NCBI RefSeq assembly: GCF_031624395.1
Contig: NZ_JAMQON010000001.1
Span: 1 to 64,000 of the forward strand
DNA from: Halomicroarcula saliterrae
GTDB lineage: Archaea; Halobacteriota; Halobacteria; Halobacteriales; Haloarculaceae
Length of the DNA stretch: 64,000 nt
Direction: 5' to 3'
Shown here piece after piece: positions 1-64,000 of this stretch. Both the position numbers and the translations under genes were made by a program. The notes beneath the pieces were generated by a model. It was not told the DNA's origin. It did not search any database and saw only the letters and a list, made by a program, of their open reading frames with translations. Every line of letters starts with the position of its first letter. Within the stretch, counting starts at the first letter, position 1.

Positions 1-35
1 GTCCCGCTCGACTCGAAAAACATGGGTGAAAAAGG

Positions 36-62
36 CCGGCCGCTCGTTCCACTCGCGGCCGG
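36..62. other. Hairpin upstream of hyuB
   Basis: Perfect 8-bp inverted repeat CCGGCCGC (36-43) / GCGGCCGG (55-62) around an 11-base loop. It lies just upstream of the GGAGG at 71-75. It could be an intercistronic hairpin between an off-window upstream gene and hyuB. A frame open from the window edge ends in a TGA at 85-87 that overlaps the hyuB ATG, but its 28 residues do not resemble a HyuA C-terminus, so I do not call it a gene. Confidence 0.5.
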
Positions 63-83
63 TCGATCACTGGAGGCCACGCG

Positions 84-1655
84 ATGACCGACCACGACAT
101 CGACGCCATCGAACTCGAAATCCTCAGGAACCAACTGGAGAGCGTCGCCGAGGAGATGGGCGAGGTGCTCGTCCGGGGCGCGTTCTCGCCGAACATCACC
201 GAGCGCCGGGACTGCTCGACGGCGCTGTTCGACTCCGAGGGCCGACTGGTCGCCCAGGCCGAGCACATCCCGGTGCATCTGGGCGCGATGCCGGAGGCCG
301 TCGACGCCGTGCTCGACTGCGACCCCCGGCCCGGCGACGTGTTCGTCCTCAACGACCCCTTCGCCGGCGGGACCCATCTCCCCGACGTGACGCTGGTCTC
401 GCCGATCAGCGAGGCGCCCCGCGCCTCGGCGCCGCGAGACCGCCGGGACGACATCCTCGGCTACGCCGTCTCGCGGGCTCACCACGCCGACGTGGGCGGG
501 ATGGCGCCCGGGAGCATGCCGGCCGGCGCCCGGGACATCCAGCAGGAGGGGTTGCGTATCCCGCCGACGCGGCTGGTGGCCGGCGGCGAGCGCGTCGACG
601 CCGTCTGGGACCTCCTCGAAGCGAACGTCCGGAACCCGGCACAGCGCCGGGCGGACCTCCGGGCGCAACTCGGGGCCAACGAGCGGGGCGCCGAGCGCGT
701 CGGCGAACTGCTCGAGGACCACGGGGAACGCCTGCTGGCCGCGTTCGACGCCGTCCGGGACTACTCCCGCGAGCGCGTCGCGGCCGAACTGGCCGACTTC
801 CCGGACGGCAGCTACACCGCGACGGACCGGCTGGAGGGTGACGGCGTCACCGACGCCGACATCCCCATCGAGGTCACGGTGACCGTCGACGGCCGGGAAC
901 TCGCCGTGGACTTCTCGGGGACCGCGCCACAGGTCGCGGGCAACGTCAACGCGCCGCTGTCGGTCGCAAAGAGCGCGGTGTACTTCGCGGTCCGTTCGGT
1001 GACCGACCCCGACGTGCCGCCCAACGGGGGGTGTTATGACCCCATCAGCGTCCACGCGCCGGCGGGGTCGCTGCTCAACCCCGAACTGCCGGCGGCCGTC
1101 GTCGGCGGGAACGTCGAGACGAGCCAGCGCGTCGCCGACGTCGTGTTCCGAGCGCTCGCCGAGGCGGTGCCCGACCGCGTCCCCGCGGCGGGTCAGGGGA
1201 CGATGAACAATCTCGTCGTCGGCGGGTCCGGCTTCAGCTACTACGAGACCATCGGCGGCGGGATGGGTGCGAGCCGGGACGCCGACGGCCCCTCGGGCGT
1301 GCAGGTCGGCATGACGAACACGCTGAACACGCCGGTCGAAGCACTGGAAGTCGCGTATCCGCTCCGGGTCGAGCAGTACGGCCTCCGCGGTGGCAGCGGT
1401 GGGGCGGGGCGCCACCGCGGCGGCGACGGTATCGTCCGGGAACTCACTATCGAGACCGACGCGACCGTCTCCCTGCTGACCGAGCGGCGCCGGACGGCGC
1501 CGTGGGGACTGGCCGGGGGACTGGACGGCGCCTGCGGGACGAACGCCATCGACGGCGAAGCGGTCCCGGCGAAGGTCACCCGCGAGGTCGAGGCCGGCAC
1601 GACGGTCCGCATCGAGACGCCGGGGGGCGGCGGCTACGGTGACCCGGACGAGTAA
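84..1655 (+). CDS. hyuB: Hydantoinase B / oxoprolinase family protein
   Basis: A 523-residue protein that matches the HyuB family (N-methylhydantoinase/acetone carboxylase beta-like) along its whole length. The N-terminus carries the family signature LRNQLESVAEEMGEVL followed by SPNITERRDCS, and the C-terminus ends in the typical glycine-rich TPGGGGYGDPDE. HyuB normally acts with HyuA as an ATP-dependent cytosolic amidohydrolase of cyclic amides such as hydantoins or 5-oxoproline. HyuA would be expected upstream, outside the window. The ATG at 84 is supported by GGAGG at 71-75. The exact substrate cannot be read from sequence. Confidence 0.9.
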   Translation: MTDHDIDAIELEILRNQLESVAEEMGEVLVRGAFSPNITERRDCSTALFDSEGRLVAQAEHIPVHLGAMPEAVDAVLDCDPRPGDVFVLNDPFAGGTHLPDVTLVSPISEAPRASAPRDRRDDILGYAVSRAHHADVGGMAPGSMPAGARDIQQEGLRIPPTRLVAGGERVDAVWDLLEANVRNPAQRRADLRAQLGANERGAERVGELLEDHGERLLAAFDAVRDYSRERVAAELADFPDGSYTATDRLEGDGVTDADIPIEVTVTVDGRELAVDFSGTAPQVAGNVNAPLSVAKSAVYFAVRSVTDPDVPPNGGCYDPISVHAPAGSLLNPELPAAVVGGNVETSQRVADVVFRALAEAVPDRVPAAGQGTMNNLVVGGSGFSYYETIGGGMGASRDADGPSGVQVGMTNTLNTPVEALEVAYPLRVEQYGLRGGSGGAGRHRGGDGIVRELTIETDATVSLLTERRRTAPWGLAGGLDGACGTNAIDGEAVPAKVTREVEAGTTVRIETPGGGGYGDPDE

Positions 1656-1796
1656 GCGGTAGCGTCGTCCCGACTTCGCGGTGGTCGGCGACGGACGGGG
1701 CCCGCGGACGGCAGTGTCGATGGGTTCTGAGACGTGCTACCGAGTCACTCGACCAATCGAAACGCCTAAACACCAGACGGCGGAACTGAGAAACGA

Positions 1797-1881
1797 GCCG
1801 AGGTAGCCTAGCCTGGCCAAGGCGGTTGCCTCGAAAGCAACTGTCCTCACGGACTCAGGAGTTCAAATCTCCTCCTCGGCG
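1797..1881 (+). tRNA. tRNA-Ser (anticodon CGA)
   Basis: An 85-base class II tRNA. The acceptor stem GCCGAGG (1797-1803) pairs with CCTCGGC (1874-1880), with discriminator G1881. The anticodon stem GTTGC/GCAAC (1825-1829/1837-1841) encloses the loop CTCGAAA, giving anticodon CGA at 1832-1834, which reads UCG. The long variable arm (TGTCCTCACGGACTC) is typical of serine tRNA, and the T arm contains GTTCAAATC. No CCA is encoded and no intron is seen. A weak A/T-rich box (cctaaac) sits about 30 bases upstream. Confidence 0.97.
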
Positions 1882-1946
1882 CTTCTGTGCAGCACAAATG
1901 ACGAGCGCAGCGACCGACCCGCTGTGATAATTCCCGCGGCAGACAG

Positions 1947-1956
1947 ATTTAATAAA
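1947..1956 (+). promoter_or_regulatory. TATA-like box for the 1982 gene
   Basis: atttaataaa is centred about 30 bases before the ATG at 1982. This is the spacing expected for a leaderless haloarchaeal transcript and it supports that start. Confidence 0.55.
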
Positions 1957-1981
1957 CGCCGGCGGGGACTGACTTGCAGTC

Positions 1982-2530
1982 ATGCATAGGCGTCTGTCCG
2001 CACTCGCGCTCGGACTGCTCTGTCTCGTCGTCGTCGCTGCGCCGGTCGTCGGGCAGTCGGCCGCGGTCGCGTTCTCGGCGACGGGCGACGACGCCCGGGC
2101 CGGTGGCACTGCCACTGTCACGTTCACGCTGGAAAACACCGCCGACGAGGACGTCTCCGGCATCGTCACCGTCACCGAACTCCCCGCGGACTGGACAGTC
2201 GAAGGCCGGACCGACGACGGTGGGTTCTGGAACGACGGCGAACGGAAGTGGCTGTTTCAGACCGTCACGGCCGGGTCGACCGTCACGCCGTCGCTGACGC
2301 TTTCGGTTCCGGCGGGCGCGAGCGGGAGCTACGACGTGGTGGCGACCGCCGACGACGGGGACACCGTGACCCGCGCGACGGCGACGGTGGCCGTCGGGCC
2401 GGCGACCGGGGCGTCAGGTGAGGCGACCGCCACCGGACAGTCGACAACCGGCGCCAGCGGGCCGGGCCTCGGCGTCGCTGGCGCAGTAGTCACACTGGTG
2501 GTCGCGGTGGCTCTTCTGGGACGGTCCTGA
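1982..2530 (+). CDS. Secreted protein with PGF-CTERM-like anchor
   Basis: 182 residues. A hydrophobic signal peptide (residues about 6-24, ending VVGQS) is followed by an all-beta domain of the NEW3/CARDB kind (phrases such as GTATVTFTLENTADEDVSG and the tryptophan-rich WNDGERKWLF). Next come a Thr/Ser/Gly linker and a final hydrophobic helix beginning GPGLG and ending in Arg. That tail resembles the PGF-CTERM sorting signal processed by archaeosortase ArtA, but the usual PGF reads PGL. It is probably a cell-surface protein of unknown function. A TATA box 26-35 bases upstream supports the start. Confidence 0.75.
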   Translation: MHRRLSALALGLLCLVVVAAPVVGQSAAVAFSATGDDARAGGTATVTFTLENTADEDVSGIVTVTELPADWTVEGRTDDGGFWNDGERKWLFQTVTAGSTVTPSLTLSVPAGASGSYDVVATADDGDTVTRATATVAVGPATGASGEATATGQSTTGASGPGLGVAGAVVTLVVAVALLGRS

Positions 2531-2562
2531 GAACTCGGTGCGGGGCGACGATTTCGGCGCTG

Positions 2563-3438
2563 TTACTCCTCGTCGATTTCGGGTTTGAACCCGGTTATAT
2601 CGGACACCGTCGTCTCGCGGTCGGGCAGCGTGGGGAAGTTCGGCTTCCCGTAGACCCCGTTCCCCTCGACGGTCTCGACGGTCTCCTCGTCGAGCGGGAA
2701 GGCGGCCAGCGCGTCGATACCACGCTGTTCGAGGAAGACGTTCTTCTTCCGGCCGGCCTTCTCGACGCGGACGTAGCCCCCGTCGGTGAGCGGGTCGATG
2801 ATGTGCGATTCGAGGAGCCGGTAGCGACCCTCGTCTGATTTGGCCTCGGTGGTCGCGATGAAGGGGAGCTCCCTCTCCTCCGCAAAGCGGATGAGCTCCT
2901 TCTTCGTAACGCCGTCCTTGTTCAAGAGGAAACCCATGATCTGGAGCTGCTCCGCGGAGGGCCCCTGGAGCTCGAACACCGGTAGCTCCGATATCTCGCC
3001 GGCCTGGTCGAAGATAGGTCGGTCGGGCGTCCAGACCTCTTCTCCGTCCTCGATGTCCTCGCTGTCGGTGAGCGTGGGCGTGACGTAGTACGGCGTCGCG
3101 TCCGAGGTCTGGGCGGCCATCATGCCGGCGATGGCCGCGATGTTGGTCCCCGTGGAGATGTTGATGTACACCTCGTCGCCCTCGTGGTCCTTGACCGCCT
3201 GGGTAAAGGCCTGTACGCTGCTGTCGAGGTCGTAGAAGTTCGCCTGACGGAGCTCGACTTCCAGGCGTTCCATCGACTCCAGGTCCGCGATCATCTCGTG
3301 CTCGAAGTCGGCCAGATAGGCGTCGTCCATCGGACAGATGAGGACCAGCTTGTCCCCCTTGAGCTCGAACAGGGGTTCGACCAGCCGCGCCACTTCCCAG
3401 CCGTGGGCGGCGACGTGAACCCGGTCCGTTACCTCCAT
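2563..3438 (-). CDS. CARF-like/winged-helix regulator, HFX_2341 (DUF6293) type
   Basis: 291 residues from the ATG at 3438. A longer open frame exists, but family alignments begin at MEVTDRVHVAAHGWE, and a TATA-like ttacaaa lies about 30 bases upstream. The N-terminal half is a Rossmann-like CARF-type domain with the ligand-loop motif YINISTGTN near residue 110, which corresponds to the NxTGGTK loop of CRISPR ring-nucleotide sensors. The C-terminal half (from about 180) looks like a winged helix (NKDGVTKKELIRFAEE). It is likely a transcriptional regulator that may sense a nucleotide ligand. No cas gene or CRISPR is nearby. Confidence 0.75.
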   Translation of the reverse strand: MEVTDRVHVAAHGWEVARLVEPLFELKGDKLVLICPMDDAYLADFEHEMIADLESMERLEVELRQANFYDLDSSVQAFTQAVKDHEGDEVYINISTGTNIAAIAGMMAAQTSDATPYYVTPTLTDSEDIEDGEEVWTPDRPIFDQAGEISELPVFELQGPSAEQLQIMGFLLNKDGVTKKELIRFAEERELPFIATTEAKSDEGRYRLLESHIIDPLTDGGYVRVEKAGRKKNVFLEQRGIDALAAFPLDEETVETVEGNGVYGKPNFPTLPDRETTVSDITGFKPEIDEE

Positions 3439-3670
3439 TGCTTGGCTACAGGACGTGATCGGGTTTGTAACTGTCGTCTGTTCGCGTCGGGGACCGACCG
3501 ACAGCGATGCCCTGTGGCGCCGGGCCGGCTGTGTCACCCCCGTTCCACCGGTTCTATAACTATCTGGCGTTACCGAATCTGACTTACTTTTGCTCCCCAA
3601 CTGACCTACTTTTTAACGATACTAACACTAGCGCCCTAGAGTCAAGTCACTAACGCGAGGCCGGTAGCGT

Positions 3671-4186
3671 ATGCGACGCAGACAACTGCTGACCGCGACT
3701 GCGATCGGCGCGGCTGGTATCGCTGGCTGTTCGAGTGACTCCGGTGGAGACGGAACCGAGACGTCGACTGGGACGCCGGCCGGAACTCCATCCGGGAGTA
3801 CGAACGAGAGTGGGGACGGCGACCTCGCCACGCCGGAGGCCACGGTCCGGCGGTTCTACGACACGCTGTACGGGAACGACGACATCGAAGGGGCCAACGA
3901 ACTGTACCATCCGGAGAGCCAGGCGCCCCCGATACGGGAAGCGAACTTCTCGGATTTCGGCGCGGTCTCCGCGATAAGCGCGGCGATCGAGTCGACGGCG
4001 GTCATCTCCCAGTCGGACAGCGAGGCGGAGGTCCACGCGGACGTCGCCTACGCCTCGCCCGCTGGGTCGGCCGTCCAGACGGACTGGTTCACGCTCGCAC
4101 CGTCCGACGGCGAATGGCTGGTGCTATCCTGGGTTCCGGAGTCCGTCCGGAACCAGGGTACCCGGACACCGACCGCGAGTAATTGA
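3671..4186 (+). CDS. Tat lipoprotein with NTF2-like domain
   Basis: 171 residues. The N-terminus MRRRQLLTATAIGAAGIAGC combines a Tat-type Arg-rich start with a lipobox (IAGC), so the mature protein should be lipid-anchored outside the membrane at Cys20. A low-complexity Ser/Thr/Gly spacer follows. The remaining residues (ATPEATVRRFYDTLYGND through DGEWLVLSW) have the pattern of an NTF2-like / SnoaL cone domain. No catalytic residues are evident. Function unknown. The A/T-rich stretch at 3610-3640 provides a plausible promoter. Confidence 0.75.
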   Translation: MRRRQLLTATAIGAAGIAGCSSDSGGDGTETSTGTPAGTPSGSTNESGDGDLATPEATVRRFYDTLYGNDDIEGANELYHPESQAPPIREANFSDFGAVSAISAAIESTAVISQSDSEAEVHADVAYASPAGSAVQTDWFTLAPSDGEWLVLSWVPESVRNQGTRTPTASN

Positions 4187-4322
4187 ACGCTCGGCGGTCC
4201 CCGTCTGCGCTGCTCCCGATAGTTCCAGGTGAACGATAGCCGGCGGTCAGCCCGCCGTTCGGTGGCCAGCGATGCTGCGCTGGTTCGACGGCTCGGGCGC
4301 CCGAACTCGACGACAATCGCAG

Positions 4323-5969
4323 TTACAGTGCTGTCTCGTGGATGTGGTCGGCCGCTTTCAACGAGAGGGCCATGATCGTCAGCGTCGGATTCGCGGCGCC
4401 ACCGGTGACGAAGACGCCGCCACTGGAGATGTAGAGGTTCTCCAGGTCGTGTGTCCGTAGATTGGGGTCGACGACGCTCTCGTCCGGGTCGGTCCCCATC
4501 CGCGTCCCGCCCATCGGGTGGTAGCCACCCTTCCCGAGCGGACCCAACTCGTCGTGCTCGGCGGTCATGGTCCCCTCGGCGTAGACGACGTTACCGCCCA
4601 GTTCCTCGATGAGCGAGCTCGCGGCTTCGATGCCCGTCTCCTGGCCGTTCCGGGCGTACTCTCCGGGTTCGACCTGCACGTCCGGGACCGGGTTCCCGTA
4701 GCTGTCCGTCTTGGACCGGTCGAGGGTGATGCGGTTGCGCTCGCGTGGGAGCATCTCGGTGCTCATGTTTACGCCCACCGTACTCCCGTACTGACTGTCG
4801 ACCGTCTCCAGGAGTTCGTCACCGATTGTGTCCTGTCCCATGGCGATGGTCGCCGGCGAGGGGCCGGCGGTGTTCAGCGGGAACATGTTGACACAGCCGT
4901 TCTCCGGCGGGTTGTCGTCGTAAAACTGGTGGATAGCCGTCGTTACCTGTGGGCCGAACGCGCCCTGGAGGGTGTCTTCCCCGGGGATGAAGCCGAGGAC
5001 GCCGGCGGGCGGGTGGCCCATGAAGTACTTCCCGACCGTTCCACTGGAGTTGGCGAGGCCGTCGGGATACTGGGGCGAGTCCGAGAGCAAGAGGAGTCGG
5101 GGCGTCTCGTAGGCGCCGGCTGCGGCGACGAACACGTCCGCAGTCTGGCGGTGGGTCTCCCCCTCCGGGGTCTCGTAGACGGCCTCGGTGATCTCCTCGC
5201 CGTCGGGCCCGTGTTCGAGGCGCTGGACCGGTACCCGGTCGATAACTGTGGCGCCTTCGGCCTCGGCCTTGTCGACGTGGATGTCGGCGCTGTACTTCCC
5301 GCCGGAGGGACAGACGAACTGGCAGGTACCGTACCCCTGGCACGCGTTGCGGTCGTAGTCGCCTTTGTTGATCGCCATCGGCATGTCCTGGACCGTGATG
5401 TCGAGGGCCTCGCCGGCCGCCTCGAACAGCGCTCTGGGACGGCTCTTCTCGAACGGGTCCATCGGGAACGGCTCCTCTCGGGGCGGCTGGTAGGGAGCGT
5501 CCTCGTCGCCGGAGACGCCGATTTCCCGTTCCGCTCGCGCGTAGTACGGGCGGAGGTCCTCGTAGCTGATGGGCCAGTCCCGGCCGATCCCGTAGCGGCT
5601 CTGCATCTCGAAGTCCTTCTCGAACAGCCGCGGGACGACGGCTCCCCAGTGGAGGCTGGTTCCACCGACACCCTTCACCCGGCGCTGGTTCAGCGGCCAG
5701 GAGTGGGCCCCGGACGCGGAGTACTCGTCGCGCTCCCCGCCCATGTCCCAGATCTCGTCGTGGCTCGGACCCGGCCGGAGCTGGGTCTTCATCCGGTCGA
5801 CCCGTTCGGCCTTGTCGAAACGCGGGCCGGCTTCGAGGACTACCACGTCGTGACCGCGTCTCGCCAGCGAGTGCGAGAGCAACGCCCCCGCCGGCCCCGC
5901 ACCGATCACGCAGACGTCGGCGCCCTCTACCGGTGTCCAGTCCGTGCCGTCGGACTGTGCGTCACTCAT
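4323..5969 (-). CDS. GMC-family oxidoreductase (gluconate 2-dehydrogenase-like flavoprotein)
   Basis: 548 residues. The N-terminal dinucleotide fold VCVIGAGPAGALLSHSLARR and a downstream Glu (VLEAG) bind FAD. The GMC signature KGVGGTSLHWGA lies near residue 100, and the C-terminal GGYHPMGGTRMGT places the catalytic His near residue 484. CQGYGTCQFVC is typical of the gluconate/2-keto-gluconate/fructose dehydrogenase branch. It has no signal of its own. The gene overlaps the upstream small-subunit gene by 4 bases, which points to a stoichiometric complex exported with that Tat-signalled partner. The sugar substrate is unknown. Confidence 0.88.
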   Translation of the reverse strand: MSDAQSDGTDWTPVEGADVCVIGAGPAGALLSHSLARRGHDVVVLEAGPRFDKAERVDRMKTQLRPGPSHDEIWDMGGERDEYSASGAHSWPLNQRRVKGVGGTSLHWGAVVPRLFEKDFEMQSRYGIGRDWPISYEDLRPYYARAEREIGVSGDEDAPYQPPREEPFPMDPFEKSRPRALFEAAGEALDITVQDMPMAINKGDYDRNACQGYGTCQFVCPSGGKYSADIHVDKAEAEGATVIDRVPVQRLEHGPDGEEITEAVYETPEGETHRQTADVFVAAAGAYETPRLLLLSDSPQYPDGLANSSGTVGKYFMGHPPAGVLGFIPGEDTLQGAFGPQVTTAIHQFYDDNPPENGCVNMFPLNTAGPSPATIAMGQDTIGDELLETVDSQYGSTVGVNMSTEMLPRERNRITLDRSKTDSYGNPVPDVQVEPGEYARNGQETGIEAASSLIEELGGNVVYAEGTMTAEHDELGPLGKGGYHPMGGTRMGTDPDESVVDPNLRTHDLENLYISSGGVFVTGGAANPTLTIMALSLKAADHIHETAL

Positions 5970-6526
5970 GGTGACCCAGCCCCGTTGTAGCCGTAGCCGC
6001 CGGGCCAGCCTCGCGGGTTGGGGTTGCCGACCCGCTCGCCGCCGGTCGGGGAGGCGTAGAACGCGAACAGCAACTCGTCGACGAGGTAGTAGTTCGCCCG
6101 CTGGATATCGGTGCCGTCAGGCACGGAGTCGCCGGTCCGCAGGTCGGTGTCCTCGATGAGTCCGACGCGCTCGCCGCCGCTCAGTTCGGCGAACCGGCTC
6201 TCGTGGGCGTCCCGTGCCAATCTATCGAGCGTGTCGACCCCTGCCTGTACCTCGGTCCGGTAGGACTCCTCGTCCACCATCCGGCCGTACAGATACGTCC
6301 CGAGGTACTCCTCGGTCACCTCGGCATCGGAGGGGTACAGCGCCTCGGCGAGTGCCATCATCGCCCCCGAGTCGCTGCCCATCTCGCCGTCGCCGGGCGT
6401 CCCCGCCGCCGTTTTGGTCCCCGATTCCGTGTCGGTCCGGTCGCCGCCGAGCGACTCACAGCCCGCCACCGCCGCGATGCCGGCCGTGCTAAGCGCCCCG
6501 ATGGCGTCACGTCGAGTCAGTTTCAT
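5966..6526 (-). CDS. Gluconate 2-dehydrogenase subunit 3 family protein (Tat lipoprotein)
   Basis: 186 residues. The N-terminus MKLTRRDAIGALSTAGIAAVAGC has the Tat RR motif and a lipobox Cys. The body matches the small gamma/subunit-3 family (ALAEALYPSDAEVTEEYLGTYL and the C-terminal GGERVGNPNPRGWPGGYGYNG). In the family this subunit binds the flavoprotein and carries it through the Tat pathway. It is the first gene of a two-gene operon, and its TGA overlaps the flavoprotein start. No cytochrome subunit follows. A clear TATA box and an inverted repeat lie upstream. Confidence 0.85.
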   Translation of the reverse strand: MKLTRRDAIGALSTAGIAAVAGCESLGGDRTDTESGTKTAAGTPGDGEMGSDSGAMMALAEALYPSDAEVTEEYLGTYLYGRMVDEESYRTEVQAGVDTLDRLARDAHESRFAELSGGERVGLIEDTDLRTGDSVPDGTDIQRANYYLVDELLFAFYASPTGGERVGNPNPRGWPGGYGYNGAGSP

Positions 6527-6555
6527 GTTGTGTGAATGTCAAGCGGACGCCACCG

Positions 6556-6593
6556 ATATAAATATTTTCACTACTAACTTTTCTCCGTTAGTA
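6556..6593 (-). promoter_or_regulatory. TATA box and candidate operator of the gluconate-dehydrogenase-like operon
   Basis: Read on the minus strand, tttatat (6556-6562) lies about 30 bases before the ATG at 6526. Directly upstream is a 7-bp perfect inverted repeat TACTAAC-N8-GTTAGTA (6572-6593), positioned where a haloarchaeal activator or a BRE-competing repressor would bind. Confidence 0.55.
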
Positions 6594-6667
6594 ATGTGGT
6601 GGTCACGGGAGACCCCCTCCACAGACGGCTCTCCGGGGCGGTCTCGACCGGGGAGATCGGCGGCCGG

Positions 6668-8530
6668 CTACACGCCGGCGGCGAGGAAGATGAGGACGCT
6701 GACGGCCATCACCGCGAGCACGAACGCCGCCGCGAGCGCGCCGCCCAGCGACACCATCGCGTTGGCCGTCGAGGCGAGCGTCTCGGTGCGGTCGTTGCCG
6801 AAGACGGTGACCTCGGCCGTCTCGCTCTCCATCCCGGCCTCGACCGGTTCGAGGTCGTCGATGGCCTCCGCGACCAGCGCCTCGATGCGTTCGACCACCT
6901 CGGCTTCGGGGATGACCTGGCCGACCTGGTTCTCGGCGTCCATCGTGTTGACGATGTGGGTGTCGCTGGTCATCACCTCCACCGTATCGACGCCCTCGAC
7001 GGCGTCGAGAATCGCCTCTCGCAGGCCGGGCTCCATGTTGTTGCCGTCGACGAGGACGTAGGCCGTCCGCTCGTCTTCCACCTCGAAGACGGCGACCCGC
7101 ATGCCGAGCGGGCCGATGCCCTCCTCGGGGACCCACGGCGTCTCCGCCCAGGCGACGCCACAGCGGAGCGTCCCCGTCTCCGCCGCGGCGAGTCGCTCGC
7201 CGAGCTTGCCGGCGCCGTGTATCATATCGAAGGAGCGCTGGCTCCCGGGGACGACGTGGCCGAGGTCCTCGCCCGCCAGCCCGTCGTTGCAGTTGTGGGC
7301 GTCGACCAGCAACACGTCCTCCAGCCCGCCGGTCCGGGCCTCGGCCATCGCCGAGAGGCCGACCGCGTAGTCCACGTCGTCGGCACAGCCCGGCGCGTAG
7401 GTGGTGACGACCATGGCGTCGTCGCCGAACGCCTGGCCCAGCAGCGTCGCCTCGCCTTCGACGTGGCGTTTGCCCGCGGTGGCCTCGGCGCTGTACTCGA
7501 TGTTCTCGAAGGCAGTCTCGGCGGCGTCGAGGATAGTCTCGACCTCGCTCTCCGTGACGAGATTGAAGTCGTGACCGGCGGTCGCGTGCGGGGGGAACGC
7601 CACCCCGTCGGCGACTTCGGCGACCCGCTTTGGGAGGTTCCCGCCGCCGATTTCCCCCATGGGTCCGGGGTGTATCATCGGCAGGACGAACCGGGCTTTC
7701 TCCTCGCCGTCGGGCCGGCGAACCGCGAGCACGGTGACGGGGACGATGGCCTCCTCGCCGATGTCCTCGAAGAACGTCTCCAGCTCGTCGGACCCCTCGG
7801 CGAGATAGCCGACGAAGCCACGGAGGAAATCGAGCGCGGAGACCCCGAGCGAGGAGCGCCACGGCCGGTCGATAGCGACCAGAAACACCCAGACGGCCAG
7901 CGCGTACAGCAGGCAGATAGCGGCGAGCAGGACGAAGTCCGCCGGAATGAATCCCTGGAGCGCCGGCGGCGCCTGCTCCGAGCGGGCCAGCATGTCCTGT
8001 AGCATCGGGTCGTCCAGAAGGTAGGTGGTCGCCCCGCTGTAGACTGCGAGCATGCCCGCTGCGGCGACGGTCTGGACGCTGGCCGGGACCGTCGCCTTCA
8101 GGAAGCTGTACCGGGAGACGGCGAGCAGGATGAGCAGCCGGAAGGCGAACACCGACGCTAACGCGACCAGCAACACGTCGAAGACGAAGTTCGACCCGAG
8201 CGTCGAACTCACGAGGGCGATGACGCCCGCGACCGTCAGGAAGGCGATGGTGACGAGCTCACAGATGAGCGCGAGCAGGGAGGCCCGGTTGGGGGTCAAC
8301 TGGCCGCCCATTCGGCGGTCGACCCACGGCGTCACCGCGCCGGCGATAGCCGTCGGCAGTCCGATAAAGAAGACGCCCTGCCAGGCGTCGTCGAGCACGA
8401 ACCGCGAGTCGAAGGCCGCGATGCCGGTCAGCGCGGCGATAAACAGGGCGAAACCGATACTGGCGTACCAGTTCGGCGCCCGGAAAATGAACCGGGAGAG
8501 GCCCGCAAGATTTCCCTGTGTCGTCGTCAT
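6668..8530 (-). CDS. DUF2070 family multi-pass membrane protein
   Basis: 620 residues. About the first 220 residues contain several hydrophobic spans (for example WYASIGFALFIAALTGIAA and VLLVALASVFAFRLLILLAV). A large soluble domain follows, rich in His/Asp motifs (MIHPGPMGEIGGGNLP, ATAGHDFNLVTE, DAHNCNDG), and a final hydrophobic hairpin closes the protein. This is the architecture of archaeal DUF2070 proteins. The conserved His/Asp motifs suggest a metal-dependent hydrolase facing one side of the membrane, but no activity is established. It stands alone, with guaAA on the same strand upstream. Confidence 0.85.
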   Translation of the reverse strand: MTTTQGNLAGLSRFIFRAPNWYASIGFALFIAALTGIAAFDSRFVLDDAWQGVFFIGLPTAIAGAVTPWVDRRMGGQLTPNRASLLALICELVTIAFLTVAGVIALVSSTLGSNFVFDVLLVALASVFAFRLLILLAVSRYSFLKATVPASVQTVAAAGMLAVYSGATTYLLDDPMLQDMLARSEQAPPALQGFIPADFVLLAAICLLYALAVWVFLVAIDRPWRSSLGVSALDFLRGFVGYLAEGSDELETFFEDIGEEAIVPVTVLAVRRPDGEEKARFVLPMIHPGPMGEIGGGNLPKRVAEVADGVAFPPHATAGHDFNLVTESEVETILDAAETAFENIEYSAEATAGKRHVEGEATLLGQAFGDDAMVVTTYAPGCADDVDYAVGLSAMAEARTGGLEDVLLVDAHNCNDGLAGEDLGHVVPGSQRSFDMIHGAGKLGERLAAAETGTLRCGVAWAETPWVPEEGIGPLGMRVAVFEVEDERTAYVLVDGNNMEPGLREAILDAVEGVDTVEVMTSDTHIVNTMDAENQVGQVIPEAEVVERIEALVAEAIDDLEPVEAGMESETAEVTVFGNDRTETLASTANAMVSLGGALAAAFVLAVMAVSVLIFLAAGV

Positions 8531-8582
8531 TTATCTATCACATCCAGCCGCACTACATAAATCCAGCCGCTCGTCGTCGCGC

Positions 8583-9152
8583 CTACTGTCGCGGTGCCGA
8601 CTGCTGGTCACAGACTGCGAGGAAGTTCTCGAAGACGGCCTCGCCCTCCTCGGTGTGGGCCACTTCCGGGTGCCACTGGACGCCGTAGAGCCCGCGTTCG
8701 GTGTCGCTCATGGCCTCGACGCCACACACGTCGGAAGTCGCGGTGCGGGCGAAGCCGTCGGGGACCTCTTTCACTTCGTCCGCGTGACTCGCCCACACGC
8801 GGGTCTCCGGTGCGAGCGAGCCGATGAGGGGGTCGTCCTCGTCGAGAATCTCGACGGTCACGTCGGCGTAGCCGCCGTACTCGCCGCCGCCGACCTCGCC
8901 GCCCAGCTGGTCGGCGATGAGCTGCATCCCCAGACAGATACCCAGCACGGGGACGTCGAGGTCGAGATAGTCGGCGCAGTTGCCGATGTCGTCCATGTCC
9001 GGACCGCCCGAGAGGACGATACCGTCCGCGTCGATCTCCTCCGGCGGCGTGTCGTTGTCCAGCAGCTCCACGTCTACGCCCATGTCACGGAGCGCACGCT
9101 GCTCCAGATGCGTGAACTGGCCGTGGTTGTCGATGACGACGATGTGGGTCAT
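8583..9152 (-). CDS. guaAA: GMP synthase glutamine amidotransferase subunit
   Basis: 189 residues, the stand-alone class I glutamine amidotransferase that supplies ammonia to the separate GuaAB synthetase in archaeal GMP synthesis from XMP. The catalytic triad is visible: Cys73 in GICLGMQ, His161 and Glu163 in GVQWHPE. The oxyanion-strand LSGGPDM is at about 48-53. Length and order fit the archaeal subunit A family. The synthetase subunit is not in the window. The ATG at 9152 follows an A/T-rich tract (atatatag). Confidence 0.93.
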   Translation of the reverse strand: MTHIVVIDNHGQFTHLEQRALRDMGVDVELLDNDTPPEEIDADGIVLSGGPDMDDIGNCADYLDLDVPVLGICLGMQLIADQLGGEVGGGEYGGYADVTVEILDEDDPLIGSLAPETRVWASHADEVKEVPDGFARTATSDVCGVEAMSDTERGLYGVQWHPEVAHTEEGEAVFENFLAVCDQQSAPRQ

Positions 9153-9206
9153 TGGTAGGCGAGACGCTATCTGGGCCTATATATCTCCTGATAGCACACC
9201 GCCCTG

Positions 9207-10286
9207 TCAGGGCAGACGCTGTGGTCGCCTCGTCAGCCACGTCGCCGTCCGGAACGAGAGCGTGACGACGTTGCCGCCGTCGGCCGTCCGCTCGAACGCT
9301 ACCGCTCCCCCGTAGCTCTCGACGACCCAGATGACGAGCCAGAGCCCGACGCCTCTGGAGTGACACAGCGGCGTCTCGCTTCGCGACGAGAAGACGTCGA
9401 GCTCCGTCTGGGGAATCGACGGGCAGTCGTCCACGAGGCGCAGCCGCGTGGTCCGCCCGTCGACCTCGACGGCGACGGAGAGCGACGGCGCCGTCTCGCT
9501 GTGGACGAGGGTGTTCTCGACGACGTTGTCGAGCACGGAGTCGAGCAGCCAGTCGGCCCGGACCATCGCCCGCTCGGGGAGGTCCCGTTCGACGGTCGCG
9601 TCCGGGGCCGTCTGTTCGAGGGCGTCGAGGCGACTCTCGACGGCCGACACGAGGTCGACCGCGTGTTGCTCGCGGTCGGCGGCGCCCAGTGCCACGTCGA
9701 TCTGGCGTGCCTTCTCCGTGGTCGAGAGCAGTTCCTCGACGGTGTGGCGAAGCTCCTCGGTGTGTGTCGCGGCCTCGCCCGACGTCGTCCGTTCGAGTTC
9801 GCTCAGGTGGCCGAGCACGACGTTGAGTCTGTTGCGCAGGTCGTGTCTGAGCACCCGGTTGAGCACGTCGTTGCTCTGGGCGAGGCGCCGCTTGGTCCGT
9901 CGCAGTTCGAGCACCGTCCCCACGAGGAGGCCGACGAACCCGCCGAGAGCGACGCTGCTGGCGAGTAGCGCTGTCCGCGGCGTCGCGACCGGCGTCCCGG
10001 CGAGCACCACGCCGACGTGCAGCAGCGTCAGCAGGCCGATACCCAGTCCGGCCCACTCCGCGACCCGCCAGACCTGCTCACCTTCGAGCCCGCTCCGTGG
10101 GAGCCACTGGTTCGCCGCCACCAGCCAGAGGGCCGGCCCGAGCCCCGCCAGGACGACCAGCGTCGCCGTCGGACCGACCGCCATCGCCGTCGCTGCGTGG
10201 GCCACGAGCGCCAGTGACAGCGCGGCGCCTGCCCCGACCACGTAGCCAGTGCCCAGCGACTGCTTCGAGAGCTCCGGCCGGTTCAC
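9207..10286 (-). CDS. Membrane sensor histidine kinase
   Basis: 359 residues. Four or so hydrophobic segments fill the first 125 residues (a MASE-like membrane sensor). A short coiled linker follows, then the H-box VLRHDLRNRLNVV with phospho-acceptor His148, then a HATPase_c domain with N-box DNVVENTLVHS and a G-box-like SRGVGLWLVIWVVESYGG. This is a complete haloarchaeal HisKA/HATPase kinase without PAS or GAF domains. No response regulator is adjacent, so the partner is unknown. The start is taken at MNRPELSK. Confidence 0.85.
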   Translation of the reverse strand: MNRPELSKQSLGTGYVVGAGAALSLALVAHAATAMAVGPTATLVVLAGLGPALWLVAANQWLPRSGLEGEQVWRVAEWAGLGIGLLTLLHVGVVLAGTPVATPRTALLASSVALGGFVGLLVGTVLELRRTKRRLAQSNDVLNRVLRHDLRNRLNVVLGHLSELERTTSGEAATHTEELRHTVEELLSTTEKARQIDVALGAADREQHAVDLVSAVESRLDALEQTAPDATVERDLPERAMVRADWLLDSVLDNVVENTLVHSETAPSLSVAVEVDGRTTRLRLVDDCPSIPQTELDVFSSRSETPLCHSRGVGLWLVIWVVESYGGAVAFERTADGGNVVTLSFRTATWLTRRPQRLP

Positions 10287-10365
10287 AATACGGGAGATTC
10301 CGGGGCGGTCTACTTAGAACCCGGTCGCCTGATTATCACGGCTGATACCTTTCGCGGCAGCGCGG

Positions 10366-10917
10366 CTACACGTCTTCGGTTCCGTCGCCGTACCGGTCGG
10401 CGGCGGACTGGAAACCGAGCTCCGACCGCTCCGTGGTCTTGCGGCCCTCCCGTGTGGCGATTGCCTCGGGGTCGGGGCTGGCGTCGTCGTCGATGGCGGC
10501 CCACGAGTTGTGGACCTTCGCGTGACACCACCGACAGAGGAAGACGGTTATCTCGTGGCTCAGTTCGTCGTCGTCGGCGTACGAGAGATGGTGTTCCTCC
10601 AGCAGCGGCCGCGAGTCGTCGTGGGCGATACGGCGCTCTTCGAGCCCGCAGCGGACGCACTCGCGGTCGTGGTTCTGACAGCGGAAATGCGGGCACTCCG
10701 CCCACGCCCAGTCCGAATCGTCGGGGTCACCGTCCTCCCCGACGGCGGCCGGACAGCGAAACGCCTCGGCGCTACGGGCGTTCGCGAACTCCGGGTCGTG
10801 GTGGCCGTGTTCGCGCGCCCAGCGGCACTTCCCCTCGCTCGTGACGAAATCGCACCGGTCGACGTGGTCGTACGGGTCCTCCACGCCGACGCTCGTCCCG
10901 CCCGGTGCCTTCTCCAT
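10366..10917 (-). CDS. Haloarchaeal zinc-ribbon/HNH-like protein (DUF7097 type)
   Basis: 183 residues from the ATG at 10917 (an in-frame GTG at 10941 is also possible). The N-terminal part contains Cys/His clusters (DRCDFV..GKCRWAREHGHHD, CPHFRCQNHDRECVRCGLEE). The C-terminal part reads LLEEHHLSYADD.ELSHEITVFLCRWCHAKVHN, which has the spacing of an HNH endonuclease finger (paired CxxC around a double His and a final CHAxVH). It could be a nuclease or a structural zinc protein. It stands alone between a kinase and a DUF192 gene. Confidence 0.7.
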   Translation of the reverse strand: MEKAPGGTSVGVEDPYDHVDRCDFVTSEGKCRWAREHGHHDPEFANARSAEAFRCPAAVGEDGDPDDSDWAWAECPHFRCQNHDRECVRCGLEERRIAHDDSRPLLEEHHLSYADDDELSHEITVFLCRWCHAKVHNSWAAIDDDASPDPEAIATREGRKTTERSELGFQSAADRYGDGTEDV

Positions 10918-11125
10918 ACCCGCTGTCGGGCGTCCGGCCACCTGAATCTGTCCGTCCGGACCGACCCCGGGGTCGGCGCGTACCGGTAAATCGCTACAAG
11001 GGGCCGAGACACGATGAACTACCCCGGGCTCGGCTGGGCTCTGGCACTCGTCGTGTTTTTCCCTCGACTCGACGACGGTCCCGCCCGACGGAACGCTTTT
11101 TTCACCCCGTCCCGTCGCCCGGCGT

Positions 11126-11491
11126 ATGCGCGTCGTTCACGACCCCGAGGGCTCTCCCAGCGTTCTCGCCACCGAGGTCGACGTGGCCGAGACGATGCTG
11201 GAGCAGTCCCGCGGGTTGATGTTCCGGCGGTCGATTCCGGACGACTACGCGCTCGCGTTCATTTTCGAGCCGGCGTGGCCCTTCGGCGCGGTTCGCCGGC
11301 GGCTCATCCACATGCTGTTCGTCGGGATGCCCATCGACGTGGTCTGGCTGGCGGGCGAGGAGGTCCGAAAGGCCAGGACGATGTATCCGTGGCGCTCGGT
11401 CGACTACGCGAAGGCCGATACGGTGCTGGAACTCCCGGCGGGAGCCGCCGACGGCGTCGAGGTGGGCGATACGGTCGTCGTGGAGTCCTGA
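11126..11491 (+). CDS. DUF192 family protein
   Basis: 121 residues. The core EQSRGLMFRRSIPDDYALAFIF, the later LIHMLFVGMPIDVVWL and the C-terminal VLELPAGAADGVEVGDTV are the conserved blocks of DUF192, a small beta-barrel family. Many DUF192 members are secreted, whereas this one has no signal peptide and should be cytosolic. Function unknown. It is a single gene on the plus strand. Confidence 0.85.
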   Translation: MRVVHDPEGSPSVLATEVDVAETMLEQSRGLMFRRSIPDDYALAFIFEPAWPFGAVRRRLIHMLFVGMPIDVVWLAGEEVRKARTMYPWRSVDYAKADTVLELPAGAADGVEVGDTVVVES

Positions 11492-11545
11492 CGCCGGTTC
11501 GCTTCCAACAGACTAAAGACCATGAACGTCCCAGTACCGGTTACT

Positions 11546-11620
11546 ATGTCGGACTACCCGACGGAGGATAGAGGAAGTCGCCGCGAGGCGACTGGGTGTG
11601 AAATTCGTCCAGCTGTGTGA
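11546..11620 (+). other. Structured leader and upstream ORF before the LeuA/CimA gene
   Basis: A 24-codon frame (ATG 11546, TGA 11618-11620) begins MSDYPTEDRGS and overlaps the first possible start of the synthase gene. Inside it lies a perfect 6-bp hairpin GTCGCC-GCGA-GGCGAC (11577-11592) with a GNRA-class tetraloop. The leader encodes no Leu and only one Ile, so it is not a classical attenuator. It could be a regulatory 5' UTR or a short coupled ORF. Confidence 0.4.
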
Positions 11621-13181
11621 TGGAAGTGGATCTTCTGTGAGTCAGAACACATTGTTCGGAGGGCACCCAGCGACGCGTGCGCTCTCAGACGTCGGTGAGG
11701 TACAGTTCCTGGATACGACACTGCGCGACGGCGAGCAGGCCCCCGGCGTCTCGCTGACGCCCGACGACAAGGCCGCTATCGCTCGGAAACTCGACACCGC
11801 GGCTATCGACGTCATCGAGGCCGGCAGCGCCTGCACCGGGCCGGGCGAGCGCGAGACCATCTCGCGGGTCGCCGGGCTCGACCTGTCGGCGACGGTGACC
11901 AGCTTCTGCCGTGGCATCCAGAACGACATCGACCTCGCACTGGAGTGTGGCGTCGACGGCATCGACCTCGTCGTCCCGGCCAGCGACCGCCACGTGGAGG
12001 ACAAGGTCGGCACCTCGCGCGAGGACAACGTCCAGTCGACGGTCGAACTCGTCGAGTACGCGAAAGACCACGGGCTGTGGGTCGAGGTCATCGGCGAGGA
12101 CGGCTCCCGGGCGGACCTGGACTACCTCGAAGAGCTACTGGCGGCCGCTCTGGAGGCCGGCGCGGACCGCATCTGCTGGGCCGACACCGTCGGTCACGCG
12201 ACGCCGGACCGCGCCCTCGAATGCGTCTCCCGGCTCTCGGAGCTGGGGCCGGTGAGCGCCCACACCCACGACGACCTCGGGCTGGCCGTGATGAACGCCC
12301 TCGTCTCGGTCGCGGCGGGGGCCGACCTCGTCCACGGCACCATCAACGGTATCGGGGAGCGCGCGGGCAACGTCGCCCTCGAAGAGGTCGCCATCGCCTT
12401 AGACCACGGCTACGGCGTCGACTCGATGGACCTGACCGAGGTGTACGACCTCGCGAAGCTCATCGCCAACCGGACCGGCATCCAGCTCGCGCCGAACAAG
12501 GCCGTGGTGGGTCAGAACGCCTTCACCCACGAGTCGGGCATCCACACCGACGGCACGCTGAAAGACGACGCGATGTACGAGCCCTACGCCCCCGAGAAGG
12601 TGGGCCGGGAGCGACGGCTCGCGCTGGGCAAACACGCCGGCCGTGCGGGCGTCGAGGCCGCGCTGGACGAACACGACGTCGCGGTCACCGACGACCAGCT
12701 CTCCGAAATCGTCGGCCGCGTCAAGGAACTGGGCGACCGCGGCAAGCGCGTCACCGACGCCGACCTGCTGACCATCGCCGACGAGGTCACGGGCCAGGAG
12801 CAGGACCGCCGGGTCGAGCTGCTCGGCCTGACCGCCGTCTCCGGTTCGGACACGCCGACCGCGAGCGTGCGGCTCTCGGTCGACGGCGAGGAGCGCAAGG
12901 CCGCGGCGGTCGGCTCCGGCCCCGTCGACGCCGCGATGAACGCCACCGAAGACGCGCTCTCCCACACCGCCAACGCCACGCTCGAAGATTACCACGTCGA
13001 CGCTATCACCGGCGGTACGGACGCCATCGTCACCGTCGAAATCGAGATGTCCCGCGGGGACGACCACGTCGCCGTCTCGGCCAGTGACTCCGACATCACG
13101 CGGGCCTCGGTGCGGGCGATGGTCGACGCGATGGACCGGCTCGTCTCCGACGAGGGCGAGCAGCTCGTCGCCGACGACTAG
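11598..13181 (+). CDS. 2-isopropylmalate synthase / (R)-citramalate synthase
   Basis: 527 residues from a GTG at 11598; a GTG at 11637 (starting VSQNTLFGGH) is an equally credible start. The HMGL-like TIM barrel has LDTTLRDGEQAPG near residue 40 (catalytic Arg/Asp) and the metal-binding SAHTHDDLGLA near 220. A LeuA-type allosteric domain occupies about 400-520. The enzyme condenses acetyl-CoA with 2-oxoisovalerate (leucine) or with pyruvate (isoleucine via citramalate). Motifs alone do not separate the two. No leuB/C/D genes are nearby. The upstream leader is structured. Confidence 0.9.
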   Translation: MKFVQLCDGSGSSVSQNTLFGGHPATRALSDVGEVQFLDTTLRDGEQAPGVSLTPDDKAAIARKLDTAAIDVIEAGSACTGPGERETISRVAGLDLSATVTSFCRGIQNDIDLALECGVDGIDLVVPASDRHVEDKVGTSREDNVQSTVELVEYAKDHGLWVEVIGEDGSRADLDYLEELLAAALEAGADRICWADTVGHATPDRALECVSRLSELGPVSAHTHDDLGLAVMNALVSVAAGADLVHGTINGIGERAGNVALEEVAIALDHGYGVDSMDLTEVYDLAKLIANRTGIQLAPNKAVVGQNAFTHESGIHTDGTLKDDAMYEPYAPEKVGRERRLALGKHAGRAGVEAALDEHDVAVTDDQLSEIVGRVKELGDRGKRVTDADLLTIADEVTGQEQDRRVELLGLTAVSGSDTPTASVRLSVDGEERKAAAVGSGPVDAAMNATEDALSHTANATLEDYHVDAITGGTDAIVTVEIEMSRGDDHVAVSASDSDITRASVRAMVDAMDRLVSDEGEQLVADD

Positions 13182-13221
13182 CGGGCTGGAACACTGGATA
13201 CGGGAGACGCTGTGTGGCGCG

Positions 13222-13506
13222 CTATACGCGCGCTTCGGCCGTCGCCGCGCCGTCGTGGAGCCGATGGACGCTGACAGTTCTGTCCGCGGAGACCTCCACG
13301 TGACAACCCGCCATCGTGAACTGCACGGCCCCACAGGCGCCGCCACCCGAGAACAGCTTATCGAGGGCGTCCGGGTCGATGCAATCGAAGAGGCGCTCGT
13401 TCAGGTCGAGGGGGTCGACGTTGTTCAGTTCCGCGACAGCGTAGACGACAGCGTGACTCAGCGGCTCAGTCTCCGGGACGGTTGTTTCGGTGGAATTACC
13501 TGTCAT
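13222..13506 (-). CDS. HalOD1 output-domain protein
   Basis: 94 residues, essentially one haloarchaeal output domain 1: PLSHAVVYAVAELNNVDPLDLNE, then LFDCIDPDALDKLF, a Gly-rich turn and a C-terminal beta hairpin (VQFTMAGCHVEVSADRTV). HalOD1 proteins are found in haloarchaeal signalling systems. The gene lies directly downstream of, and on the same strand as, a BAT-type sensor-regulator, which suggests a shared pathway. Confidence 0.82.
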   Translation of the reverse strand: MTGNSTETTVPETEPLSHAVVYAVAELNNVDPLDLNERLFDCIDPDALDKLFSGGGACGAVQFTMAGCHVEVSADRTVSVHRLHDGAATAEARV

Positions 13507-13612
13507 TATCTCGACTCGCTGTTTCTCAGTTACAAGGGAGCCGAAAAACTAGTTGTGGCTACGTGGATAGCCACGCCGAAGCGCCGACACTACGTGTATA
13601 CCCCTTGCCGTC

Positions 13613-15991
13613 TCAGTCGTCGAACACCAGTTCCAGCAGTTTCCGCTGGCTGACCCGGAGATGTCTGTTCACCGTCGGCTGGGACACGTCTAACATCTCG
13701 GCGACGCCCTCGCCGGTCGTGGTCCGTGGCCACTCGAAGAAGCCGCTACTGTAGGCCGTCCGGAGCACTTCGAGCTGGCGGTCGGTCAACTGGGCTTCGA
13801 GCGAGTCGCGGACCCCGCCCCGATGGGTCGGCGAGGGCCGCTCGCGCCGGGCGGTCAACTGCACGCCCTCGCAGAACTCCGCCGTCTGGTCGATGAACGT
13901 CCGCACGTCGGTCTCGGCCGCGAGTACGACCGTCAGCTCCATCTCGTCGTCCGCGACGCGCACCTCGCCCAGGCGCGCGCCGTGTCGCATCAGCCGGCCG
14001 ACGACGGTCGGCTCCCGGGCGAGCAGTTCGTACCGGTCATCGTCGGCGACGGTGACCACCGAGTCGACGTGTTGGACCGTCGTCACCGCGTCCGCGACCG
14101 TCTCCGCGTCGGTGTCTGGGACGTGCAGAAAGAGCCGTGTCGCGGTCCCGTCGACCGGAATCACCGCCTCGCCGTGTACCGTCGTATCGAGGACGGCAGC
14201 GAGCCGCCCCAGCGGCGAGTCGGGGACAGCGATGGTCAGTGAGAGTTCGACGGCGCTGTCGCTGGCGTAGCGGGTCCGAAGCTCGTGTTCGCGGACGGCG
14301 TTTGCGACGCTGTCCCCGAGGTCGGCAAACACCGACGTGAGCGGCTCCCGGAACTCCACGGGGCGGTTCGCGTAGACGCTCAGGACGCCGTAGCTGACGC
14401 CGTCGACGCGAAGCGGCACGCTGATGACCGCCTGGAAGTCCCGCGCGATGGCCGCGGTTCGCCAGCGCTGCTCTCGGATGTCCTCGGCGATGGCGTCGAC
14501 GGTCGTCAGCTCGTTCGACCGCGCCGTCCGGACGGCCGGCGGCCCGTCCGGGTCGGCCGTCGAGAGCGAGACGGCCTCCAGATAGTTCGACCCCCGCCCG
14601 GCCCACGTCCGCGGGTCGACGCCGTCCGCGTCGACACGACCGATCCACGCGAACGATACCCAGTCGGACTCCGTGAGCGCCGCGCAGACGCCCTGCTCGA
14701 CCGCCTCGACGCTGTCGGCGTCGACGAGCGACCGGGTGGTCCGCCGGAGGACCGCAAGCACCCGTTCCAGCTCGGCGACGCGCTCGGCCTGCCGGCGGTG
14801 GGTCGCCTCGCGCTCCCGGAGCGTCGCCTCGCGGCCCACGCGTTCCAGAGCGGCCCGGGCGCTCCGCGCGAGCAGTTCGACCAGTTCGTGCGTCCGGTCG
14901 TCGGGCTCGGCCGCCACCGTGTGGAACACGCCGTGGTCGCCCAGTGGCTGGTACCGGTCGCCGCTGTCCACCGAGCGCTCGGTTCCCTCGAGGAACACGT
15001 CGCGTACGACGCCCTCGTCCTCGCCACAGAGGGCCTGTCGCTCGTCGGTGCCCGCCACTCCGGCGGCGCCGGCCGGCCACAGGACGTTCCGCCGGGCGTC
15101 GAACAGGTAGAGCGTGGCGCCCGACAGCGAGAGCACTTCGGTCGCCGTCCCGACGATGTGTTCGGCGACGGCCTCGCTGGTCTCGGCGTAGAGCAGTTCC
15201 CGGGTCGCCCGCTGGACCGACGCCAGCGTCTCGGCGAACGCCTGCCGGTCGGCGATGTCTCTGACGACACCGACGTGCCGGTCGGGGCCGTTCTCCCGGG
15301 GCGCGGTCGCGAACTGCGTCTCGATGGGGACGGTCTCCCCGTCGGCGGTCGTGAGTTCGCTCGAAAGCGTCGCCACGTCCCGCTCACCGTCGCGCAGCGC
15401 TCGGGTGAGTTCCTGTCCCCGCTCGACGGTCGCCTCGTCGACCAGTAACGAGACGTCCGCCCCGACCAGCTCCTCGGCGTCGTAGCCGGTCAGCGTCTCC
15501 ACCGCGCCGTTGACCGACCTGATAGTCGCCTCGTGGTCCAGCGTGTAGACCGCGTCGTGGATGGTGTCGAGGACGCGTTCGTGCTCTTCGAGACGGTGTT
15601 CCTTCGCCCGATAGCCGGTGACATCGTGGCCTACACAGAGGACGTATGCCCCGTGGCGGTCGAACCCGAACTCGACCCAGCGCTCGGGTTCGTCGCCGGT
15701 CCGGACGGTCACGTACTCGCCGGGACGCTCGATGTTTCTCTCGATGGCATCGCCCGTGAGCGCCGGGAAGACGGCCGTGAGCGACTCGTCGACGAGTTCC
15801 CCGTCTCCGCCTGCGAGCGTCGACAGCGCTTCGTTGGCCGCGACTACGGTGGCCGACTCATCGAGCACCGCCGCCGGTTCGGCGAGCCGGGGTATCAGGA
15901 GGGTAAGTAGCGTGAGGGGAACGGCCGAGACATCGGCGGCGCGATTCACACGCCGCTCCTCGCTGGGATGCTCCATGGGAGGGGTCAGCAC
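13613..15991 (-). CDS. PAS-GAF sensor with BAT domain and HTH-10 DNA-binding domain
   Basis: 792 residues. PAS-like segments lie at the N-terminus (AVLDESATVVAANEAL) and near residue 140 (LDTIHDAVYTLDHEATIRSVNGAVETLTGYDAEEL). Two GAF-like domains follow, then a bacterioopsin-activator (BAT) region and the C-terminal HTH-10 LTDRQLEVLRTAYSSGFFEWPR...VAEMLDVSQPTVNRHLR. This is a one-component haloarchaeal regulator whose ligand and targets are unknown. The ATG at 15991 is chosen; an in-frame Met a few codons later (MEHPSEE) is also possible. A HalOD1 gene follows. Confidence 0.85.
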   Translation of the reverse strand: MLTPPMEHPSEERRVNRAADVSAVPLTLLTLLIPRLAEPAAVLDESATVVAANEALSTLAGGDGELVDESLTAVFPALTGDAIERNIERPGEYVTVRTGDEPERWVEFGFDRHGAYVLCVGHDVTGYRAKEHRLEEHERVLDTIHDAVYTLDHEATIRSVNGAVETLTGYDAEELVGADVSLLVDEATVERGQELTRALRDGERDVATLSSELTTADGETVPIETQFATAPRENGPDRHVGVVRDIADRQAFAETLASVQRATRELLYAETSEAVAEHIVGTATEVLSLSGATLYLFDARRNVLWPAGAAGVAGTDERQALCGEDEGVVRDVFLEGTERSVDSGDRYQPLGDHGVFHTVAAEPDDRTHELVELLARSARAALERVGREATLREREATHRRQAERVAELERVLAVLRRTTRSLVDADSVEAVEQGVCAALTESDWVSFAWIGRVDADGVDPRTWAGRGSNYLEAVSLSTADPDGPPAVRTARSNELTTVDAIAEDIREQRWRTAAIARDFQAVISVPLRVDGVSYGVLSVYANRPVEFREPLTSVFADLGDSVANAVREHELRTRYASDSAVELSLTIAVPDSPLGRLAAVLDTTVHGEAVIPVDGTATRLFLHVPDTDAETVADAVTTVQHVDSVVTVADDDRYELLAREPTVVGRLMRHGARLGEVRVADDEMELTVVLAAETDVRTFIDQTAEFCEGVQLTARRERPSPTHRGGVRDSLEAQLTDRQLEVLRTAYSSGFFEWPRTTTGEGVAEMLDVSQPTVNRHLRVSQRKLLELVFDD

Positions 15992-16058
15992 CTGAACGCC
16001 GAAAGCATAGTCCCGGCATAGCTACCAGCTACCTGCGGGTGTTCCCTCGCCAGTCGGA

Positions 16059-16502
16059 CTACAGCTCCTCGTCGACGTCGAACTCCTCCGGCGACCGGCC
16101 GGCCGCGTCGACCACCTCGTCGGAGACGACGAGCGGGCAGTCCACCCGCAGCGCGATGGCGATGCCGTCGGAGGGTCTGGCGTCGAACACCATCTCCTTG
16201 CGCCGGTCTTCGAGATACTGCTCGGTGTCGACTTTCGCGTAGAAGGTGCCGTCAGTGAGGTCGTCGATGCGCACACGGTCGATTGCCCCGCCGAACTCCG
16301 CGACCATCTCGACCAGCAGGTCGTGTGTCAGCGGCCGCTCGAAGGGCTCGCCGTCGATGGCCAGCTGCATCGACTGGGCCTGGTCGGAGCTGACGAATAT
16401 CGGGACGATTTCCTCGCGCACGCGAAGGAGAACCACCGGCGTCCCCGCCCCTTCCTCGCTTACCCCCACACCGACCCCCTCGACCGTGGCCTCGTGTTCC
16501 AT
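16059..16502 (-). CDS. Bifunctional nuclease (BFN/DUF151) family protein
   Basis: 147 residues. The pattern VVLLRVREEIVPIFVSSDQAQSMQLAIDGEPFERPLTHDLL, then FYAKVDTEQYLEDRRKEMVFDARPSDGIAIALR, is diagnostic of the DUF151 domain. The DARPSDGIA motif is the best-conserved block. Plant and bacterial members have reported DNase/RNase activity. The archaeal role is not established. The protein appears cytosolic with an acidic tail and is a single gene. Confidence 0.9.
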   Translation of the reverse strand: MEHEATVEGVGVGVSEEGAGTPVVLLRVREEIVPIFVSSDQAQSMQLAIDGEPFERPLTHDLLVEMVAEFGGAIDRVRIDDLTDGTFYAKVDTEQYLEDRRKEMVFDARPSDGIAIALRVDCPLVVSDEVVDAAGRSPEEFDVDEEL

Positions 16503-16577
16503 ATAAAACGGTTCGGTGTGTGGGTATGAAAAACTAGCCCGCTGTCGTTTTACCGGGCGGGCGCGTGAGTGTCCGCT

Positions 16578-16865
16578 GTGACCGATTCGGGCTATCTCGT
16601 GGCCGTGAAACCCTCCGCGCGGCGAGTGAGCGCTCGCGTCGGCCGGTGGGTCAACCGCGAGGGGACCACTAGAGCGTTCGACTCGAAACCCCTCGCCCGC
16701 GAGTGGGCGCGGGCCTGCTGTAGCGCCTCGGCGACGGTGTGGGTGCAGGACGCCCCCGCGTGGGCCGACGACGGCGCCGACGGCTATCTGGTCGGGCGTC
16801 GCTGGCGAGACGCGGCGGCCGAACGCCCCGGACAGCAGGCGACCGTCACCGATATCGACGGCTGA
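16578..16865 (+). CDS. Conserved haloarchaeal hypothetical protein
   Basis: 95 residues from a GTG at 16578 (an earlier in-frame GTG at 16569 is possible). The sequence VTDSGYLVAVKPSARRVSAR is followed by WVNREGTTRAFDSKPLAREWARA and a C-terminal AWADDGADGYLVGRR. It looks like a small soluble alpha/beta protein. No motif or family function is recognised. Codon use is like that of its neighbours, so it is probably real. Confidence 0.6.
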   Translation: MTDSGYLVAVKPSARRVSARVGRWVNREGTTRAFDSKPLAREWARACCSASATVWVQDAPAWADDGADGYLVGRRWRDAAAERPGQQATVTDIDG

Positions 16866-16884
16866 TACTGTCGGCTGTCATCAC

Positions 16885-16924
16885 GTGGAAAATATCGCCA
16901 CCCCGGGGTGGCGGATATCTCCAC
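16885..16924. repeat. 40-bp imperfect palindrome, candidate operator
   Basis: The centre GCCACCCC|GGGGTGGC is a perfect 16-bp palindrome. It is flanked by ATATC/GATAT and by GTGGA (16885-16889) / TCCAC (16920-16924), so matching extends symmetrically to both ends. It lies between two plus-strand genes, about 60 bases before the ATG at 16987. Confidence 0.6.
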
Positions 16925-16986
16925 GAAGTTACAGCCACCAGTATGACGAACGCGATGTTTTTCACCGTGGCGACCCGAGCGCCTGT

Positions 16987-17274
16987 ATGGACGACACCGC
17001 TGAGTCCGGACTCGGCCGCGACGAGCCCACCGAGCGGACGACGGCGGACCTGCTGGAGGACGACGACGACGAGGGGCTCGTCGAGGGGATGACCCGCAAG
17101 AAGGCCACGCTGTTCATCGCGCCGTTCGTGGCCATCGGTCTCTTCGACCTCGTCCTCCTGCTCGGGTGGGGACTGGACCCGCTGTGGGGCTTCATGATTC
17201 TCCCACCGATTCTCTTCGTCAGCGTGCTGGGCTGGATCGCGTTTCGGACCGGCTTCGCGAGTAACCGGACCTGA
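16987..17274 (+). CDS. Small two-TM membrane protein
   Basis: 95 residues from the ATG at 16987. The first 40 residues are acidic and disordered (MDDTAESGLGRDEPTERTTADLLEDDDDEG). Two hydrophobic spans follow: ATLFIAPFVAIGLFDLVLLLG and WGFMILPPILFVSVLGWIAF. This is typical of small haloarchaeal inner-membrane proteins of unknown function. Longer in-frame starts upstream cross the palindrome and are less likely. Confidence 0.65.
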   Translation: MDDTAESGLGRDEPTERTTADLLEDDDDEGLVEGMTRKKATLFIAPFVAIGLFDLVLLLGWGLDPLWGFMILPPILFVSVLGWIAFRTGFASNRT

Positions 17275-17315
17275 CGCTCGGGCGCGGGCCGTTTCCGGCT
17301 TGCGGCTCCCCGTTC

Positions 17316-17487
17316 CGCTTCGAGGCACTTCGCTGCGCTCAGTGCCTCGCTACTGCTCGCGGGTCACATCGCTCCCCGCTCGCCTATTCGAGGACTCTCT
17401 TCGGTCGGGTCCTCGCTACTGCTCCACGGCTCCCAGCGGTCGCCGTGTCGCTTCGAGGCACTTCGCTGCGCTCAGTGCCTCGCTACT
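17316..17487. repeat. Three stem-loops with a shared loop motif
   Basis: Two identical 39-base copies (17316-17354, 17449-17487) each contain CGAGGCACT - 11-base loop - AGTGCCTCG followed by CTACT (17321-17349 and 17454-17482). A diverged middle member, CGAGGAC...GTCCTCG (17389-17415), is also followed by CTACT. The loop on the minus strand reads GAGCGCAGCGA. The last copy runs into the stop codon region of the DUF3194 gene. Confidence 0.75.
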
Positions 17488-17719
17488 CCCCAAACAGCTC
17501 GTCGACAGCACCCCGCGCCGCCAGCGCCGCGTCGTCCGCGAGCCGCCCTTCGTCGGCCGAGCTATCCGGAGCGTTGACGTACACGTCCACGTCGAGCACG
17601 CCGTCCTCGAACGTGACCGTCACGTCGTAGTCCTCGACTTCGCTCACGCCAAGCCGAGAGAAAATGACGTTTTCGGCCGCTTCAGCGGCCGTCTGAACGA
17701 CTTCGTCGTCGGTCGGCAT
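17483..17719 (-). CDS. DUF3194 family protein
   Basis: 78 residues. An N-terminal helix (DEVVQTAAEAAENVIFSRL) is followed by SEVEDYDVTVTFEDGVLDVDVYVNAP and a helical Ala-rich end (ADDAALAARGAVDELFGE). This small archaeal family is usually encoded next to prefoldin beta, as it is here with a 4-base gap, so the two are probably co-transcribed. Function unknown. Its 3' end coincides with a stem-loop repeat that may act in termination or mRNA stability. Confidence 0.85.
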   Translation of the reverse strand: MPTDDEVVQTAAEAAENVIFSRLGVSEVEDYDVTVTFEDGVLDVDVYVNAPDSSADEGRLADDAALAARGAVDELFGE

Positions 17720-17723
17720 CGCC

Positions 17724-18098
17724 TTACGCGCCTGCGCCGGGGCCGCCGGCCGGGCCGCCGCCGAGCATCTGCTGAAGCTCGCTCTGGAGCTCCTCGAACT
17801 GCTCTTGGACGCGTTCTTCCTGTTTTTCGAGGGTCTCGACGCGGACTTCGAGGTTGCTGACCTTCTCTTCGAGGTCCTCGCGGGCCTCGTCGAGGTCCGT
17901 CTTCACGAGGAGCTCGCCGACTTCTCGGTACATCGTGGTGTCCGCGTCCACGTCGTCGAGCTCGTCGAGTGCGGTCTTGGACTCCTGTAGCGTCGACTCG
18001 GCCTGCTGTTTCTGTGTCGCGACCTGCTGTGCGGTCTCCTGAAGGTCCTGTAGCTCCTCGAGCTTCTCCTGTGCTTCCGGCGGAAGATTACCCTGCAT
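17724..18098 (-). CDS. pfdB: Prefoldin subunit beta
   Basis: 124 residues from [13 protein letters not shown] (ATG at 18098). The N-terminal helix contains [23 protein letters not shown], a beta hairpin lies around [19 protein letters not shown], and the C-terminal helix [26 protein letters not shown] completes a coiled coil. A Gly/Ala/Pro tail ends the protein. It forms the alpha2-beta4 hexameric chaperone that delivers unfolded proteins to the thermosome. It is first in a two-gene unit with DUF3194. An in-frame start 13 codons earlier is less likely because family members begin at MQGNLPP. Confidence 0.93.
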
Positions 18099-18211
18099 AC
18101 TCGCCCGGTCGGGGTCCGGACTGTTAAACCCACGCATCTATGTCCGGTCGGGATGTCCGGAGCCTCGCCGTCCCGCTGCTGTGTCGGACTCCGGGCGCGG
18201 TTGACTGTGGC

Positions 18212-19213
18212 CTACAGACGCCACTTGGCGGCTATATCAGACGTGAACTGCACGCGAATTTCGTTTGCGGACGCGCTCTCGGGCACCCTGAACAGGAGTA
18301 ACCCCCGCTCCTCCTCCCCTGGGGTTATCGTCCCGCTCTTGTACTCCTCGGCATCGCCGCTGTAATCGCCCCTCAGATAATTGTCTTCGTCGGTCAGGAG
18401 CTTGATATCGAACACTGACGGGACGGCGACGAACTTCTCACCGATATTTTTCGTCGAGAGCGTGACGAGGACGAATTTCTCTCCCTCCGGAGCCTCCGCT
18501 CGGTCTCCGTCCGCCCTGTCCTTGTCCAGATACGACTGGGTCTCTTCGGTCGAGAGGACGCTGACGGATATCTGCTGTGTGTCGGTGCCGAAGGCCTGGC
18601 GCTCGCCGAGGTCCAGCGTGTCGAAGTCGTACTGCTCTCGGTCCAGTTGCTGGACGTCGATGGGCCACTCGGCTGTCGACTCCCCCTCGCTCCCCTCGTA
18701 CTCCAGACGGAGGCGGCCGCCTGCCGTCGACGGCGCGAGTTCGTACACCAGCCAGCCGGTCGTCGACTCACCCGCCGCGAGCCGAGCGTACCGCGGGAAG
18801 ACATCCTCGTACGTGTTCGTGTAGGTGTTTTCGTGCTCCTCCCCATCGTACTCGAATACGGGGGTATCGGGGACTTTGAGGTCCTCGGTTCCCGTGTTCT
18901 CCACCTCGGTCGCTATCGTGAGGTACGTTTGCTCGGACCCCTCGGGAGACTCCGAATACAGATTCTCCATCACCCCGTACACCAGCGCGTCTTGGAGGCT
19001 GGCGCTGGTCGGGGTGACGGTCAACTCCGTCTCGCTTCCCAGGCTGAGTGCCGTCGATTCCCCGAGCGCGACTGTGGGCTCCCCGTCGCTCCCACCGCCG
19101 GGGTTCGCGTCCGTCGGTTGCGCCTCGCCACCCGTGTCTCCGCCACAGCCAGCCACAGCGCCGAGTAATCCGGCGGAAGAGAGCTGTAGCAATCGCCGCC
19201 TTCCGAGGTTCAT
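18212..19213 (-). CDS. Lipoprotein with DUF4352-like beta domains
   Basis: 333 residues from MNLGRRRLLQLSSAGLLGAVAGC, a Tat-type RRR signal with a lipobox Cys (ATG at 19213). After an acidic Gly-rich linker come two immunoglobulin-like stretches, the first around TYLTIATEVENTGTEDLKVPD and the second around KFVLVTLSTKNIGEKFVAVPS, each with the NTG/NIG spacing seen in DUF4352/telomeric-repeat-type extracellular domains. Probably a surface-anchored protein of unknown function. An A/T-rich tract (gtattttgtcc) upstream is a plausible promoter. Confidence 0.75.
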   Translation of the reverse strand: MNLGRRRLLQLSSAGLLGAVAGCGGDTGGEAQPTDANPGGGSDGEPTVALGESTALSLGSETELTVTPTSASLQDALVYGVMENLYSESPEGSEQTYLTIATEVENTGTEDLKVPDTPVFEYDGEEHENTYTNTYEDVFPRYARLAAGESTTGWLVYELAPSTAGGRLRLEYEGSEGESTAEWPIDVQQLDREQYDFDTLDLGERQAFGTDTQQISVSVLSTEETQSYLDKDRADGDRAEAPEGEKFVLVTLSTKNIGEKFVAVPSVFDIKLLTDEDNYLRGDYSGDAEEYKSGTITPGEEERGLLLFRVPESASANEIRVQFTSDIAAKWRL

Positions 19214-19345
19214 ACCTTGCGATTCAGGACAAAATACTTGTCTCTTTCGGCTGTAAAATACCTCCCGCTGTGCTGTCACGGCCACGGCCTCGACGGCGGC
19301 GTCGCACTCACCCCTCGTCGGCCCGCTCGACCACGGCTGTCAGAC

Positions 19346-19858
19346 TCACTCTCCGACCTCACCGACAGCACGCTCACGCAACTCCCCGGTCAGGTGCATC
19401 CCGTGCTGGTCGATGCGCCGGACGATGCGCTTTGCCTGGGCCGGACTGAGATACTTGTCCTCGATGGCGGCCCGGACGACGACGCCGAAGCTGCTGGTGA
19501 TCTCCGCGCCCAGACCCTGTGCGGTGCGTCGGACGGTGCGGTCCTCCGAGACGACCGCGACCGCTGTACGGTCCGCCGGGTCACAGTGGGCGAGCACGCC
19601 CGCGATGACAGTCTCACCGGCGCCGATGTCTTTCGCCCCCAGCACGGACCGCGCTGCTCCGAGTCGCCCCTCGTCGACACCTGTCTCGACTCCGCCGTCG
19701 AGGAACGCCGCGAGGTTCGTGGCGGCGGGTTCGACGTCCACGGAGTCGATGACGGGCTCCGGAACGACGATGTCGCCGTCGAAGGCGTCGAGCAGCGAGA
19801 GCTCGCCGACCTGACCGAGGCTGTACAGCGAGGTCGGGCCGACGTAGATGCGCGTCAT
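19346..19858 (-). CDS. PIN-like toxin (DUF3368 type) with altered first acidic site
   Basis: 170 residues from the ATG at 19858, which overlaps the antitoxin stop (ATGA). The fold pattern follows DUF3368 PIN proteins: beta strand IYVGPTSLYSLGQVGELSLL, then DIVVPEPVIDSV, a middle Glu in GAGETVIAGVLA, and AVVSEDRTVRRTAQGLGAEITSSFGVVVRA. In the family the first strand ends in Asp/Asn-x-Ser, but here it reads VGPTS, so the first catalytic carboxylate seems to be lost. It could be an inactive toxin or a diverged active site. Confidence 0.72.
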   Translation of the reverse strand: MTRIYVGPTSLYSLGQVGELSLLDAFDGDIVVPEPVIDSVDVEPAATNLAAFLDGGVETGVDEGRLGAARSVLGAKDIGAGETVIAGVLAHCDPADRTAVAVVSEDRTVRRTAQGLGAEITSSFGVVVRAAIEDKYLSPAQAKRIVRRIDQHGMHLTGELRERAVGEVGE

Positions 19859-20157
19859 AGCTCGGCGGCCGTGTCGGCGTCCAGCTCCAGGTCCGACAGC
19901 TTGAGCTGGGTCGTGAGGTTCCGCTCGCGGGCCACGTCCAGCCACTCGGCGATAGAGCAGTCCGCTATCTGTGCGGCCTCGGCCGCGGACACGTCCCCCG
20001 ACTGGTACCGCTCGACTGCGACCCGCAGGCGCAGCGTCTCCAGCCCCTCCCGCAGCGCCTTCCGAATGGTCGTCGACCGGTCCTCCGAGAGCAACTCGGC
20101 CACGTCGTCGAGCTCGGCCTTCTCGTCGTCGGCGAGTCGTGCACTGATAGTCGGCAT
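19855..20157 (-). CDS. RHH/UPF0175-type antitoxin
   Basis: 100 residues. The N-terminal half (MPTISARLADDEKAELDDVAELLSEDRSTTIRKAL) has the beta-helix-helix pattern of ribbon-helix-helix repressors. The C-terminal half (VAVERYQSGDVSAAEAAQIADCSIAEWLDVARERNL) matches UPF0175, the usual partner of DUF3368 PIN toxins. It likely represses its own promoter and neutralises the downstream PIN-like protein. The 4-base overlap implies coupled translation. The gene is divergent from pantoate kinase. Confidence 0.78.
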   Translation of the reverse strand: MPTISARLADDEKAELDDVAELLSEDRSTTIRKALREGLETLRLRVAVERYQSGDVSAAEAAQIADCSIAEWLDVARERNLTTQLKLSDLELDADTAAEL

Positions 20158-20333
20158 CGTATACGCAGCGCGTTAGCGTAAACACACATCAAGGTAAGGG
20201 TGACGGCGGACGCGTCGGCAGAGCGGGGGACGACTTCGCGAACGGAACGTCGTCCATTCTCGTTCCGATGCCGCGACGGTCGTCGCTTCGCGAACCGTCA
20301 ACCGTTAACCGCACCGCCACCCACGAACTGGCA

Positions 20334-21164
20334 ATGAGCGACGACGCACGAGCGTTCGTCCCGGGCCACGTGACCGGCTTCTTCACGGTCGACCGGGACG
20401 ACGACCCGACGAAGGCGGGCTCCCGCGGCGGCGGTATCGCGCTGTCAGACGGCGTCTCGGTGACGGTCGAGCAGGCGGCGGAGACGACGGTCGAACTGGA
20501 CGGCGAGGCGGTCGAGATGGAGGCCGTCGAGCGGGTGCTCTCGGCGCTGCGCGCCGAGGCGCGGGTCACGGCCGAGACGCCGCTCCCGCTCGGTTCGGGC
20601 TTCGGTGTCTCCGGCGCGCTGGCGCTGGGGACGGCGCTGGCCGCGAACGCCGCGTTCGACCGCGGGCTCTCCTACAACGAACTGGTGACTATCGCCCACG
20701 GCGCGGAGGTTCAGGCCGGTACCGGTCTCGGCGACGTCGTCGCACAGGCGCGCGGCGGCATCCCGCTGCGGCTGGAGCCCGGCGGACCGCAGTACAACTA
20801 CGTCGACGCAGTCCCCGAGCGCGCCCGCGTGGAGTACTACACGCTGGGGGAGCTGTCGACGCCGGAGGTCGTCGGCGGCGACACCGAGGCCCTGACGACC
20901 GCCGGCGAGCGAGCCCTCTCGGCCGTGGTGAAGGAACCGACGCTCCCGACGGTGACACGGGCGTCCCGGCAGTTCTCCCGGGAGGCGGGGCTGCTGACCG
21001 ACGACGTGCGCGAGGTGGTGGCGGACGTGACCGACGCGGGCGGCGACGCGGCGATGGCGATGCTGGGCGAGACGGTGTTCGCGCTGGGCACCGGGCTGAC
21101 GGACGCAGGCTACGACGCCCGCTCGTGTGCGGTGTACCCCGCCGGCGGCACGCTGGACGAGTAG
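20334..21164 (+). CDS. Pantoate kinase
   Basis: 276 residues from the ATG at 20334 (MSDDARAFVPGHVTGFF). A GHMP-family kinase with the N-terminal PGHVTGFF block and the glycine-rich ATP loop PLPLGSGFGVSGALALG near residue 80, followed by AGTGLGDVVAQARGGI. Archaeal pantoate kinase phosphorylates pantoate before condensation with beta-alanine. The next gene encodes the following enzyme, which fixes the assignment. An earlier in-frame ATG at 20268 is unlikely because family proteins start near the AFVPGHV block. Confidence 0.9.
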   Translation: MSDDARAFVPGHVTGFFTVDRDDDPTKAGSRGGGIALSDGVSVTVEQAAETTVELDGEAVEMEAVERVLSALRAEARVTAETPLPLGSGFGVSGALALGTALAANAAFDRGLSYNELVTIAHGAEVQAGTGLGDVVAQARGGIPLRLEPGGPQYNYVDAVPERARVEYYTLGELSTPEVVGGDTEALTTAGERALSAVVKEPTLPTVTRASRQFSREAGLLTDDVREVVADVTDAGGDAAMAMLGETVFALGTGLTDAGYDARSCAVYPAGGTLDE

Positions 21165-21236
21165 GCGCCGCCGGGGAATGTGACCCTGTCACGCACGTAC
21201 CGAGGACTTTTGTACGCGTGATATCGAACGAAGCCT

Positions 21237-21980
21237 ATGAGCGACGACGTAGACGTGCCGGAGAGTCACCCGCGGTACGAGTCACTGTTGACTCGGCACC
21301 GAATCGAGGCGGGTGTCGACGCGGGTATCACCTCACGACAGGGGCTTATCGCACAGGGGCGGGGCGAGGCGTACGACTATCTGCTGGGCGAGGCGACCAT
21401 CGACAGCGCCGACCGGGCCGAACGAGCGGCCGCCGCGTATCTGCTGGGGGCGGACCACGCGGTCGTCTCGGTCAACGGGAACGCCGCGGCGCTCGTCCCC
21501 GGCGAGCTCGTCGAACTCGCCGCGGCGACCGGGGCCGACCTCGAAGTGAACCTCTTCAACCGCACCGAGGAACGCATAGAACGCATCGCCGACTACCTCC
21601 GCGAACACGGGGCGGACGAGGTCAAGGGCCTGACGGCCGACGGGCGGATTCCGGGGCTGGACCACGAGCGCGCGAAGGTCGACGCCGACGGCATCGGCGA
21701 CGCCGACGTGGTGCTCGTCCCGCTCGAAGACGGCGACCGCGCCGAAGCGCTCGGCGAGCTGGGCAAGACCGAGCTGGTCGTCGACCTGAATCCGCTCTCG
21801 CGGTCGGCACGGGCCGCGACGGTCCCCATCGTGGACAACATCATCCGGGCGATTCCGGGCATTACCGCCCACGCTCGCGACCTCGCGGACGACGCCGACG
21901 CACAGCGAGCTGCCATCGAGCGTTTCGACGCCGACGCGGCGCTTTCGGACGCCGAAGCGGCGATTCGCGGGGGTGTCTGA
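21237..21980 (+). CDS. 4-phosphopantoate--beta-alanine ligase (phosphopantothenate synthetase)
   Basis: 247 residues. The conserved blocks ESHPRYESLLTRHRI, GITSRQGLIAQGRGEAYDYLLGE, VSVNGNAAALVPGEL, NLFNRTEER and DLNPLSRSARAATVPIVDNIIRA are those of the archaeal phosphopantothenate synthetase family, which joins 4-phosphopantoate and beta-alanine using ATP in coenzyme A synthesis. It follows pantoate kinase by 72 bases, with its own tatcgaacgaagcctatg region. The C-terminus is directly followed by the GTG of an AAA+ gene. Confidence 0.92.
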   Translation: MSDDVDVPESHPRYESLLTRHRIEAGVDAGITSRQGLIAQGRGEAYDYLLGEATIDSADRAERAAAAYLLGADHAVVSVNGNAAALVPGELVELAAATGADLEVNLFNRTEERIERIADYLREHGADEVKGLTADGRIPGLDHERAKVDADGIGDADVVLVPLEDGDRAEALGELGKTELVVDLNPLSRSARAATVPIVDNIIRAIPGITAHARDLADDADAQRAAIERFDADAALSDAEAAIRGGV

Positions 21981-21982
21981 GC

Positions 21983-24523
21983 GTGGGTCTCGCCCCATAC
22001 ATCTACGCGGACCGCCGGCTCCCGGACGAGGCGACGGTACGTGAGACGCTGGCCGAGCGCACCCTGACGAAGTTCGGTGACGACGAACGGCTCGAACGGC
22101 TCCACCGGGTGTTTTACCCCGTCTTCCGCGTCACGTACCGCTACGAGACCGGCGAGGGGAAGCTGTTCGGGACTGAGGAGCAGACGGCGACGGCGCTACT
22201 GGACGGGCTGTGGGCCGACAACGACGCTGCGTTAGCCCAGTACACCGACGGCACCGCCGAACTGGTCCGCCGGGCGACCAACGACTACGACTTCGGCGTC
22301 GACACGCCACAGCTCGGCCGCTCCGTCCTCATGCAGTTCCAGGTCCCCACCGGCGAGGCCGAGTCGCTGCTCCCCCGTCGCATCGAGGAGTACCGCGAGC
22401 AACAGAACGGCACGGCGAACGTCTTCCTCCGGAAGCTCCGGGAGTCCTACGGGCTGCCGGGCGATTTCGACCCCGACGGGTTCGACACTGTCACCGAGGT
22501 CGAGCGCTGTTACCTCCCGTTCTGGCTCGCGGAGTTCCACTCGCCACACTCGGAAGACATCGCGCTGGTGGCCTTTCGCGACCCGGACGCGTCGGCGGAA
22601 GCGATGCGCCAGCACGGCTGGCTCTCTGCGTTCATCAGCGAACAGCCCCGGCGGCTGGCCACCTACAGCTACGAGGCCGACCCCGACCGCGTCGAACGCG
22701 CGATTCGGGAACGGGTGGGCCGCTCCCGCGAGGAAGCCGACGGCTCCCGCGACGACGGCGGGCCGACACCGACCGAATCCGAGGGCGCCCCGACCGTCAA
22801 CCGCGAGCGCCCGAGCGACGACGAACCGGAGGTCGTCCAGCCCGACGGCGTCGAGATGCAGGCCGAGAGCGTCGTCGACCCGGACCCCGACCGGAGCTTC
22901 GCCGACGTGGGCGGGATGAGCGAGCTACTGGAGACGCTCAACCACAAGGTGGTCCGGCCGCTGGCGGACCCCGAGGCCTTCGAGGAGTACGGCATCGGCG
23001 TCGTCAACGGCGTCTTGCTCCACGGCCCGCCCGGCTGTGGGAAGACTCACGTCGCCGGCGCGCTGGCCGGCGAGGTAGACCACGCCTTCATCGAGGTGAG
23101 CCCCGCCGACGTGACGAGCAAGTACATGGGCGAACCGGCCCAGAAAGTCGAGGAGCTGTTCGCCGTCGCCCGGGCCAACGCGCCCTGTGTCCTCTTCATC
23201 GACGAGATAGACGGTATCGCCGGCGACCGGGACGGCGACTCGAACATGAACTCCAGCGAGCAGCAACTGGTCAACCAGCTGCTGACCGAACTGGAGGGCA
23301 TCGCCGAGGAGGACGTCGTCGTGGTGGGCGCGACGAACCTCGTCGACGACGTGGACGGGGCCATCCGCCGGTCGGGTCGGTTCGACGAACGCGTCGAGGT
23401 GCCACCGCCCGACGCCGCGGCCCGCCGGGCGATTCTCGACCTCCATCTGGCCGGTCGGCCGACCGCCGAGGACCTGGACCTCGGCCCCATCGTCGAGGCG
23501 ACGGCGGGCTATGCGGCCAGTGACCTCGAACTGCTGGCGGAGAACGCGGCCCGACAGGCGCTCCGGGAAGACGCGCCCATCGGGGCCGGCCACCTGCAGG
23601 CGGCGGCCGACGACTCCGCGACGAGCATCCCGGACTGGATAGACCCCGCGGACGCCGCCGAGGGCGGGGTGGTCCAGCCCAACGGCGTCGACCTGCAGGC
23701 GACGAACCTCGTGGAGCCCGAGCCGGGCCGGGATTTCACCTCCGTCGGCGGGATGGAAGAGCTGAAAGAGCGGTTGCAAAACACCGTCATCGACCCGGTC
23801 CAGAACAGCGAGGCCTACGACGAGTACGGCATCGACGTGCTCTCGGGGCTGCTGCTCTACGGGCCGCCGGGCTGTGGGAAGACCCATCTGGCCGGCGCGC
23901 TCGCGGGGGAGTTGGGCCACAGCTTCATCGAAGTGACGCCGGCGGACCTCTCCAGCAAGTGGATGGGCGAGCCCGCGAGCAACGTCGCCGACCTGTTCGA
24001 GATAGCCCGGGCGAACGCCCCCTGTATCCTCTTTATCGACGAGATAGACGGCGTCGCGGGCTCGCGTCGCGGGTCGACCAGCGACAATCAGCAACAGCTG
24101 GTCAACCAGCTCCTCACCGAGGTCGAGGGGGCCGCCGAACACGACGTGGTCACCGTCGGCGCGACCAACTTCGTCGAGGACGTCGACAGCGCCTTACGGC
24201 GCTCGGGCCGGTTCGACGAACGCGTCGAGGTGCCACCGCCCGACGCCCGGGCCCGCGAGGCGATTCTCAAGATTCACCTCCGGGACCGCCCGGTGGCCGA
24301 CGCGGTCGACTGGGACGCCGTCGTCGAACCGACCGCCGGCTACGCGGCGAGCGACATCGAGTTGCTGGCCGAGGACGCAGCCCGGCAGGCCCTCCGGGCC
24401 GATTCCGAGATACGGCAGGAGCATCTCGAAACGGCGGTGTGGGAGACCCGCTCCAGTATCGAGGACTGGGCCGAAAAGGAGCGCTACGCCGAGGACGAAC
24501 GGAGCTCGTACAGTAGCCGTTGA
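21983..24523 (+). CDS. Tandem AAA+ ATPase (CDC48-like) with distinct N-terminal domain
   Basis: 846 residues from a GTG at 21983, two bases after the preceding stop. Residues 1-255 (beginning LAPYIYADRRLPDEATVRE) do not resemble the double-psi barrel of Cdc48/VAT and are not recognised. An acidic linker follows. Two AAA modules each have Walker A GPPGCGKTH (about 348 and 626), Walker B LFIDEIDG, and a second-region-of-homology RRSGRFDERVEVPPPDA with the Arg fingers. It is likely a hexameric unfoldase with an unknown adaptor or substrate specificity. Co-transcription with CoA genes is suggested only by spacing. Confidence 0.88.
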   Translation: MGLAPYIYADRRLPDEATVRETLAERTLTKFGDDERLERLHRVFYPVFRVTYRYETGEGKLFGTEEQTATALLDGLWADNDAALAQYTDGTAELVRRATNDYDFGVDTPQLGRSVLMQFQVPTGEAESLLPRRIEEYREQQNGTANVFLRKLRESYGLPGDFDPDGFDTVTEVERCYLPFWLAEFHSPHSEDIALVAFRDPDASAEAMRQHGWLSAFISEQPRRLATYSYEADPDRVERAIRERVGRSREEADGSRDDGGPTPTESEGAPTVNRERPSDDEPEVVQPDGVEMQAESVVDPDPDRSFADVGGMSELLETLNHKVVRPLADPEAFEEYGIGVVNGVLLHGPPGCGKTHVAGALAGEVDHAFIEVSPADVTSKYMGEPAQKVEELFAVARANAPCVLFIDEIDGIAGDRDGDSNMNSSEQQLVNQLLTELEGIAEEDVVVVGATNLVDDVDGAIRRSGRFDERVEVPPPDAAARRAILDLHLAGRPTAEDLDLGPIVEATAGYAASDLELLAENAARQALREDAPIGAGHLQAAADDSATSIPDWIDPADAAEGGVVQPNGVDLQATNLVEPEPGRDFTSVGGMEELKERLQNTVIDPVQNSEAYDEYGIDVLSGLLLYGPPGCGKTHLAGALAGELGHSFIEVTPADLSSKWMGEPASNVADLFEIARANAPCILFIDEIDGVAGSRRGSTSDNQQQLVNQLLTEVEGAAEHDVVTVGATNFVEDVDSALRRSGRFDERVEVPPPDARAREAILKIHLRDRPVADAVDWDAVVEPTAGYAASDIELLAEDAARQALRADSEIRQEHLETAVWETRSSIEDWAEKERYAEDERSSYSSR

Positions 24524-24601
24524 ACAGCCACCCAACCCCACGACGGTCGGCTGTGTAACCGCGCTCGACTGTCACTACCGCTCGGGAGCCAGTGATGTGC
24601 C

Positions 24602-24778
24602 CTACTTGGCGAAGTAGCTGGTGAACAGCCCCGAGAAGAACCCGGAGATGCCGGCGGTCAGGGCCATGTCCGACAGGTCCCACGGACCGTCGTCGTCGTC
24701 GGCGAGCCAGACCGTGATAGCGACGCTGAGTACGAGCGAGACGACACCGTTGACGAAGTGTTTCTTCCACTGACCCAT
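24602..24778 (-). CDS. Small membrane protein, tandem paralogue A
   Basis: 58 residues, MGQWKKHFVNGVVSLVLSVAI and on, with one hydrophobic span near the start, an acidic loop (DDDDGPWDLSDMA) and a second hydrophobic span (LTAGISGFFSGLFTSYFAK). It shares order and key positions with the next gene upstream (LNG..S..ISV, W.D.TDM..TAGIS.F.SG....YF), so the two are tandem paralogues. Function unknown. Confidence 0.7.
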   Translation of the reverse strand: MGQWKKHFVNGVVSLVLSVAITVWLADDDDGPWDLSDMALTAGISGFFSGLFTSYFAK

Positions 24779-24801
24779 ACTCGCACAGTAGGCCCCGGAC
24801 C

Positions 24802-25035
24802 CTATAGATACTTCCGCCGGCTCGACCCGAAGTAGCTGGCACAGACCCCGGAGAGAAACGCCGAGATGCCGGCCGTCACCACCATATCCGTCCGGTCCCA
24901 CGTGGGGTCGGAGTCGTCCGACGACGGTTGCCCTGCACCGCTTGGCTCACCCCCGCCGTTCCCCGCCAGTGTGAGTACCACCGTGACGCTGATGGCGAAC
25001 GAGAGCGCGCCGTTGAGGAGGTGTCTGATGAGCAT
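24802..25035 (-). CDS. Small membrane protein, tandem paralogue B
   Basis: 77 residues, MLIRHLLNGALSFAISVTVVL, with a first TM segment, a hydrophilic loop longer than in its neighbour, and the second segment DMVVTAGISAFLSGVCASYFG followed by a basic tail SSRRKYL. It is a clear duplicate of the gene 23 bases downstream and probably sits in the same transcript. The pair may form a small oligomeric membrane component. No family name is recognised. Confidence 0.68.
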   Translation of the reverse strand: MLIRHLLNGALSFAISVTVVLTLAGNGGGEPSGAGQPSSDDSDPTWDRTDMVVTAGISAFLSGVCASYFGSSRRKYL

Positions 25036-25180
25036 CCGTGTCGTCGCAGTACCGAGCGGCGCTGTAAATGTCTACGTTCGAGATAGTTATCCGTCCGCAT
25101 GGCCAGCGGGGGCCAGCTGGCTCCGATTGGTAACCCCGGGCGCCGACTCGCTCTTGTCCGTGGCGCCCCTGGCCTCGGGT

Positions 25181-25786
25181 ATGGTCCTCTCGGAGCGCGA
25201 GCGCTCGAAGCTCGACTCGGGCGACGACGACGCGTTTTACGACAGCCCCCGGTTCGTCACGCACGCCGACGACGCCTTCCTCGCGCGGCTGACCGAACTG
25301 TACGCGGACGTGCTTGCGCCCGGCGACCGCGTCCTCGACGCGATGAGCAGCTGGGTGTCACATCTCCCCGACTACCCCTTCGCCCGCGTCGTCGGTCACG
25401 GCCTCAACGAAGCGGAACTGGCCGAGAACGACGCGCTGACCGAGTGGTTCGTTCAGGACTTCAACGCCGACCAGTCGCTCCCGCTGGCCGACGACAGCGT
25501 CGACGCGGTGCTGTGTGCGCTGTCGGTCCAGTATCTCCAGTATCCCGAGGCGGTGTTCACCGAGTTCGCCCGCGTCCTCGCACCCGAGGGGGTCCTCGCG
25601 GTGACGTTTACGAATCGTATGTTCCCGACGAAAGCGGTCCGCGCGTGGCGCGCGGCGTCGATGGACGAGCGGGCCGAACTGGTCGAGTCCTACTGTCGCG
25701 CCGCGGGGCTGGCCGTCGTCGACGTGGTCCGGGAGCGGCCGGGCGCCGACCCGTTCTACGCCGTCCTCGCGCGGCCGAGCCGCTGA
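25181..25786 (+). CDS. Class I SAM-dependent methyltransferase-like protein
   Basis: 201 residues from the ATG at 25181. The C-terminal half has the methyltransferase pattern LPLADDSVDAVLCALSVQYLQYPEAVFTEFARVLAPEGVLAVTF, which is motifs II-IV of the UbiE/type 11 family. Motif I, usually VLDxGxGxG, reads RVLDAMSSWVSHLP, without the glycines, so SAM binding may be altered. Substrate unknown. A longer frame upstream exists, but sequence before 25181 overlaps the promoter region of a divergent gene. Confidence 0.75.
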   Translation: MVLSERERSKLDSGDDDAFYDSPRFVTHADDAFLARLTELYADVLAPGDRVLDAMSSWVSHLPDYPFARVVGHGLNEAELAENDALTEWFVQDFNADQSLPLADDSVDAVLCALSVQYLQYPEAVFTEFARVLAPEGVLAVTFTNRMFPTKAVRAWRAASMDERAELVESYCRAAGLAVVDVVRERPGADPFYAVLARPSR

Positions 25787-25847
25787 CCACGCCGTCGTGT
25801 CCGCCGTGGGGTGCCTTCATTGCGTCTCGGCCCCTCAGTTCGGACGA

Positions 25848-26642
25848 ATGCCCGTCTATCCCTCGGTTCGTGACCACGCCGTCGGGCTGTGCGAGCGGGC
25901 CGGCTACGACGTGACGGTCCGACCCGACCGGAGCCTCGACGGCCCGCCCGCGCTCGCCGAACCGACCGACGACGCCGTGGGGCTCGTCGCGCCCGAACGC
26001 CCTCGCCCGGTCGCCATCGAGCCACTGACCGAGGCCGACATCGGCCCTTCCGGGCTCGTCCCGCGCTTTGCCGACGCGTTGCGGGCGGACCGCGACTGCC
26101 TCTTCGTCGTCCCCTCGACCGAGGACACAGGGACGACGCTCACGCAGGTCGCCGCCACGGTGCTCGGCGAGCCGGCCTGTGTCGCCGCCGACGGCCCGGA
26201 CGGCCGGCAGTTCTACAAGGGGCCCGACCGGGTGCCGCTCTCGGACGGCAGCTACGCCTGTGCCCGCGCGCCGGCCTCGGACCTCCAGTGGCGCGAGGTC
26301 CGCGTCGACGAGGAGCGGCCCCGGCTCGAACTGAGCGTCGGCACCGAAATCGTGGCGGTCTTCGAGCACGTCGACGCGCTGGCCGCCGCCGGTCGCCACG
26401 CGTTCCAGTACGCCTATCGCCGGGCCGACGACGGCCGCTTCGAGGTGACCGAGAGCGGCGAGGTCGTCGACCGGTTCCCCGGGCCGACGGCGATGCGTCG
26501 CGGCGGGTACGCCCCGGTCCCGATGCCGCTCGTCCCGGAACATCTTCTCCCCGACGGCGCGGACCGCTCGCGGTGGGCCGTCTGCCAGCCCGACGGCGGC
26601 GCCGACGTGCTCACCGAGGGCGGCCTGCACGCCTGGGCATAG
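25848..26642 (+). CDS. Conserved haloarchaeal hypothetical protein
   Basis: 264 residues from the ATG at 25848 (MPVYPSVRDHAVGLCERAGYDVTVRPD). The protein is acidic and soluble. It has a middle region with DCLFVVPSTEDTGTTLTQVAATVLGEP and a C-terminal block beginning RFPGPTAMRRGGYAPVPMPLVPEH. I recognise no catalytic motif or domain. Codon use and length make it a real gene. It follows the methyltransferase gene by 61 bases on the same strand and may share its transcript. Confidence 0.7.
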   Translation: MPVYPSVRDHAVGLCERAGYDVTVRPDRSLDGPPALAEPTDDAVGLVAPERPRPVAIEPLTEADIGPSGLVPRFADALRADRDCLFVVPSTEDTGTTLTQVAATVLGEPACVAADGPDGRQFYKGPDRVPLSDGSYACARAPASDLQWREVRVDEERPRLELSVGTEIVAVFEHVDALAAAGRHAFQYAYRRADDGRFEVTESGEVVDRFPGPTAMRRGGYAPVPMPLVPEHLLPDGADRSRWAVCQPDGGADVLTEGGLHAWA

Positions 26643-26740
26643 AAAATCGGGGGCCACGACGCAGCCCGGCGGTTATTTGCACCTCTCACCGGATGATTTT
26701 TGTCTGCAGTGACCGACACATGCAGTCGAGTGCCCCTTCC

Positions 26741-27346
26741 ATGAAACGCCGGGAGTTCATTGTCGGTGGGACGACCGCTGGCATCAGTGGGATAGCGGGA
26801 TGTAGCGACTCGGCGACTCCTGTCATGGAGTTTCAGAATTTCGTCGTTCCCGACCCGCGTATGGTCTCCCAGGACGCCGATGGTGAAGAGTACGTAGCGA
26901 CGATACAGAACACGAGAGACGGCGGAGAGATAGCCGTCGAACTGTGGTATTACCGGTCCCCTGATACACCGAGGCCAGGCGCAGCCGCGACGTACCTGAA
27001 CGGTGAGTACCAGGACCGACATTTCGAGTCGGCGAAAGCGCGCTATTTTGCCGGCGGAGAACGGCGGGACATAGCGGTCACGGGGGACGACCATCCACTT
27101 ATGGAGTCGGATTCGTTCGACTACGGCTTTGCCTTGTGGCCGGCGTCACACGGTGCCGTGTTCGAGAACACGGGTGGCAGCGGCGAAATCGAGTTCAGGT
27201 TCGAGTATCAGGATACGCAAGGATACAACCCGAGAGAACCACCGAACAAACTGGACAGTGTTGGCCGCGGCAAAACAATCGAAATAGTGTTTAACACGGT
27301 CATCCCGCCGTTAGCGAAGTACGATATCGTCGCTGAACCGGTCTAA
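26741..27346 (+). CDS. Tat lipoprotein, beta-rich
   Basis: 201 residues from the ATG at 26741 (MKRREFIVGGTTAGISGIAGC); an ATG seven codons earlier at 26720 is possible. The RR motif and lipobox Cys predict Tat export and lipid anchoring. The mature part alternates hydrophobic residues (EYVATIQNTRDGGEIAVELWYYRS, GEIEFRFEYQDTQGY), as in an immunoglobulin-like beta sandwich. GC content is lower than in the neighbours, with codons such as CGA, GTA and TTT more common. This could mean more recent acquisition. Function unknown. Confidence 0.72.
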   Translation: MKRREFIVGGTTAGISGIAGCSDSATPVMEFQNFVVPDPRMVSQDADGEEYVATIQNTRDGGEIAVELWYYRSPDTPRPGAAATYLNGEYQDRHFESAKARYFAGGERRDIAVTGDDHPLMESDSFDYGFALWPASHGAVFENTGGSGEIEFRFEYQDTQGYNPREPPNKLDSVGRGKTIEIVFNTVIPPLAKYDIVAEPV

Positions 27347-27445
27347 ATCGGCTCGAACGCTTCTCTTTGCCCTCTTCACCCGTGGTCCCGGCGTCGACAG
27401 TGCCGGAGACTGTTCCGTAGATTCGTAGTCACCACACCAAAACGA

Positions 27446-27478
27446 CTATTTACCACTCTAGAATATCACTAGGTGGTA
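27446..27478 (+). promoter_or_regulatory. TATA box and candidate ThiR operator of thi4
   Basis: CTATTTA (27446-27452) lies 26-32 bases before the ATG at 27478, so the transcript is probably leaderless. A near-perfect inverted repeat TACCACTCTAG (27451-27461) / CTAGGTGGTA (27469-27478) spans from the TATA box to the start codon, where a bound protein would block initiation. ThiR, encoded in this window, is the obvious candidate. Confidence 0.5.
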
Positions 27479-28401
27479 TGCGAGATTTCGACCAGTTCAG
27501 CGACGTCGGCGAGGCGGAAGTGACCCGAGCGATAGGCAAGGAGTGGTCCGAGGAGTTCATGGACTTCTCGGAGACCGAGGTCATCATCATCGGCGGCGGC
27601 CCCTCGGGGCTGATGGCCGCGAAGGAACTCTCCGAGCGCGGCGTCGAGGTCATGGTCGTCGAGAAGAACAACTATCTCGGCGGGGGCTTCTGGCTCGGCG
27701 GCTTCCTGATGAACAAGGTCACCGTGCGCGACCCGGCCCAGGAGATTCTGGAGGACCTCGACGTCGATTACCTCCAGTCCGACGAGAGCGAGGGTCTCTA
27801 CGTCGCCAACGGGCCCGAGGCCTGTTCGGGGCTCATCAAGGCCGCCTGCGACGCGGGCGCGAAGATGCAGAACATGACGGAGTTTACGGACATCGTCATC
27901 CGCGAGGACCACCGCGTCGGCGGCATCGTGATGAACTGGACGCCGGTTCACGCGCTGCCCCGCGAGATAACCTGCGTCGATCCGATCGCCGTGGAGTCCG
28001 ACATCGTCATCGACGCGACGGGCCACGACGCGATGGCGGTCAAGAAGCTCGACGAGCGCGGCGTCCTCGAAGGCGAGGGCCCCGAGGCGGGCGACACCGG
28101 GATGGACCAGACCGGCGGCGACACCTACGGCGCGCCGGGCCACGACTCGCCGGGCCACGACTCGATGTGGGTCGGCGAGAGCGAGGACGCCGTCGTCGAA
28201 CACACCGGGAAGGTCCACGACGGACTCATCGCCACGGGGATGGCGACGGCGACGACCCACGGCCTCCCGCGGATGGGCCCGACCTTCGGCGCCATGCTCG
28301 TCTCCGGGAAGAAGGCCGCACAGGCCGCTCTGGACGAGTTGCAGGTGGACGCGCCCGACGTGACGCTGTCGACGAGTGGGCCCGCGCCCGCGGACGACTA
28401 G
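27478..28401 (+). CDS. thi4: Thiamine thiazole synthase Thi4
   Basis: 307 residues. The FAD/NAD-like fold [20 protein letters not shown] is at 36-55, [15 protein letters not shown] at 66-80, and the C-terminal [25 protein letters not shown] closes the family core. It makes the ADP-thiazole precursor of thiamine. The block REITCVDP puts a Cys at residue 166, where methanogen sulfide-dependent enzymes carry His. This is the yeast/Haloferax state, in which the Cys is the sulfur donor or is essential for activity. A His/Gly/Asp-rich insert ([12 protein letters not shown]) lies near 220. Confidence 0.92.
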
Positions 28402-28570
28402 CGGGGTTTCGACCGGAGTGGGACCCTCGGTGCAGTCGAGCGGAGAGTGGAACGACCCGCGAGACGAGCGAGTCGGCCCCGGATGCCATTATTCCTGTTG
28501 AAACAGTTATATTACGTTAATACATAGGGTTTTCAGTTTCGCACCGGCTTTAGCTAGTGATTATCACACT

Positions 28571-29086
28571 ATGTCGAAGGAAACGGGACAGACGGACGAA
28601 AGCGACGCTCCCGGCGGCGCCCTGGAGGTCGACCTCTGGGTCAGACGGCCGGTGTGTGGGCCCCGGACGACGGTCATCGACCGCCTGAGCGGTCTCCGGG
28701 CGTCGGGGTCCCTCGCTGATTTCTCGGTGACGACCTGGCCGGAGGAGCTCGTGCTCACCGGGGCGAACAGACAGGCGGAGCTACTCGACACCATCGAGCG
28801 CTTCGAGGACTGGGCCGCCGACCGCGGGCTGAGCCTGCGCCCGCCGTTCGAGACGCGCACGGCGTCGATGCTGGTCGGTGACAGCGAGGACGTGCTGACG
28901 ACGCCGATGTTGCTGGCGGCCGCCTACGAGGACGGCGAACTGGTCGGCGTCTACCCCTGTACTGACGGGACGACGACCTGGACCGTTCCGGAGTTTCTGA
29001 ACGCGCTGGAGGCCGGGGCCAGGGGACCGGACGCCGGCCTCGGCGACCACCCGCTGCTGGCGCCGACCGAACGCGGAACGAGTTGA
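28571..29086 (+). CDS. Haloarchaeal HTH-family protein
   Basis: 171 residues. The pattern is GPRTTVIDRLSGLRASGSLADFSVTTWPEELVLTG, an Ile/Phe helix (TIERFEDWAADRGLSLRPPFETR), then TTPMLLAAAYEDGELVGVYPCTDGTTTWTVPEFLNAL. This is a common haloarchaeal family annotated as HTH domain protein. It probably regulates transcription, but no target is known. An A/T-rich promoter region (gttatatta at 28505, gctttagcta at 28547) precedes it. Confidence 0.75.
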   Translation: MSKETGQTDESDAPGGALEVDLWVRRPVCGPRTTVIDRLSGLRASGSLADFSVTTWPEELVLTGANRQAELLDTIERFEDWAADRGLSLRPPFETRTASMLVGDSEDVLTTPMLLAAAYEDGELVGVYPCTDGTTTWTVPEFLNALEAGARGPDAGLGDHPLLAPTERGTS

Positions 29087-29093
29087 GACAGTC

Positions 29094-30326
29094 TCAGGAC
29101 TCGTCGACGCTGACGCTCACGTCGTCGTCCGTGGCCCGTACGTCGGCGCGGGCGGTGAATCCGGGGTCACCGAACACGACCGCGACGGTCGTGTCGTCGA
29201 GCTTTCGGTAGCCAAACGCCGCGTCGCTGTTCTGTCCCCGAACGTACGTGTAATCGAGCAGCGCCGCCCGGAGTTCGTCGGTCTCGCTCTCGTTGTCCCA
29301 GCGCATGACCCACACCCAGCCGTAGCGGCTCTCGTCGGTCGCGTTCCGGAAGATGGTCAGCCGGTCGTCGCCCCACCCACTCGCCGCGGCGGCCGCCCGC
29401 TCGCGGTCGAGTTCGGTGTCGAGCGCGGCGCGCGTGGCCAGCTCGCCGAGGGTGTTGTTACCCAGATACGTCCAGCTGTCACTCCCGCTCGCCCGCACCG
29501 ACAGGTTCGCCGGCGGTTCCTCGGCCGGCGTCTCGTTGTGAACGACCTGCTCGGTCGTTCGCGGATACGTCTCGTAGGCCGCGGAGAGATTCGCCGGGTC
29601 GTCGATGCGATGGGCGACGTACTGGCTCCCGAACACGTACGGCGCCAGCGCCGACCGGTAGGTCGCGGAGCCGTTGCGGTAGAGCCCGCGGGCGTACGCG
29701 GAGTTGCTCTGCACGCCGAGATACCGGTCGGCGTAGGCGTCCGCGACGAACACCGCGCCGCCCTCGCTCAGCGCGCGCCGGGTGTTGCGCCAGTCGGTCG
29801 TCGGCCGCGGCTGGGAGAGCCGGCCCTGCCACGGTAGCATCGTCGTCCGGTACTGGACGAGGTGGGCGAACTCGTGGGCGAGGACGCGCTCGGTCTTTTC
29901 GGGCGACCCGTCACCGGGGTGGACGTACACCGCCCCGTTCACGGTGACGCCGGTCGGCTCGCTCCAGTCCGTCGAGACGTTCTCGAAGCCGAGCGCCCGG
30001 TTCAGCGGCGAGGCGCCCACCCGCTGTACGCTCGCGCGCCACTCGCTCAGGTTCCGCACCCGGACCGGCCAGGGGTCGGTATCGCTCCCCATCAGCGCCT
30101 GCACGCGGGCGTAGGTCAGCGTCGCGTTCACCGGTAACGTCCCGTTCTCGACGGCGACGGTGTTCTCGACCGGCGCCGACGGTGAGCCGTCAGGGGTCCC
30201 CGGGTCGTCGGCCCCGGTCGGCGATGCTGTCGTGTCGCCCGACCCCCCCAGCGGAACGCCGGCACACCCCGCGAGTACGAGGAGAGCAGCGACCGCGACG
30301 GTCGGTCCCACCCTGTCTCTCGACAT
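29094..30326 (-). CDS. Hvo_1808-type surface lipoprotein with HExxH motif
   Basis: 410 residues. A signal peptide with the lipobox LVLAGC is followed by a Thr/Pro/Asp-rich linker. The domain that follows resembles Hvo_1808 surface proteins, with RVQALMGSDTDPWPVRVRN, VYVHPGDGSPEKTERVLAHEFAHLVQYRT and later SEGGAVFVADAYADRYLG. The HEFAH sequence plus a downstream Glu in SEGGAVF is the layout of a gluzincin-like zinc metallopeptidase. Proteolysis outside the cell is therefore possible, though not shown for the family as far as I know. Confidence 0.78.
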   Translation of the reverse strand: MSRDRVGPTVAVAALLVLAGCAGVPLGGSGDTTASPTGADDPGTPDGSPSAPVENTVAVENGTLPVNATLTYARVQALMGSDTDPWPVRVRNLSEWRASVQRVGASPLNRALGFENVSTDWSEPTGVTVNGAVYVHPGDGSPEKTERVLAHEFAHLVQYRTTMLPWQGRLSQPRPTTDWRNTRRALSEGGAVFVADAYADRYLGVQSNSAYARGLYRNGSATYRSALAPYVFGSQYVAHRIDDPANLSAAYETYPRTTEQVVHNETPAEEPPANLSVRASGSDSWTYLGNNTLGELATRAALDTELDRERAAAAASGWGDDRLTIFRNATDESRYGWVWVMRWDNESETDELRAALLDYTYVRGQNSDAAFGYRKLDDTTVAVVFGDPGFTARADVRATDDDVSVSVDES

Positions 30327-30361
30327 GTAAATTCCGACCTACAGGGGCTACAAAATTGTTG

Positions 30362-31018
30362 CTATCCGTCAGTGGCTGGCACGGTGCCCGACACCAGCCC
30401 GAGATACCCGCCGCCGAACGTCTCGTAGCGGCGGTCGACCGTCCGCTCGGTGAGCCGTCGCCGCGCGGCAGCGACTCGCTGCTCGAAGCTGTCGGCGTGT
30501 GACCGCGTCGAGAGGCGTGTTCCCGGCGCCGAGAGCCGGACGAACCCCTCGAAGGCGAGGTCCAGCGGCGCCGCGACCGGGCGGCCGCTGCGCTGGAAGT
30601 TCAGCAGCGCCACCCGCCCCCCCGGCACCACGCAGTCACACCACGAATCAACGGCCGCCGCCGGGTCGGGGAAGACGCCGGCCACGAAGCTCCCGAGGAC
30701 GGCGTCGACACCCCGTACCGGCGGCCGGGTCGCGTCGGCCCGGAGATAGTCGACGCCGGGGCCGGTTCGCTCGGCGTGTCGCCGCGCCGCACGGAGCATC
30801 TCGCGGGTGATGTCCAGCCCGACCACGCGTCCCGAGGGCCCGACCCGCTCGCGGAGTTCGGGGACGTTCGCGCCCGTCCCACACCCCATCTCGACGGCGG
30901 TGTCGCCCGGGGCGAGGTCCAGCGCGTCGACGGCGCCCGCCCGCCAGGACCGCAGGAGGGGGACTCTGGCCACGCGGTCGTACAGCGACGCCCACCGCTC
31001 GTAGAACTGTCCGCTCAC
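30362..31018 (-). CDS. Class I SAM-dependent methyltransferase
   Basis: 218 residues from a GTG at 31018, whose GTGA overlaps the ThiR stop codon. An earlier ATG within thiR is open but less likely. Motif I is intact (AVEMGCGTGANVPEL near 45), followed by VVGLDITREMLRAARR and DAVLGSFVAGVFPDPAAAVDSW. This resembles UbiE/phospholipid methyltransferases with the N-terminal FYERWASLYDRV. It is the last gene of the dcd-thiR operon. Substrate unknown. Confidence 0.82.
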   Translation of the reverse strand: MSGQFYERWASLYDRVARVPLLRSWRAGAVDALDLAPGDTAVEMGCGTGANVPELRERVGPSGRVVGLDITREMLRAARRHAERTGPGVDYLRADATRPPVRGVDAVLGSFVAGVFPDPAAAVDSWCDCVVPGGRVALLNFQRSGRPVAAPLDLAFEGFVRLSAPGTRLSTRSHADSFEQRVAAARRRLTERTVDRRYETFGGGYLGLVSGTVPATDG

Positions 31019-31908
31019 AGGATATCGCGGGCCCATTCGGCGACCGTTACCGCGTCGGGACCGAGCAGATAGACGACCGGTTCGACGCCCATCCCCCCGG
31101 TCTGGTAGATGACGTCGGCGTCGCCGTCGGCGAGCGCTTCGGCGATGCCCGGCTCGATGGACGCCTCGGCGTCGAACTCGACGGCGGTGTGGCCCGCCGA
31201 CTCCAGCGCCGTGACGACTGACTCGTCGTAGCGGACGTTCAGCCCGGCCCGCGCCCCACTGCCGGCCGCGCGGGCGGCGAGCACCACCGACGCGACGTGC
31301 TCGCTCACGCCGAACTCCGGGTCGGCGGGAATCGTCGCCCGTCCCTTCACGTCGAGAATCCGGCCCGGAACGGCGGCCACGTCGTCGATACCGTCCCCTT
31401 CGGGGAGCGCCTGCACGAGGTTCGACCCGACCGCCGGGATGAGCGTCGCGAAGCCGCTGGTGTTTTCGAGCACCCGGAGCCCCCGCCGGACCGACGACAG
31501 CGTCCGCTCGGCGGCCCGGAGCTGGGAGTCCGGGTCGTGGACGGCGAACTCGCTGTCGTAGTCGGCCAGCCCCGGTACGGCGTCCTCGTGGAGCATGGCG
31601 AGCACCCCGCCCTGTTCGAGCTCGCGGATCAACACTTCCGTCTCGACGAGCGCCTGCACGGAGCTCATCTCGCCGCTCGCCAGCCCCTCGGCGACACGGT
31701 CGACGAGTTCGCTCAGCCCGCGGTGGTTCAGTAGCTGTTCGTTGCGCTCTACCTCGCCGTGGACGTACTTCGAGACGGCGCTCTGGCTGATGCCCAGCAG
31801 GTCGGCGACCGCCGACTGGGTGAGGCCGTGCTCCCGGAGCTCCTCGGCCAGCATCGAGCGAAAGGTCGGGAGGAACTCGTCGACGACGATCTCCTCGATG
31901 AAGCGCAT
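31015..31908 (-). CDS. thiR: Thiamine-responsive regulator ThiR (HTH plus ThiN domain)
   Basis: 297 residues. Residues 1-60 form an XRE-like helix-turn-helix (EELREHGLTQSAVADLLGISQSAVSKYVHGEVE). About 125-297 is a ThiN-type thiamine-phosphate synthase domain (VGSNLVQALPEGDGIDDVAAVPGRI, EFGVSEHVASVVLAARA, AGLNVRYDESVV). This fusion is the archaeal regulator ThiR, which represses thiamine genes when thiamine phosphates bind the ThiN domain. Thi4 is encoded 3.5 kb away with a matching palindrome at its promoter. Translation is led by GGAGG in the third junction repeat; methyltransferase follows with overlap. Confidence 0.88.
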   Translation of the reverse strand: MRFIEEIVVDEFLPTFRSMLAEELREHGLTQSAVADLLGISQSAVSKYVHGEVERNEQLLNHRGLSELVDRVAEGLASGEMSSVQALVETEVLIRELEQGGVLAMLHEDAVPGLADYDSEFAVHDPDSQLRAAERTLSSVRRGLRVLENTSGFATLIPAVGSNLVQALPEGDGIDDVAAVPGRILDVKGRATIPADPEFGVSEHVASVVLAARAAGSGARAGLNVRYDESVVTALESAGHTAVEFDAEASIEPGIAEALADGDADVIYQTGGMGVEPVVYLLGPDAVTVAEWARDIL

Positions 31909-31909
31909 C

Positions 31910-31975
31910 TTACTGATCGCCTCCGAACTCCACCGAGTTTCTCACCGATACCGTGATGACACGCACAGCGGTCAT
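31910..31975 (-). CDS. Mini-ORF 2 between dcd and thiR
   Basis: 21 residues, MTAVRVITVSVRNSVEFGGDQ, ending in TAA at 31910-31912. The ATG shares one base with the stop of mini-ORF 1 (TGATG) and is preceded by GGAGG nine bases upstream. Its last six residues EFGGDQ equal those of dcd and mini-ORF 1 because the same 20-25-base junction encodes all three ends. It may be a coupling spacer that relays ribosomes to thiR, or a small protein. No relatives are recognised. Confidence 0.5.
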   Translation of the reverse strand: MTAVRVITVSVRNSVEFGGDQ

Positions 31976-32063
31976 CACTGATCGCCTCCGAACTCACTCG
32001 CTCGCAGCCGAGACGCGGACACGACGCCGCCGGCGTCGGTCATCACTGATCGCCTCCGAACTC
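31911..32063. repeat. Three copies of a stop/Shine-Dalgarno/start junction
   Basis: Copies at 32039-32063 and 31971-31995 are identical over 25 bases, and the third (31911-31930) matches over 19-20. On the minus strand the unit contains GGAGGCGATCAGTGATG: a Shine-Dalgarno extended to near-full 16S complementarity, a stop and an overlapping ATG. The spacing is 68 and 65 bases. The spacers between copies are unrelated, so only the junction is kept. Confidence 0.85.
31975..32043 (-). CDS. Mini-ORF 1 between dcd and thiR
   Basis: 22 residues, [21 protein letters not shown] followed by Q, ending in TGA at 31975-31977. Its ATG at 32043 overlaps the dcd stop by one base, with GGAGG nine bases upstream inside the dcd 3' end. 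It shares the C-terminal EFGGDQ and initial MT with mini-ORF 2, but the middle differs. The arrangement suggests translational coupling through dcd, two mini-ORFs and thiR. Whether the peptide is stable is unknown. Confidence 0.5.
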   Translation of the reverse strand: MTDAGGVVSASRLRASEFGGDQ

Positions 32064-32630
32064 GCGATCCCCCTGTATCTTGCTCGCTTGGGGCCCGGAC
32101 TGGTCCTGGTACTTCGAGCCGCGCTCGGCGCCGTAGGGGCGGTCGGCAGGGGTCTTCAGCTCGGTGAAGGTGAGCTGTGAGATGCGCATGCCCGGCGTGA
32201 GCGCCACGGGTGCGGTGCCGAGATTCGACAGTTCGAGGGTTATCTGGCCCTTGTAGCCGGGGTCGCACAGTCCAGCGGTCGCGTGGACCACGATGGCCAG
32301 CCGGCCCAGCGACGAGCGGCCCTCGACGTGGGCGATGAGGTCGTCGGGAATCTCGACGCGCTCGTGGGTCGTGCCGAGCACGAAGTCGCCGGGATGCAGG
32401 ATGTACTCGCCGCCCTCGTCGACCTCGGTCAGGTCGACGTACTCGTCGACCTCGTTCTCGGTGTTCGGGTGGATACAGGGGATGTTGGCGTGCTGGAACT
32501 CCAGGAACTCGCGGCCGAGCCGCAGGTCCACGCTGGCGGGCTGTATCTGTATGTCTGGGTCGTCGAGCGGTTCGACGACGAGGTCGCCGTCCTCCAGACG
32601 GCGCAGGATATCGGCGTCCGAGAGTATCAT
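32043..32630 (-). CDS. dcd: dCTP deaminase
   Basis: 195 residues. Conserved blocks: [83 protein letters not shown] and [14 protein letters not shown] and the Glu in ITLELSN are the nucleotide-binding and catalytic residues of the trimeric Dcd/dUTPase fold. It converts dCTP to dUTP on the route to dTMP. The C-terminus EFGGDQ carries the Shine-Dalgarno for the next ORF. It is the first gene of an operon with two mini-ORFs, thiR and a methyltransferase. Confidence 0.93.
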
Positions 32631-32859
32631 TACCCGACTTACCGGTGTGGGGCACCTAAAGTATCGTGTCTCGGCGGCGGCCTGTGACCCCGGCGCAGGA
32701 CCCGGCGTGAGTACTTGGGTTCTCTCGCTGTCGTCGCGTCCGAACTGGAACCCGCTGGGCTCGTCCCTCCGGGGTCGTGGACTGTCGACGTCCGTCTCCG
32801 CTGCGGTGACTGAGGTTCTGACAGAAAGTATTTAGTTCAACCCGATAATTACCGCAACG

Positions 32860-33309
32860 ATGCGACGACGAGAATACGTCTCCGCGTCCGCCGCCCTCCT
32901 CACCGTCGGCGCAGCCGGCTGTAGCCAACTGACCGGTCAAGAGGGCGAGACGAACGATTCGACGAGTACAGCCACATCGAGTTCCACTGCCGATGGCGGG
33001 ACGCCGACCGACGGCGAGTCCCCAAGCGCTCAGTTGCAGTACGAGGGCGACGCCCTCACGCTCGATAACGCCTCCGAGCAGCAGATTCGGGGGACCTCCA
33101 ATCTGGACCCCGGTACGGGCCTCGAAATCCAGCTCGACAGCGAGACGGCGAGTGACCCCTTCGTCAAGCTGCCAGAGACGACCGTCCAGGACGGCGGGGA
33201 GTTCTCGGCGACGGTCGATATGTCCAACAACGACGAGGGGTCGGAGTTCACCGTCGAGGTCATCCACGACGGCGAGACGCTGACCGAGGCCGACGGCCAG
33301 GTCGTCTGA
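32860..33309 (+). CDS. Tat lipoprotein with beta-sandwich domain
   Basis: 149 residues. [21 protein letters not shown] gives a Tat-like signal with a lipobox Cys. A long Ser/Thr/Gly linker is followed by a compact beta domain ([59 protein letters not shown]) like the BGTF-type haloarchaeal surface repeat. Probably surface-anchored with an unknown ligand. An agtatttagt box about 35 bases upstream is a good promoter. Confidence 0.75.
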
Positions 33310-33338
33310 GTCCCGAGCAGCCCCACTGATTGCTCACC

Positions 33339-33356
33339 CAGGGCGTAAGTGCCCTG
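33339..33356. terminator. Hairpin between a lipoprotein gene and pth2
   Basis: CAGGGC-GTAAGT-GCCCTG is a perfect 6-bp stem with a 6-base loop, 30 bases after the lipoprotein stop. It is possibly a processing or termination structure. There is no strong T tract after it. Confidence 0.35.
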
Positions 33357-33418
33357 TGGTACGTGCAACCGCGGCGGGACTCCGACGGGGGTTTATGTAC
33401 GGGTCGCTATATCGAGGT

Positions 33419-33757
33419 ATGAAGCAGGCCATCGTCGCGCGGGCCGACATCGGGATGGGCGAGGGGAAACTCGCCGCCCAGGTCGCCCACGCCTCGCTGT
33501 CGGCCTACGAGGACACCGGTCGGCAGGTCCGCAAAGCCTGGAAGGGCTCGGGCCAGAAGAAGGTCGTCCTCAAAGCGACCGGCGAGTCCGAACTGTTCGA
33601 GCTCGCCGACGCGGCCGAGCGAGCTGGTCTGCCACATGCCGTCGTCAGGGACGCCGGCCACACCCAACTGGAGCCCGGCACTGTCACCGCACTCGCGGTG
33701 GGGCCGGGCGAGGAGGACGTGGTCGACCGGATCACTGGCGACCTCTCGCTGTACTGA
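33419..33757 (+). CDS. pth2: Peptidyl-tRNA hydrolase, archaeal type (Pth2)
   Basis: 112 residues from the ATG at 33419. The family blocks are all present: [77 protein letters not shown]. Pth2 frees tRNA from peptidyl-tRNAs that drop off ribosomes. Catalysis depends on the N-terminal Lys/His/Asp and DAGHTQ residues, which are conserved here. The tctatatcgaggt sequence just upstream fits a near-leaderless start. It is a single gene before the proteasome operon. Confidence 0.93.
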
Positions 33758-33780
33758 GGGCACCGAGATGGCCGATGTGG

Positions 33781-33788
33781 TTATATAC
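33781..33788 (+). promoter_or_regulatory. TATA box of the proteasome operon
   Basis: ttatatac is centred about 45 bases before the psmA ATG, and implies a leader of roughly 15-20 bases. It is the best TATA match in the neighbourhood. Confidence 0.6.
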
Positions 33789-33829
33789 TAGAGACACTAA
33801 CCTCAGGTGAACACCAGAGAGCACCTACA

Positions 33830-34564
33830 ATGCAAGGAAACGAACAGCAGGCCTACGACCGCGGGATAACCATCTTCTCCCCGGACGGACGCCTCTATCA
33901 GGTCGAGTACGCGCGCGAGGCAGTCAAACGCGGCACCGCGAGTGTCGGTGTGCGGACCGCCGACGGCGTGGTGCTGGCGGCGGACCGCCACGCGCGCTCC
34001 CCGCTCATCGAACGGGACAGCATCGAGAAGATACACGAGATAGACGACCACGTCGGCGTCGCGAGCGCCGGTCACGTCGCCGACGCCCGACAGCTCATCG
34101 ACGTGGCGCGTCGCCAGGCCCAGGTCAACCGCCTGCGCTACGACGAGCCCGCGAGCGTCGAGTCGCTGACCAAGGAGGTCACCGACTACATCCAGCAGTA
34201 CACCCAGACCGGCGGCGCACGCCCGTTCGGTGTCGCGCTGCTGGTCGCCGGTATCGAGGACGGCGAACCCCGCCTCTTCGAGACGGACCCGTCGGGGACG
34301 CCCTACGAGTGGCAGGCCGTCGCTATCGGCGGCTCCCGCGAGGAGATACAGAACTACCTCGAAGAGGAGTACACAGAGGAGATGGACCTCGAAGGCGGCC
34401 TCGAACTCGCGCTCCGCGCGCTGGCGTCGGTCAACGACGAGGGCCTCGACGCGACGGGCGTCGACATCGCCACCATCGACGTCGAGAGCGAACAGTTCAG
34501 CAAGGTCACGGAGGAGGAAATCGCCGAGCGGCTCGCCGAGTTCGACATCGGAGGTGAGGAGTGA
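33830..34564 (+). CDS. psmA: 20S proteasome subunit alpha
   Basis: 244 residues. The alpha signature YDRGITIFSPDGRLYQVEYAREAVKRGTASVGV at the N-terminus forms the gate and H0 helix. DGVVLAADRHARSPLI and SAGHVADARQLIDVARRQAQ follow. It forms the outer rings of the 20S core that receives substrates from PAN-type ATPases. The C-terminus FDIGGEE is encoded by codons that also hold the GGAGGTGAGGAG ribosome site for psmB, and the stop overlaps the psmB ATG. Confidence 0.96.
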   Translation: MQGNEQQAYDRGITIFSPDGRLYQVEYAREAVKRGTASVGVRTADGVVLAADRHARSPLIERDSIEKIHEIDDHVGVASAGHVADARQLIDVARRQAQVNRLRYDEPASVESLTKEVTDYIQQYTQTGGARPFGVALLVAGIEDGEPRLFETDPSGTPYEWQAVAIGGSREEIQNYLEEEYTEEMDLEGGLELALRALASVNDEGLDATGVDIATIDVESEQFSKVTEEEIAERLAEFDIGGEE

Positions 34565-35256
34565 TGTACGACCCCGAAAACCGACTCACTGACGCCTACG
34601 AGCCGGACGTCGGTACGATCCCCTCGGACGACGGCGGTCGCGACGAGGAGAACGTCACCAAGACCGGAACGACGACCGTCGGCCTCTCCACCGAGGACGG
34701 CGTCGTCATCGCGACGGACCGCCGCGCCTCGCTGGGCGGCCGTTTCGTCTCGAACAAAAATGTCCAGAAGGTCGAGCAGATTCACCCGACTGCGGCCATG
34801 ACGCTGGTCGGTAGCGTCGGCGGCGCCCAGTCGTTCATCCGCTCGCTGCGTTCCGAGGCGAACCTCTACGAGGTCCGCCGCGACGAACCGCTCAGCATCC
34901 ACGCGCTGGCGACGCTCGCGGGTAACTTCGCCCGCGGTGGTCCCTTCTTCGCCATCAACCCCATCATCGGCGGGGTGGACGACGAGGGCAGCCACGTCTA
35001 CAGCGTCGACCCGGCCGGCGGCGTCCTGCAGGACGACTACACCGTCACCGGCTCCGGGACGATGGTCGCCACCGGGACCATCGAGGGCAACTACGACCCA
35101 GAGATGAGCATCGAGGACGCCCGCGCGCTGGCTATCCGCGCGGTCAACGCGGCCGCCGAGCGCGACACCGGCTCCGGCAACGGTATCGTCTTGGCGGAAA
35201 TCACCGCCGACGGCGTCGACATCGACCGCTTCGACGACTACGAGTCGGCGGAGTAG
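34564..35256 (+). CDS. psmB: 20S proteasome subunit beta
   Basis: 230 residues from the ATG at 34564 (TGATG overlap with psmA; a GTG at 34561 is also in frame). A propeptide of 35 residues ends at KTG, and autocleavage would expose the catalytic threonine Thr36 in TTTVGLSTEDGVVIATDRRASLG. Catalytic Asp and Lys neighbours (DRRAS and the Lys in SNKNVQKVEQ) are present. It forms the two inner proteolytic rings. Coupled translation with psmA fits equal subunit supply. Confidence 0.95.
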   Translation: MYDPENRLTDAYEPDVGTIPSDDGGRDEENVTKTGTTTVGLSTEDGVVIATDRRASLGGRFVSNKNVQKVEQIHPTAAMTLVGSVGGAQSFIRSLRSEANLYEVRRDEPLSIHALATLAGNFARGGPFFAINPIIGGVDDEGSHVYSVDPAGGVLQDDYTVTGSGTMVATGTIEGNYDPEMSIEDARALAIRAVNAAAERDTGSGNGIVLAEITADGVDIDRFDDYESAE

Positions 35257-35257
35257 G

Positions 35258-35479
35258 TCATCGCGGCACCTCGACCCAGCCGGATATCCACGCGTCGTCG
35301 GTCTCCGGGAGGTGCGCGACCGTGAGACCGCTACACTCCTCTATTTCGACTTCGGTGCGTTGCCACCAGTCGGTCGGTCCGCCCTCGCCGTACTGTGTTC
35401 CGTCGTGTTCGACCACGTGACGACACCTGTCCGGCAGTCGCTCCGGAGCCGTCCTCGTTATCGTCCGCCTACCGGCCAC
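35258..35479 (-). CDS. Hypothetical small protein
   Basis: 73 residues, convergent with psmB and separated from it by one base. Sequence features: a basic N-terminus (MAGRRTITRTAPERLPDRC), a Trp pair (TDWWQRTEVEIEEC) and the C-terminal AWISGWVEVPR. Two Cys and two nearby His could bind a metal. I recognise no family. The composition is not clearly that of a shadow frame, so it may be real, but support is limited to an open frame and a plausible promoter (ctatagagggctatt read in reverse). Confidence 0.4.
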   Translation of the reverse strand: MAGRRTITRTAPERLPDRCRHVVEHDGTQYGEGGPTDWWQRTEVEIEECSGLTVAHLPETDDAWISGWVEVPR

Positions 35480-35561
35480 TCGGTACCCCGCAATAGCCCT
35501 CTATAGCTGTGTGAGCGGCGTCATTGATGGATATAAATGCGAGGGAGCACTCCCTCCGGTA

Positions 35562-36908
35562 ATGGCAGCCGACAGCGCCGACGAGGCGGTCGACCCGCTC
35601 GACTCGTTCCGGCAGTTCTTCGCGCTGGAACGGGACGTGCTGGTCCTCTCGCTGTCGATGCTCGCGTTCTCCCTCTCCTTCCAGATGACGAGCCGCTACC
35701 TGCCGGAGTACATGCGCGTGCTGGGAGCGAGCGCCGGCGTCATCGGGCTGTACGGTAGCGTCGGGAACCTCATCAGCGCCGTCTACCCCTACCCCGGCGG
35801 CGCCGTCTCGGACCGACTCGGCTCCCGGTTCGCGCTGACCGCTTTCGGCGTGCTCGCCACGCTGGGCTTTGGCGTCTGGTATCTCGCCGCCGCCGTCGGC
35901 TCGCTCACTGTGGGGCCGCTGACCCTGCCCGCCTGGACGTTCGTCTTCGTCGGCCTCTTCCTGGCACAGGCGTGGAAATCCTTCGGGCTGGGCGCGACCT
36001 TCGCCATCGTGAAACAGGCCGTCCCGCCCGAGCGCCTGGCGATGGGGTTTGCCAGTACCGAAGTCTTTCGCCGGCTGGGGTTTCTCGTCGGCCCGCTGCT
36101 GGCGGCGGGACTGCTCGCCGCGACGGCCTCCTTCGTCGGCGGCTTTCAGGCCGTGTTGCTCGTGGCCATCGGCTTCGGCGCGGTGGCGACCGTGGCCCAG
36201 CATTTCCTCTACGACGCGAGCGAGGACACGCTCGGGAAGTCCTTCGAAGGCGTGGGACAGGTCGTCACCGACCTGCGTGAACTCCCCGCCCCCCTTCGCC
36301 CGCTGCTGGTCGCGGACACGCTCGTCCGCTTCGCCAACGGGATGGTGTACGTCTTCTTCGTCATCGTGGTCACTGACTTCCTCTCGGTGGGGTTCACCGG
36401 CTTCGGCCTCTCCCTGCGACCGGACGCCTTCTTCGGCGTCCTCCTCGGCGTGGAGATGGTGGTCGCCATCCTCTCGATGGCGCCCGTCTCGAAGCTCGCG
36501 GAGTACGCCGGCCTCAAGCCCGCCGTCGCGCTGGGCTTTTCGGTGTACGCCCTGTTCCCGCTGCTGCTCATCTTCGCGCCGGCGAACCAGTGGGTGCTAG
36601 TGCTGCTCTTTGCCTATTCGGGCCTGCGCTTTGCCGGCCTGCCGGCCCACAAGGCGCTCATCGTCGGCCCCGCCGAGCGCGACTCCGGCGGCCGCGTCAC
36701 CGGGAGCTACTACCTCGTCAGGAACACGCTCGTCATCCCGAGCGCCGCGCTGGGCGGCTGGCTCTACGGCGCCGACTGGGCGCTCGATGTCGGGAGTGTG
36801 ACGCTCCAGGGCGGCCCACAGCTGGCCTTCGCCGTGGCGACCGCCGTCGGTGTCCTCGGCGTCGTCTACTTCGCCGTCTTCGGCCGGGAGTTCGACCCGT
36901 ACGAGTGA
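35562..36908 (+). CDS. MFS transporter
   Basis: 448 residues from the ATG at 35562 (MAADSADEAVDPLDSFRQFF). About twelve hydrophobic spans are arranged in two halves, with an N-half loop YPYPGGAVSDRLGSRFALTAFG that matches the MFS motif between TM2 and TM3 (GxxxDRxGxR). The large cytoplasmic middle loop contains EDTLGKSFEGVGQVVTDLRELP. The second half repeats the pattern. The substrate cannot be deduced. The promoter region has gatggatataaatg. Confidence 0.85.
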   Translation: MAADSADEAVDPLDSFRQFFALERDVLVLSLSMLAFSLSFQMTSRYLPEYMRVLGASAGVIGLYGSVGNLISAVYPYPGGAVSDRLGSRFALTAFGVLATLGFGVWYLAAAVGSLTVGPLTLPAWTFVFVGLFLAQAWKSFGLGATFAIVKQAVPPERLAMGFASTEVFRRLGFLVGPLLAAGLLAATASFVGGFQAVLLVAIGFGAVATVAQHFLYDASEDTLGKSFEGVGQVVTDLRELPAPLRPLLVADTLVRFANGMVYVFFVIVVTDFLSVGFTGFGLSLRPDAFFGVLLGVEMVVAILSMAPVSKLAEYAGLKPAVALGFSVYALFPLLLIFAPANQWVLVLLFAYSGLRFAGLPAHKALIVGPAERDSGGRVTGSYYLVRNTLVIPSAALGGWLYGADWALDVGSVTLQGGPQLAFAVATAVGVLGVVYFAVFGREFDPYE

Positions 36909-36921
36909 GCCGGCCGACCCG

Positions 36922-37650
36922 TCAGCCGTAGTACTGTCCCAGTACGGCGAGGACCCAGATACCGACGTGGGCCCCGACCACCGGGAAAAGCGTCCGCCGC
37001 CGGAGGTAGACAGCCGTCAGCACGACCGACACCGCCGCGACGAGGAGTACGGAGCCGACCGGCCAGGTCACGAGATGGGCGAGCGTGAAGACCGCGACCG
37101 TGAGGCTCCCGGCGACCGCGGCGCTGTCGGTGTACTCTAGCAGCCGTTCGAGCGGGTAGCCCCGATAGAGTATCTCCTCGACGACGCCGGTCGTCACCGC
37201 GCTCAGGAGGGCGACCCCGATGCCGGGGGTGGACTCCAGACTTCCGAGGCCGTCCGCGACGGGTAGTCCGACCGCCGCCAGCACCGTCGGCCCGACGATG
37301 AAGACGGCCATGACGACGGCGGCCGTCCCGACGAGATAGGCGAGGTCCCGCCACGCCGGCCGGCGGACGCCGACCGAGGCGAGGGGCCGGTCTTCGACGC
37401 TGACGACGACACCGAGGACAGCGAGCGCGACGGCCCACTGGAGCGCCACCTCGGCCAACGGCCCGGGCGTCAGCCCCAGCGCGTCGACGAGTGCCACCAG
37501 CACCGGCAACGCGAGCAGCGCCACCACGACGGTGAGCTGGGTCACCGTGGGTATCCCCGCGAGCGCCGTGGAGAGACGGGCCTGCTCCTGGGGCTGTGTG
37601 TCGGTCGCCGTTCGGTTCGGGGTGTCGGTGGGGGAGCCGTCTTCGCTCAT
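36922..37650 (-). CDS. CPBP family intramembrane metalloprotease
   Basis: 242 residues, with about eight hydrophobic spans. The two diagnostic motifs are present: EEILYRGYPLERL (motif EExxxR) near residue 165 and TLAHLVTW (FxxxH-like) near 195, followed by a third hydrophobic block ending in HVGIWVLAVLGQYYG. These Glu and His residues coordinate the catalytic metal in Rce1-like proteases. The substrate is unknown. It is convergent with the MFS gene. Confidence 0.85.
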   Translation of the reverse strand: MSEDGSPTDTPNRTATDTQPQEQARLSTALAGIPTVTQLTVVVALLALPVLVALVDALGLTPGPLAEVALQWAVALAVLGVVVSVEDRPLASVGVRRPAWRDLAYLVGTAAVVMAVFIVGPTVLAAVGLPVADGLGSLESTPGIGVALLSAVTTGVVEEILYRGYPLERLLEYTDSAAVAGSLTVAVFTLAHLVTWPVGSVLLVAAVSVVLTAVYLRRRTLFPVVGAHVGIWVLAVLGQYYG

Positions 37651-37873
37651 CTGTCCTGAGAGTATTCAGCCCGTCTCACCACATGTTCGGGCGAGCCACA
37701 GCGGCGAAGCTGCGCGGACGGGGTCGCCGAGTGGAGGGCAAGCGGAACGCGGGCAGGGGTACGGGCGCTTTCGTGTCGACTATCTGTAGGGTATTACATA
37801 AAACGTGGGCCCGCTGCGTCGGTGGCGAGGACCGAACGCCAACGCTAAAGCCGGCCCGGCGAACATTCGGACA

Positions 37874-39280
37874 ATGCGCGAGGGCCATCCCATCGAGCGA
37901 ACGGTCGGCATGGAGTACTACGTCAGCGACGCCGACGGCGTGGGCGGGCACCTCCGGGCGAGCCCCGAGGACTTCCGGGTCACCGAACTGGAGTCGTTCG
38001 ACACCGCGCCGGTCGACGCCGACACCGGCGGCTACCCCCACCTCGTCTGCCGGGTCGAACTCCGCAACTGGGACACGAACGACTTCGCCAGCGCCCTCTC
38101 GGACCGACTCGGCGTCTCCCGCGAGCGGGTCTCCTGGGCCGGGACGAAGGACAAGCGAGCGGTCACCCGCCAGCTGTTCTCGGTGAAAGGCATCGAGCCG
38201 GCGGCCCTCCCCGACCTCGACGGCGCCGACATCGAGGTCGTCGGCCGCGCCGGTCGCCCGATTCTGTTCGGGGACCTGGCCGGCAACGGCTTCGAAATCG
38301 TCGTTCGGGACACCGACGCGCCCGAGAACGCGGCGTCAGTGGTCGCGGACCTGCGGGAGTTTGCCGGCGAGGAGAGCGCCGACGACTCGGCGGACGGCGG
38401 GGCGACGGTCGCCGTCCCGAACTACTTCGGCCAGCAGCGCTTTGGCTCGCGCCGGCCGGTCACCCACGAGGTCGGCCTCGCTATCGTCCGCGAGCAGTGG
38501 AAAGAGGCCGTCCTCGCCTACGTGGGGAACCCACACGAGCGCGAGCCCGAGGACACACAGGCCGCCCGCGCGTACGTCGACGAGACCGAGGACTGGGCGG
38601 GCGCGCTCGACCGCCTCCCGCGGGCGCTCGGGTTCGAGCGGTCGATGTGTCACAAACTGGTCGAAAACAGCGAGGCGCGAAGCGCCTCGAACCAGTCGAG
38701 CGAACGGGGTCCGCGAGACAGCGGCCTGACGCCCGAAGACTTCCGCGAGGCCGTCGAGACGCTCCCGACGAACCTCCAGACGCTCTTTGTCAACGCCGGC
38801 CAGTCGTACGTCTTCAACCGGATTCTCTCGGAACGGCTGGAGCGAGGCCTGCCCTTCGACCGGCCGGTCGAGGGTGACGTGGTCTGCTTTGCCGACTCGG
38901 ACGCTCCCGGCGACCTCCCACTGCCCGACACCGACCGCATCCAGCGGGTCACCGGGAAGCGGCTGCCGACGGTCGAGCGCCACTGCGAGCGCGGTCGCGC
39001 GTTCGTCACTGCGCCGCTGGTCGGGACGGGGACGGAGCTGGCCGACGGCGAGCCGGGCGAGATAGCGCGCGAGGTCCTGGCGGACGTGGGGCTGGAACCC
39101 GGCGACTTCGCGCTGCCGGGCGAGTTCGACAGCGAGGGCACGCGGCGGGCGATACAGGTCCGGACGGAGCTGGGTGTCTCGCGTGACGGCGACGACCTGA
39201 CGTTCGACTTCGCACTGCCGAAAGGGAGCTACGCCACCGTCCTGCTGCGGGAGTTCCGCAAGAACGACCCTGCGGCATAA
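37874..39280 (+). CDS. truD: tRNA pseudouridine(13) synthase TruD
   Basis: 468 residues from the ATG at 37874 ([25 protein letters not shown]). The catalytic motif [15 protein letters not shown] near residue 95 carries the Asp. [23 protein letters not shown] and [23 protein letters not shown] are family blocks. A Ser/Arg-rich segment ([21 protein letters not shown]) between two conserved helices is encoded by 38671-38728, which contains an 8-bp palindrome and looks like an in-frame repeat insertion. The enzyme acts on U13 of tRNA and probably on other RNAs. Confidence 0.93.
38671..38728. repeat. Palindromic insertion inside truD
   Basis: CGAGGCGC-GAA-GCGCCTCG (38671-38689) is a perfect 8-bp stem, followed by repeat-like AGTCGAGCGAACGGGGTC. 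The segment is in frame and codes for about 20 extra residues relative to the usual short ENG-type turn in TruD. Confidence 0.5.
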
Positions 39281-39626
39281 TCCGAAGCCGTTTTCGAGAG
39301 CGCTCTCTTGGCTACTGTCCGCGAGAGCCAGAAAGCCCCCGCAGTCTCGACTCGCGCGGCTCGCTGCGCGCTTCGCTCACTGCGTTCGCTACAGTGCTTA
39401 CTTCGCCGTGCTTCGCCGAGACCGCGGCCCCTTTCAGTCCCACCCATGCCGGCTGGCCAACCGGTTACGGGTGGACTGAAAGGGGCGACTGGCTGTTTGT
39501 GGCGGAGTCGCTGTGAATCGCTAGCAGGGATCTCCGGCTGTCCACGCTCGCGTTCCGATATCCAAGCGCAACGTTACCGACGGAGAACCGCCTCGCTTAT
39601 CCACGCCAGCCGCCCTACGACTCGGT
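39281..39626. other. Gene-free 346-base spacer with repeats
   Basis: No credible ORF on either strand. The left third (39340-39425) is a G+C-rich, repeat-like tract with several short stems and the loop motif TCACTGCGTTC at 39377-39387. The middle holds a long inverted repeat (39428-39485). The right part is plain sequence leading to the DUF2103 gene, with a weak promoter around 39595. Confidence 0.7.
39428..39485. repeat. Long inverted repeat with GACTGAAAGGGG arms
   Basis: Left arm CCCCTTTCAGTCCCACCC (39428-39445) and right arm GGGTGGACTGAAAGGGG (39469-39485) pair along their whole length apart from a one-base bulge, around a 23-base loop. It is the strongest inverted repeat in the window and lies outside any gene. 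Confidence 0.85.
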
Positions 39627-40358
39627 ATGGACTGTCGGCAGTGTGCCACGCCGCTCGATAGACCGGGCGACTACTGTCTGGTCTGTCACACTGCCAACGC
39701 CGACGCCGTCGTCCTCGAACTCGAACGCGACCGAGCGACGGTCACCTGTCTGCTCGACGGGTCGGTCGTCGGCGAGCGAGCGGTGACGACGACCCCGGAG
39801 GGCGAGGGCAGCGACGAGCTGGTCGTCGTCGAACTGCGGAACTTCGCCGGCCTCGTCGCCGACGAGGTGCGACGCAAGCGCCCCGAGGAAGTGTACGTCA
39901 CCGGCGAGTACGAGGTTATCAGCGCGGTGCGGGGCCAGCTCCACCACGAGTTCTTCCGGGTGAAAGGCGACGACCCCGTCGGTCGGGTCATCGACCGGCA
40001 GGGCGAGCCCGCGCTCGAAGTGGTCGACGCCCCGCCGGAGTCGAAACTCGGCGGGAGCCACTCGACGCTCATCGGCGGTCGGGCGGGCCAGCGGGTCGTC
40101 TACACCGTCGCCGGCCACCCGCACGTCAAGAAAGTGATTCCGGGGCCGATCGACGCCGGCGGGGCCTCCTCGCCGACCGGCGTCCGGGCGAAGGCCACCC
40201 GCGCCGACGCCAACGGGAACGTCCGCGTGCTCATCCGGGACGGCTCCAGCGTCCAGGAGAACCGCGTCGTGACGACGGCGGGCGACCGCGAACTCGGCGA
40301 GCACGTCCGCGCGGACCTGAACGAGGCGCTGATAGAGGCCGAGTTACAGGACGAGTGA
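39627..40358 (+). CDS. DUF2103 predicted metal-binding protein
   Basis: 243 residues. The N-terminal finger MDCRQCATPLDRPGDYCLVCHTAN has two CxxC pairs. The body runs DELVVVELRNFAGLVADEVRRKRPEEVYVTGEYEVISAVRGQLHHEFFRVKGDDPV and ends SPTGVRAKATRADANGNVRVLIRDGSSVQENRVVTTAGDRELGE, as in archaeal DUF2103. The role is unknown; the zinc ribbon and basic strands suggest nucleic-acid contact, which is an inference. Confidence 0.85.
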   Translation: MDCRQCATPLDRPGDYCLVCHTANADAVVLELERDRATVTCLLDGSVVGERAVTTTPEGEGSDELVVVELRNFAGLVADEVRRKRPEEVYVTGEYEVISAVRGQLHHEFFRVKGDDPVGRVIDRQGEPALEVVDAPPESKLGGSHSTLIGGRAGQRVVYTVAGHPHVKKVIPGPIDAGGASSPTGVRAKATRADANGNVRVLIRDGSSVQENRVVTTAGDRELGEHVRADLNEALIEAELQDE

Positions 40359-40359
40359 G

Positions 40360-40527
40360 TCAGACTGCACGCGGCGCGTCTTCCAGCCGCCGGAAGGTGA
40401 GCAGGGCGAGGGTCGCGGTCAGGACAGAGAGGCCCGCTTGGAGCGGCCGCCCGCCGTAGAGCCAGTAGCCACACAGCAGCAGGGAGAGCACCGCGACGGC
40501 GAGCACCGCGATTTGACTGTGACGCAT
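40360..40527 (-). CDS. Small two-TM membrane protein
   Basis: 55 residues, MRHSQIAVLAVAVLSLLLCGYWLY, then GRPLQAGLSVLTATLALLTFRRLEDAPRAV. Two hydrophobic helices and short polar ends. Convergent with the DUF2103 gene. No family is recognised. The start (ATG at 40527) is chosen over a longer frame because the hydrophobic segment begins right after it. Confidence 0.65.
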   Translation of the reverse strand: MRHSQIAVLAVAVLSLLLCGYWLYGGRPLQAGLSVLTATLALLTFRRLEDAPRAV

Positions 40528-40589
40528 CCGTCCCGGAGCGTAGACGAGCCTGTGATAAATCCGTTTTGCCGACTGTCGCCAGATAGCTC

Positions 40590-41231
40590 TCAGGCCAGCA
40601 ACCCCGTGCCGACGATGACACCGACGACCAGCGCCACGACGGCCCCGCGAGCCACCGGCGAGAACTCCGTTTTCGCGTCCAGCACCAGCGGCACGGCGTG
40701 TAACGCTGCGAGCAGGAGGAACGCCACCGGCGCGATGGTCTCGAAGGCGACTGCCCCGAGCGCGAGCACCGCGAGCGCGACACCGCCCGAAGCGAGGTAG
40801 CTCCGGCCCCGTTCGGCCGCCCCCGCCCGCACGAGCAGCCCGCCGGTCCACAGATACCCGAGCGCGGCCGCCCCGACCCACGCGAACCAGAACGCGACCC
40901 GGGGCGGGACCAGACCGCTGACACCGGCCACGGTCAGCGCCGTCGCGGTCCCGTTGACCGTCCCCCAGCCGAACATGGCGTCCGAAAAGCGCACGTCGTC
41001 GGGACCGTGTAGGACGGTGAGGCCGGCGAAGCCACAGACGAGGACGACCCACAGCGCCGTCGCGAGGAGTGCGCTGTCGGGTACGGCGACCCAGGCAAGC
41101 ACCTGTGTCCCGCCCCAGCCCAGCAGGCCGGCCGTCCCGCCGGCGAGCAGGAATCCCGATTCGTCGAGGCGGCCGCTGGTGGCGGGTGCGACGTGCCGGA
41201 GACGCGCTCGGAGGCCGTCGGTCACAGCCAT
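40590..41231 (-). CDS. Haloarchaeal multi-pass membrane protein
   Basis: 213 residues with six or so hydrophobic spans (for example GWGGTQVLAWVAVPDSALLATALWVVLVCGFAGL, VAFWFAWVGAAALGYLWTGGLLV, GVALAVLALGAVAFETIAPVAFLLLAALHAVPLVL). The soluble N-terminus is short and basic. No transport or catalytic motif is visible. Function unknown. Two other small membrane-protein genes flank it on the same strand. Confidence 0.75.
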   Translation of the reverse strand: MAVTDGLRARLRHVAPATSGRLDESGFLLAGGTAGLLGWGGTQVLAWVAVPDSALLATALWVVLVCGFAGLTVLHGPDDVRFSDAMFGWGTVNGTATALTVAGVSGLVPPRVAFWFAWVGAAALGYLWTGGLLVRAGAAERGRSYLASGGVALAVLALGAVAFETIAPVAFLLLAALHAVPLVLDAKTEFSPVARGAVVALVVGVIVGTGLLA

Positions 41232-41268
41232 CGACTCGGCTGTTGGACCGCGGACGGCAAGTGGCTGT

Positions 41269-41493
41269 TCACGCGAACTCGGCGGCCAGCAGGAGGACGC
41301 TCGGCGCGACCACCAGCACGAGACCGCCGACGATGAGCAGTGCCGGCAACACCAGCAGTCCTATCTCGGTGAACAGCCACAGTCCCAGCCCCGCGAGTAT
41401 CGCGACCAACCCGACGAGGCGGAGCAACCACGCGACGATACCTTCGAAGCCGGAGTCCGCGACCACGTCGACGACTTCCAGTACTTCGTCCAT
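41269..41493 (-). CDS. Small membrane protein
   Basis: 74 residues. An acidic N-terminal stretch ([18 protein letters not shown]) is followed by two hydrophobic helices: [23 protein letters not shown] and [31 protein letters not shown]. It is compact and typical of haloarchaeal small membrane families of unknown function. It is divergent from the L37Ae gene, with a shared promoter region containing gtttaac. Confidence 0.7.
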
Positions 41494-41606
41494 GGCGTCG
41501 CGTGGGTTCGCCGCGGAGATGTTTAACGGCTGTGGCTGTGAAAAAATCGCCTCGCGAACCGTATCTCGAAGGGCTTATGTGGCCGCTGGGCCGACGAAAG
41601 AGTACT

Positions 41607-41885
41607 ATGGCTAGCAAGAGCGGAAAGACCGGGAGCTCCGGCCGATTCGGCGCTCGCTACGGTCGCGTCTCGCGTCGCCGCGTCGCCGAAATCGAGTCGG
41701 AGATGAACGAGGACCACACCTGTCCGAACTGCGGCGAGGACAAGGTCGACCGACAGGGCACCGGCATCTGGCAGTGTAGCTACTGCGATTACAAGTACAC
41801 CGGCGGGAGCTACAAGCCCGAGACGCCCGGTGGCAAGACCGTCCGCCGCTCCATCCGCGCCGCCCTCGCCGAAGACGAGGAGTAA
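41607..41885 (+). CDS. rpl37ae: 50S ribosomal protein L37Ae
   Basis: 92 residues. A basic N-terminus ([24 protein letters not shown]-like) leads into a zinc ribbon [22 protein letters not shown] with two CxxC knuckles, then [22 protein letters not shown]. This is the archaeal/eukaryal large-subunit protein L43e (L37Ae). It is first in the conserved archaeal cluster with RNA polymerase subunit P and Pcc1. Confidence 0.96.
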
Positions 41886-41909
41886 AGTCTCGAACCCCCA
41901 TTCCCAGTT

Positions 41910-42044
41910 ATGAGCTACAAGTGTTCACGCTGTAAGCGCGACGTAACACTCGACGAGTACGGTGGCGTCCGCTGTCCGTACTGTGGTCACCGCGTGCTCC
42001 TGAAGGAGCGCTCGCCCGACGTGAAAGAAGTCGACGTCAAGTGA
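41910..42044 (+). CDS. rpoP: DNA-directed RNA polymerase subunit P (Rpb12-like)
   Basis: 44 residues. [18 protein letters not shown] is followed by [17 protein letters not shown] and a short acidic-basic tail. The two CxxC pairs form the zinc ribbon of archaeal RpoP/eukaryal Rpb12, a small core subunit of RNA polymerase. It starts 24 bases after L37Ae in the same operon. The gene is short but unambiguous by motif and position. Confidence 0.95.
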
Positions 42045-42120
42045 GGCGGGCCGTTGTAGCGCAGTTCACGACGGCGCCCGCCGGGTCGGCACACACCGGT
42101 ACACCACGCTACCAATCCGT

Positions 42121-42381
42121 ATGACGCCGCCACACCGGACCGTTCTCACCTTCGATTTTCCCGACAGCGCGCGGGCACGCCGCGTCGAGCGGAGCCTCCG
42201 TCCCGAAGTGGGCGACATCGACGGCGACCGGACGACCGCCACGCTGGCCCGAGAGGGCCCGACGCTTCGCATCACCGTCGAGGCCGACGACCTCGTCGCG
42301 CTCCGCGCCGGGTGTAATACGTGGTTGACACTTTCTTCGGTCGCCGAAACCGCGGGGGTCCGGCTGGACGGCGAGGGATAG
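42121..42381 (+). CDS. KEOPS complex subunit Pcc1
   Basis: 86 residues. HRTVLTFDFPDSARARRVERSLRPEVGDIDGDRTTATLAREGPTLRITVEADDLVALRAGCNTWLTLSSVAETA is the Pcc1 pattern. This small dimeric protein scaffolds Kae1 in the KEOPS complex, which makes the t6A modification of tRNA. Its place after L37Ae and RpoP is conserved in archaea and supports the call. The usual downstream prefoldin beta is instead 24 kb away at 17.7 kb. Confidence 0.9.
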   Translation: MTPPHRTVLTFDFPDSARARRVERSLRPEVGDIDGDRTTATLAREGPTLRITVEADDLVALRAGCNTWLTLSSVAETAGVRLDGEG

Positions 42382-42447
42382 TTCCGGGCCCTGTCATCGA
42401 TAGTATATAGTCGCCCGGGCCTGTTGGTATCGGTAGCACGCGCCAGT

Positions 42448-44814
42448 ATGACGAAGGAATCCCCCAGTCACGAACTCATCGTGAGTGGCGCGGACGTGCC
42501 GGCACCGAGTGGCACTATCGAGGTGTTGTACGTCGACGCCCACGCGGCCGTCCGCGAGACGACGCGCTCCGCCATGGCCGCCCATCGGGCTGACATCTCC
42601 GTGGCGGGAGTCGGAACCGTCGACGCGGCGCTCGACGTGGCCGCGACCACGCCGCCGTCGTGTCTCGTTATCGACCCCGTCGACATCACGGACATCGAGT
42701 CCCTGCTGGCGGCGGTGGACGCGCCGATGATACTGTACAGCGACCGCACCGCGGCCGAACTGAACAGCGACCTCACGGAGATGGCGGCCACCATCGTCGA
42801 GAAGGGGCCGACAAACCGCGGCGCCTTCCTCGCGGAGAAGGTCATCAGCGCCGCCGACAGCCCGGCCGACCGGAGCGAGTACGCGCTCCAGCAGGCGCTC
42901 AACGACGTGACCCGGCGGACCGAGACCGGGCAGGCCGTCTTCCTCGTCGACGACGAGGGCGGCGTGGTCTGGTCGAGTCAGCCTCTGGCGGCGCTCGTCG
43001 GGACGACGCCCGACGACACGGCGGGGAACCTCTACGACGCGCTGGCCGCCCTCTGTGCCAACACGCCCGACGTGAAGACGGTCGAGCGGTTCCGCGAGCG
43101 CCCCACGAACCCGGTCACCGTCCGGACCGCGCTGGAGGCGGCCGACCAGCATCTCCTCTTGCAGGGGTATCGGTTGCCGGCCGTCGCCGACAGCCACACG
43201 CTGGTCATCGTCAGAGACGTGACGACGACGGCCGGCCGCGCGGCCCGGCTCGCGCTGCTCGAACTGCTGACCGAGCGGGCACAGGACGGGCTGTACACGC
43301 TCGACGAACGCGGCATCATCGACTTCTGCAACGAGTCGTTCGCGACGAATCTGGGGTACGAACCGGCGGACCTGCGGGGCGAACACGCCGAAGTGACGCT
43401 CGCACCGGGGGAACTGGAGAAGGGCCAGCGGACCATCAGCGAGCTGCTGGCGGCCGAGGAGGACAGCACGACGGTCGACCTGACCTTCCGCCGGAGAGAC
43501 GGCATCGACCGGGAGATGTCCATCCACTACACGCTGTTGCGCGACGAGAACGGCTCCTACAGCGGCCTGATGGGCGTCGTCCGCGATATCACGGAGCGAA
43601 AGGAGCGCGAACGCGAGATCGAGAGCCAGCGCGACGAACTGGCGACGCTCGCACAGGTCCACGTCCTCATTCAGGATGTCATCCGCGCGCTGGGGTCGGC
43701 GGCGACCCGCGCGGAGATAAAGGAGACCGTCTGCGAGGAGCTCGTCGAGTCCGACCTCTACCAGTTCGCCTGGATCGGCGAGCGAGAGGGGTGTAGCACG
43801 CAGCTGACGCGCCAGACGGTCGCCGGTGACGACGACAGCTATCTGGATATCGTCGCCGAGCGGTCCACGCCCGAGACCGTGAGTCCGGGGACGACGGCCA
43901 TCCGAACCGGCGAGGTGCAGGTCGTCCACGACGTCGAGACCGACGACCGGATGGCCTCGTGGCGCGGCGCGGCCCTGGAGCGGGAGTTCCGGTCGGCCGT
44001 GGTCGTGCCGCTCCGGCACGACGAGGCCGTCCACGGTGTCCTCGCGGTGTACGCCAACCGGCCCGAGGCGTTCAGCCAGCGGGCTATCGAGGCGTTCACC
44101 GTGCTCGGTGAGATGGTCGGGTTCGCCTTCACCGCTGTCCAGAACCGGCAGCTGCTGGCCCACGACCGGGTCGTCGAGATGGAGTTCCAGTCCTCGTCGG
44201 CGGACGCCTACTTCCTCGGGGCCGCGTCGGCACACGACTGTCGAATCCAGCGGGCCGGTAGCGTGGACGTCGGCGACGAGGCGCTGGAGTACGTCACGGT
44301 CGAGGGCGCGGCGCCCGACCGCGTCCTCGAAAGCCTCCGCGACCACGAACTCGTCCGCGGCGCGCGGGTCATCCGGGCGGAGAACGACGGCGGCGTCATC
44401 GAGCTCCGAGCGGCCGAGTCCTACCAGTCTATCCTCCTCGACGTCGGCGTCAGGGCCGTCGACGTCGTCGCCGACGGGACCCAGCTCACCGTCACTGTCG
44501 AGGCCCCGACCGACGCCGACGCGCGAACGATACAGGAGACGCTGACGGAGTACGCGCCGGGCTTCGAGCTCGTCGCCAAGCAGGAACGCGAGCGGCGCCC
44601 GACGCCCGAGGACGACGAGTCCCTCCTCACGGAGGAGCTGACCGAACGGCAACTGGAGGTCCTGCGGGCGGCCTACCTCGCCGGATACTACGAGTGGCCC
44701 CGCGACACGACGGCCGAGGAGCTGGCGGAGACACTCGATATCGCCTCGTCGACGCTCCACCAGCATCTCCGGCGGGCCGAACGGAACCTGTTCCAAGAGA
44801 TGCTTGATATATAA
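42448..44814 (+). CDS. Receiver-PAS-GAF-BAT-HTH10 regulator
   Basis: 788 residues from the ATG at 42448. The start (IEVLYVDAHAAVRETTRSAMAAHRADISVAGV) has a receiver-like fold, but the usual acidic pair is reduced and SCLVIDPVDI holds the only clear phospho-acceptor candidate. PAS segments follow (LYTLDERGIIDFCNESFATNLGYEPADLRG near 290), then a GAF-type domain around 430-560, a BAT region and the C-terminal HTH-10 LTERQLEVLRAAYLAGYYEWPRDTTAEELAETLDIASSTLHQHLRR. It is similar in layout to the 13.6 kb regulator. Its target might include the nearby rhodopsin gene. Confidence 0.85.
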   Translation: MTKESPSHELIVSGADVPAPSGTIEVLYVDAHAAVRETTRSAMAAHRADISVAGVGTVDAALDVAATTPPSCLVIDPVDITDIESLLAAVDAPMILYSDRTAAELNSDLTEMAATIVEKGPTNRGAFLAEKVISAADSPADRSEYALQQALNDVTRRTETGQAVFLVDDEGGVVWSSQPLAALVGTTPDDTAGNLYDALAALCANTPDVKTVERFRERPTNPVTVRTALEAADQHLLLQGYRLPAVADSHTLVIVRDVTTTAGRAARLALLELLTERAQDGLYTLDERGIIDFCNESFATNLGYEPADLRGEHAEVTLAPGELEKGQRTISELLAAEEDSTTVDLTFRRRDGIDREMSIHYTLLRDENGSYSGLMGVVRDITERKEREREIESQRDELATLAQVHVLIQDVIRALGSAATRAEIKETVCEELVESDLYQFAWIGEREGCSTQLTRQTVAGDDDSYLDIVAERSTPETVSPGTTAIRTGEVQVVHDVETDDRMASWRGAALEREFRSAVVVPLRHDEAVHGVLAVYANRPEAFSQRAIEAFTVLGEMVGFAFTAVQNRQLLAHDRVVEMEFQSSSADAYFLGAASAHDCRIQRAGSVDVGDEALEYVTVEGAAPDRVLESLRDHELVRGARVIRAENDGGVIELRAAESYQSILLDVGVRAVDVVADGTQLTVTVEAPTDADARTIQETLTEYAPGFELVAKQERERRPTPEDDESLLTEELTERQLEVLRAAYLAGYYEWPRDTTAEELAETLDIASSTLHQHLRRAERNLFQEMLDI

Positions 44815-44853
44815 TGCCAATTGAAGCATAGTTGGTAGGCAAAATCGGGATGA

Positions 44854-44869
44854 ACCTAGACGACTAGGT
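44854..44869. promoter_or_regulatory. Palindrome ACCTAG-ACGA-CTAGGT
   Basis: A perfect 6-bp inverted repeat with a 4-base centre, 40 bases after the regulator stop and 45 before the next ATG. It could be a hairpin at the transcript end or an operator for the downstream HTH gene. Confidence 0.5.
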
Positions 44870-44913
44870 GTCCTGTTGATGTCCCCTACGCCCGTGATTT
44901 GTGGTAGGCGAGC

Positions 44914-45318
44914 ATGAACGACCAGCAAAACGGACCGCGCGGTGAACAGTGGCGTGGGATGACCCCCCAGAACCGCGGACTCACGGCGCCGATGATAGAC
45001 GACGTGTTCGAGGCGCTGTCCGACTGGCGACGGCGAGCCGTCTGCCAGTACCTCGTGAACTGTGAGGACACCGGCGTCGAGGTCGAGACGCTGGCCGCCG
45101 CTGTCGCCCAGCGCGGACAGGCGAGCGAGGTCTCCGGGTCGGAGACGACCGTCGAGGCCGTCGAGCGCGAGCTGGTCGAGACGCATCTGCCAGCGCTCGA
45201 CCGCATCGGCCTGCTGGACTTCGACGAGCGGAGCAACGCCGTCCACTACTGGGGGTTGCCCACCGTCGAGAAGTGGGCCGAACACGCCGACGCAGTCACC
45301 CAGCGCAGCGAGTTCTGA
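44914..45318 (+). CDS. DUF7344-type winged-helix protein
   Basis: 134 residues. TAPMIDDVFEALSDWRRRAVCQYLVNCEDTGVEVETLAAAVAQ is the haloarchaeal HTH block that opens with an F/L-EALS-WRRR motif. VERELVETHLPALDRIGLLDFDERSNAVHYWG forms the wing. It is probably a DNA-binding regulator of a local target. It follows the BAT-type regulator on the same strand and could be part of the same circuit. Confidence 0.78.
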   Translation: MNDQQNGPRGEQWRGMTPQNRGLTAPMIDDVFEALSDWRRRAVCQYLVNCEDTGVEVETLAAAVAQRGQASEVSGSETTVEAVERELVETHLPALDRIGLLDFDERSNAVHYWGLPTVEKWAEHADAVTQRSEF

Positions 45319-45355
45319 CCGACAGCCGTAGGTCCCCGCCGGCCCTCCACCGCGT

Positions 45356-46108
45356 ATGGACCTCCCCCCGGTCGGCCTCGGCACGATGGGTATCGACGAC
45401 CCGGACGTCGTCGAGACCGCCATCGATGCCGGCTACCGGCATTTCGACACCGCACAGATTTACGAGAACGAACGCGTCGTGGGCGACGGCCTCGCCGGCG
45501 CCGACCGAGCCGAACTGACCGTCGCGACGAAGCTGTGGACCGACAGCCTCGCCGCCGACGACGTCCGGACCGGCACCGAACGGAGCCTCGACCGCCTCGG
45601 TCTGGACCTGGTGGACCTGCTGTACGTCCACCGGCCCCGCGGCGACTACGACCCCGCGACGACGCTGCCCGCGCTCGACGCCGTCCGGGCGGCGGGCCTC
45701 ACCGACCACGTGGGCCTCTCGAACTTCTCGCTCGGTCAGTTGGAGACCGCCGCCGAATACGTCGATATCGCCGTCCACCAGGTCGAGTTTCACCCGTTCT
45801 TCCGGCAGCGATCGCTGCTCGACCACGCACAGCGCCACGGCTACCCGCTGGTCGCGTACGCGCCGCTTGCGGGCGGGCTGGTGTCCGAAGCGCCCACCCT
45901 CCGGGCGATAGCGGCGGACCACGACGCGACGCCCGCCGCCGTCGCCATCGCCTGGGCGACGAGCTACGAGAACGTCGTGACGATTCCCAAGGCCTCTTCG
46001 CGGGCGCATCTGGACGCGAACCGCGCGGCCGCGGGGCTCGAACTGGGCGACGACGACATCGCCCGAATCGAAGCCATCGAGCGCGAGGAAGAGCTCTTCC
46101 CTGAGTGA
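45356..46108 (+). CDS. Aldo/keto reductase
   Basis: 250 residues. The AKR tetrad is visible: Asp and Tyr in AGYRHFDTAQIYENE, Lys in VATKLW, and His in LLYVHRP. The barrel ends TSYENVVTIPKASSRAHLDANRAA, which binds NADP(H) through Lys/Ser/Arg. It reduces an unknown carbonyl. The length is shorter than eukaryal AKRs but usual for the prokaryotic AKR5-like group. It lies between an HTH gene and the halorhodopsin gene with separate promoters. Confidence 0.92.
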   Translation: MDLPPVGLGTMGIDDPDVVETAIDAGYRHFDTAQIYENERVVGDGLAGADRAELTVATKLWTDSLAADDVRTGTERSLDRLGLDLVDLLYVHRPRGDYDPATTLPALDAVRAAGLTDHVGLSNFSLGQLETAAEYVDIAVHQVEFHPFFRQRSLLDHAQRHGYPLVAYAPLAGGLVSEAPTLRAIAADHDATPAAVAIAWATSYENVVTIPKASSRAHLDANRAAAGLELGDDDIARIEAIEREEELFPE

Positions 46109-46128
46109 GCAGCGTCGGCGGCCCCGGC

Positions 46129-46157
46129 ACAAAAGCTGTTGGGAAATAGACATTTAA
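46129..46157 (+). promoter_or_regulatory. Halorhodopsin promoter with UAS-like element
   Basis: ACAAAAGCTGTTGGG (46129-46143) matches 8 of 12 fixed positions of the bop UAS consensus ACCNNACTAGTTNGG and ends 7 bases before the TATA-like catttaa (46151-46157), the bop-like spacing. The ATG at 46183 is about 26 bases past the TATA box. Confidence 0.35.
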
Positions 46158-46182
46158 CGCGCACCCTCCTACAGTGGGTCGT

Positions 46183-47007
46183 ATGTCAGTTCCCAGTACC
46201 ACGCCCCTTCAGGCGACGCAGTCGGGGGTCCTTCGAGAGATACAGTCCGACGTGCTGTTCAACGCCTCGCTATGGGTGAACATCGCGCTCGCCGGCGCCG
46301 CGATACTCCTGTTCGTGTACATGGGGCGAGACATCGAGTCTCCGCGGGCGCGGCTCATCTGGGTCGCGACACTGCTGGTCCCGCTGGTCTCGCTGTCGAG
46401 CTACGTCGGCCTGGCCTCCGGACTGACTGTCAGCTTCTTGCCGATGCCGCCGGGCCATCCGCTGGCCGGCGAGGCGGTCCTCACACCGTGGGGGCGCTAT
46501 CTCACGTGGACGCTCTCGACGCCGATGATACTGCTGGCGCTCGGTCTGCTCGCGAACACGGACCTGGCGACGCTGTTTACCGCGATCACGATGGACATCG
46601 CGATGTGTGTCACCGGGCTGGCCGCCGCGCTCATCACGTCCTCGTACGCGCTGCGCTGGGTGTTTTTCGGCATTAGCTCGGCCTTCTTCCTCGCGGTCCT
46701 GTACGTCCTGCTCGTCGAGTGGCCCGACGACGCCGCGGCCGCCGGGACGGGCGATATCTTCGGCACGCTGAAACTGCTGACGGTGGTGCTGTGGCTGGGC
46801 TACCCGCTGTTCTGGGCGCTTGGCACCTCGGGCATCGCGGTGCTTTCCACCGCGTTCACCTCCTGGGGCTACTCCGCCCTCGACATCGTCGCGAAGTACG
46901 TCTTCGCGTACCTGCTGTTGAGCTGGGTGGCCGACAACGAGGGCGCAGTGGCCGACGTCGGCGTCCGGCTCGGCGGTCCCGAGAGCGCGGCGCCAGTCGA
47001 CGACTGA
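46183..47007 (+). CDS. hop: Halorhodopsin, light-driven chloride pump
   Basis: 274 residues from the ATG at 46183 with seven hydrophobic helices. Helix C reads WGRYLTWTLSTPMILLALGLL, giving Arg105, Thr108, Ser112 and Ala119, the TSA anion-pump motif where bacteriorhodopsin has D-T-D. DIVAKYVF places the retinal Schiff-base Lys at 238, with Asp235 one turn before it. The extracellular FLPMPPGHPLAGEAVLTPWGRY loop is halorhodopsin-like. It imports chloride in light. No carotenoid or retinal-synthesis gene is nearby. Confidence 0.94.
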   Translation: MSVPSTTPLQATQSGVLREIQSDVLFNASLWVNIALAGAAILLFVYMGRDIESPRARLIWVATLLVPLVSLSSYVGLASGLTVSFLPMPPGHPLAGEAVLTPWGRYLTWTLSTPMILLALGLLANTDLATLFTAITMDIAMCVTGLAAALITSSYALRWVFFGISSAFFLAVLYVLLVEWPDDAAAAGTGDIFGTLKLLTVVLWLGYPLFWALGTSGIAVLSTAFTSWGYSALDIVAKYVFAYLLLSWVADNEGAVADVGVRLGGPESAAPVDD

Positions 47008-47180
47008 CGCTGCCGCGCTCGACTGATTCGCCGTCGCCGCGGGCGGGCGGCGCTGGATGGCGTTCGCCTGCGCTACTGTCGTGCGACGGCTACCACTACT
47101 GAGACTCCGAGCGCCGTGGCGTCTCCCGGACGCAGGTCACCCGGCCTACGCGTCCGGCAGTCCGTCACACGAGCCGACGG

Positions 47181-47369
47181 TCACTCCCGAACCAACAGAT
47201 ACGCGACGAAGCCCGGGATATTGCCGAAAACGACGATTAGGGCCCACAGTTCCGGGCTATCCATCCTTCGCCTCGTCGCGTCCTTGTACGTCCAGTACAC
47301 GAGATAAACCGATAGCAGAAACGAGAACAGACCAAAGAGCAGTACGAATATCAGGAAACCGAACGCCAT
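47181..47369 (-). CDS. PLDc_N-like small membrane protein
   Basis: 62 residues from the ATG at 47369 (a GTG precedes it). MAFGFLIFVLLFGLFSFLLSVYLVYWTYKDATRR is a TM segment, followed by MDSPELWALIVVFGNIPGFVAYLLVRE, a second segment with the W-x-x-x-V-x-x-x-P-x-G-x-x-x-Y pattern of the phospholipase D N-terminal/cardiolipin-synthase N-terminal membrane family. Function unknown. A tttatat box on the minus strand near 47430 may be its promoter. Confidence 0.75.
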   Translation of the reverse strand: MAFGFLIFVLLFGLFSFLLSVYLVYWTYKDATRRRMDSPELWALIVVFGNIPGFVAYLLVRE

Positions 47370-47532
47370 CACACCGGAAAATATCTGGAGCCCGGGGGGC
47401 GCATTGTTACTGCCAATAGATTTGCGAAATATAAAGATTGCGGGTGTATCGGCTGCCGTCCTCGAACCGCTGTGACACCGGACGGTGCTCGCGGTTCCTT
47501 CCGCTCACCGCTCCTTCGTGCGGCCTCGCGCT

Positions 47533-48837
47533 CTACGGAGAGAGCCGCTGGCGGTCACGCGGGAAGAGCACGGCCTCGCGGATGTTCTCCAGCCCGAGCA
47601 TCGTCATGACCAGCCGCTCGCCACCGAGACCCCAGCCGGCGTGGGGCGGCATGCCGTACCTGAACATCTTGGTGTAGTACTCGAAGGCTTCCGGGTCGAG
47701 TCCCTGCTGCTCGAAACCGGCGACGAGCCGGTCGTAGCGGTGCTCACGCTGGCCGCCCGAGACCAGTTCCATCGACGGGTGCATCATGTCGAAGCCGGTC
47801 GAGACGTCCTCGTCGTCGTCGTGGTCCTTGATGTAGAACGGCTTGATTTCGCTCGGCCAGTCGGTGATGAAGTAGTGTTCGCCGACCTCCTCCCCGAGAA
47901 CGTGTTCGGCCTCCGTCGAGAGGTCGTCGCCCCAGACCAGCGGCTCGTCGAGTTCGCCCGCGGCGTTGATCTTGTCGATGGCCTCCTGGTAGGTCAGCCG
48001 CGGGAACTCGCCCTCGGGAGCCGAGAAGTCGTCTTCGAGCCCGAGCGCTTCGAGTTCCTCGGCGCAGTTCTGTGCGACGCCCTCGTAGGCCGCCTTGACG
48101 ACGTGTTCACAGGCGTCCATCGCCTCGGTGTGGTCGTAGAAGGCCGACTCGAAGTCGATGCTGGTGGCCTCGTTGAGGTGTCGCGGCGTGTTGTGCTCCT
48201 CCGCGCGGAAGATCGGGCCGATCTCGAAGACCCGCTCCAGCCCGGAGCCGACCATCAGCTGCTTGAACAGCTGCGGGCTCTGGTTCATGAACGCCTCGCG
48301 GCCGAAGTAGGTGATGGGGAACAGCTCGGTGCCGCCCTCGGTCCCCGTGGCGACGATTTTCGGCGTGTTGATCTCCGTGCTACCGAGCTCGCGGAAGGCC
48401 TCGCGCACCGAGCGCAGGACCTCGGCGCGGATCTCGAAGATGGCCTTGACCTCGTCTTTCCGGAGGTCGAGCGTCCGGTTGTCGAGCCGGGTCGGGAGCT
48501 CGGCGTCGACCTTGCCGGAGGGGTCGAGCGGGAGCTCCGGGTCGGCCTCGGAGACGACGTCGACCGACTCGGGCGTGACCTCGACGCCGGTGGGCGCGCG
48601 GGGCTCTTCCTCGACGTCACCGGTCACGGAGATGACCGACTCGCGCTGGACGTCTAGACCTGTGTCGACGAGGTCCTCGTCCATCTCGTCTTTCTCGAAC
48701 TTGACCTGGATCTTCCCGGTGGTGTCCCGGAGGATGAGGAAGGCGATACCACCGAGGTCGCGGATCTCGTGGACCCAGCCGGCGACGGTGACGGTGTCGC
48801 CCGGCTCGGCGTCTGCGGTGTAGGTGCGGTCGTCCAT
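47533..48837 (-). CDS. aspS: Aspartate--tRNA(Asn) ligase, archaeal type
   Basis: 434 residues. The N-terminal OB fold ([24 protein letters not shown]) has His23 at the position where discriminating archaeal AspRS has Trp, and Pro82 (RAPTGVEV) where they have Lys. Both are the states linked to a non-discriminating enzyme that charges tRNA-Asp and tRNA-Asn. The catalytic class II domain shows [21 protein letters not shown] and the final [34 protein letters not shown]. GatB is encoded 7 kb downstream, and the indirect Asn pathway needs both. Confidence 0.95.
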
Positions 48838-49062
48838 GGGGGCAGCTATTGATGGGTGGGACTTAAGGACAGTCTTTCTGTGCGAGACGCCGAACGTAGT
48901 GAGGCGTCTCGGAAATGCGAACGGCGACCTAGGGGAGCCGTGAGCAGCGAGTCACCTCGAAGCCGACACGGCGAACGAAGTGAGCCGTGGAGGAGCGGCG
49001 AGACGCCTCTTTCCGTTCCGCGTCTCGGGAACGTGAGCGCGGAGCGCAGCGAGCCGCGCTTC
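48838..49062. repeat. Stem-loop cluster upstream of aspS
   Basis: Three clear stem-loops: CGAGACGCC/GGCGTCTCG (48883-48911, loop GAACGTAGTGA), CACGGC/GCCGTG (48967-48989, loop GAACGAAGTGA) and AGCGCGG/CCGCGCT (49036-49060, around GAGCGCAGCGA). A smaller GTGA...TCAC hairpin lies near 48940. No ORF in this spacer is credible. The loops share an 11-base consensus with elements at 17.3 kb. Confidence 0.8.
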
Positions 49063-49392
49063 TCACGCGGTGTACTGCGCGGCGCGCCTGTGTGCCCACC
49101 CGGCGAGTGCCAGTGTGAGGACGATGTAGCCGCCCCACAACAGGCCGCGCTCGGGGGCGGGAACCAGCGGGTGGACCAGCCCGACCGAGACGGTCAGGGC
49201 GCCGGTCGCGATGGTCGCGGTCCCGACCAGCGCCGTCAGCCCCGCGGCGTCGGTGACCGTCTCCCCGCGGGCTCCGGCGACGAGCGAGAGGTCCCGGGTC
49301 CGCCGAACGTACAGCCCGAACCCGACCAGCGACAGCCCTGTCACCGCCATGATTGCGACGAGAAACAACGACTCCGCTGTCAGCTGGGCCAT
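49063..49392 (-). CDS. Haloarchaeal three-TM membrane protein
   Basis: 109 residues. Three hydrophobic spans (AESLFLVAIMAVTGLSLVGFGLYV, LTALVGTATIATGALTVSVGLV, LLWGGYIVLTLALAGWAHRRAAQY) are separated by a polar loop RRTRDLSLVAGARGETVTDAAG. Its layout resembles DUF3784-type small membrane proteins. Its stop lies at the edge of a stem-loop cluster. Function unknown. Confidence 0.65.
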   Translation of the reverse strand: MAQLTAESLFLVAIMAVTGLSLVGFGLYVRRTRDLSLVAGARGETVTDAAGLTALVGTATIATGALTVSVGLVHPLVPAPERGLLWGGYIVLTLALAGWAHRRAAQYTA

Positions 49393-49416
49393 GAGACGGG
49401 TGTAGAACGACGTCGG

Positions 49417-50136
49417 TTACTCGGTCGGCGTCGCGGCTTTGGCGTCCTGTGCGCCCTCGACGGTCTCGCGGACCGCTTCGACGCCTTCGTCGTGGACCAG
49501 ATCGCCGACGACGATGGTGTCTGCGTGGTCGGCCATCGTCCGGGCGGAGTCGTAGTCGTGGATACCGCCGCCGTAGAACAGCGTGGCCTCGTCGAGGATG
49601 TCCGCGGCCGCGGCGACCTTCCCGGTGTCGCCGAGCGTGCCGGAGTACTCGACGTAGACGATCTCCTGACCGAGCAGGTGTTCGGCGGCCTCCGCGTAGG
49701 CTGCGACCTCGTCGGCGTCCAGATCGCAGTTGGCCTGCGTGTAGGTGGCGACGGAGGCGTCGGGGTTCATCACGATGTAGGCCTCGGTGAAGGTGCGGGA
49801 CCAGTCGATGTCGTCGTCGATGCGGATCCACTCCTTGTGGGCGCCGGTGATCCAGGTCACGTCGCCGGCGTTCATCACGACAGGGATGAGATAGCCGTCG
49901 TGGCGGTTGCTGTGGACGACCGATGCGGGATTAGAGGGTTCGATGTAGACGGGGATGTCGTACTTGCTACAGGCGTCGACGACTCGCTTCATCTTCGCCT
50001 CTGTCATCCCGGTGGTGCCGCCGACCTCGATGGCGTCGGTACCGGTCGCCGCCACGTCTTCGTATGTCTCCTCGGCGTACAGTGTCTTGTCGGGGTCGAT
50101 TTTGGTGATGTGGTCCCAGTCCGCCCAGTCGCTCAT
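49417..50136 (-). CDS. Geranylgeranylglyceryl phosphate synthase
   Basis: 239 residues from [19 protein letters not shown] (ATG at 50136). The TIM-barrel blocks [91 protein letters not shown] are those of the PcrB/GGGPS family. It makes the first ether bond of archaeal lipids, joining geranylgeranyl diphosphate to sn-glycerol-1-phosphate. The length fits group I enzymes of haloarchaea. It is a single gene. Confidence 0.93.
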
Positions 50137-50316
50137 ACCGCAATGACCTTCGCCTGTCGGCATAACGGCTTCGGAAGGGTGGACCCGACAGGAAATCCCG
50201 TGTACGTGGGCTCGGCGACGGGATACCGGGCGGTATCGACGGGCCGCCGAGACAGAAAGACGCCGACCGAACACGCCCGCGGAAGTCTTTTTCACCGCGG
50301 GACCGTCCCGAGGAAC

Positions 50317-51027
50317 ATGGAGACGACCGGCGAGCGCTCGGCCACCCCGACCGCCCTCGCGGCGGACCTGCTGGTGGCGCTGCGGACCGGTGACGACCCC
50401 GGCCCGTTCCTGCGGGCGCTCGAATCGCTGTCGGAGGCCGACCTCGCGCCGGTCCGCTCGGACCGCGAGACGGCGCTCGCGTTCTGGCTGAACTGCTACA
50501 ACGCCGGGACGACGCACCTGCTGGCCGAGCGGCCAGACCTCTACGAGTCGCGCTGGCGCTTCTTCCGCGCACCGGCGCTGTCGGTCGCCGGACACCCGCT
50601 GGGGCTGGACGACATCGAGCACGGCATCCTCCGGGGTTCGCGCTCGAAGTACGGGCTAGGCTACCTGCCGCGCCTGCTGCCCGACAGTTTCGAGCACCGC
50701 TACAGGCTCGACGCCGTCGACCCCCGCGTCCACTTCGCACTGCACTGCGGCGCGGCGAGCTGTCCGGCTATCCGGGCCTACGAGCCGGCCGCCGTCGACG
50801 ACCAGCTCGACCTGGCGACGCGGACGTATCTCGACGCGACCGTCGAGCACGACCCCGAGGCGGGAACGGTTCGGGTACCCCGCGTCTTCCGGTGGTTCCC
50901 CGGCGACTTCGGCGGGCGGGCCGGGACGCGTGAGTTCCTGCGGCGGTACGGCCAGCTACCCGACGAGACGGCGAGCATCGACTATCTGGCGTGGGACTGG
51001 TCGCGGGAGGCGCCGACGTTCGTCTGA
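50317..51027 (+). CDS. DUF547 domain protein
   Basis: 236 residues from the ATG at 50317. [58 protein letters not shown] and [32 protein letters not shown] match DUF547. The conserved Cys in LNCYNAG, with His and Cys in LHCGAASC, suggests a cysteine-based catalytic or redox centre, though no activity has been assigned. No signal peptide. The gene is divergent from GGGPS across 180 bases. Confidence 0.85.
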
Positions 51028-51088
51028 GAGGGCCTCCCGCGGTCGCGTGACCGCCACGGCTTAGCCCCTCGCGCCACTGCTTTCGAGC

Positions 51089-51490
51089 ATGCACCAGCTC
51101 ACCAGCGTCGAGCGGGTCCACGACGACGGTTCGTATCTGTTCACGGCCGAGGGTCCCCACGGCGCCCCGGAAGAGGTAATCGTGGTGCCCTGTGGGGAGG
51201 GCGTCGAGGCGTGGCGCAACCGCTGTACGCACGAGGACCAGCGCTTCGACACCGGACAGGGGGTGCCGATGCGCGACGGCGAGATTATCTGTCCCCGGCA
51301 CGGCTCGCTGTTCGACGCCTGCGAGGGCGATTGCGACAACGGCGAGGCGGCCGGGACGACGCTGCCCGCCGTCGACCTCGCCGAGCGCCACGGCACCGTC
51401 TTCCTCGTCGACGACGACTACGAGTTCGCCCACGAGGGCGGCATCGACGACGACGAGGGGCCCAGCTCCACGTCGCATTTGGGGCTTTGA
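51089..51490 (+). CDS. Rieske [2Fe-2S] domain protein
   Basis: 133 residues. The cluster ligands are CTHEDQRF (Cys-x-His) near residue 46 and ICPRHGSLFD (Cys-x-x-His) near 68. VDLAERHGTVFLVDDD is the usual C-terminal strand of Rieske ferredoxins. The acidic tail is typically halophilic. It is soluble with no signal or membrane anchor, so it is probably an electron carrier or a ferredoxin component of an oxygenase. No reductase or oxygenase gene is next to it. Confidence 0.92.
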   Translation: MHQLTSVERVHDDGSYLFTAEGPHGAPEEVIVVPCGEGVEAWRNRCTHEDQRFDTGQGVPMRDGEIICPRHGSLFDACEGDCDNGEAAGTTLPAVDLAERHGTVFLVDDDYEFAHEGGIDDDEGPSSTSHLGL

Positions 51491-51586
51491 CCGACGGTCA
51501 CGCCGTGTGTTCCGAACTCGTGACCAGATGAGCGGAGATAGTCCAATTATTGAATCAAATGTGCAGCAAAAACAGTGGAGAAAAAG

Positions 51587-51610
51587 ACTTTAGAGGACAC
51601 GCGTCTAAGT
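51587..51610. promoter_or_regulatory. Inverted repeat in an A/T-rich spacer
   Basis: ACTTTAGA (51587-51594) and TCTAAGT (51604-51610) pair except for one extra base, around a GC-rich 9-base loop. The flanks (51550-51620) are the most A/T-rich stretch of the area and contain several TATA-like words. The next ATG is at 51704, 94 bases on. Confidence 0.4.
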
Positions 51611-51703
51611 AATAACCAGAAAGTGGCCGGTATCAAAACTCGCGGTCGGCCGCGTTCCGACGTGGACGCCCCGTGACGGTGACCGGTCATCACAGGTACA
51701 GCA

Positions 51704-51907
51704 ATGGCCAGACACGATTACGATCTCCCGGCGGACTACGAGAAGCGGATTGCAGAGGGCACGATGAGCGACTGGTACACCCAGGAACGCGCCAAGCGAC
51801 AGGCGCTGAAACAGGACACGAACTTCGAGCGGGAGTTCCTGGGGCTGCGCGACAGTATCGAGCGGCTGGTCGCGGCCGCCAGCGAGACAGTGAAGATAGA
51901 GCGCTGA
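51704..51907 (+). CDS. Small conserved-looking protein
   Basis: 67 residues, MARHDYDLPADYEKRIAEGTM, then SDWYTQERAKRQALKQDTNFEREFLGLRDSIERLVAAASETVKIER. It is charged and helical, probably soluble. No domain is recognised. Its protein-like amphipathic pattern and the long A/T-rich promoter region support a real gene. Could be a small partner or regulatory protein. Confidence 0.6.
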   Translation: MARHDYDLPADYEKRIAEGTMSDWYTQERAKRQALKQDTNFEREFLGLRDSIERLVAAASETVKIER

Positions 51908-52059
51908 GCGCGTCGCGTTCAGTCCCACCTTCGATCTGGGTCGTCCCACTGCGGCGCGTCGGTGTCGCCGGCCCAGCGGAGCGTGAGGGTCGCGGTGGTC
52001 GACACGACTGCCTTCTGACCCCGCGCCGTTATCTGTCTAGCTGCCTACATCACGTGTAG

Positions 52060-52716
52060 ATGCCATCTCTGGTGGTCCACTACGCTTTCGTGGGACTGCT
52101 GGCGGCGACGGTACTCGGTGCCGCGTTCGACAGGCGCTCGCTGGCGCTCTCGCTCGTCGTCGTCACCATCCCGGACGTCGACGCGTTCATCGGGCTGTTC
52201 TGGTCGGTCGGCCACCGGGCGGCGACCACTAACCTCGTGATTCCGGCACTGGCGGGCGCGCTCGTCGCCGTCGACCTGTACGCGCGCGAGGAGTCGGTCA
52301 TCCGCCGGCGATGGGGGGCCTACGGCGTCCGCGTCGCGTGGTTCTGTGTCGTCGTCTACGCCGTCGGCCACGTCTTCATGGACATGATAACGGGCGGTGC
52401 GAACCTCTTCTGGCCCCTCCACGACCAGTTCTATCGGGTTTCGGGCCGGCTGGAGATCTCCTCACAGCGGGGCCTCGTCCAGACGTTCGTCGATCTGGGT
52501 GAGTCGGGCCCGACGTTCGACGCCATGGGCGACTCCAGCGAGGTGCAGATGAGCACCGGCGTCGACCCCAACCCCGGCTCGGACGGGGCGAGCGACCAGC
52601 CCGTCGACCGGGTGTTCCCCGTCGTCCGGAGCGGCTGGCAGCTGTTCCTGCTGGTGTTCGGGACGCTCGGGACCGCCGCGCGCTTTGCCATCGGCTACGA
52701 CCTCCCCGAGGAGTAG
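52060..52716 (+). CDS. Membrane-bound metal-dependent hydrolase (YdjM/DUF457-like)
   Basis: 218 residues. His near the start (MPSLVVHYAFVGLLAATVLG), IPDVDAFIG (an acidic PDxD-like motif) and GHVFMDMITGGANLFWPL (His/Asp motif) match the YdjM/DUF457 family of membrane-embedded predicted metal hydrolases. The hydrophobic segments lie around these motifs. A soluble loop of about 65 residues (SSQRGLVQTFVDLG onward) precedes the last TM segment. The reaction is unknown. Confidence 0.82.
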   Translation: MPSLVVHYAFVGLLAATVLGAAFDRRSLALSLVVVTIPDVDAFIGLFWSVGHRAATTNLVIPALAGALVAVDLYAREESVIRRRWGAYGVRVAWFCVVVYAVGHVFMDMITGGANLFWPLHDQFYRVSGRLEISSQRGLVQTFVDLGESGPTFDAMGDSSEVQMSTGVDPNPGSDGASDQPVDRVFPVVRSGWQLFLLVFGTLGTAARFAIGYDLPEE

Positions 52717-52721
52717 CGCGC

Positions 52722-55205
52722 TCAGGCTTCGAGTTCGGTCTGCCAGTCCCGGACCTGACTCGCGCTGACGCCCTGGACCTCGGCGGCGACGACGTCGGCG
52801 TCGGCCTCCCGGAGCGCGTCGAGCGAGTCCACGCCGGCCGCTTCCAGTTTCTCCGCGGTCGCGCCGCCGATACCGTTCAGGTCCTCGAGCTCCTCGACGG
52901 CGTTGCGCTCGCGGTACTCCTCGAAGTTACAGATGGGACAGCCGAGTTCCCACGGGTCGTCGCTGTCCGGGTCGATGACCAGCTCGGGGAGGTCGTGGTC
53001 CTCGCAGAACTCGTCGGTGACCTCGATGTCGCCGTTGCGGGGCAGCGGCAGGGAGTACTCGCAGTCGGGGTAGCGCGTACACCCCACCAGCCGGGAGCCC
53101 GACCGGAGGTGCTTGATAGCTAGCTCGCCGCCGTCCGGTTCGTGACAGTCGGGACACGGGCCGATGACCTCGTCGTCGCTCTCGTCGGCCTTCTCGGCCT
53201 CGCAGCGGGGACAGCCGTGGACGAAGGTGTCCCGGCCGGCGAGCATCTTCACGTGGTGCATCTCGTGGTCCTCGCACTCGTCGTCGAGCACGAGCGGCTC
53301 GCCGGTCGAGGGCAGCGGCAGGGTGTTGCGACAGTCGGGGAAGCCGTCACAGCCGACGAAATACGAGCCCTGCCGGGAGCGCCGGACCAGCATCACCTCG
53401 CCACACACCGGACACGGGCCGAGCGTCTTGTCGGCTTTCAGCGACTCCTGGAGGTGTTCGCCGATGTCCTCGCGGGAGTCCGCCAGTTCGTCGAACACCT
53501 TCTGGAGCATCTCCCGGGACTCGTCGGTCACGTCGTCGAGCGTCGCCTCGCCGTTGGCGATGCGGGTCATGTCCTGTTCCAGCTGAGCGGTCATGTCGTC
53601 GCTGACGACGCGGTCGGCGAACTCCTCGGCGGCCTCGACGACGGCCATCGCCAGCGTCGTCGGGCGGGGCGGGTCGCTCTCGATGTAGCCGCGCTCGTAC
53701 AGCTTCTCGATGGAGTTGTGCCGGGTCGACTTCGTCCCGAGCCCCTTGGACTCCATGGTCTCGATGAGTCGGGACTGGCCGTAGCGACGGGGCGGCTGGG
53801 TCTGCTTGTCCTCCAGCCGGACATCGGACATCGCCAGCTCCTCGCCCTCCTCGACGTCGGGGACGTGGTTCTCGCTGGCGCTGGAGTAGGGGTACACCGC
53901 GTGGTAACCCGGCTCGACGAGCCGTTTGCCGTTGGCCTTCAGCGAGCGGCCGGCGGCCTCACAGACCACGCGCAGGCGCTCCCAGGTCGCGGCCTCGGCG
54001 ACCGTCGCGAAGAACCGCCGGACGACGAGTTCGTACACCTCCCACTCGTCCTCGGAGAGCTCGGATTTGGGTGGTAGCTCGCCGGTCGGGTGGATGGGCG
54101 GGTGGTCGGTGGTCTCCTCGTCGCCCTCGGTGGCGACGATGTCGTCCTGTTCGAGCAGCGACTCGGCGTCCTCGCCGAAGTCGGGCGAGCTGACGAACGC
54201 GTCGAGCAGCTCGTCTTCCTCCAGGTCTTCCGGATAGACGGTGTTGTCCGTGCGCGGGTAGGTCATGTAGCCCGCGGTGTAGAGCTCCTCGGCGATGGAC
54301 ATCGCCCGCTGGGCGGAGTAGCCCAGCGAACTGGCCGCCGAGATGAACGCGGTCGTATTGAACGGCGTCGGCGGGCTGTCCGTTCGGGTCCGCCGGCGGA
54401 CGCCGGTGACCGTCGCCGCGTCGACGCTCCGGAGGTCGGCGTAGGCGGCGTCGGCCGCGTCCTCGTCCCAGACGCGCTCGGCCTCGCTGCCGTCGTCGTC
54501 GTAGAAGTACTGGGCCTCGAAGGCCGAGTCGTCCTTCGTGATGTCGGCGAATATCTCCCAGTAGTCCTCGGGGTCGAACGCCTGGATCTCGCGTTCGCGG
54601 TCAACGATGAGCTTCAGCGTCGGCGACTGGACCCGACCCACGGAGATGAAGTCGTCGCCCAGTTGGCGCGCCGACAGCGAGAGAAAGCGGGTCAGCGCCG
54701 CGCCCCACACGAGGTCGATAATCTGGCGGGCCTCGCCCGCGGCCGCGAGGTCGAAGTCTATCTCGTCGGGGTCGGCGAAGGCCTCGCGGACCTCGCGTTC
54801 GGTGATCGAGGAGAAGCGCACCCGGGAGACGGGCACGTCGGTCACCTCGCGGATGAGCTCGTAGGCCTCCTTGCCGATGAGTTCGCCCTCGCGGTCGTAG
54901 TCTGTCGCGATGATGGCGCTCTCGGCCTTGCGAGCGAGCTGTTGCAGCGTCGTGACGATGTTCTCCTGGGTGGCCTCCTTTGTCACCTCGGCGTCGATGA
55001 GTTCGACCGGTTCCACGTCCCGCCAGTCGTTGTACTCCGGCGGGAAGTCCACGCCGACGACGTGACCCGACAGCCCGACGACGCGTTTCGTTCCCCAGCG
55101 GTAGACGTTGACCCCGTTGGCCCGCTCGGCCGACGCGCTCCCCTCGGAGAGGATTTCGGCGATGCGGCGGGCGGCGTTGTCCTTCTCCGTGATGATTAGC
55201 TCCAT
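52722..55205 (-). CDS. topA: DNA topoisomerase I
   Basis: 827 residues from MELIITEKDNAARRIAEILSE (ATG at 55205; a longer frame upstream is not needed). The Toprim domain begins at the start, and the active-site Tyr lies in LYTAGYMTYPRTDN. A C-terminal group of zinc fingers (CPVCGEVMLVRRSRQGSYFVGCDGFPDC, CPRCEAEK, CPDCHEPDGG, CTRYPDCEYSLPL, CPICNFEEY) follows. A helix-hairpin-helix block (LNGIGGATAEKLEAAGVDSLDALREADADV) ends the protein. It relaxes negative supercoils in DNA. A TATA-like box (gtctttagaa in reverse) lies near 55255. Confidence 0.95.
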   Translation of the reverse strand: MELIITEKDNAARRIAEILSEGSASAERANGVNVYRWGTKRVVGLSGHVVGVDFPPEYNDWRDVEPVELIDAEVTKEATQENIVTTLQQLARKAESAIIATDYDREGELIGKEAYELIREVTDVPVSRVRFSSITEREVREAFADPDEIDFDLAAAGEARQIIDLVWGAALTRFLSLSARQLGDDFISVGRVQSPTLKLIVDREREIQAFDPEDYWEIFADITKDDSAFEAQYFYDDDGSEAERVWDEDAADAAYADLRSVDAATVTGVRRRTRTDSPPTPFNTTAFISAASSLGYSAQRAMSIAEELYTAGYMTYPRTDNTVYPEDLEEDELLDAFVSSPDFGEDAESLLEQDDIVATEGDEETTDHPPIHPTGELPPKSELSEDEWEVYELVVRRFFATVAEAATWERLRVVCEAAGRSLKANGKRLVEPGYHAVYPYSSASENHVPDVEEGEELAMSDVRLEDKQTQPPRRYGQSRLIETMESKGLGTKSTRHNSIEKLYERGYIESDPPRPTTLAMAVVEAAEEFADRVVSDDMTAQLEQDMTRIANGEATLDDVTDESREMLQKVFDELADSREDIGEHLQESLKADKTLGPCPVCGEVMLVRRSRQGSYFVGCDGFPDCRNTLPLPSTGEPLVLDDECEDHEMHHVKMLAGRDTFVHGCPRCEAEKADESDDEVIGPCPDCHEPDGGELAIKHLRSGSRLVGCTRYPDCEYSLPLPRNGDIEVTDEFCEDHDLPELVIDPDSDDPWELGCPICNFEEYRERNAVEELEDLNGIGGATAEKLEAAGVDSLDALREADADVVAAEVQGVSASQVRDWQTELEA

Positions 55206-55390
55206 CGGACACCACCTGTTACTGGCATTAGGGGTCGCTACGCTCGGGGGCGTTCTAAAGACTTTCGGGAAACCGAACGACAGCGCGGGTACGGAGGCAC
55301 ACGCGGGCGTTCGCACCCGCGCACGCGAGAGATAGTCGGCGACGGCGCCGACTCCGATGGGCTCTTGCGTTCGTGCGCCAATCTCTCGGT

Positions 55391-55930
55391 ATGGACAGTC
55401 GGACAGCCCGCATCCTCCGTGCGGTCGCCGCCGCCCTCGTCTTCGTCACGGCGGCGTACCACCTCTGGTGGGGGTTCCCGCGGAGCATCGTCTATCTGGC
55501 CGCGTTCGGGTCCGGCGTCCCGCCGGACCCGCGCCCGTTCCTCTTTGTCGCGCTCGGACTACTCCTACTGGCCGGTCCGTATCTCATCAGCTTCGACGTC
55601 GTGAGCCTGCGGACCGCCTACGTCGGCGGGGCGCTCCTGCTGGTCGGCTCCATCGCGGCGTGGGTGACGTGGCACGCCACCGGCCACGGGGCCTTCCTCG
55701 TCGACGGCTTCTCGGCGCCCGCGTCGGGCGGGGGCGGACACAGCCACGGGAGCCAGAACACCGTATTGCTCGTCCTCGACCACTTCAACACCGAACCGGT
55801 CGAAGCGGCTATCAAGGTGGTCGAGACCGCGGCGGTCGCTATCTTCGTGACGCTGCTACGGCTCGACCCGTCGGTCGCGTCCCGCGGTGGCGACGACCCG
55901 TCGGCTCAGGCCGACGCGAACGAGACGTAA
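55391..55930 (+). CDS. Haloarchaeal membrane protein
   Basis: 179 residues with four hydrophobic spans (ILRAVAAALVFVTAAYHLWWG, SIVYLAAFGSGV, PFLFVALGLLLLAGPYLISF, LRTAYVGGALLLVGSIAAWVTWHATGHGAF). A His/Ser/Gly loop (SGGGGHSHGSQNT) might bind a metal. The last TM segment is IKVVETAAVAIFVTLLRL. No known family motif. It is divergent from topA over 185 bases of promoter region. Confidence 0.7.
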   Translation: MDSRTARILRAVAAALVFVTAAYHLWWGFPRSIVYLAAFGSGVPPDPRPFLFVALGLLLLAGPYLISFDVVSLRTAYVGGALLLVGSIAAWVTWHATGHGAFLVDGFSAPASGGGGHSHGSQNTVLLVLDHFNTEPVEAAIKVVETAAVAIFVTLLRLDPSVASRGGDDPSAQADANET

Positions 55931-55966
55931 GCCGTCCCCGGCGGACCGCTCTCCCCGTTCGTCGAA

Positions 55967-57484
55967 CTACTCCTCCGCCAGTTCCTCGCGGAGCAGCCCG
56001 TTCACGTCACCGGGGTCCGCGCTCCCGCCCGTCTTCTGCATCACCTGACCGACGAGGAAGTTAAGTGCGCCGTCCTCGCCGTCGTAGTAGTCCTCGACGG
56101 CGTCGGGGTTCTCGTCGATGGCCTCCGCGACCGCGTCCTGCACTTCGTCGCCGGAGGTCTTGCCCAGCCCCTCGCGCTCGACGACGGTGTCGGGGTCCTC
56201 GCCCTCGTCCAGCATCTCCCGGAGGACAGTCTCGTGGGCGTTCTTGGCGGTTATCTCGTCCTCGTCGACGAGTTCCACGAGACGGGTGACCGCCTCGAAG
56301 CGGTCGTCGATATCGGTGACGGACATGTCCCGGTAGTTCAGTTCGCCGAGCAGGTTGTCGGCGACCCACGTCGAGGCGAGGTCGGCGTCGAACGCCTCGG
56401 CGACGTTCTCGAAGAAGTCCGCGACCTGCTTCGTGCTCGTCAGTTTCGAGGCCGCCTCGTCGCTGAGGCCGTACTCCGCCACGAACCGCTCGCGGCGGGC
56501 GTCGGGCAGTTCCGGGATGGCGATTTCGTCCTTCCACCCGGCGACCTGCAGCGGCGGGATGTCGGCCTCGCGGAAGTAGCGGTAGTCCTTCTCCTCCTCC
56601 TTCGACCGCATCGAGACGGTGTTGCCGTGCGTCTCGTTGAAGTGGCGGGTCTCCTGCTCGACCGCGCGGCCCGACTGGACGAGCTTGCGCTGGCGCGACT
56701 CCTCGAAGGCGAGGGCCTTCTCGGCGCCCTTGTGACTGGAGATGTTCTTGACCTCGGTGCGGTTGGCGTCTTCGAGGACCGACTCGTCGATGTGGCCGTC
56801 GTCGCCCACCTCGTCGGCGTCGACCATCGAGAGGTTCGCGTCGATGCGGAGGCTCCCGTCGCGGGTGGCGTCGAAGACACCGAGATACTCCAGTACTTCC
56901 TCCAGCTTTTCGAGGAACGCGCGGACCTCGCCCGGGGCACGGAAATCCGGCTCGGTGACGATCTCCATCAGGGGCGTCCCCGCGCGGTTGTAGTCTATCA
57001 GCGTGTAGTCGGCCCGCTCGATGGAGGTGGTCCGGGACTCGAGTGGCCCGCTGCCGTCCCGGACGTGTTTGATGGAGCCGGGGTCTTCCTCCAGGTGGGC
57101 GCGGCGGATGTCGACCGCGCGTCGCTCCCCCTCGACGGCGAACTCCAGTTCGCCCTCGGCGCAGATGGGGGCGTCGTACTGGGTTATCTGGAAGTTCTTG
57201 GGGAGGTCGGGGTAGTAGTAGTTCTTCCGGTGGAAGGTGGTCTCCTCGGGGATGTCGGCGTCGATCGCTTTCCCGACCTTGACCGCGGCCTCGACGGCGC
57301 CCTCGTTTACCACGGGCAGGGCGCCGGGCAGGCCCAGACAGACCGGACAGGTGTTGGTGTTGGGTTCCTCGCTCGGCTCGGTCGAACAGCCACAGAAGAT
57401 CTTCGTCTCCGTCTCTAGCTGGACGTGGACCTCCAGCCCGATGACGGCCGCGAGTTCGCGGGACTCGGCGGCTTGTGCAGTCAT
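55967..57484 (-). CDS. gatB: Asp-tRNA(Asn)/Glu-tRNA(Gln) amidotransferase subunit B
   Basis: 505 residues. ELAAVIGLEVHVQLETETKIFCGCSTEPSEEPNTNTCPVCLGLPGALPVVNEGAVEAAVKVGKAI is the catalytic cradle with its zinc-binding Cys. RKNYYYPDLPKNFQITQYDAPIC and YTLIDYNRAGTPLMEIVTEPDF follow. The C-terminal half includes the YqeY-like tail that binds tRNA. GatB phosphorylates the charged tRNA carboxyl group for amidation. It would use the Asp-tRNA-Asn made by the AspRS in this window. Confidence 0.95.
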   Translation of the reverse strand: MTAQAAESRELAAVIGLEVHVQLETETKIFCGCSTEPSEEPNTNTCPVCLGLPGALPVVNEGAVEAAVKVGKAIDADIPEETTFHRKNYYYPDLPKNFQITQYDAPICAEGELEFAVEGERRAVDIRRAHLEEDPGSIKHVRDGSGPLESRTTSIERADYTLIDYNRAGTPLMEIVTEPDFRAPGEVRAFLEKLEEVLEYLGVFDATRDGSLRIDANLSMVDADEVGDDGHIDESVLEDANRTEVKNISSHKGAEKALAFEESRQRKLVQSGRAVEQETRHFNETHGNTVSMRSKEEEKDYRYFREADIPPLQVAGWKDEIAIPELPDARRERFVAEYGLSDEAASKLTSTKQVADFFENVAEAFDADLASTWVADNLLGELNYRDMSVTDIDDRFEAVTRLVELVDEDEITAKNAHETVLREMLDEGEDPDTVVEREGLGKTSGDEVQDAVAEAIDENPDAVEDYYDGEDGALNFLVGQVMQKTGGSADPGDVNGLLREELAEE

Positions 57485-58019
57485 TACCCCCGATTCGGCG
57501 CCCGCTGGCTAAAGCGTAACGACCCTGCCACGGGCCGGTGCCCGACGGACGACGGCGGGTCCCGTCCAAGGACCCAGAGCCCTCCCGGGACCGGTCGAGC
57601 GCCGGACGGGCCGGTCTGCTACTTCGGGAGCTCGGTAAGCACCGCCGAACCCTGCTGTGAACGCTGACCGCGAAGCGGAAAGACGGGCCGTGAGGGCGTC
57701 GGACACGATGCCGTCGTTCGCTGCCCATGGAGTATCCTCACGTTACCGACAGCGGCCGACGCCCATCCACACCGCGAGCGAGACGTGTCGGCACCGGCAG
57801 CCCACCCCCGGCGTCGCACCGCGCCCGACGGCGCTCACGGCGTCGATCGCCGGCACGAACCGACTGGAAAGCAACCGCTGACCGGACGGCCGGAGTTCCG
57901 TACCAGACTACTAACAAAGGGAGCCACTTGCCTCTCTCCGACAGCATGAACTGGGACCTGCACTGCACCGGACATAGCGCAGTCGGTACGCGAACTGATT
58001 CGACGGGGAGTCGCGTCCG
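57485..58019. other. Gene-free 535-base spacer
   Basis: No ORF here has coding character and no tRNA, RNase P or SRP RNA signature is visible. GC is high up to 57880. A local A/T-rich box ctactaacaaag lies at 57908-57919. After it a 27-codon frame (57946-58029, MNWDLHCTGHS...) overlaps the next gene start by 10 bases and could be a leader peptide. Confidence 0.6.
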
Positions 58020-59108
58020 ATGGAACTGACGAGCGTGGCGGCGGGCCGCGCGGACGGCCGGCTCGCCACCGAGGTGTGTACGGACGACGCGGCGTGGGAT
58101 GCGTTCGTCGACGCGAACGACGGCCCCGCCTACGCCCTGAGCGGGTGGCGCGAGGCCGTCGACGCCTACGGGCACGACCGCTGGCAGCTCGTGGCCCGCG
58201 ACACCGAACGCGACGAACTGGTCGCCGCGCTCCCGCTGTATCACGTCGAGAGCCGTCTGTTCGGGTCGAAACTGCTGTCGCCCGCCTTCGCCGAACGGGG
58301 CGCGGTCGTCGTCGGCGAGGGCGCCGCCGAACAGGCGGTCGAACTGCTCCTCGACCAGACGATCCAGCTGGCCGACCGCCTCGACGTCGACAGTGTCAGC
58401 CTCCGGGGCGCACAGGTGGCCGGGACCGACGAGTTCGTCGAGAAGAACCGGTACGTCACGTTCCAGATAGACACGGCGGCGGGCGCCGACGCAGTCTGGG
58501 ACGGCATCAAGGACAGTCGACAGCGACAGGTCGAGCAGGCCGGCGACGACGACTCGCTGCGGTTCTCGACCGGCAGCTCTCTCGACGACCTCAGGGAGTA
58601 CTACGGGCTCTACCTCGAATCGATGCGAGGCCACGGGAGCCCGCCCCACTCGTTCGAGTTCTTCGAGCGGCTCTGGGAGTCGCTGTATCCGAACGGACAG
58701 CTCCGGTTGAGCACCGTCCACCGCGACGGCTCGCTCATCAACGGGATGATCGACCTCGCGGTCGGCGACACGGTCTACCAGTGGGGGGTCGTCAGCGACT
58801 ACGAGTACCGCGACCTGAACGGCGGCAGCTTCCTGCTCTGGAAATCGCTCGACTGGGCCGCCCAGCAGGGGTACGACACCTACGAGTTCGGCCGAACGCG
58901 GGAAGGCTCGGGCGTCTACATGTTCAAGAAGAGCTTCGGCGGGTCGAAGACGTGGTACGACGACCTGCACTACTTCCCCGGGGGCAGCGAGACGCTGCAG
59001 GACCCCGAGGACGACAAGTACGACCGCGCGAAGGACATCTGGAAGCGCCTCCCGCTGCCAGTCACGCGGCTGGTCGGCCCGCAGGTGCGAAAGCGAATCG
59101 GCCTCTGA
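58020..59108 (+). CDS. FemAB/GNAT-like aminoacyltransferase
   Basis: 362 residues. DAFVDANDGPAYALSGWREAVDAYGHDRWQLVARD and the later blocks WDGIKDSRQRQVEQAGD and YGLYLESMRGHGSPPHSFEFFERLWESLYPNGQLRLST, then QWGVVSDYEYRDLNGGSFLLWKSLDWAAQQGYDTYEFGRTREGSGVYMFKKSFGG, are the FemAB-type double GNAT fold. In bacteria such proteins transfer amino acids from tRNA to peptidoglycan, or belong to exopolysaccharide systems. Archaea lack peptidoglycan, so the acceptor here is unknown and could be a surface glycan. Confidence 0.82.
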   Translation: MELTSVAAGRADGRLATEVCTDDAAWDAFVDANDGPAYALSGWREAVDAYGHDRWQLVARDTERDELVAALPLYHVESRLFGSKLLSPAFAERGAVVVGEGAAEQAVELLLDQTIQLADRLDVDSVSLRGAQVAGTDEFVEKNRYVTFQIDTAAGADAVWDGIKDSRQRQVEQAGDDDSLRFSTGSSLDDLREYYGLYLESMRGHGSPPHSFEFFERLWESLYPNGQLRLSTVHRDGSLINGMIDLAVGDTVYQWGVVSDYEYRDLNGGSFLLWKSLDWAAQQGYDTYEFGRTREGSGVYMFKKSFGGSKTWYDDLHYFPGGSETLQDPEDDKYDRAKDIWKRLPLPVTRLVGPQVRKRIGL

Positions 59109-59258
59109 CCGCCGGCGCGGTGACCGCAGTGAGACGGTCGCCGTCCGCTGTCACCCCCGAATTACGGGACTGTTTCGCGCCGTCACCCTCACCGCGACGG
59201 GCCGTCAGACGGGCTGTCGCGAGCGAATCTATCGGAATTCGTACCGGTGTCTGACGTA

Positions 59259-59267
59259 CGTTTATGT
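59259..59267 (+). promoter_or_regulatory. TATA-like box of the SMC operon
   Basis: cgtttatgt lies about 29 bases before the ATG at 59292, which fits a leaderless transcript for the coiled-coil gene, smc and scpA. Confidence 0.45.
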
Positions 59268-59291
59268 GGGCGGACCGTCACTGTGTAGCAT

Positions 59292-59663
59292 ATGTGTGGT
59301 AACCGCGTCGAGGAGCTGGAAACGCGCGTCCAAGAACTCGAAGCCTCCGTCGAGGGGCTCACTGACGAACTCGTCGAGTGCAAGGTGCGCATTCGCGAAC
59401 TCGAAAACACCGTCGACGAGCAGAACGGCTTCAGCCGGTCGCCGCCCGAGCAGGCCGGCGAGAAACCGGCGACCCAGCAGGCCGACGAGACGACCGACGC
59501 GGCGTCCACGGCCGACGAGGAGCAGACGACCGAGAGCGAGATTCTGGTCCCCGAATCCGGTACATCTAACACCGAGGCTCCCGAGGAAGCTGACAACACG
59601 GCCGATCCCGAGGCGGAGTCCGAGACCGAGGAGGACTCGGGCTCCGACATCATCGTCGCCTGA
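59292..59663 (+). CDS. Coiled-coil protein upstream of smc
   Basis: 123 residues. Residues 4-46 (RVEELETRVQELEASVEGLTDELVECKVRIRELE) form a strict heptad coiled coil. The rest is acidic and disordered (SADEEQTTESEILVPESG-like, ending SGSDIIVA). It precedes smc by 20 bases on the same strand, most likely in one operon. The haloarchaeal family has no known function. Its position suggests a condensin-associated role, which is inference. Confidence 0.75.
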   Translation: MCGNRVEELETRVQELEASVEGLTDELVECKVRIRELENTVDEQNGFSRSPPEQAGEKPATQQADETTDAASTADEEQTTESEILVPESGTSNTEAPEEADNTADPEAESETEEDSGSDIIVA

Positions 59664-59683
59664 ACGGGCGGCCACTCTACCGT

Positions 59684-62600
59684 ATGCATATCAAAGAGCT
59701 CGTCCTCGACAACTTCAAGAGCTTCGGGCGGAAGACCCGAATCCCGTTCTACGAGGATTTTACCACGATTTCGGGCCCGAACGGCTCGGGCAAGTCCAAC
59801 ATCATCGACGCCGTTCTCTTCGCGCTCGGACTCGCCAGGACCTCCGGTATCCGCGCCGAGAAGCTGACCGACCTCATCTACAACCCGGGCCACGCCGACG
59901 AGGACGTGGAGCTCGCCGGCGAGCGCGAGGCCAGCGTCGAGGTCATTCTCGCCAACGACGACCGGACGGTCGAGCGGGCCCAGGTCGTCAACGCCGCCGG
60001 GACCGAGGACGTCGGCGACGTCGACGAGATATCTATCAAGCGCCGGGTCAAGGAGACCGAGGACAACTACTACTCCTACTACTACATCAACGGTCGCTCG
60101 GTCAACCTCTCGGACATCCAGAACCTGCTCGCACAGGCCGGGGTGACCCCGGAGGGGTACAACGTCGTCATGCAGGGCGACGTGACCGAGATCATCAACA
60201 TGACCTCGGGCTCGCGCCGGGAGATAATCGACGAAATCGCTGGCGTCGCGCAGTTCGACGCGAAGAAGGCGGACGCCTTCGAGGAGCTCGAGGTCGTACA
60301 GGAGCGAATCGACGAGGCGGAGCTCCGTATCGAGGAGAAACAGGACCGGCTCGACCAGCTCGAAGACGAACGCGAGACCGCTCTCCAGTACCAGGAGCTG
60401 CGCGAACAGAAAGAGGAGTACGAGGGGTATCGGAAGGCCGCCGAACTCGAAGACAAACGCGAGGCGCTCGACGCGACCGAGGACGCCATCGACGAGCTCG
60501 AAAGCGAGCTGGCGGCGCTCCAGGAGGAGCTCGATAGCCGGCAGGGCAAGGTCGTCCGACTGGAGGACGAACTCCACGAGCTCAACAACGAGATAGAGCG
60601 CAAAGGCGAGGACGAACAGCTCGCCATCAAACGCGACATAGAGGAGATAAAGGGCGACATCTCGCGGCTGGAAGACAAGATCGCCAGCGCCGAGGCGGCC
60701 GTCGAGGACGCCGAGAACGAGCGCCGACAGGCGTTCGTCCAGATAGACCGCAAACAGGAGACCATCGACGAACTGGAGAGCGACATCCGCGAGACGAAAG
60801 TCGAGAAGTCGAACGTCAAAGCGGATATCGCGGGCAAGGAGAGCGAGCTGGCCGACGTCCAGGGGCGCATCGACGACATCGGCGAGGAGTTCGAGGAGAT
60901 AAAGGACGAACTCGAGAGCAGACGCGAGACGCTCGAAGCGAAGAAGAGCGAGCGAAACGACCTCCAGCGCGAGCAGGACCGACTGCTGGACGAGGCCCGT
61001 CGCCGGTCCAACGAGGAAGACGAGAAGCGCACCGAAATCGAGGCTATCGAGGCCGAGATTCCGGCCCTCGAAGCCGACGTCGAGGACCTGGAGGCGGAAC
61101 TGGAGAAAGCACGGAAGAACAAAGCCACTATCGGCGAGGTGGTCGACGACCTGCGGGCCGAGAAGCGCGAGCTCCAGTCCGACCTCGATTCCCTGGAAGA
61201 CGAGATAAGCGCCAAACAGCAGGAGTACGCCGAGCTCGAAGCGAAGGCGGGCCAGGACGGGGACTCCTCGTACGGGCGCGCGGTGACGGCCATCCTGAAC
61301 GCGGGCCGCGAGGGCGTCCACGGCACCGTCGGTCAGCTGGGCGGGGTCGACGCCGAGTACGCCACCGCCTGTGAGACCGCGGCCGGCGGTCGGCTGGCAC
61401 ACGTCGTCGTCGACGACGACGGCGTCGGCCAGTCGTGTATCGAGTACCTGAAATCGCGTTCGGCCGGGCGGGCGACCTTCCTGCCGATAACGCAGATGGG
61501 GAACCGGTCGCTGCCCTCGCTGCCGAACGAAGCGGGCGTCGTGGACTTCGCCTACAACCTCGTCGACTTCGACCCGGAGTACGCGGGCATCTTCTCGTAC
61601 GTGCTCGGGGACACCGTCATCGTCGAGGACATGGCAACCGCCCGGGACCTGATGGGGAACTACCGCATGGTCACCCTGGAGGGCGACTTGGTCGAGAAGA
61701 GCGGCGCGATGACCGGGGGGTCGTCCTCGGGGACGCGCTACTCCTTCTCGGGCGGGGCCGGCCAGCTCGAACGGGTCGCGACGCGCATCACCGAACTGGA
61801 AGACGAGCGAGCGGACGTTCGCAGCGACCTCCGCGACGTGGAGGAGCGCCTCGACGACGCCCGGGACCGCGAGTCCGACGCCACCGAGCAGGTCCGTGAC
61901 ATCGAGAACGACATCGAGCAGACGGAGGGGGAGCTCGCGAGCAAGCGCGACCGAATCGAGACCCTCGAAGCGGCCATCGAGGAGATTTCCGACGACCGCG
62001 AGGCCGTGGCCGACGAGATGGACGAGCTCGAAGCCGACATCGAGACGGCCAACGAGGCTATCGCCGACATCGAGGCCGACATCGAGGAACTCGAATCGGA
62101 GGTCCAGGACTCCGAGCTACCCGCCCTCACCGACGAGCGCGAGGCGATTCGCGACGACATCGACGCGCTGGAGTCACGCGAGGACGACCTCGACGCGAAG
62201 CTGAACGAACTGCAACTGGAGAAACAGTACGCCGAGGACGCTATCGAGGAGCTTCACGACGACATCGAGGCCACGCAGAACCGCAAGGCCGAGAAGGAGG
62301 AGCGAATCGCGGAACTGGAGACGCGAGTCGCCGAGAAACGCGAGCGCAAAGCCGAGAAGGAGGCGTCCGTCGCCGACCTCGAAGAAGAGCTCGCCGAGCT
62401 CAAAGGCGAGCGCGAGGAGCTGCGCGAGGAGCTCCAGAGCGCAAAGGAGGCCCGCGACGAGCAGCAGTCACTGGTCACCGACGTCGAACGCGACCTCGAA
62501 GACGAGCGCGAAGACCGCGACCGGCTGGACTGGGAGATCGACGAACTCGAAGCCCAGGTCGGCGACTACGACCCCGAGGACGTGCCCGACCACGACACGG

Positions 62601-63274
62601 TCGAGTCCGAAATCGAACGGCTCACCGGCGAGATGGAGGCGCTCGAACCGGTCAACATGCGCGCGATAGAGGAGTACGACCGCGTGGCCGACGACCTCGC
62701 TGACCTAGAAGAGAAGAAGGGGACGCTCGTCGAGGAGGCCGACGGCATCCGCGAGCGCATCGACAGCTACGAACAGAAGAAGAAGGCGACGTTCATGGCG
62801 TCGTTCGACGAGATAAACGAGCAGTTCCAGGACATCTTCGAGCGGCTGTCGAACGGCACCGGCCACCTCCACCTGGAAGACGAGGACGACCCGTTCGAGG
62901 GCGGGCTGACGATGAAGGCCCAGCCCGGCGACAAGCCCATCCAGCGGCTGGCCGCGATGTCGGGCGGGGAGAAGTCACTGACCGCGCTCGCCTTCATCTT
63001 CGCCATCCAGCGCCACAACCCGGCGCCGTTCTACGCGCTCGACGAGGTCGACGCCTTCCTCGACGCGAAAAACGCCGACCTCGTGGGCGAGCTGGTCGAC
63101 GAACTGGCCGGCGACGCCCAGTTCGTCGTCGTCTCCCACCGCTCGGCGCTGCTGGAACGCTCCGAGCGGGCCATCGGGGTTATGATGCAGGGCGACAACG
63201 TCTCGGCCGTGACCGGTATCGACCTCTCCGGGGACGGCCCCGACGAAGAGGACGAAGTGGTGGCAGACGACTGA
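59684..63274 (+). CDS. smc: Chromosome segregation protein SMC
   Basis: 1196 residues. The N-terminal ATPase has Walker A GPNGSGKSNIIDAVLFALG near residue 32. Two long coiled coils (about 170-500 and 680-1010) flank a hinge around 520-660 (VHGTVGQLGGVDAEYATACETAAGGRLAHVVVDDD). The C-terminal lobe has the ABC signature MSGGEKSLTALAFIFAI and Walker B PFYALDEVDAFLD. It forms the ring condensin with ScpA, whose gene begins at its stop codon by a one-base TGATG overlap. Confidence 0.96.
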   Translation: MHIKELVLDNFKSFGRKTRIPFYEDFTTISGPNGSGKSNIIDAVLFALGLARTSGIRAEKLTDLIYNPGHADEDVELAGEREASVEVILANDDRTVERAQVVNAAGTEDVGDVDEISIKRRVKETEDNYYSYYYINGRSVNLSDIQNLLAQAGVTPEGYNVVMQGDVTEIINMTSGSRREIIDEIAGVAQFDAKKADAFEELEVVQERIDEAELRIEEKQDRLDQLEDERETALQYQELREQKEEYEGYRKAAELEDKREALDATEDAIDELESELAALQEELDSRQGKVVRLEDELHELNNEIERKGEDEQLAIKRDIEEIKGDISRLEDKIASAEAAVEDAENERRQAFVQIDRKQETIDELESDIRETKVEKSNVKADIAGKESELADVQGRIDDIGEEFEEIKDELESRRETLEAKKSERNDLQREQDRLLDEARRRSNEEDEKRTEIEAIEAEIPALEADVEDLEAELEKARKNKATIGEVVDDLRAEKRELQSDLDSLEDEISAKQQEYAELEAKAGQDGDSSYGRAVTAILNAGREGVHGTVGQLGGVDAEYATACETAAGGRLAHVVVDDDGVGQSCIEYLKSRSAGRATFLPITQMGNRSLPSLPNEAGVVDFAYNLVDFDPEYAGIFSYVLGDTVIVEDMATARDLMGNYRMVTLEGDLVEKSGAMTGGSSSGTRYSFSGGAGQLERVATRITELEDERADVRSDLRDVEERLDDARDRESDATEQVRDIENDIEQTEGELASKRDRIETLEAAIEEISDDREAVADEMDELEADIETANEAIADIEADIEELESEVQDSELPALTDEREAIRDDIDALESREDDLDAKLNELQLEKQYAEDAIEELHDDIEATQNRKAEKEERIAELETRVAEKRERKAEKEASVADLEEELAELKGEREELREELQSAKEARDEQQSLVTDVERDLEDEREDRDRLDWEIDELEAQVGDYDPEDVPDHDTVESEIERLTGEMEALEPVNMRAIEEYDRVADDLADLEEKKGTLVEEADGIRERIDSYEQKKKATFMASFDEINEQFQDIFERLSNGTGHLHLEDEDDPFEGGLTMKAQPGDKPIQRLAAMSGGEKSLTALAFIFAIQRHNPAPFYALDEVDAFLDAKNADLVGELVDELAGDAQFVVVSHRSALLERSERAIGVMMQGDNVSAVTGIDLSGDGPDEEDEVVADD

Positions 63275-64000
63275 TGCCAGACATGACCGACGACATCCCG
63301 CTCGATATCACGGGCCACGAAGACCGCGAACGACCCGCCGAACAGTCCGACGTGGACCTGCTCACCGGTGACGCGGGTGTCGACGGGGCCGAGAGTGGCG
63401 CCGTACCCGGCTCCAGCGGAAGCGACGCCGCCACTGGGGACGGCGAGGACGACGACGCGCCCGAGCCGGTCGAGGTGCTGGTCCAGCTGGCCGACGACGG
63501 CGAGATAGACCCGTGGGACATCGACGTGGTGCAGGTGACCGACAAGTTCCTCGACGCTATCGACGGGAGCGACCTGCGCACCTCGGGTCGGGCGCTGTTT
63601 TACGCCTCCGTGCTCGTCCGGATGAAAAGCGACGCGATGCTGGGCACCGACGAGCCCGAGGAGGAGGCCGTCGAGCCGTGGGAGCGGGCGATGTCCGGCG
63701 ACGACCCCATCGACGAGCCGGACCCGTTCGCGGCGCTGGAGTCGGAGATGGACCGCCGGCTGGAACGCCGCCGGGCCCGGGGGATGCCACAGACGCTCGA
63801 CGAACTGGTCCGGGACCTGCGGGAGGCCGAGCGGGACAACTGGTGGAAGGAGTCCCGCGAGTACGACACCAGCGGCTCCCCGACGGGGTTCCAGCGCGGG
63901 ACACAGGAGCTCGACTATCGGGGGGCCGACGACATGCGGCTGGACGACGAGCCCTCGGCGGCCGACGTGACCGGCACCGCCCACGGCGAGCAGATAGACG
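63274..64000 (+). CDS. scpA: Segregation and condensation protein ScpA (partial, runs off window)
   Basis: At least 242 residues from the ATG at 63274; a second ATG at 63283 is possible. EPVEVLVQLADDGEIDPWDIDVVQVTDKFLDAI is the N-terminal kleisin block that binds the SMC head. RALFYASVLVRMKSDAML follows. The start overlaps the smc stop. A variable, acidic N-terminus and middle are usual in haloarchaeal ScpA. The C-terminal winged helix lies beyond the window. Confidence 0.92.
   Translation, partial: MPDMTDDIPLDITGHEDRERPAEQSDVDLLTGDAGVDGAESGAVPGSSGSDAATGDGEDDDAPEPVEVLVQLADDGEIDPWDIDVVQVTDKFLDAIDGSDLRTSGRALFYASVLVRMKSDAMLGTDEPEEEAVEPWERAMSGDDPIDEPDPFAALESEMDRRLERRRARGMPQTLDELVRDLREAERDNWWKESREYDTSGSPTGFQRGTQELDYRGADDMRLDDEPSAADVTGTAHGEQID

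Follow-up and report, generated by a model that had tools for sequence, protein, structure and literature searches.

On the minus strand of Halomicroarcula saliterrae the gene for dCTP deaminase (dcd) is followed by a thiR-like gene, and the short interval between them holds two tiny ORFs with the same ending. Why should two genes be joined by a series of repeated junctions, at each of which one reading frame stops and another starts? The window analyzed here is 64,000 nt long (contig NZ_JAMQON010000001.1, positions 1 to 64,000), and the locus within it is made up as follows:

32043..32630, minus strand: dcd, dCTP deaminase, 195 aa (TIGR02274, E 3.5e-66), the upstream gene of the putatively coupled pair.
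32041..32063, minus strand: junction 1, GAGTTCGGAGGCGATCAG-TGATG, the dcd 3' end with the Shine-Dalgarno (SD)-like GGAGGCGATC.
31975..32043, minus strand: mini-ORF1, 22 codons, a 68-nt unit of type A.
32022..32038, minus strand: hairpin CGACGCC-GGC-GGCGTCG, just 3' of the mini-ORF1 start.
31973..31995, minus strand: junction 2, a copy of the dcd end with the TGATG stop/start that opens mini-ORF2.
31910..31975, minus strand: mini-ORF2, 21 codons (MTAVRVITVSVRNSVEFGGDQ), a 65-nt unit of type B.
31954..31977, minus strand: hairpin across the start codon of mini-ORF2 (TGACCGC-NNN-GCG-T-GTCA), in which species differ by compensatory changes.
31906..31930, minus strand: junction 3, a copy of the dcd end with a TAA stop, one base and the thiR ATG (TAAGATG).
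31015..31908, minus strand: thiR-like gene, 297 aa, HTH_3 plus ThiN, the proposed end point of the relay.

The sequence GAGTTCGGAGGCGATCAG followed by a stop occurs at 32063-32046, 31995-31978 and 31930-31913 (minus strand), at spacings of 68 and 65 nt, which confirms the three repeated junctions reported by a first-pass annotation. The 18-nt copies are all identical; across 27 nt two remain identical and the third matches at 81%. Copy 1 is the 3' end of dcd itself (REFGGDQ*), where it makes up the final six codons, and there are only two extra copies. The annotation had also described each junction as encoding EFGGDQ, carrying an SD-like site and ending in a stop followed by a start, and this holds: GGAGGCGATC lies within the 3' end of the upstream cistron in 3/3 junctions and pairs with 9/10 positions of the organism's own 16S tail (GGATCACCTCCT). 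Stop and start overlap or are separated by a very short gap at every junction (TGATG, TGATG, TAAGATG), the dcd stop overlapping the start of mini-ORF1 at the first. A search 15-45 nt upstream of thiR identified no TATA-like 4-mer. The sequence TACTTTAG is present at 32657-32664, about 30 nt 5' of the dcd start, and is likely the TATA box of a near-leaderless dcd-thiR transcript.

ThiR is present in 146/146 same-family genomes and 194/194 class genomes searched, and the dcd-thiR interval was extracted in every genome where dcd is upstream. In 163 haloarchaeal genomes dcd adjoins thiR: 84 are touching (<20 nt between the genes), 65 have a relay (a 20-329 nt gap with 1-5 mini-ORFs leading from the previous stop through to the thiR start) and in the other 14 the bridge is broken. 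Same-family gaps reach 329 nt if bridged, and measure 491 and 775 nt where thiR is unbridged. Direct overlap (ATGA) is the usual state of the two genes in other families and thus probably the ancestral one. Changes between relay and direct overlap, counted on a tree of dcd only, number at least 11 on well-supported branches and 24 by parsimony (an earlier tree with a suspect long split gave nearly equal counts).

The units are 56-74 nt long, each closes with a copy of the dcd end, and up to 5 mini-cistrons follow one another. A pattern for the doubled junction has 36 matches in 142 same-family genomes and its reversed control none; each of the matches listed has dcd 3'-end sequence at the dcd-thiR locus. 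These 36 and a further 26 unit-core matches in the same genomes all bear dcd 3'-end sequence, and they lie at dcd-thiR wherever coordinates could be matched. Among named relatives, the nearest in which the junction is doubled are Haloarcula salina, H. mannanilytica and H. pellucida; Halapricum and Halosimplex are more distant. Unit types recur across species and genera, type A in several other Haloarcula-group genomes and type B in Haloarcula and Halosimplex genomes, and near-identical tandem units occur within single genomes (G093, G022, G021, G001, G005, G006). In Halosimplex salinum (G094) two contigs (L057 and L179) break within the array, each ending in the identical 65-nt unit, and the real unit number probably exceeds the assembled one. 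The alignment of relatives that the annotation had proposed as a check therefore finds the repeats there. A chance tandem duplication or assembly artefact limited to the H. saliterrae genome, for which only the repeat itself speaks, is next to inconceivable given homologous units in many genomes of at least 8 genera, several of them near-complete assemblies. The arrays are confined to a single locus. Pattern searches identified no dispersed copies elsewhere in the organism's own genome, in viral contigs or in plasmids, and a mobile element or dispersed repeat was rejected on these grounds and on the lack of copies elsewhere in the family genomes.

The bridges are kept open beyond chance expectation. 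Under a strict criterion (start overlap of 4 or 1 nt, ATG or GTG, final stop at -10 to +4 of thiR), 60/68 same-family intervals of at least 20 nt pass, where 31.5 are expected after whole dinucleotide shuffling, 40.5 after a shuffle of the spacers with the junctions retained, and 15.2 after a random deletion of 1-2 nt. When each cluster at 70% identity is reduced to a single interval and only gaps of 40-400 nt are counted, 23/28 are open versus 9.4 (P 4e-14) and 14.0 (P ~6e-7) expected from shuffled controls; the genomes are related, and this clustering removes the kinship effect in part only. Short gaps pass readily due to the scarcity of stops in GC-rich haloarchaeal DNA, and only the aggregate is significant, its weight coming from the long gaps. 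Several relays have GTG starts or gaps of up to +7 nt, and three same-family genomes pass a looser criterion only.

Every unit length (56, 62, 65, 68, 71, 74 and 119 nt) leaves a remainder of 2 on division by 3, as is needed to preserve the overlap chain; an apparent 136-nt unit is two 68-nt units merged by the regular expression. The sole exception is the genus containing Halapricum hydrolyticum, with 63-nt units in which the EFGGDQ frame is broken. There, a frame opened at the dcd stop traverses the units to thiR (MSRVSSRGDVAEKRRGVRRRPMSRV...). Different genera thus read homologous DNA in two frames, and both frames remain passable.

What the mini-ORFs encode appears to matter little. The annotation called their middles unrelated, but both belong to unit families known from other species, and they share a degenerate motif (TCGGCGAGAAACGAG..GTTCGG). 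Its suggestion of a pair of functional small proteins is very improbable. Although the frames remain open and the EFGGDQ ends are conserved, with differences of 2/3/20 at codon positions 1/2/3 that are mainly synonymous (16 independent unit pairs), EFGGDQ is the conserved dcd tail, and such a bias is the expected inheritance from copies of a protein-coding end. Across the middles of the same unit pairs the differences are spread evenly (38/26/36), the synonymous share (22/67) is set against 0.27 expected for random change, and codon-level purifying selection along the peptide was not found, only the dcd-derived EFGGDQ end being constrained. The one genus that reads homologous units in another frame (AEKRRGVRRRP), a peptide length that spans 7-65 aa, and touching relatives that have no mini-ORFs also argue against small proteins. 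The amino acid conservation of EFGGDQ leaves room for a role of the hexapeptide, for example in termination.

If passage of ribosomes is what is maintained, genomes with a broken bridge should need another way to express thiR. Beyond gaps of about 20 nt an unbridged thiR should be untranslated, since in Haloferax almost no reinitiation is left once the gap measures 22-23 nt (PMC10666635). In haloarchaea, moreover, an SD site gives no de novo initiation (PMC6728339). These two facts, together with the sufficiency of 15 nt in E. coli cited below, give meaning to the observation that relays and promoter-like boxes exclude one another. A TATA-like 4-mer lies 15-45 nt before thiR in 0/65 relay, 1/84 touching and 11/14 broken genomes (relay vs broken, P 4e-11). 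SD matches of at least 5 nt precede thiR in 44 of the 65 relay genomes, where shuffling predicts 14.9, and in 2 of the 14 broken ones, where it predicts 1.9. In addition, by eye, AGTTAT precedes thiR in 6/6 further genomes without dcd in the examined stretch.

In three genomes of genus g10 (G078 L059, G077 L071, G081 L086) the units 5' of thiR are decayed or non-relaying and are accompanied by AT-rich boxes (TTTTTATG); in two of the three, thiR is also preceded by a GGAGGGAGGA site. This looks like lost coupling and a newly acquired thiR promoter. In another genome (G135, L174), two intact units come after dcd, and roughly 850 bp of other DNA separates them from thiR, which has an AT-rich box close to its start; the units would have persisted after thiR moved away. 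As intact or decayed units are retained in G135, G077 and G078 beside a thiR that looks independently expressed, units also persist without need.

Where the units come from can be partly read from the dcd end. This end is GAGTTCGGAGGCGA in 16/16 Haloarcula-group genomes with units vs 6/16 without (P 2.5e-4; family-wide, P 6e-6), and in unit-bearing genomes third-position variation is zero exactly from the edge of this block, the codons just upstream varying normally. A pair of sister genomes likely captures the insertion step: dcd of G062 ends in GGCGGGGATCAGTAG adjoining thiR, and in G064 the last junction is GGCGGGGATCAGTAG, preceded by a new dcd end (GGAGGCGACCAATGA) and a spacer. We infer that a dcd end plus spacer is inserted by recombination at the dcd end and then multiplied or lost between copies. 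Junctions resemble their own dcd more than the dcd of other genera (1/5000 permutations as good). Recent gene conversion within a genome is not supported, as junctions are no closer to their own dcd than to those of members of the same genus (4037/5000). The annotation credited the identity of the junctions to selection; this may be half the story, because junctions that are copies of the dcd 3' end in a sharp-edged block are explained equally well by copying and recombination.

Many units have a hairpin immediately 3' of the mini-ORF start. The one in mini-ORF1 has a compensated counterpart in G016 (CGAAGCC-AGC-GGCTTCG), and the type B hairpin spans part of the start codon, with compensatory changes in 8 cells vs 2.8 in shuffled data (0/500). 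Another hairpin with a GA/GA internal loop ([stem]-GA-GC-NNN-GC-GA-[stem], with compensated stem changes) is found about 8 nt past the dcd or mini-ORF stop, at a near-constant offset, in 11/52 units (chance 0.0014 per unit) from several genera (g1, g2, g7, g8, g11, g13, g14, g22). It was rejected as a dispersed palindromic repeat, since across genomes the reversed control pattern was at least as frequent. A joint RNAalifold of type A units was discarded because the hairpins were misaligned. One speculation is that a start hairpin would bar stray initiation and open when a ribosome arrives from upstream. The compensatory changes at the type B start codon and the sharing of the GA/GA hairpin by units of several genera could also point to attenuation by a leader peptide, or to a regulatory RNA, in response to thiamine or some other signal. 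This is unlikely, as hairpin types vary between units and are missing from many relays, touching relatives manage without them, and no Rfam riboswitch was identified in the region. The sole Rfam match there, SNORD10, is below its threshold (19.8 vs 37 bits, E 0.17), and a C/D-box-like RNA was rejected on this basis and because its CATCAC stretch is unconserved between species.

Comparative evidence also bears on whether the units benefit their hosts. They may be a neutral repeat that spreads by recombination at the dcd 3' end, brings no advantage and is tolerated while its frame is open, a view that still allows a relay mechanism and to which we give an even chance. The sharp-edged identity of GAGTTCGGAGGCGA in unit-bearing Haloarcula-group genomes, the identical final stop of touching and unit-bearing relatives, and the decayed units found where thiR seems promoter-driven are all consistent with neutrality; the independent, non-homologous bridges described below are left unexplained by it unless selection acts on coupling itself, a point that this view grants. 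Alternatively, each step might lose (or gain) a fixed share of ribosomes, such that the number and make-up of units adaptively set the ratio of ThiR to Dcd. The range of 0-5 units among relatives, the near-identical units repeated in tandem within one genome (G093, G022, G021, G006), as expected of a quick dial, and the hairpins after several mini-ORF starts would fit such tuning, but copy-number variation is also predicted by neutral slippage between repeats, and we consider adaptive tuning possible but doubtful. Slightly more doubtful is a heritable rheostat, in which lineages would set ThiR:Dcd by cistron count rather than by promoter or ribosome-site changes. If it were true, dcd-end cassettes gained and lost by recombination would each be a defined step with a start-site hairpin.

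We consider it probable that a relay of minimal termination-reinitiation cassettes, seeded by the dcd 3' end, keeps thiR coupled to dcd. The coupled chain or ribosome relay proposed in the first-pass annotation is well supported by comparison among genomes. According to this model, thiR has no usable start site of its own and relies on ribosomes fresh from dcd through termination-reinitiation. Each unit of about 56-74 nt would be a complete minimal cistron, the start overlapping the preceding stop and the last codons, copied from the dcd 3' end, supplying the SD-like site for the next start. In E. coli, the final 15 nt of the upstream gene are enough for reinitiation (PMC10666635), about the size of the copied block. 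In H. saliterrae, the ribosome is predicted to pass from dcd to mini-ORF1, mini-ORF2 and thiR, terminating and restarting at each junction, with the act of translation being important and the peptides by-products. Units would originate when the dcd 3' end is duplicated together with a spacer; recombination between junction copies would spread them and alter their number, and selection would purge versions that break the chain unless thiR acquires a promoter. We infer that ribosomes actually use the chain and that thiR has no other start routes.

Some bridges are not built from dcd at all. Bridges of 7-20 codons without dcd-end copies occur in several genera. One genome of family f4 (G260, L219) has a two-step dcd-thiR chain (MTATEPATVIDR, then MTVTGTVIDR) with its own repeated junction (ACGGTGATCGACCGATGA), the sequence of which is unrelated to the H. 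saliterrae units. Among the 194 class genomes the sole doubled junction away from dcd is in another member of f4 (G245, L264:1501-1562), between genes named rps4e and rpl5 from reading of the ORF translations, where a 15-codon mini-ORF (MNSDPRKTKSSGGEK) has a doubled GGAGGTGA..GTGATG junction. It looks like a relay of this type within a ribosomal-protein operon and suggests that further cases exist.

The annotation knew of no description of such an arrangement, which is not quite right given a close precedent in the MIRUs of mycobacteria. PMC12548453, which cites Supply et al. (1997), describes these as short repeats that sit where genes start and contain an ORF with -4 nt coupling to the adjacent gene, so that expression can survive their insertion undisturbed. 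Both are short direct repeats, oriented with the gene and carrying an ORF that is coupled to its neighbour. However, MIRUs are described there as interspersed and seemingly mobile, whereas the haloarchaeal units are confined to dcd-thiR and their last stretch is copied from the 3' end of a host gene, dcd; no homology is claimed. The units may thus work like MIRUs, and are not classed with them because they lack the defining feature of dispersal. The dcd-thiR array can be regarded as a single-locus archaeal counterpart of MIRU, with independent non-homologous bridges elsewhere.

Termination-reinitiation is already known in haloarchaea, and serial repetition of mini-cistrons appears to be the variant here. 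Like the haloarchaeal TeRe pairs (PMC6728339, PMC10666635), the junctions have 4-nt or 1-nt overlaps and an SD-like site in the upstream 3' end, but those pairs consist of two real genes, and here the step is repeated via 1-5 cistrons, each about 7-25 codons in length unless fusion makes it longer. ORF-11/ORF-18 at the integron attI1 site (PMC8876359) is similar in that the translation of a tiny ORF, not its peptide, feeds the next gene; it differs in being bacterial, with a de novo start and a single ORF, where dcd-thiR is a chain fed by an upstream gene. A synthetic 'nonsense' short ORF (PMC13255528) has a ribosome-binding site beside its stop that boosts translation of the next ORF. That construct was engineered in E. 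coli and raises translation, unlike the bridging of a gap at dcd-thiR.

Selection for the coupling of overlapping genes is usually debated from genome-wide overlap statistics. At dcd-thiR, gaps in one gene pair are bridged by mini-ORFs that differ in origin and sequence, and a broken bridge is usually accompanied by a promoter-like box before thiR. These repeated natural experiments bear on whether overlapping genes are selected for coupling or merely end up adjacent. Mini-ORFs of about 20 codons are likely overlooked by gene finders. The haloarchaeal loci also offer natural constructs of 0-5 steps in which the loss per reinitiation step, and serial reinitiation by haloarchaeal ribosomes, could be measured.

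Follow-up and report, generated by a model that had tools for sequence, protein, structure and literature searches.

The window analyzed here is a stretch of 64,000 nucleotides of the Halomicroarcula saliterrae genome. Between truD and the gene for a DUF2103 protein it contains a long inverted repeat, for which a preliminary description had offered three identities: the end of a miniature element, a structured RNA or a terminator for truD. What kind of sequence this repeat is, and whether any of these identities fits it, is the question raised by the locus.

The inverted repeat and its surroundings

The inverted repeat (39427-39486, unstranded), delimited by pairing and fold, forms a hairpin whose arms, GCCCCTTTCAGTCCCACCC (19 nt) and GGGTGGACTGAAAGGGGC (18 nt), enclose a 23-nt loop and leave one bulged C; counted within 39428-39485, the arms have 18 and 17 bases and one bulge, exactly as first described. 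The minimum free energy (MFE) of this hairpin is -42.9 kcal/mol, compared with -22.1 +/- 3.0 in dinucleotide shuffles (z -7.0), and none of the 200 shuffles matched it; folding of the window copy with DNA parameters gives z -2.9. The inverted repeat is therefore real, and both of its neighbors were identified by domain as TruD (PF01142, E 4.3e-143) and DUF2103 (PF09876, E 1.8e-37). At no more than one mismatch, GACTGAAAGGGG is found in the 64-kb window just in the two arms (0.22 sites expected).

The hairpin is the center of a larger feature that extends from 39324 to about 39496. Its left end (39324..39339, minus strand) reads AGAGCCAGAAAGCCCC, with reverse complement GGGGCTTTCTGGCTCT, and differs by one mismatch from the end motif GGGGCTTTCTGGCTGT. 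The adjoining stretch (39339..39427, unstranded), earlier noted as a repeat-like GC tract, proves to be the 89-nt left hairpin arm of the same element; its outer stem CCGCAGTCTCG / CGAGACCGCGG has 11/13 pairs, and it has BLAST copies elsewhere in the same genome. To the right of the center, comparison with full copies identifies a stub, GACTGGCTGT (39487..39496, plus strand), and the spacer and upstream region of the DUF2103 gene (39497..39626, plus strand) serve as context only. The window copy reads GGGGCGACTGGCTGT where full copies show an arm ahead of GGGGCTTTCTGGCTGT. Thus, it retains the left end, the left arm and the center, while on the right side the arm is absent and the end incomplete. 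Since the end and numerous arm stems contain the 7-mer CTGGCTG, the right arm was likely lost by deletion between copies of it, and the window copy would be a deletion derivative generated through short direct repeats.

Copy number and taxonomic range

A query of 161 bases (39340-39500) returned 34 BLAST rows in the same genome, which represent at least 19 distinct places (grouped by hand from the 40 of 55 first-look candidates that were scored, hence a minimum), and it matches 24 of 31 relatives. The copy-number search that the preliminary description had suggested thus finds a repeat dispersed in its own genome and in related ones, and not a sequence unique to the truD locus. To follow the central hairpin further, we used a strict pattern of exact letters, CCCCTTTCAGTC-N16-45-GACTGAAAGGGG, which yields minimum counts. 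This strict center is present in 43 of 292 Halobacteria genomes and in 19 of 77 genera, with 0 to 22 copies per genome, and a reversed-pattern control gave no match among the rows listed. In a draw of genomes from the phylum, it was found in 4/33 members of Halobacteria and in 0/163 members outside this class. A scan of named genomes produced at least 120 stretches, and the titles among the matches listed are all haloarchaeal; the listed carriers include Haloarcula, Halonotius, Halorarius, Haloterrigena, Natronococcus, Halobacterium and Halomarina. An arm-like BLAST query, scored for most rows on six candidates per genome, detected the element in at least 92 of 145 Halobacteria genomes and at least 41 of 58 genera.

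A viral origin was considered and dropped, because the strict center has no exact-letter match in viral contigs and BLAST gave no phage match. Among 72,556 plasmid records, each of two queries has partial matches in seven, all haloarchaeal, and no match covers 80% of the query. The end motif, at no more than two mismatches, occurs at 72 sites in the H. saliterrae genome (G000), compared with 5 for the reversed-pattern control. Three element ends stand in tandem with a 45-bp period at G000:C4:269005-269110, and double ends are also seen at the truD site of three relatives (G009, G002 and G041).

Anatomy of the element and covariation of its stems

The anatomy was read from 121 copies in loci L048-L167. 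From outside to inside, a full copy consists of inverted ends (ACAGCCAGAAAGCCCC/GGGGCTTTCTGGCTGT), one hairpin arm on each side and the central hairpin. The end motif GGGCTTTC is found on both sides in 94 of the 121 copies, which span 155-448 bp (median 263). The two ends of a copy resemble each other in detail: end positions 9, 10 and 12 agree between left and right in 92, 94 and 83% of 86 copies, compared with 47, 33 and 41% for random pairs, so that bases which differ between lineages nevertheless concur within a copy.

Each arm is a hairpin in which the outer 12-13 bases pair with the last 12-13. At least 10 of 12 stem pairs are formed in 172 of 201 distinct arms (86%), compared with 4% for swapped arms, and the stems of these 201 arms comprise 155 different 12-mers. 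The remaining 29 arms fall below 10/12 pairs, some of them through degenerate stems or a shifted register. The left and right stems of one copy are uncoupled (match 5.4/12). With two inverted ends, two self-complementary arms and the center, a cloverleaf of three hairpins is possible on either strand. The RNA minimum-energy fold has the left arm paired with itself in 27 of 51 full copies with short arms; otherwise, in some copies, the left and right arms pair together as one long hairpin, and the cloverleaf is thus not the choice of every copy in single-strand folds. Within 202 arms, a script detected 38 double-hairpin modules, that is, neighboring pairs of perfect hairpins of 41-54 bp, which by eye fall into at least six classes that differ in linker and in position within the arm. 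The median arm length is 143 with a module and 89 without one.

Orthologous sites

Among 30 loci of the DUF2103 gene in the genus, the element follows truD in five (G000, G034, G009, G002 and G041). The other 25 comprise one N run, four element-free spacers of 49-67 bp, four loci with an intervening gene and 16 in which the stretch holds no truD end. The five copies have a common left junction and left-arm stems that are all different, with 13/13 pairs in four genomes and 11/13 in the window; on the right, everything from a full arm to its deletion is seen. No empty and otherwise identical site was found for the window copy, the element-free genomes having the 49-67 bp spacer or another gene order.

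Insertion polymorphism, the other check proposed in the preliminary description, was found as presence and absence of the element at two further orthologous sites. Site A was defined by 18 close orthologs, with lower-identity matches set aside. Seven of them are filled, three are relics, two are empty and read straight across (G032 and G033), and six contain no recognizable element. The empty sites agree with the joined flanks of the filled copies in 109-112 of 121 columns. At site B, six of 30 loci are filled, one is a relic and nine are empty with the same gene pair, while the remaining 14 have another upstream gene and are therefore uninformative; the spacers beyond the element differ between filled and empty loci, and site B offers no clean junction. 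The empty sites could reflect losses instead of sites that were never filled.

The groups compared were picked for similar-looking centers, and they are examples and not rates. In one ortholog pair a whole copy is inverted: a 323-bp core (L198 529-851 and L199 479-801) is 99.1% identical from end to end, and its flanks, with identities of 89 and 93%, run in the opposite sense to the core. The copies in L201 and L202 (G006 and G011) are 100% identical over 322 bp, whereas their flanks have diverged to 96.5% and 92%, which suggests either recent copying or strong retention. In the pairs L203/L204, L209/L210 and L211/L212, double-hairpin modules of ~50 bp have been gained or lost. Finally, L213 and L214, from a single genome, have the center and the right arm in common and differ in the left arm.

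Gene context

None of the 121 copies lies inside a called gene (home-made gene caller, 120 loci). The neighboring genes are tandem in 59 cases, divergent in 33 and convergent in 9, and 20 copies stand at locus edges. This mix resembles that of control gaps of at least 150 bp (97 tandem, 55 divergent and 31 convergent), with convergent pairs somewhat rarer. Most element ends are found at 86-120 bp from a start codon, with a TATA-like box ~60 bp downstream of them, and the median distance from an element end to a stop codon is about 70 bp. Between positions -50 and -41 relative to the start codon, CTAG is present in 34 of 125 upstream regions beside a copy and in 30 of 382 controls (examples are L103, L104 and L115). 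The CTAG near -45, first read as a promoter motif, is at some sites part of a 45-bp repeated tail. Some pairs of neighbor genes recur across genera. There is no obvious regulon: the 222 flanking proteins form 19 clusters larger than one, none with more than three members, and a regulon reading was dropped for this lack of clustering.

Terminator and RNA readings

The proposed role as a terminator for truD finds no support, since no T-run stands behind the stem and positions 39200-39700 contain no terminator-like site; an intrinsic terminator was rejected on the same grounds. At the Rfam gathering score, matches in the window are limited to tRNA and leuA-Halobacteria, the latter being a cis-regulatory RNA (RF03001) at 11557-11609 on the plus strand with 69.8 bits. 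None falls on the element, and its assignment to a known RNA family was accordingly rejected. Selection on an RNA should favor G-U over A-C among stem mismatches. The sense-strand counts of G-U and A-C in the 59 tandem copies are balanced (13 and 17 in the center, 33 and 33 in the arms) and thus count against a selected RNA, in a small test that assumes read-through in the direction of the gene. Lacking both an Rfam match and a G-U excess, the structured RNA of the preliminary description is not supported by these tests either.

Search for a mobilizer

A Y1 transposase domain was found in 11 of 16 carriers and in 12 of 16 genomes without the strict center, "without" meaning no exact center, so that degenerate copies may be present. 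It is missing in five of the carriers (G000, which is the H. saliterrae genome itself, G121, G223, G253 and G126) and in four of the genomes without the strict center. Given these five carriers, Y1 transposase is not needed for carriage, and since its presence is also unlinked to carriage it was rejected as the sole mobilizer; the enzyme may have acted in the past, or have since disappeared. When the 121 copies were read up to 350 bp from the center, none stood out as autonomous, and no open frame was recognized between the ends of any copy read. A classical transposon with target duplication was rejected too, because we found no consistent duplication of 2-6 bp at a fixed offset; there is one weak signal of a 2-bp duplication (6 compared with 1.2 expected), and the flanks of site A permit a 3-bp TGT repeat.

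Relation to known repeats

Palindromic repeats of prokaryotes are mostly short and tied to a known transposase, and double-hairpin elements are familiar from mitochondria. We found no description of the present element in open-licence PMC full text, the nearest being an account of haloarchaeal repeats (PMC3119063). RepRanger names no haloarchaeon among the archaea it lists (PMC12306157).

The small repeats SMR-A and SMR-B of Haloquadratum walsbyi are described in that account as having inverted terminal repeats, tens of copies, no target duplication and no known mobilizer; they are about 80-110 bp, too short for a transposase, with >95% identity within a type, and SMR-A insert inside palindromes of other elements (PMC3119063). 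Like SMRs, the present element has terminal inverted repeats, as seen from the agreement of ends within copies, is too small to encode a transposase and comes in tens of copies, and its double-hairpin modules sit within arms much as SMR-A do within palindromes. Unlike SMRs, it measures 263 bp in the median, ranges across the class and bears a pair of long arms whose stems change freely; the comparison with HqIRS40-43 and HqIRS55 is one of descriptions and not of sequences. PATEs carry near-terminal palindromes, without target duplication or coding capacity; direct repeats mediate deletions of their cores, no inverted repeats mark their termini, and they are linked to IS605-type transposons (PMC3119063). 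The arm hairpins of the present element likewise adjoin its ends, it too is non-coding, and its arms would similarly be deleted between direct repeats; in contrast to PATEs, these ends are inverted and carriage is possible without a Y1 transposase. Failing one defining feature of each, the element is set apart from SMRs and PATEs, its nearest kin.

The REP, BIME and REPIN sequences with their RAYT transposases are many-copy intergenic palindromes in inverted arrangements; REPs measure 20-40 bp and bear a tag, GTAG or CGTC (PMC2817692, PMC3116915, PMC8266576, PMC3733652). The present element is similar in being an intergenic palindrome of many copies. It differs from REPs in its 60-nt central hairpin, in the absence of GTAG and CGTC at the foot of the window hairpin, and in its sizes and nested modules. 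The repetitive hairpin-forming elements of mitochondrial DNA are modules of two hairpins, very short, with which intergenic DNA is invaded (PMC2800124). The 41-54 bp two-hairpin modules within our arms are alike in form, and no sequence relation is claimed.

Interpretation

We consider it likely that a mobile palindromic DNA repeat, non-coding and non-autonomous, has the inverted repeat as its central hairpin, a reading in keeping with the dispersal and intergenic placing of the copies, the covariation of their stems, the filled, empty and relic sites, the inversion of a whole copy and the gain and loss of modules within arms. The proposal of a miniature element end had named the right kind of sequence, one that is repeated and variably present at orthologous sites, but the hairpin is the center and not an end. 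The window copy probably has no specific role for truD or DUF2103. As to the manner of movement, what is recognized in the element, and separately in its modules, may be the structure into which single-stranded DNA folds, for example during replication; a recombinase or host repair or replication functions would then act on it in trans. Arms would be swapped between copies through recombination, and short direct repeats between stems and ends would allow arms to be deleted. A fuller model, of hierarchical mobile DNA that keeps its structure, moves or flips as a cloverleaf folded in single strands, contains separately mobile hairpins and modules and is driven by a structure-reading activity other than Y1, is tentative and rather unlikely. 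Points against mobility are that no source of movement and no consistent target duplication were found, and that some positions are common to several genera, as would also be expected from old retention under selection.

Such retention is central to the improbable alternative that the repeat is a fixed functional element upstream of promoters, or an insulator, acting as a DNA structure or a protein site, which was duplicated and kept by selection. The distance of its ends from start codons and TATA-like boxes, the more frequent CTAG near -45 beside copies and the orthologous positions recurrent across genera would all suit it, whereas close relatives hold empty or relic sites, the flanking proteins suggest no regulon and the orientation of neighbors resembles that of long control gaps; moreover, selection against damage would leave a minimum distance from promoters, as would tolerance of copies outside them. 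A transcribed structured RNA that multiplied, or a structure or terminator at mRNA 3' ends, would account for the very stable fold and the strong stem covariation, and yet it appears very improbable given the lack of an Rfam family, of a T-run and of a sense-strand G-U excess, and the copies that lie between divergent promoters as well (33 of the 101 with both neighbors called). Least probable of all are passive palindromes without mobility, whose covariation would arise by template switching in replication, one strand of a stem being copied from the other. They account for the perfect pairing of stems whose sequence varies even from one orthologous copy to another and for the symmetric classes of mismatches, and leave unexplained the dispersal, the conserved ends, the cassette-like stems shared across genera, the clean empty sites and the inversion. 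Template switching may operate alongside mobility.

As a mobile palindromic repeat, the element would be a kind of selfish DNA without an enzyme of its own. Its family is haloarchaea-wide and includes several carriers without a Y1 transposase, and its self-complementary stems persist as their sequence turns over. The inversions, exchanges and insertions the size of a hairpin that distinguish close species offer tractable sites for the study of enzyme-free palindrome spread, and an unannotated non-coding repeat of this kind can mislead the calling of repeats, CRISPR and small RNAs in haloarchaeal genomes.
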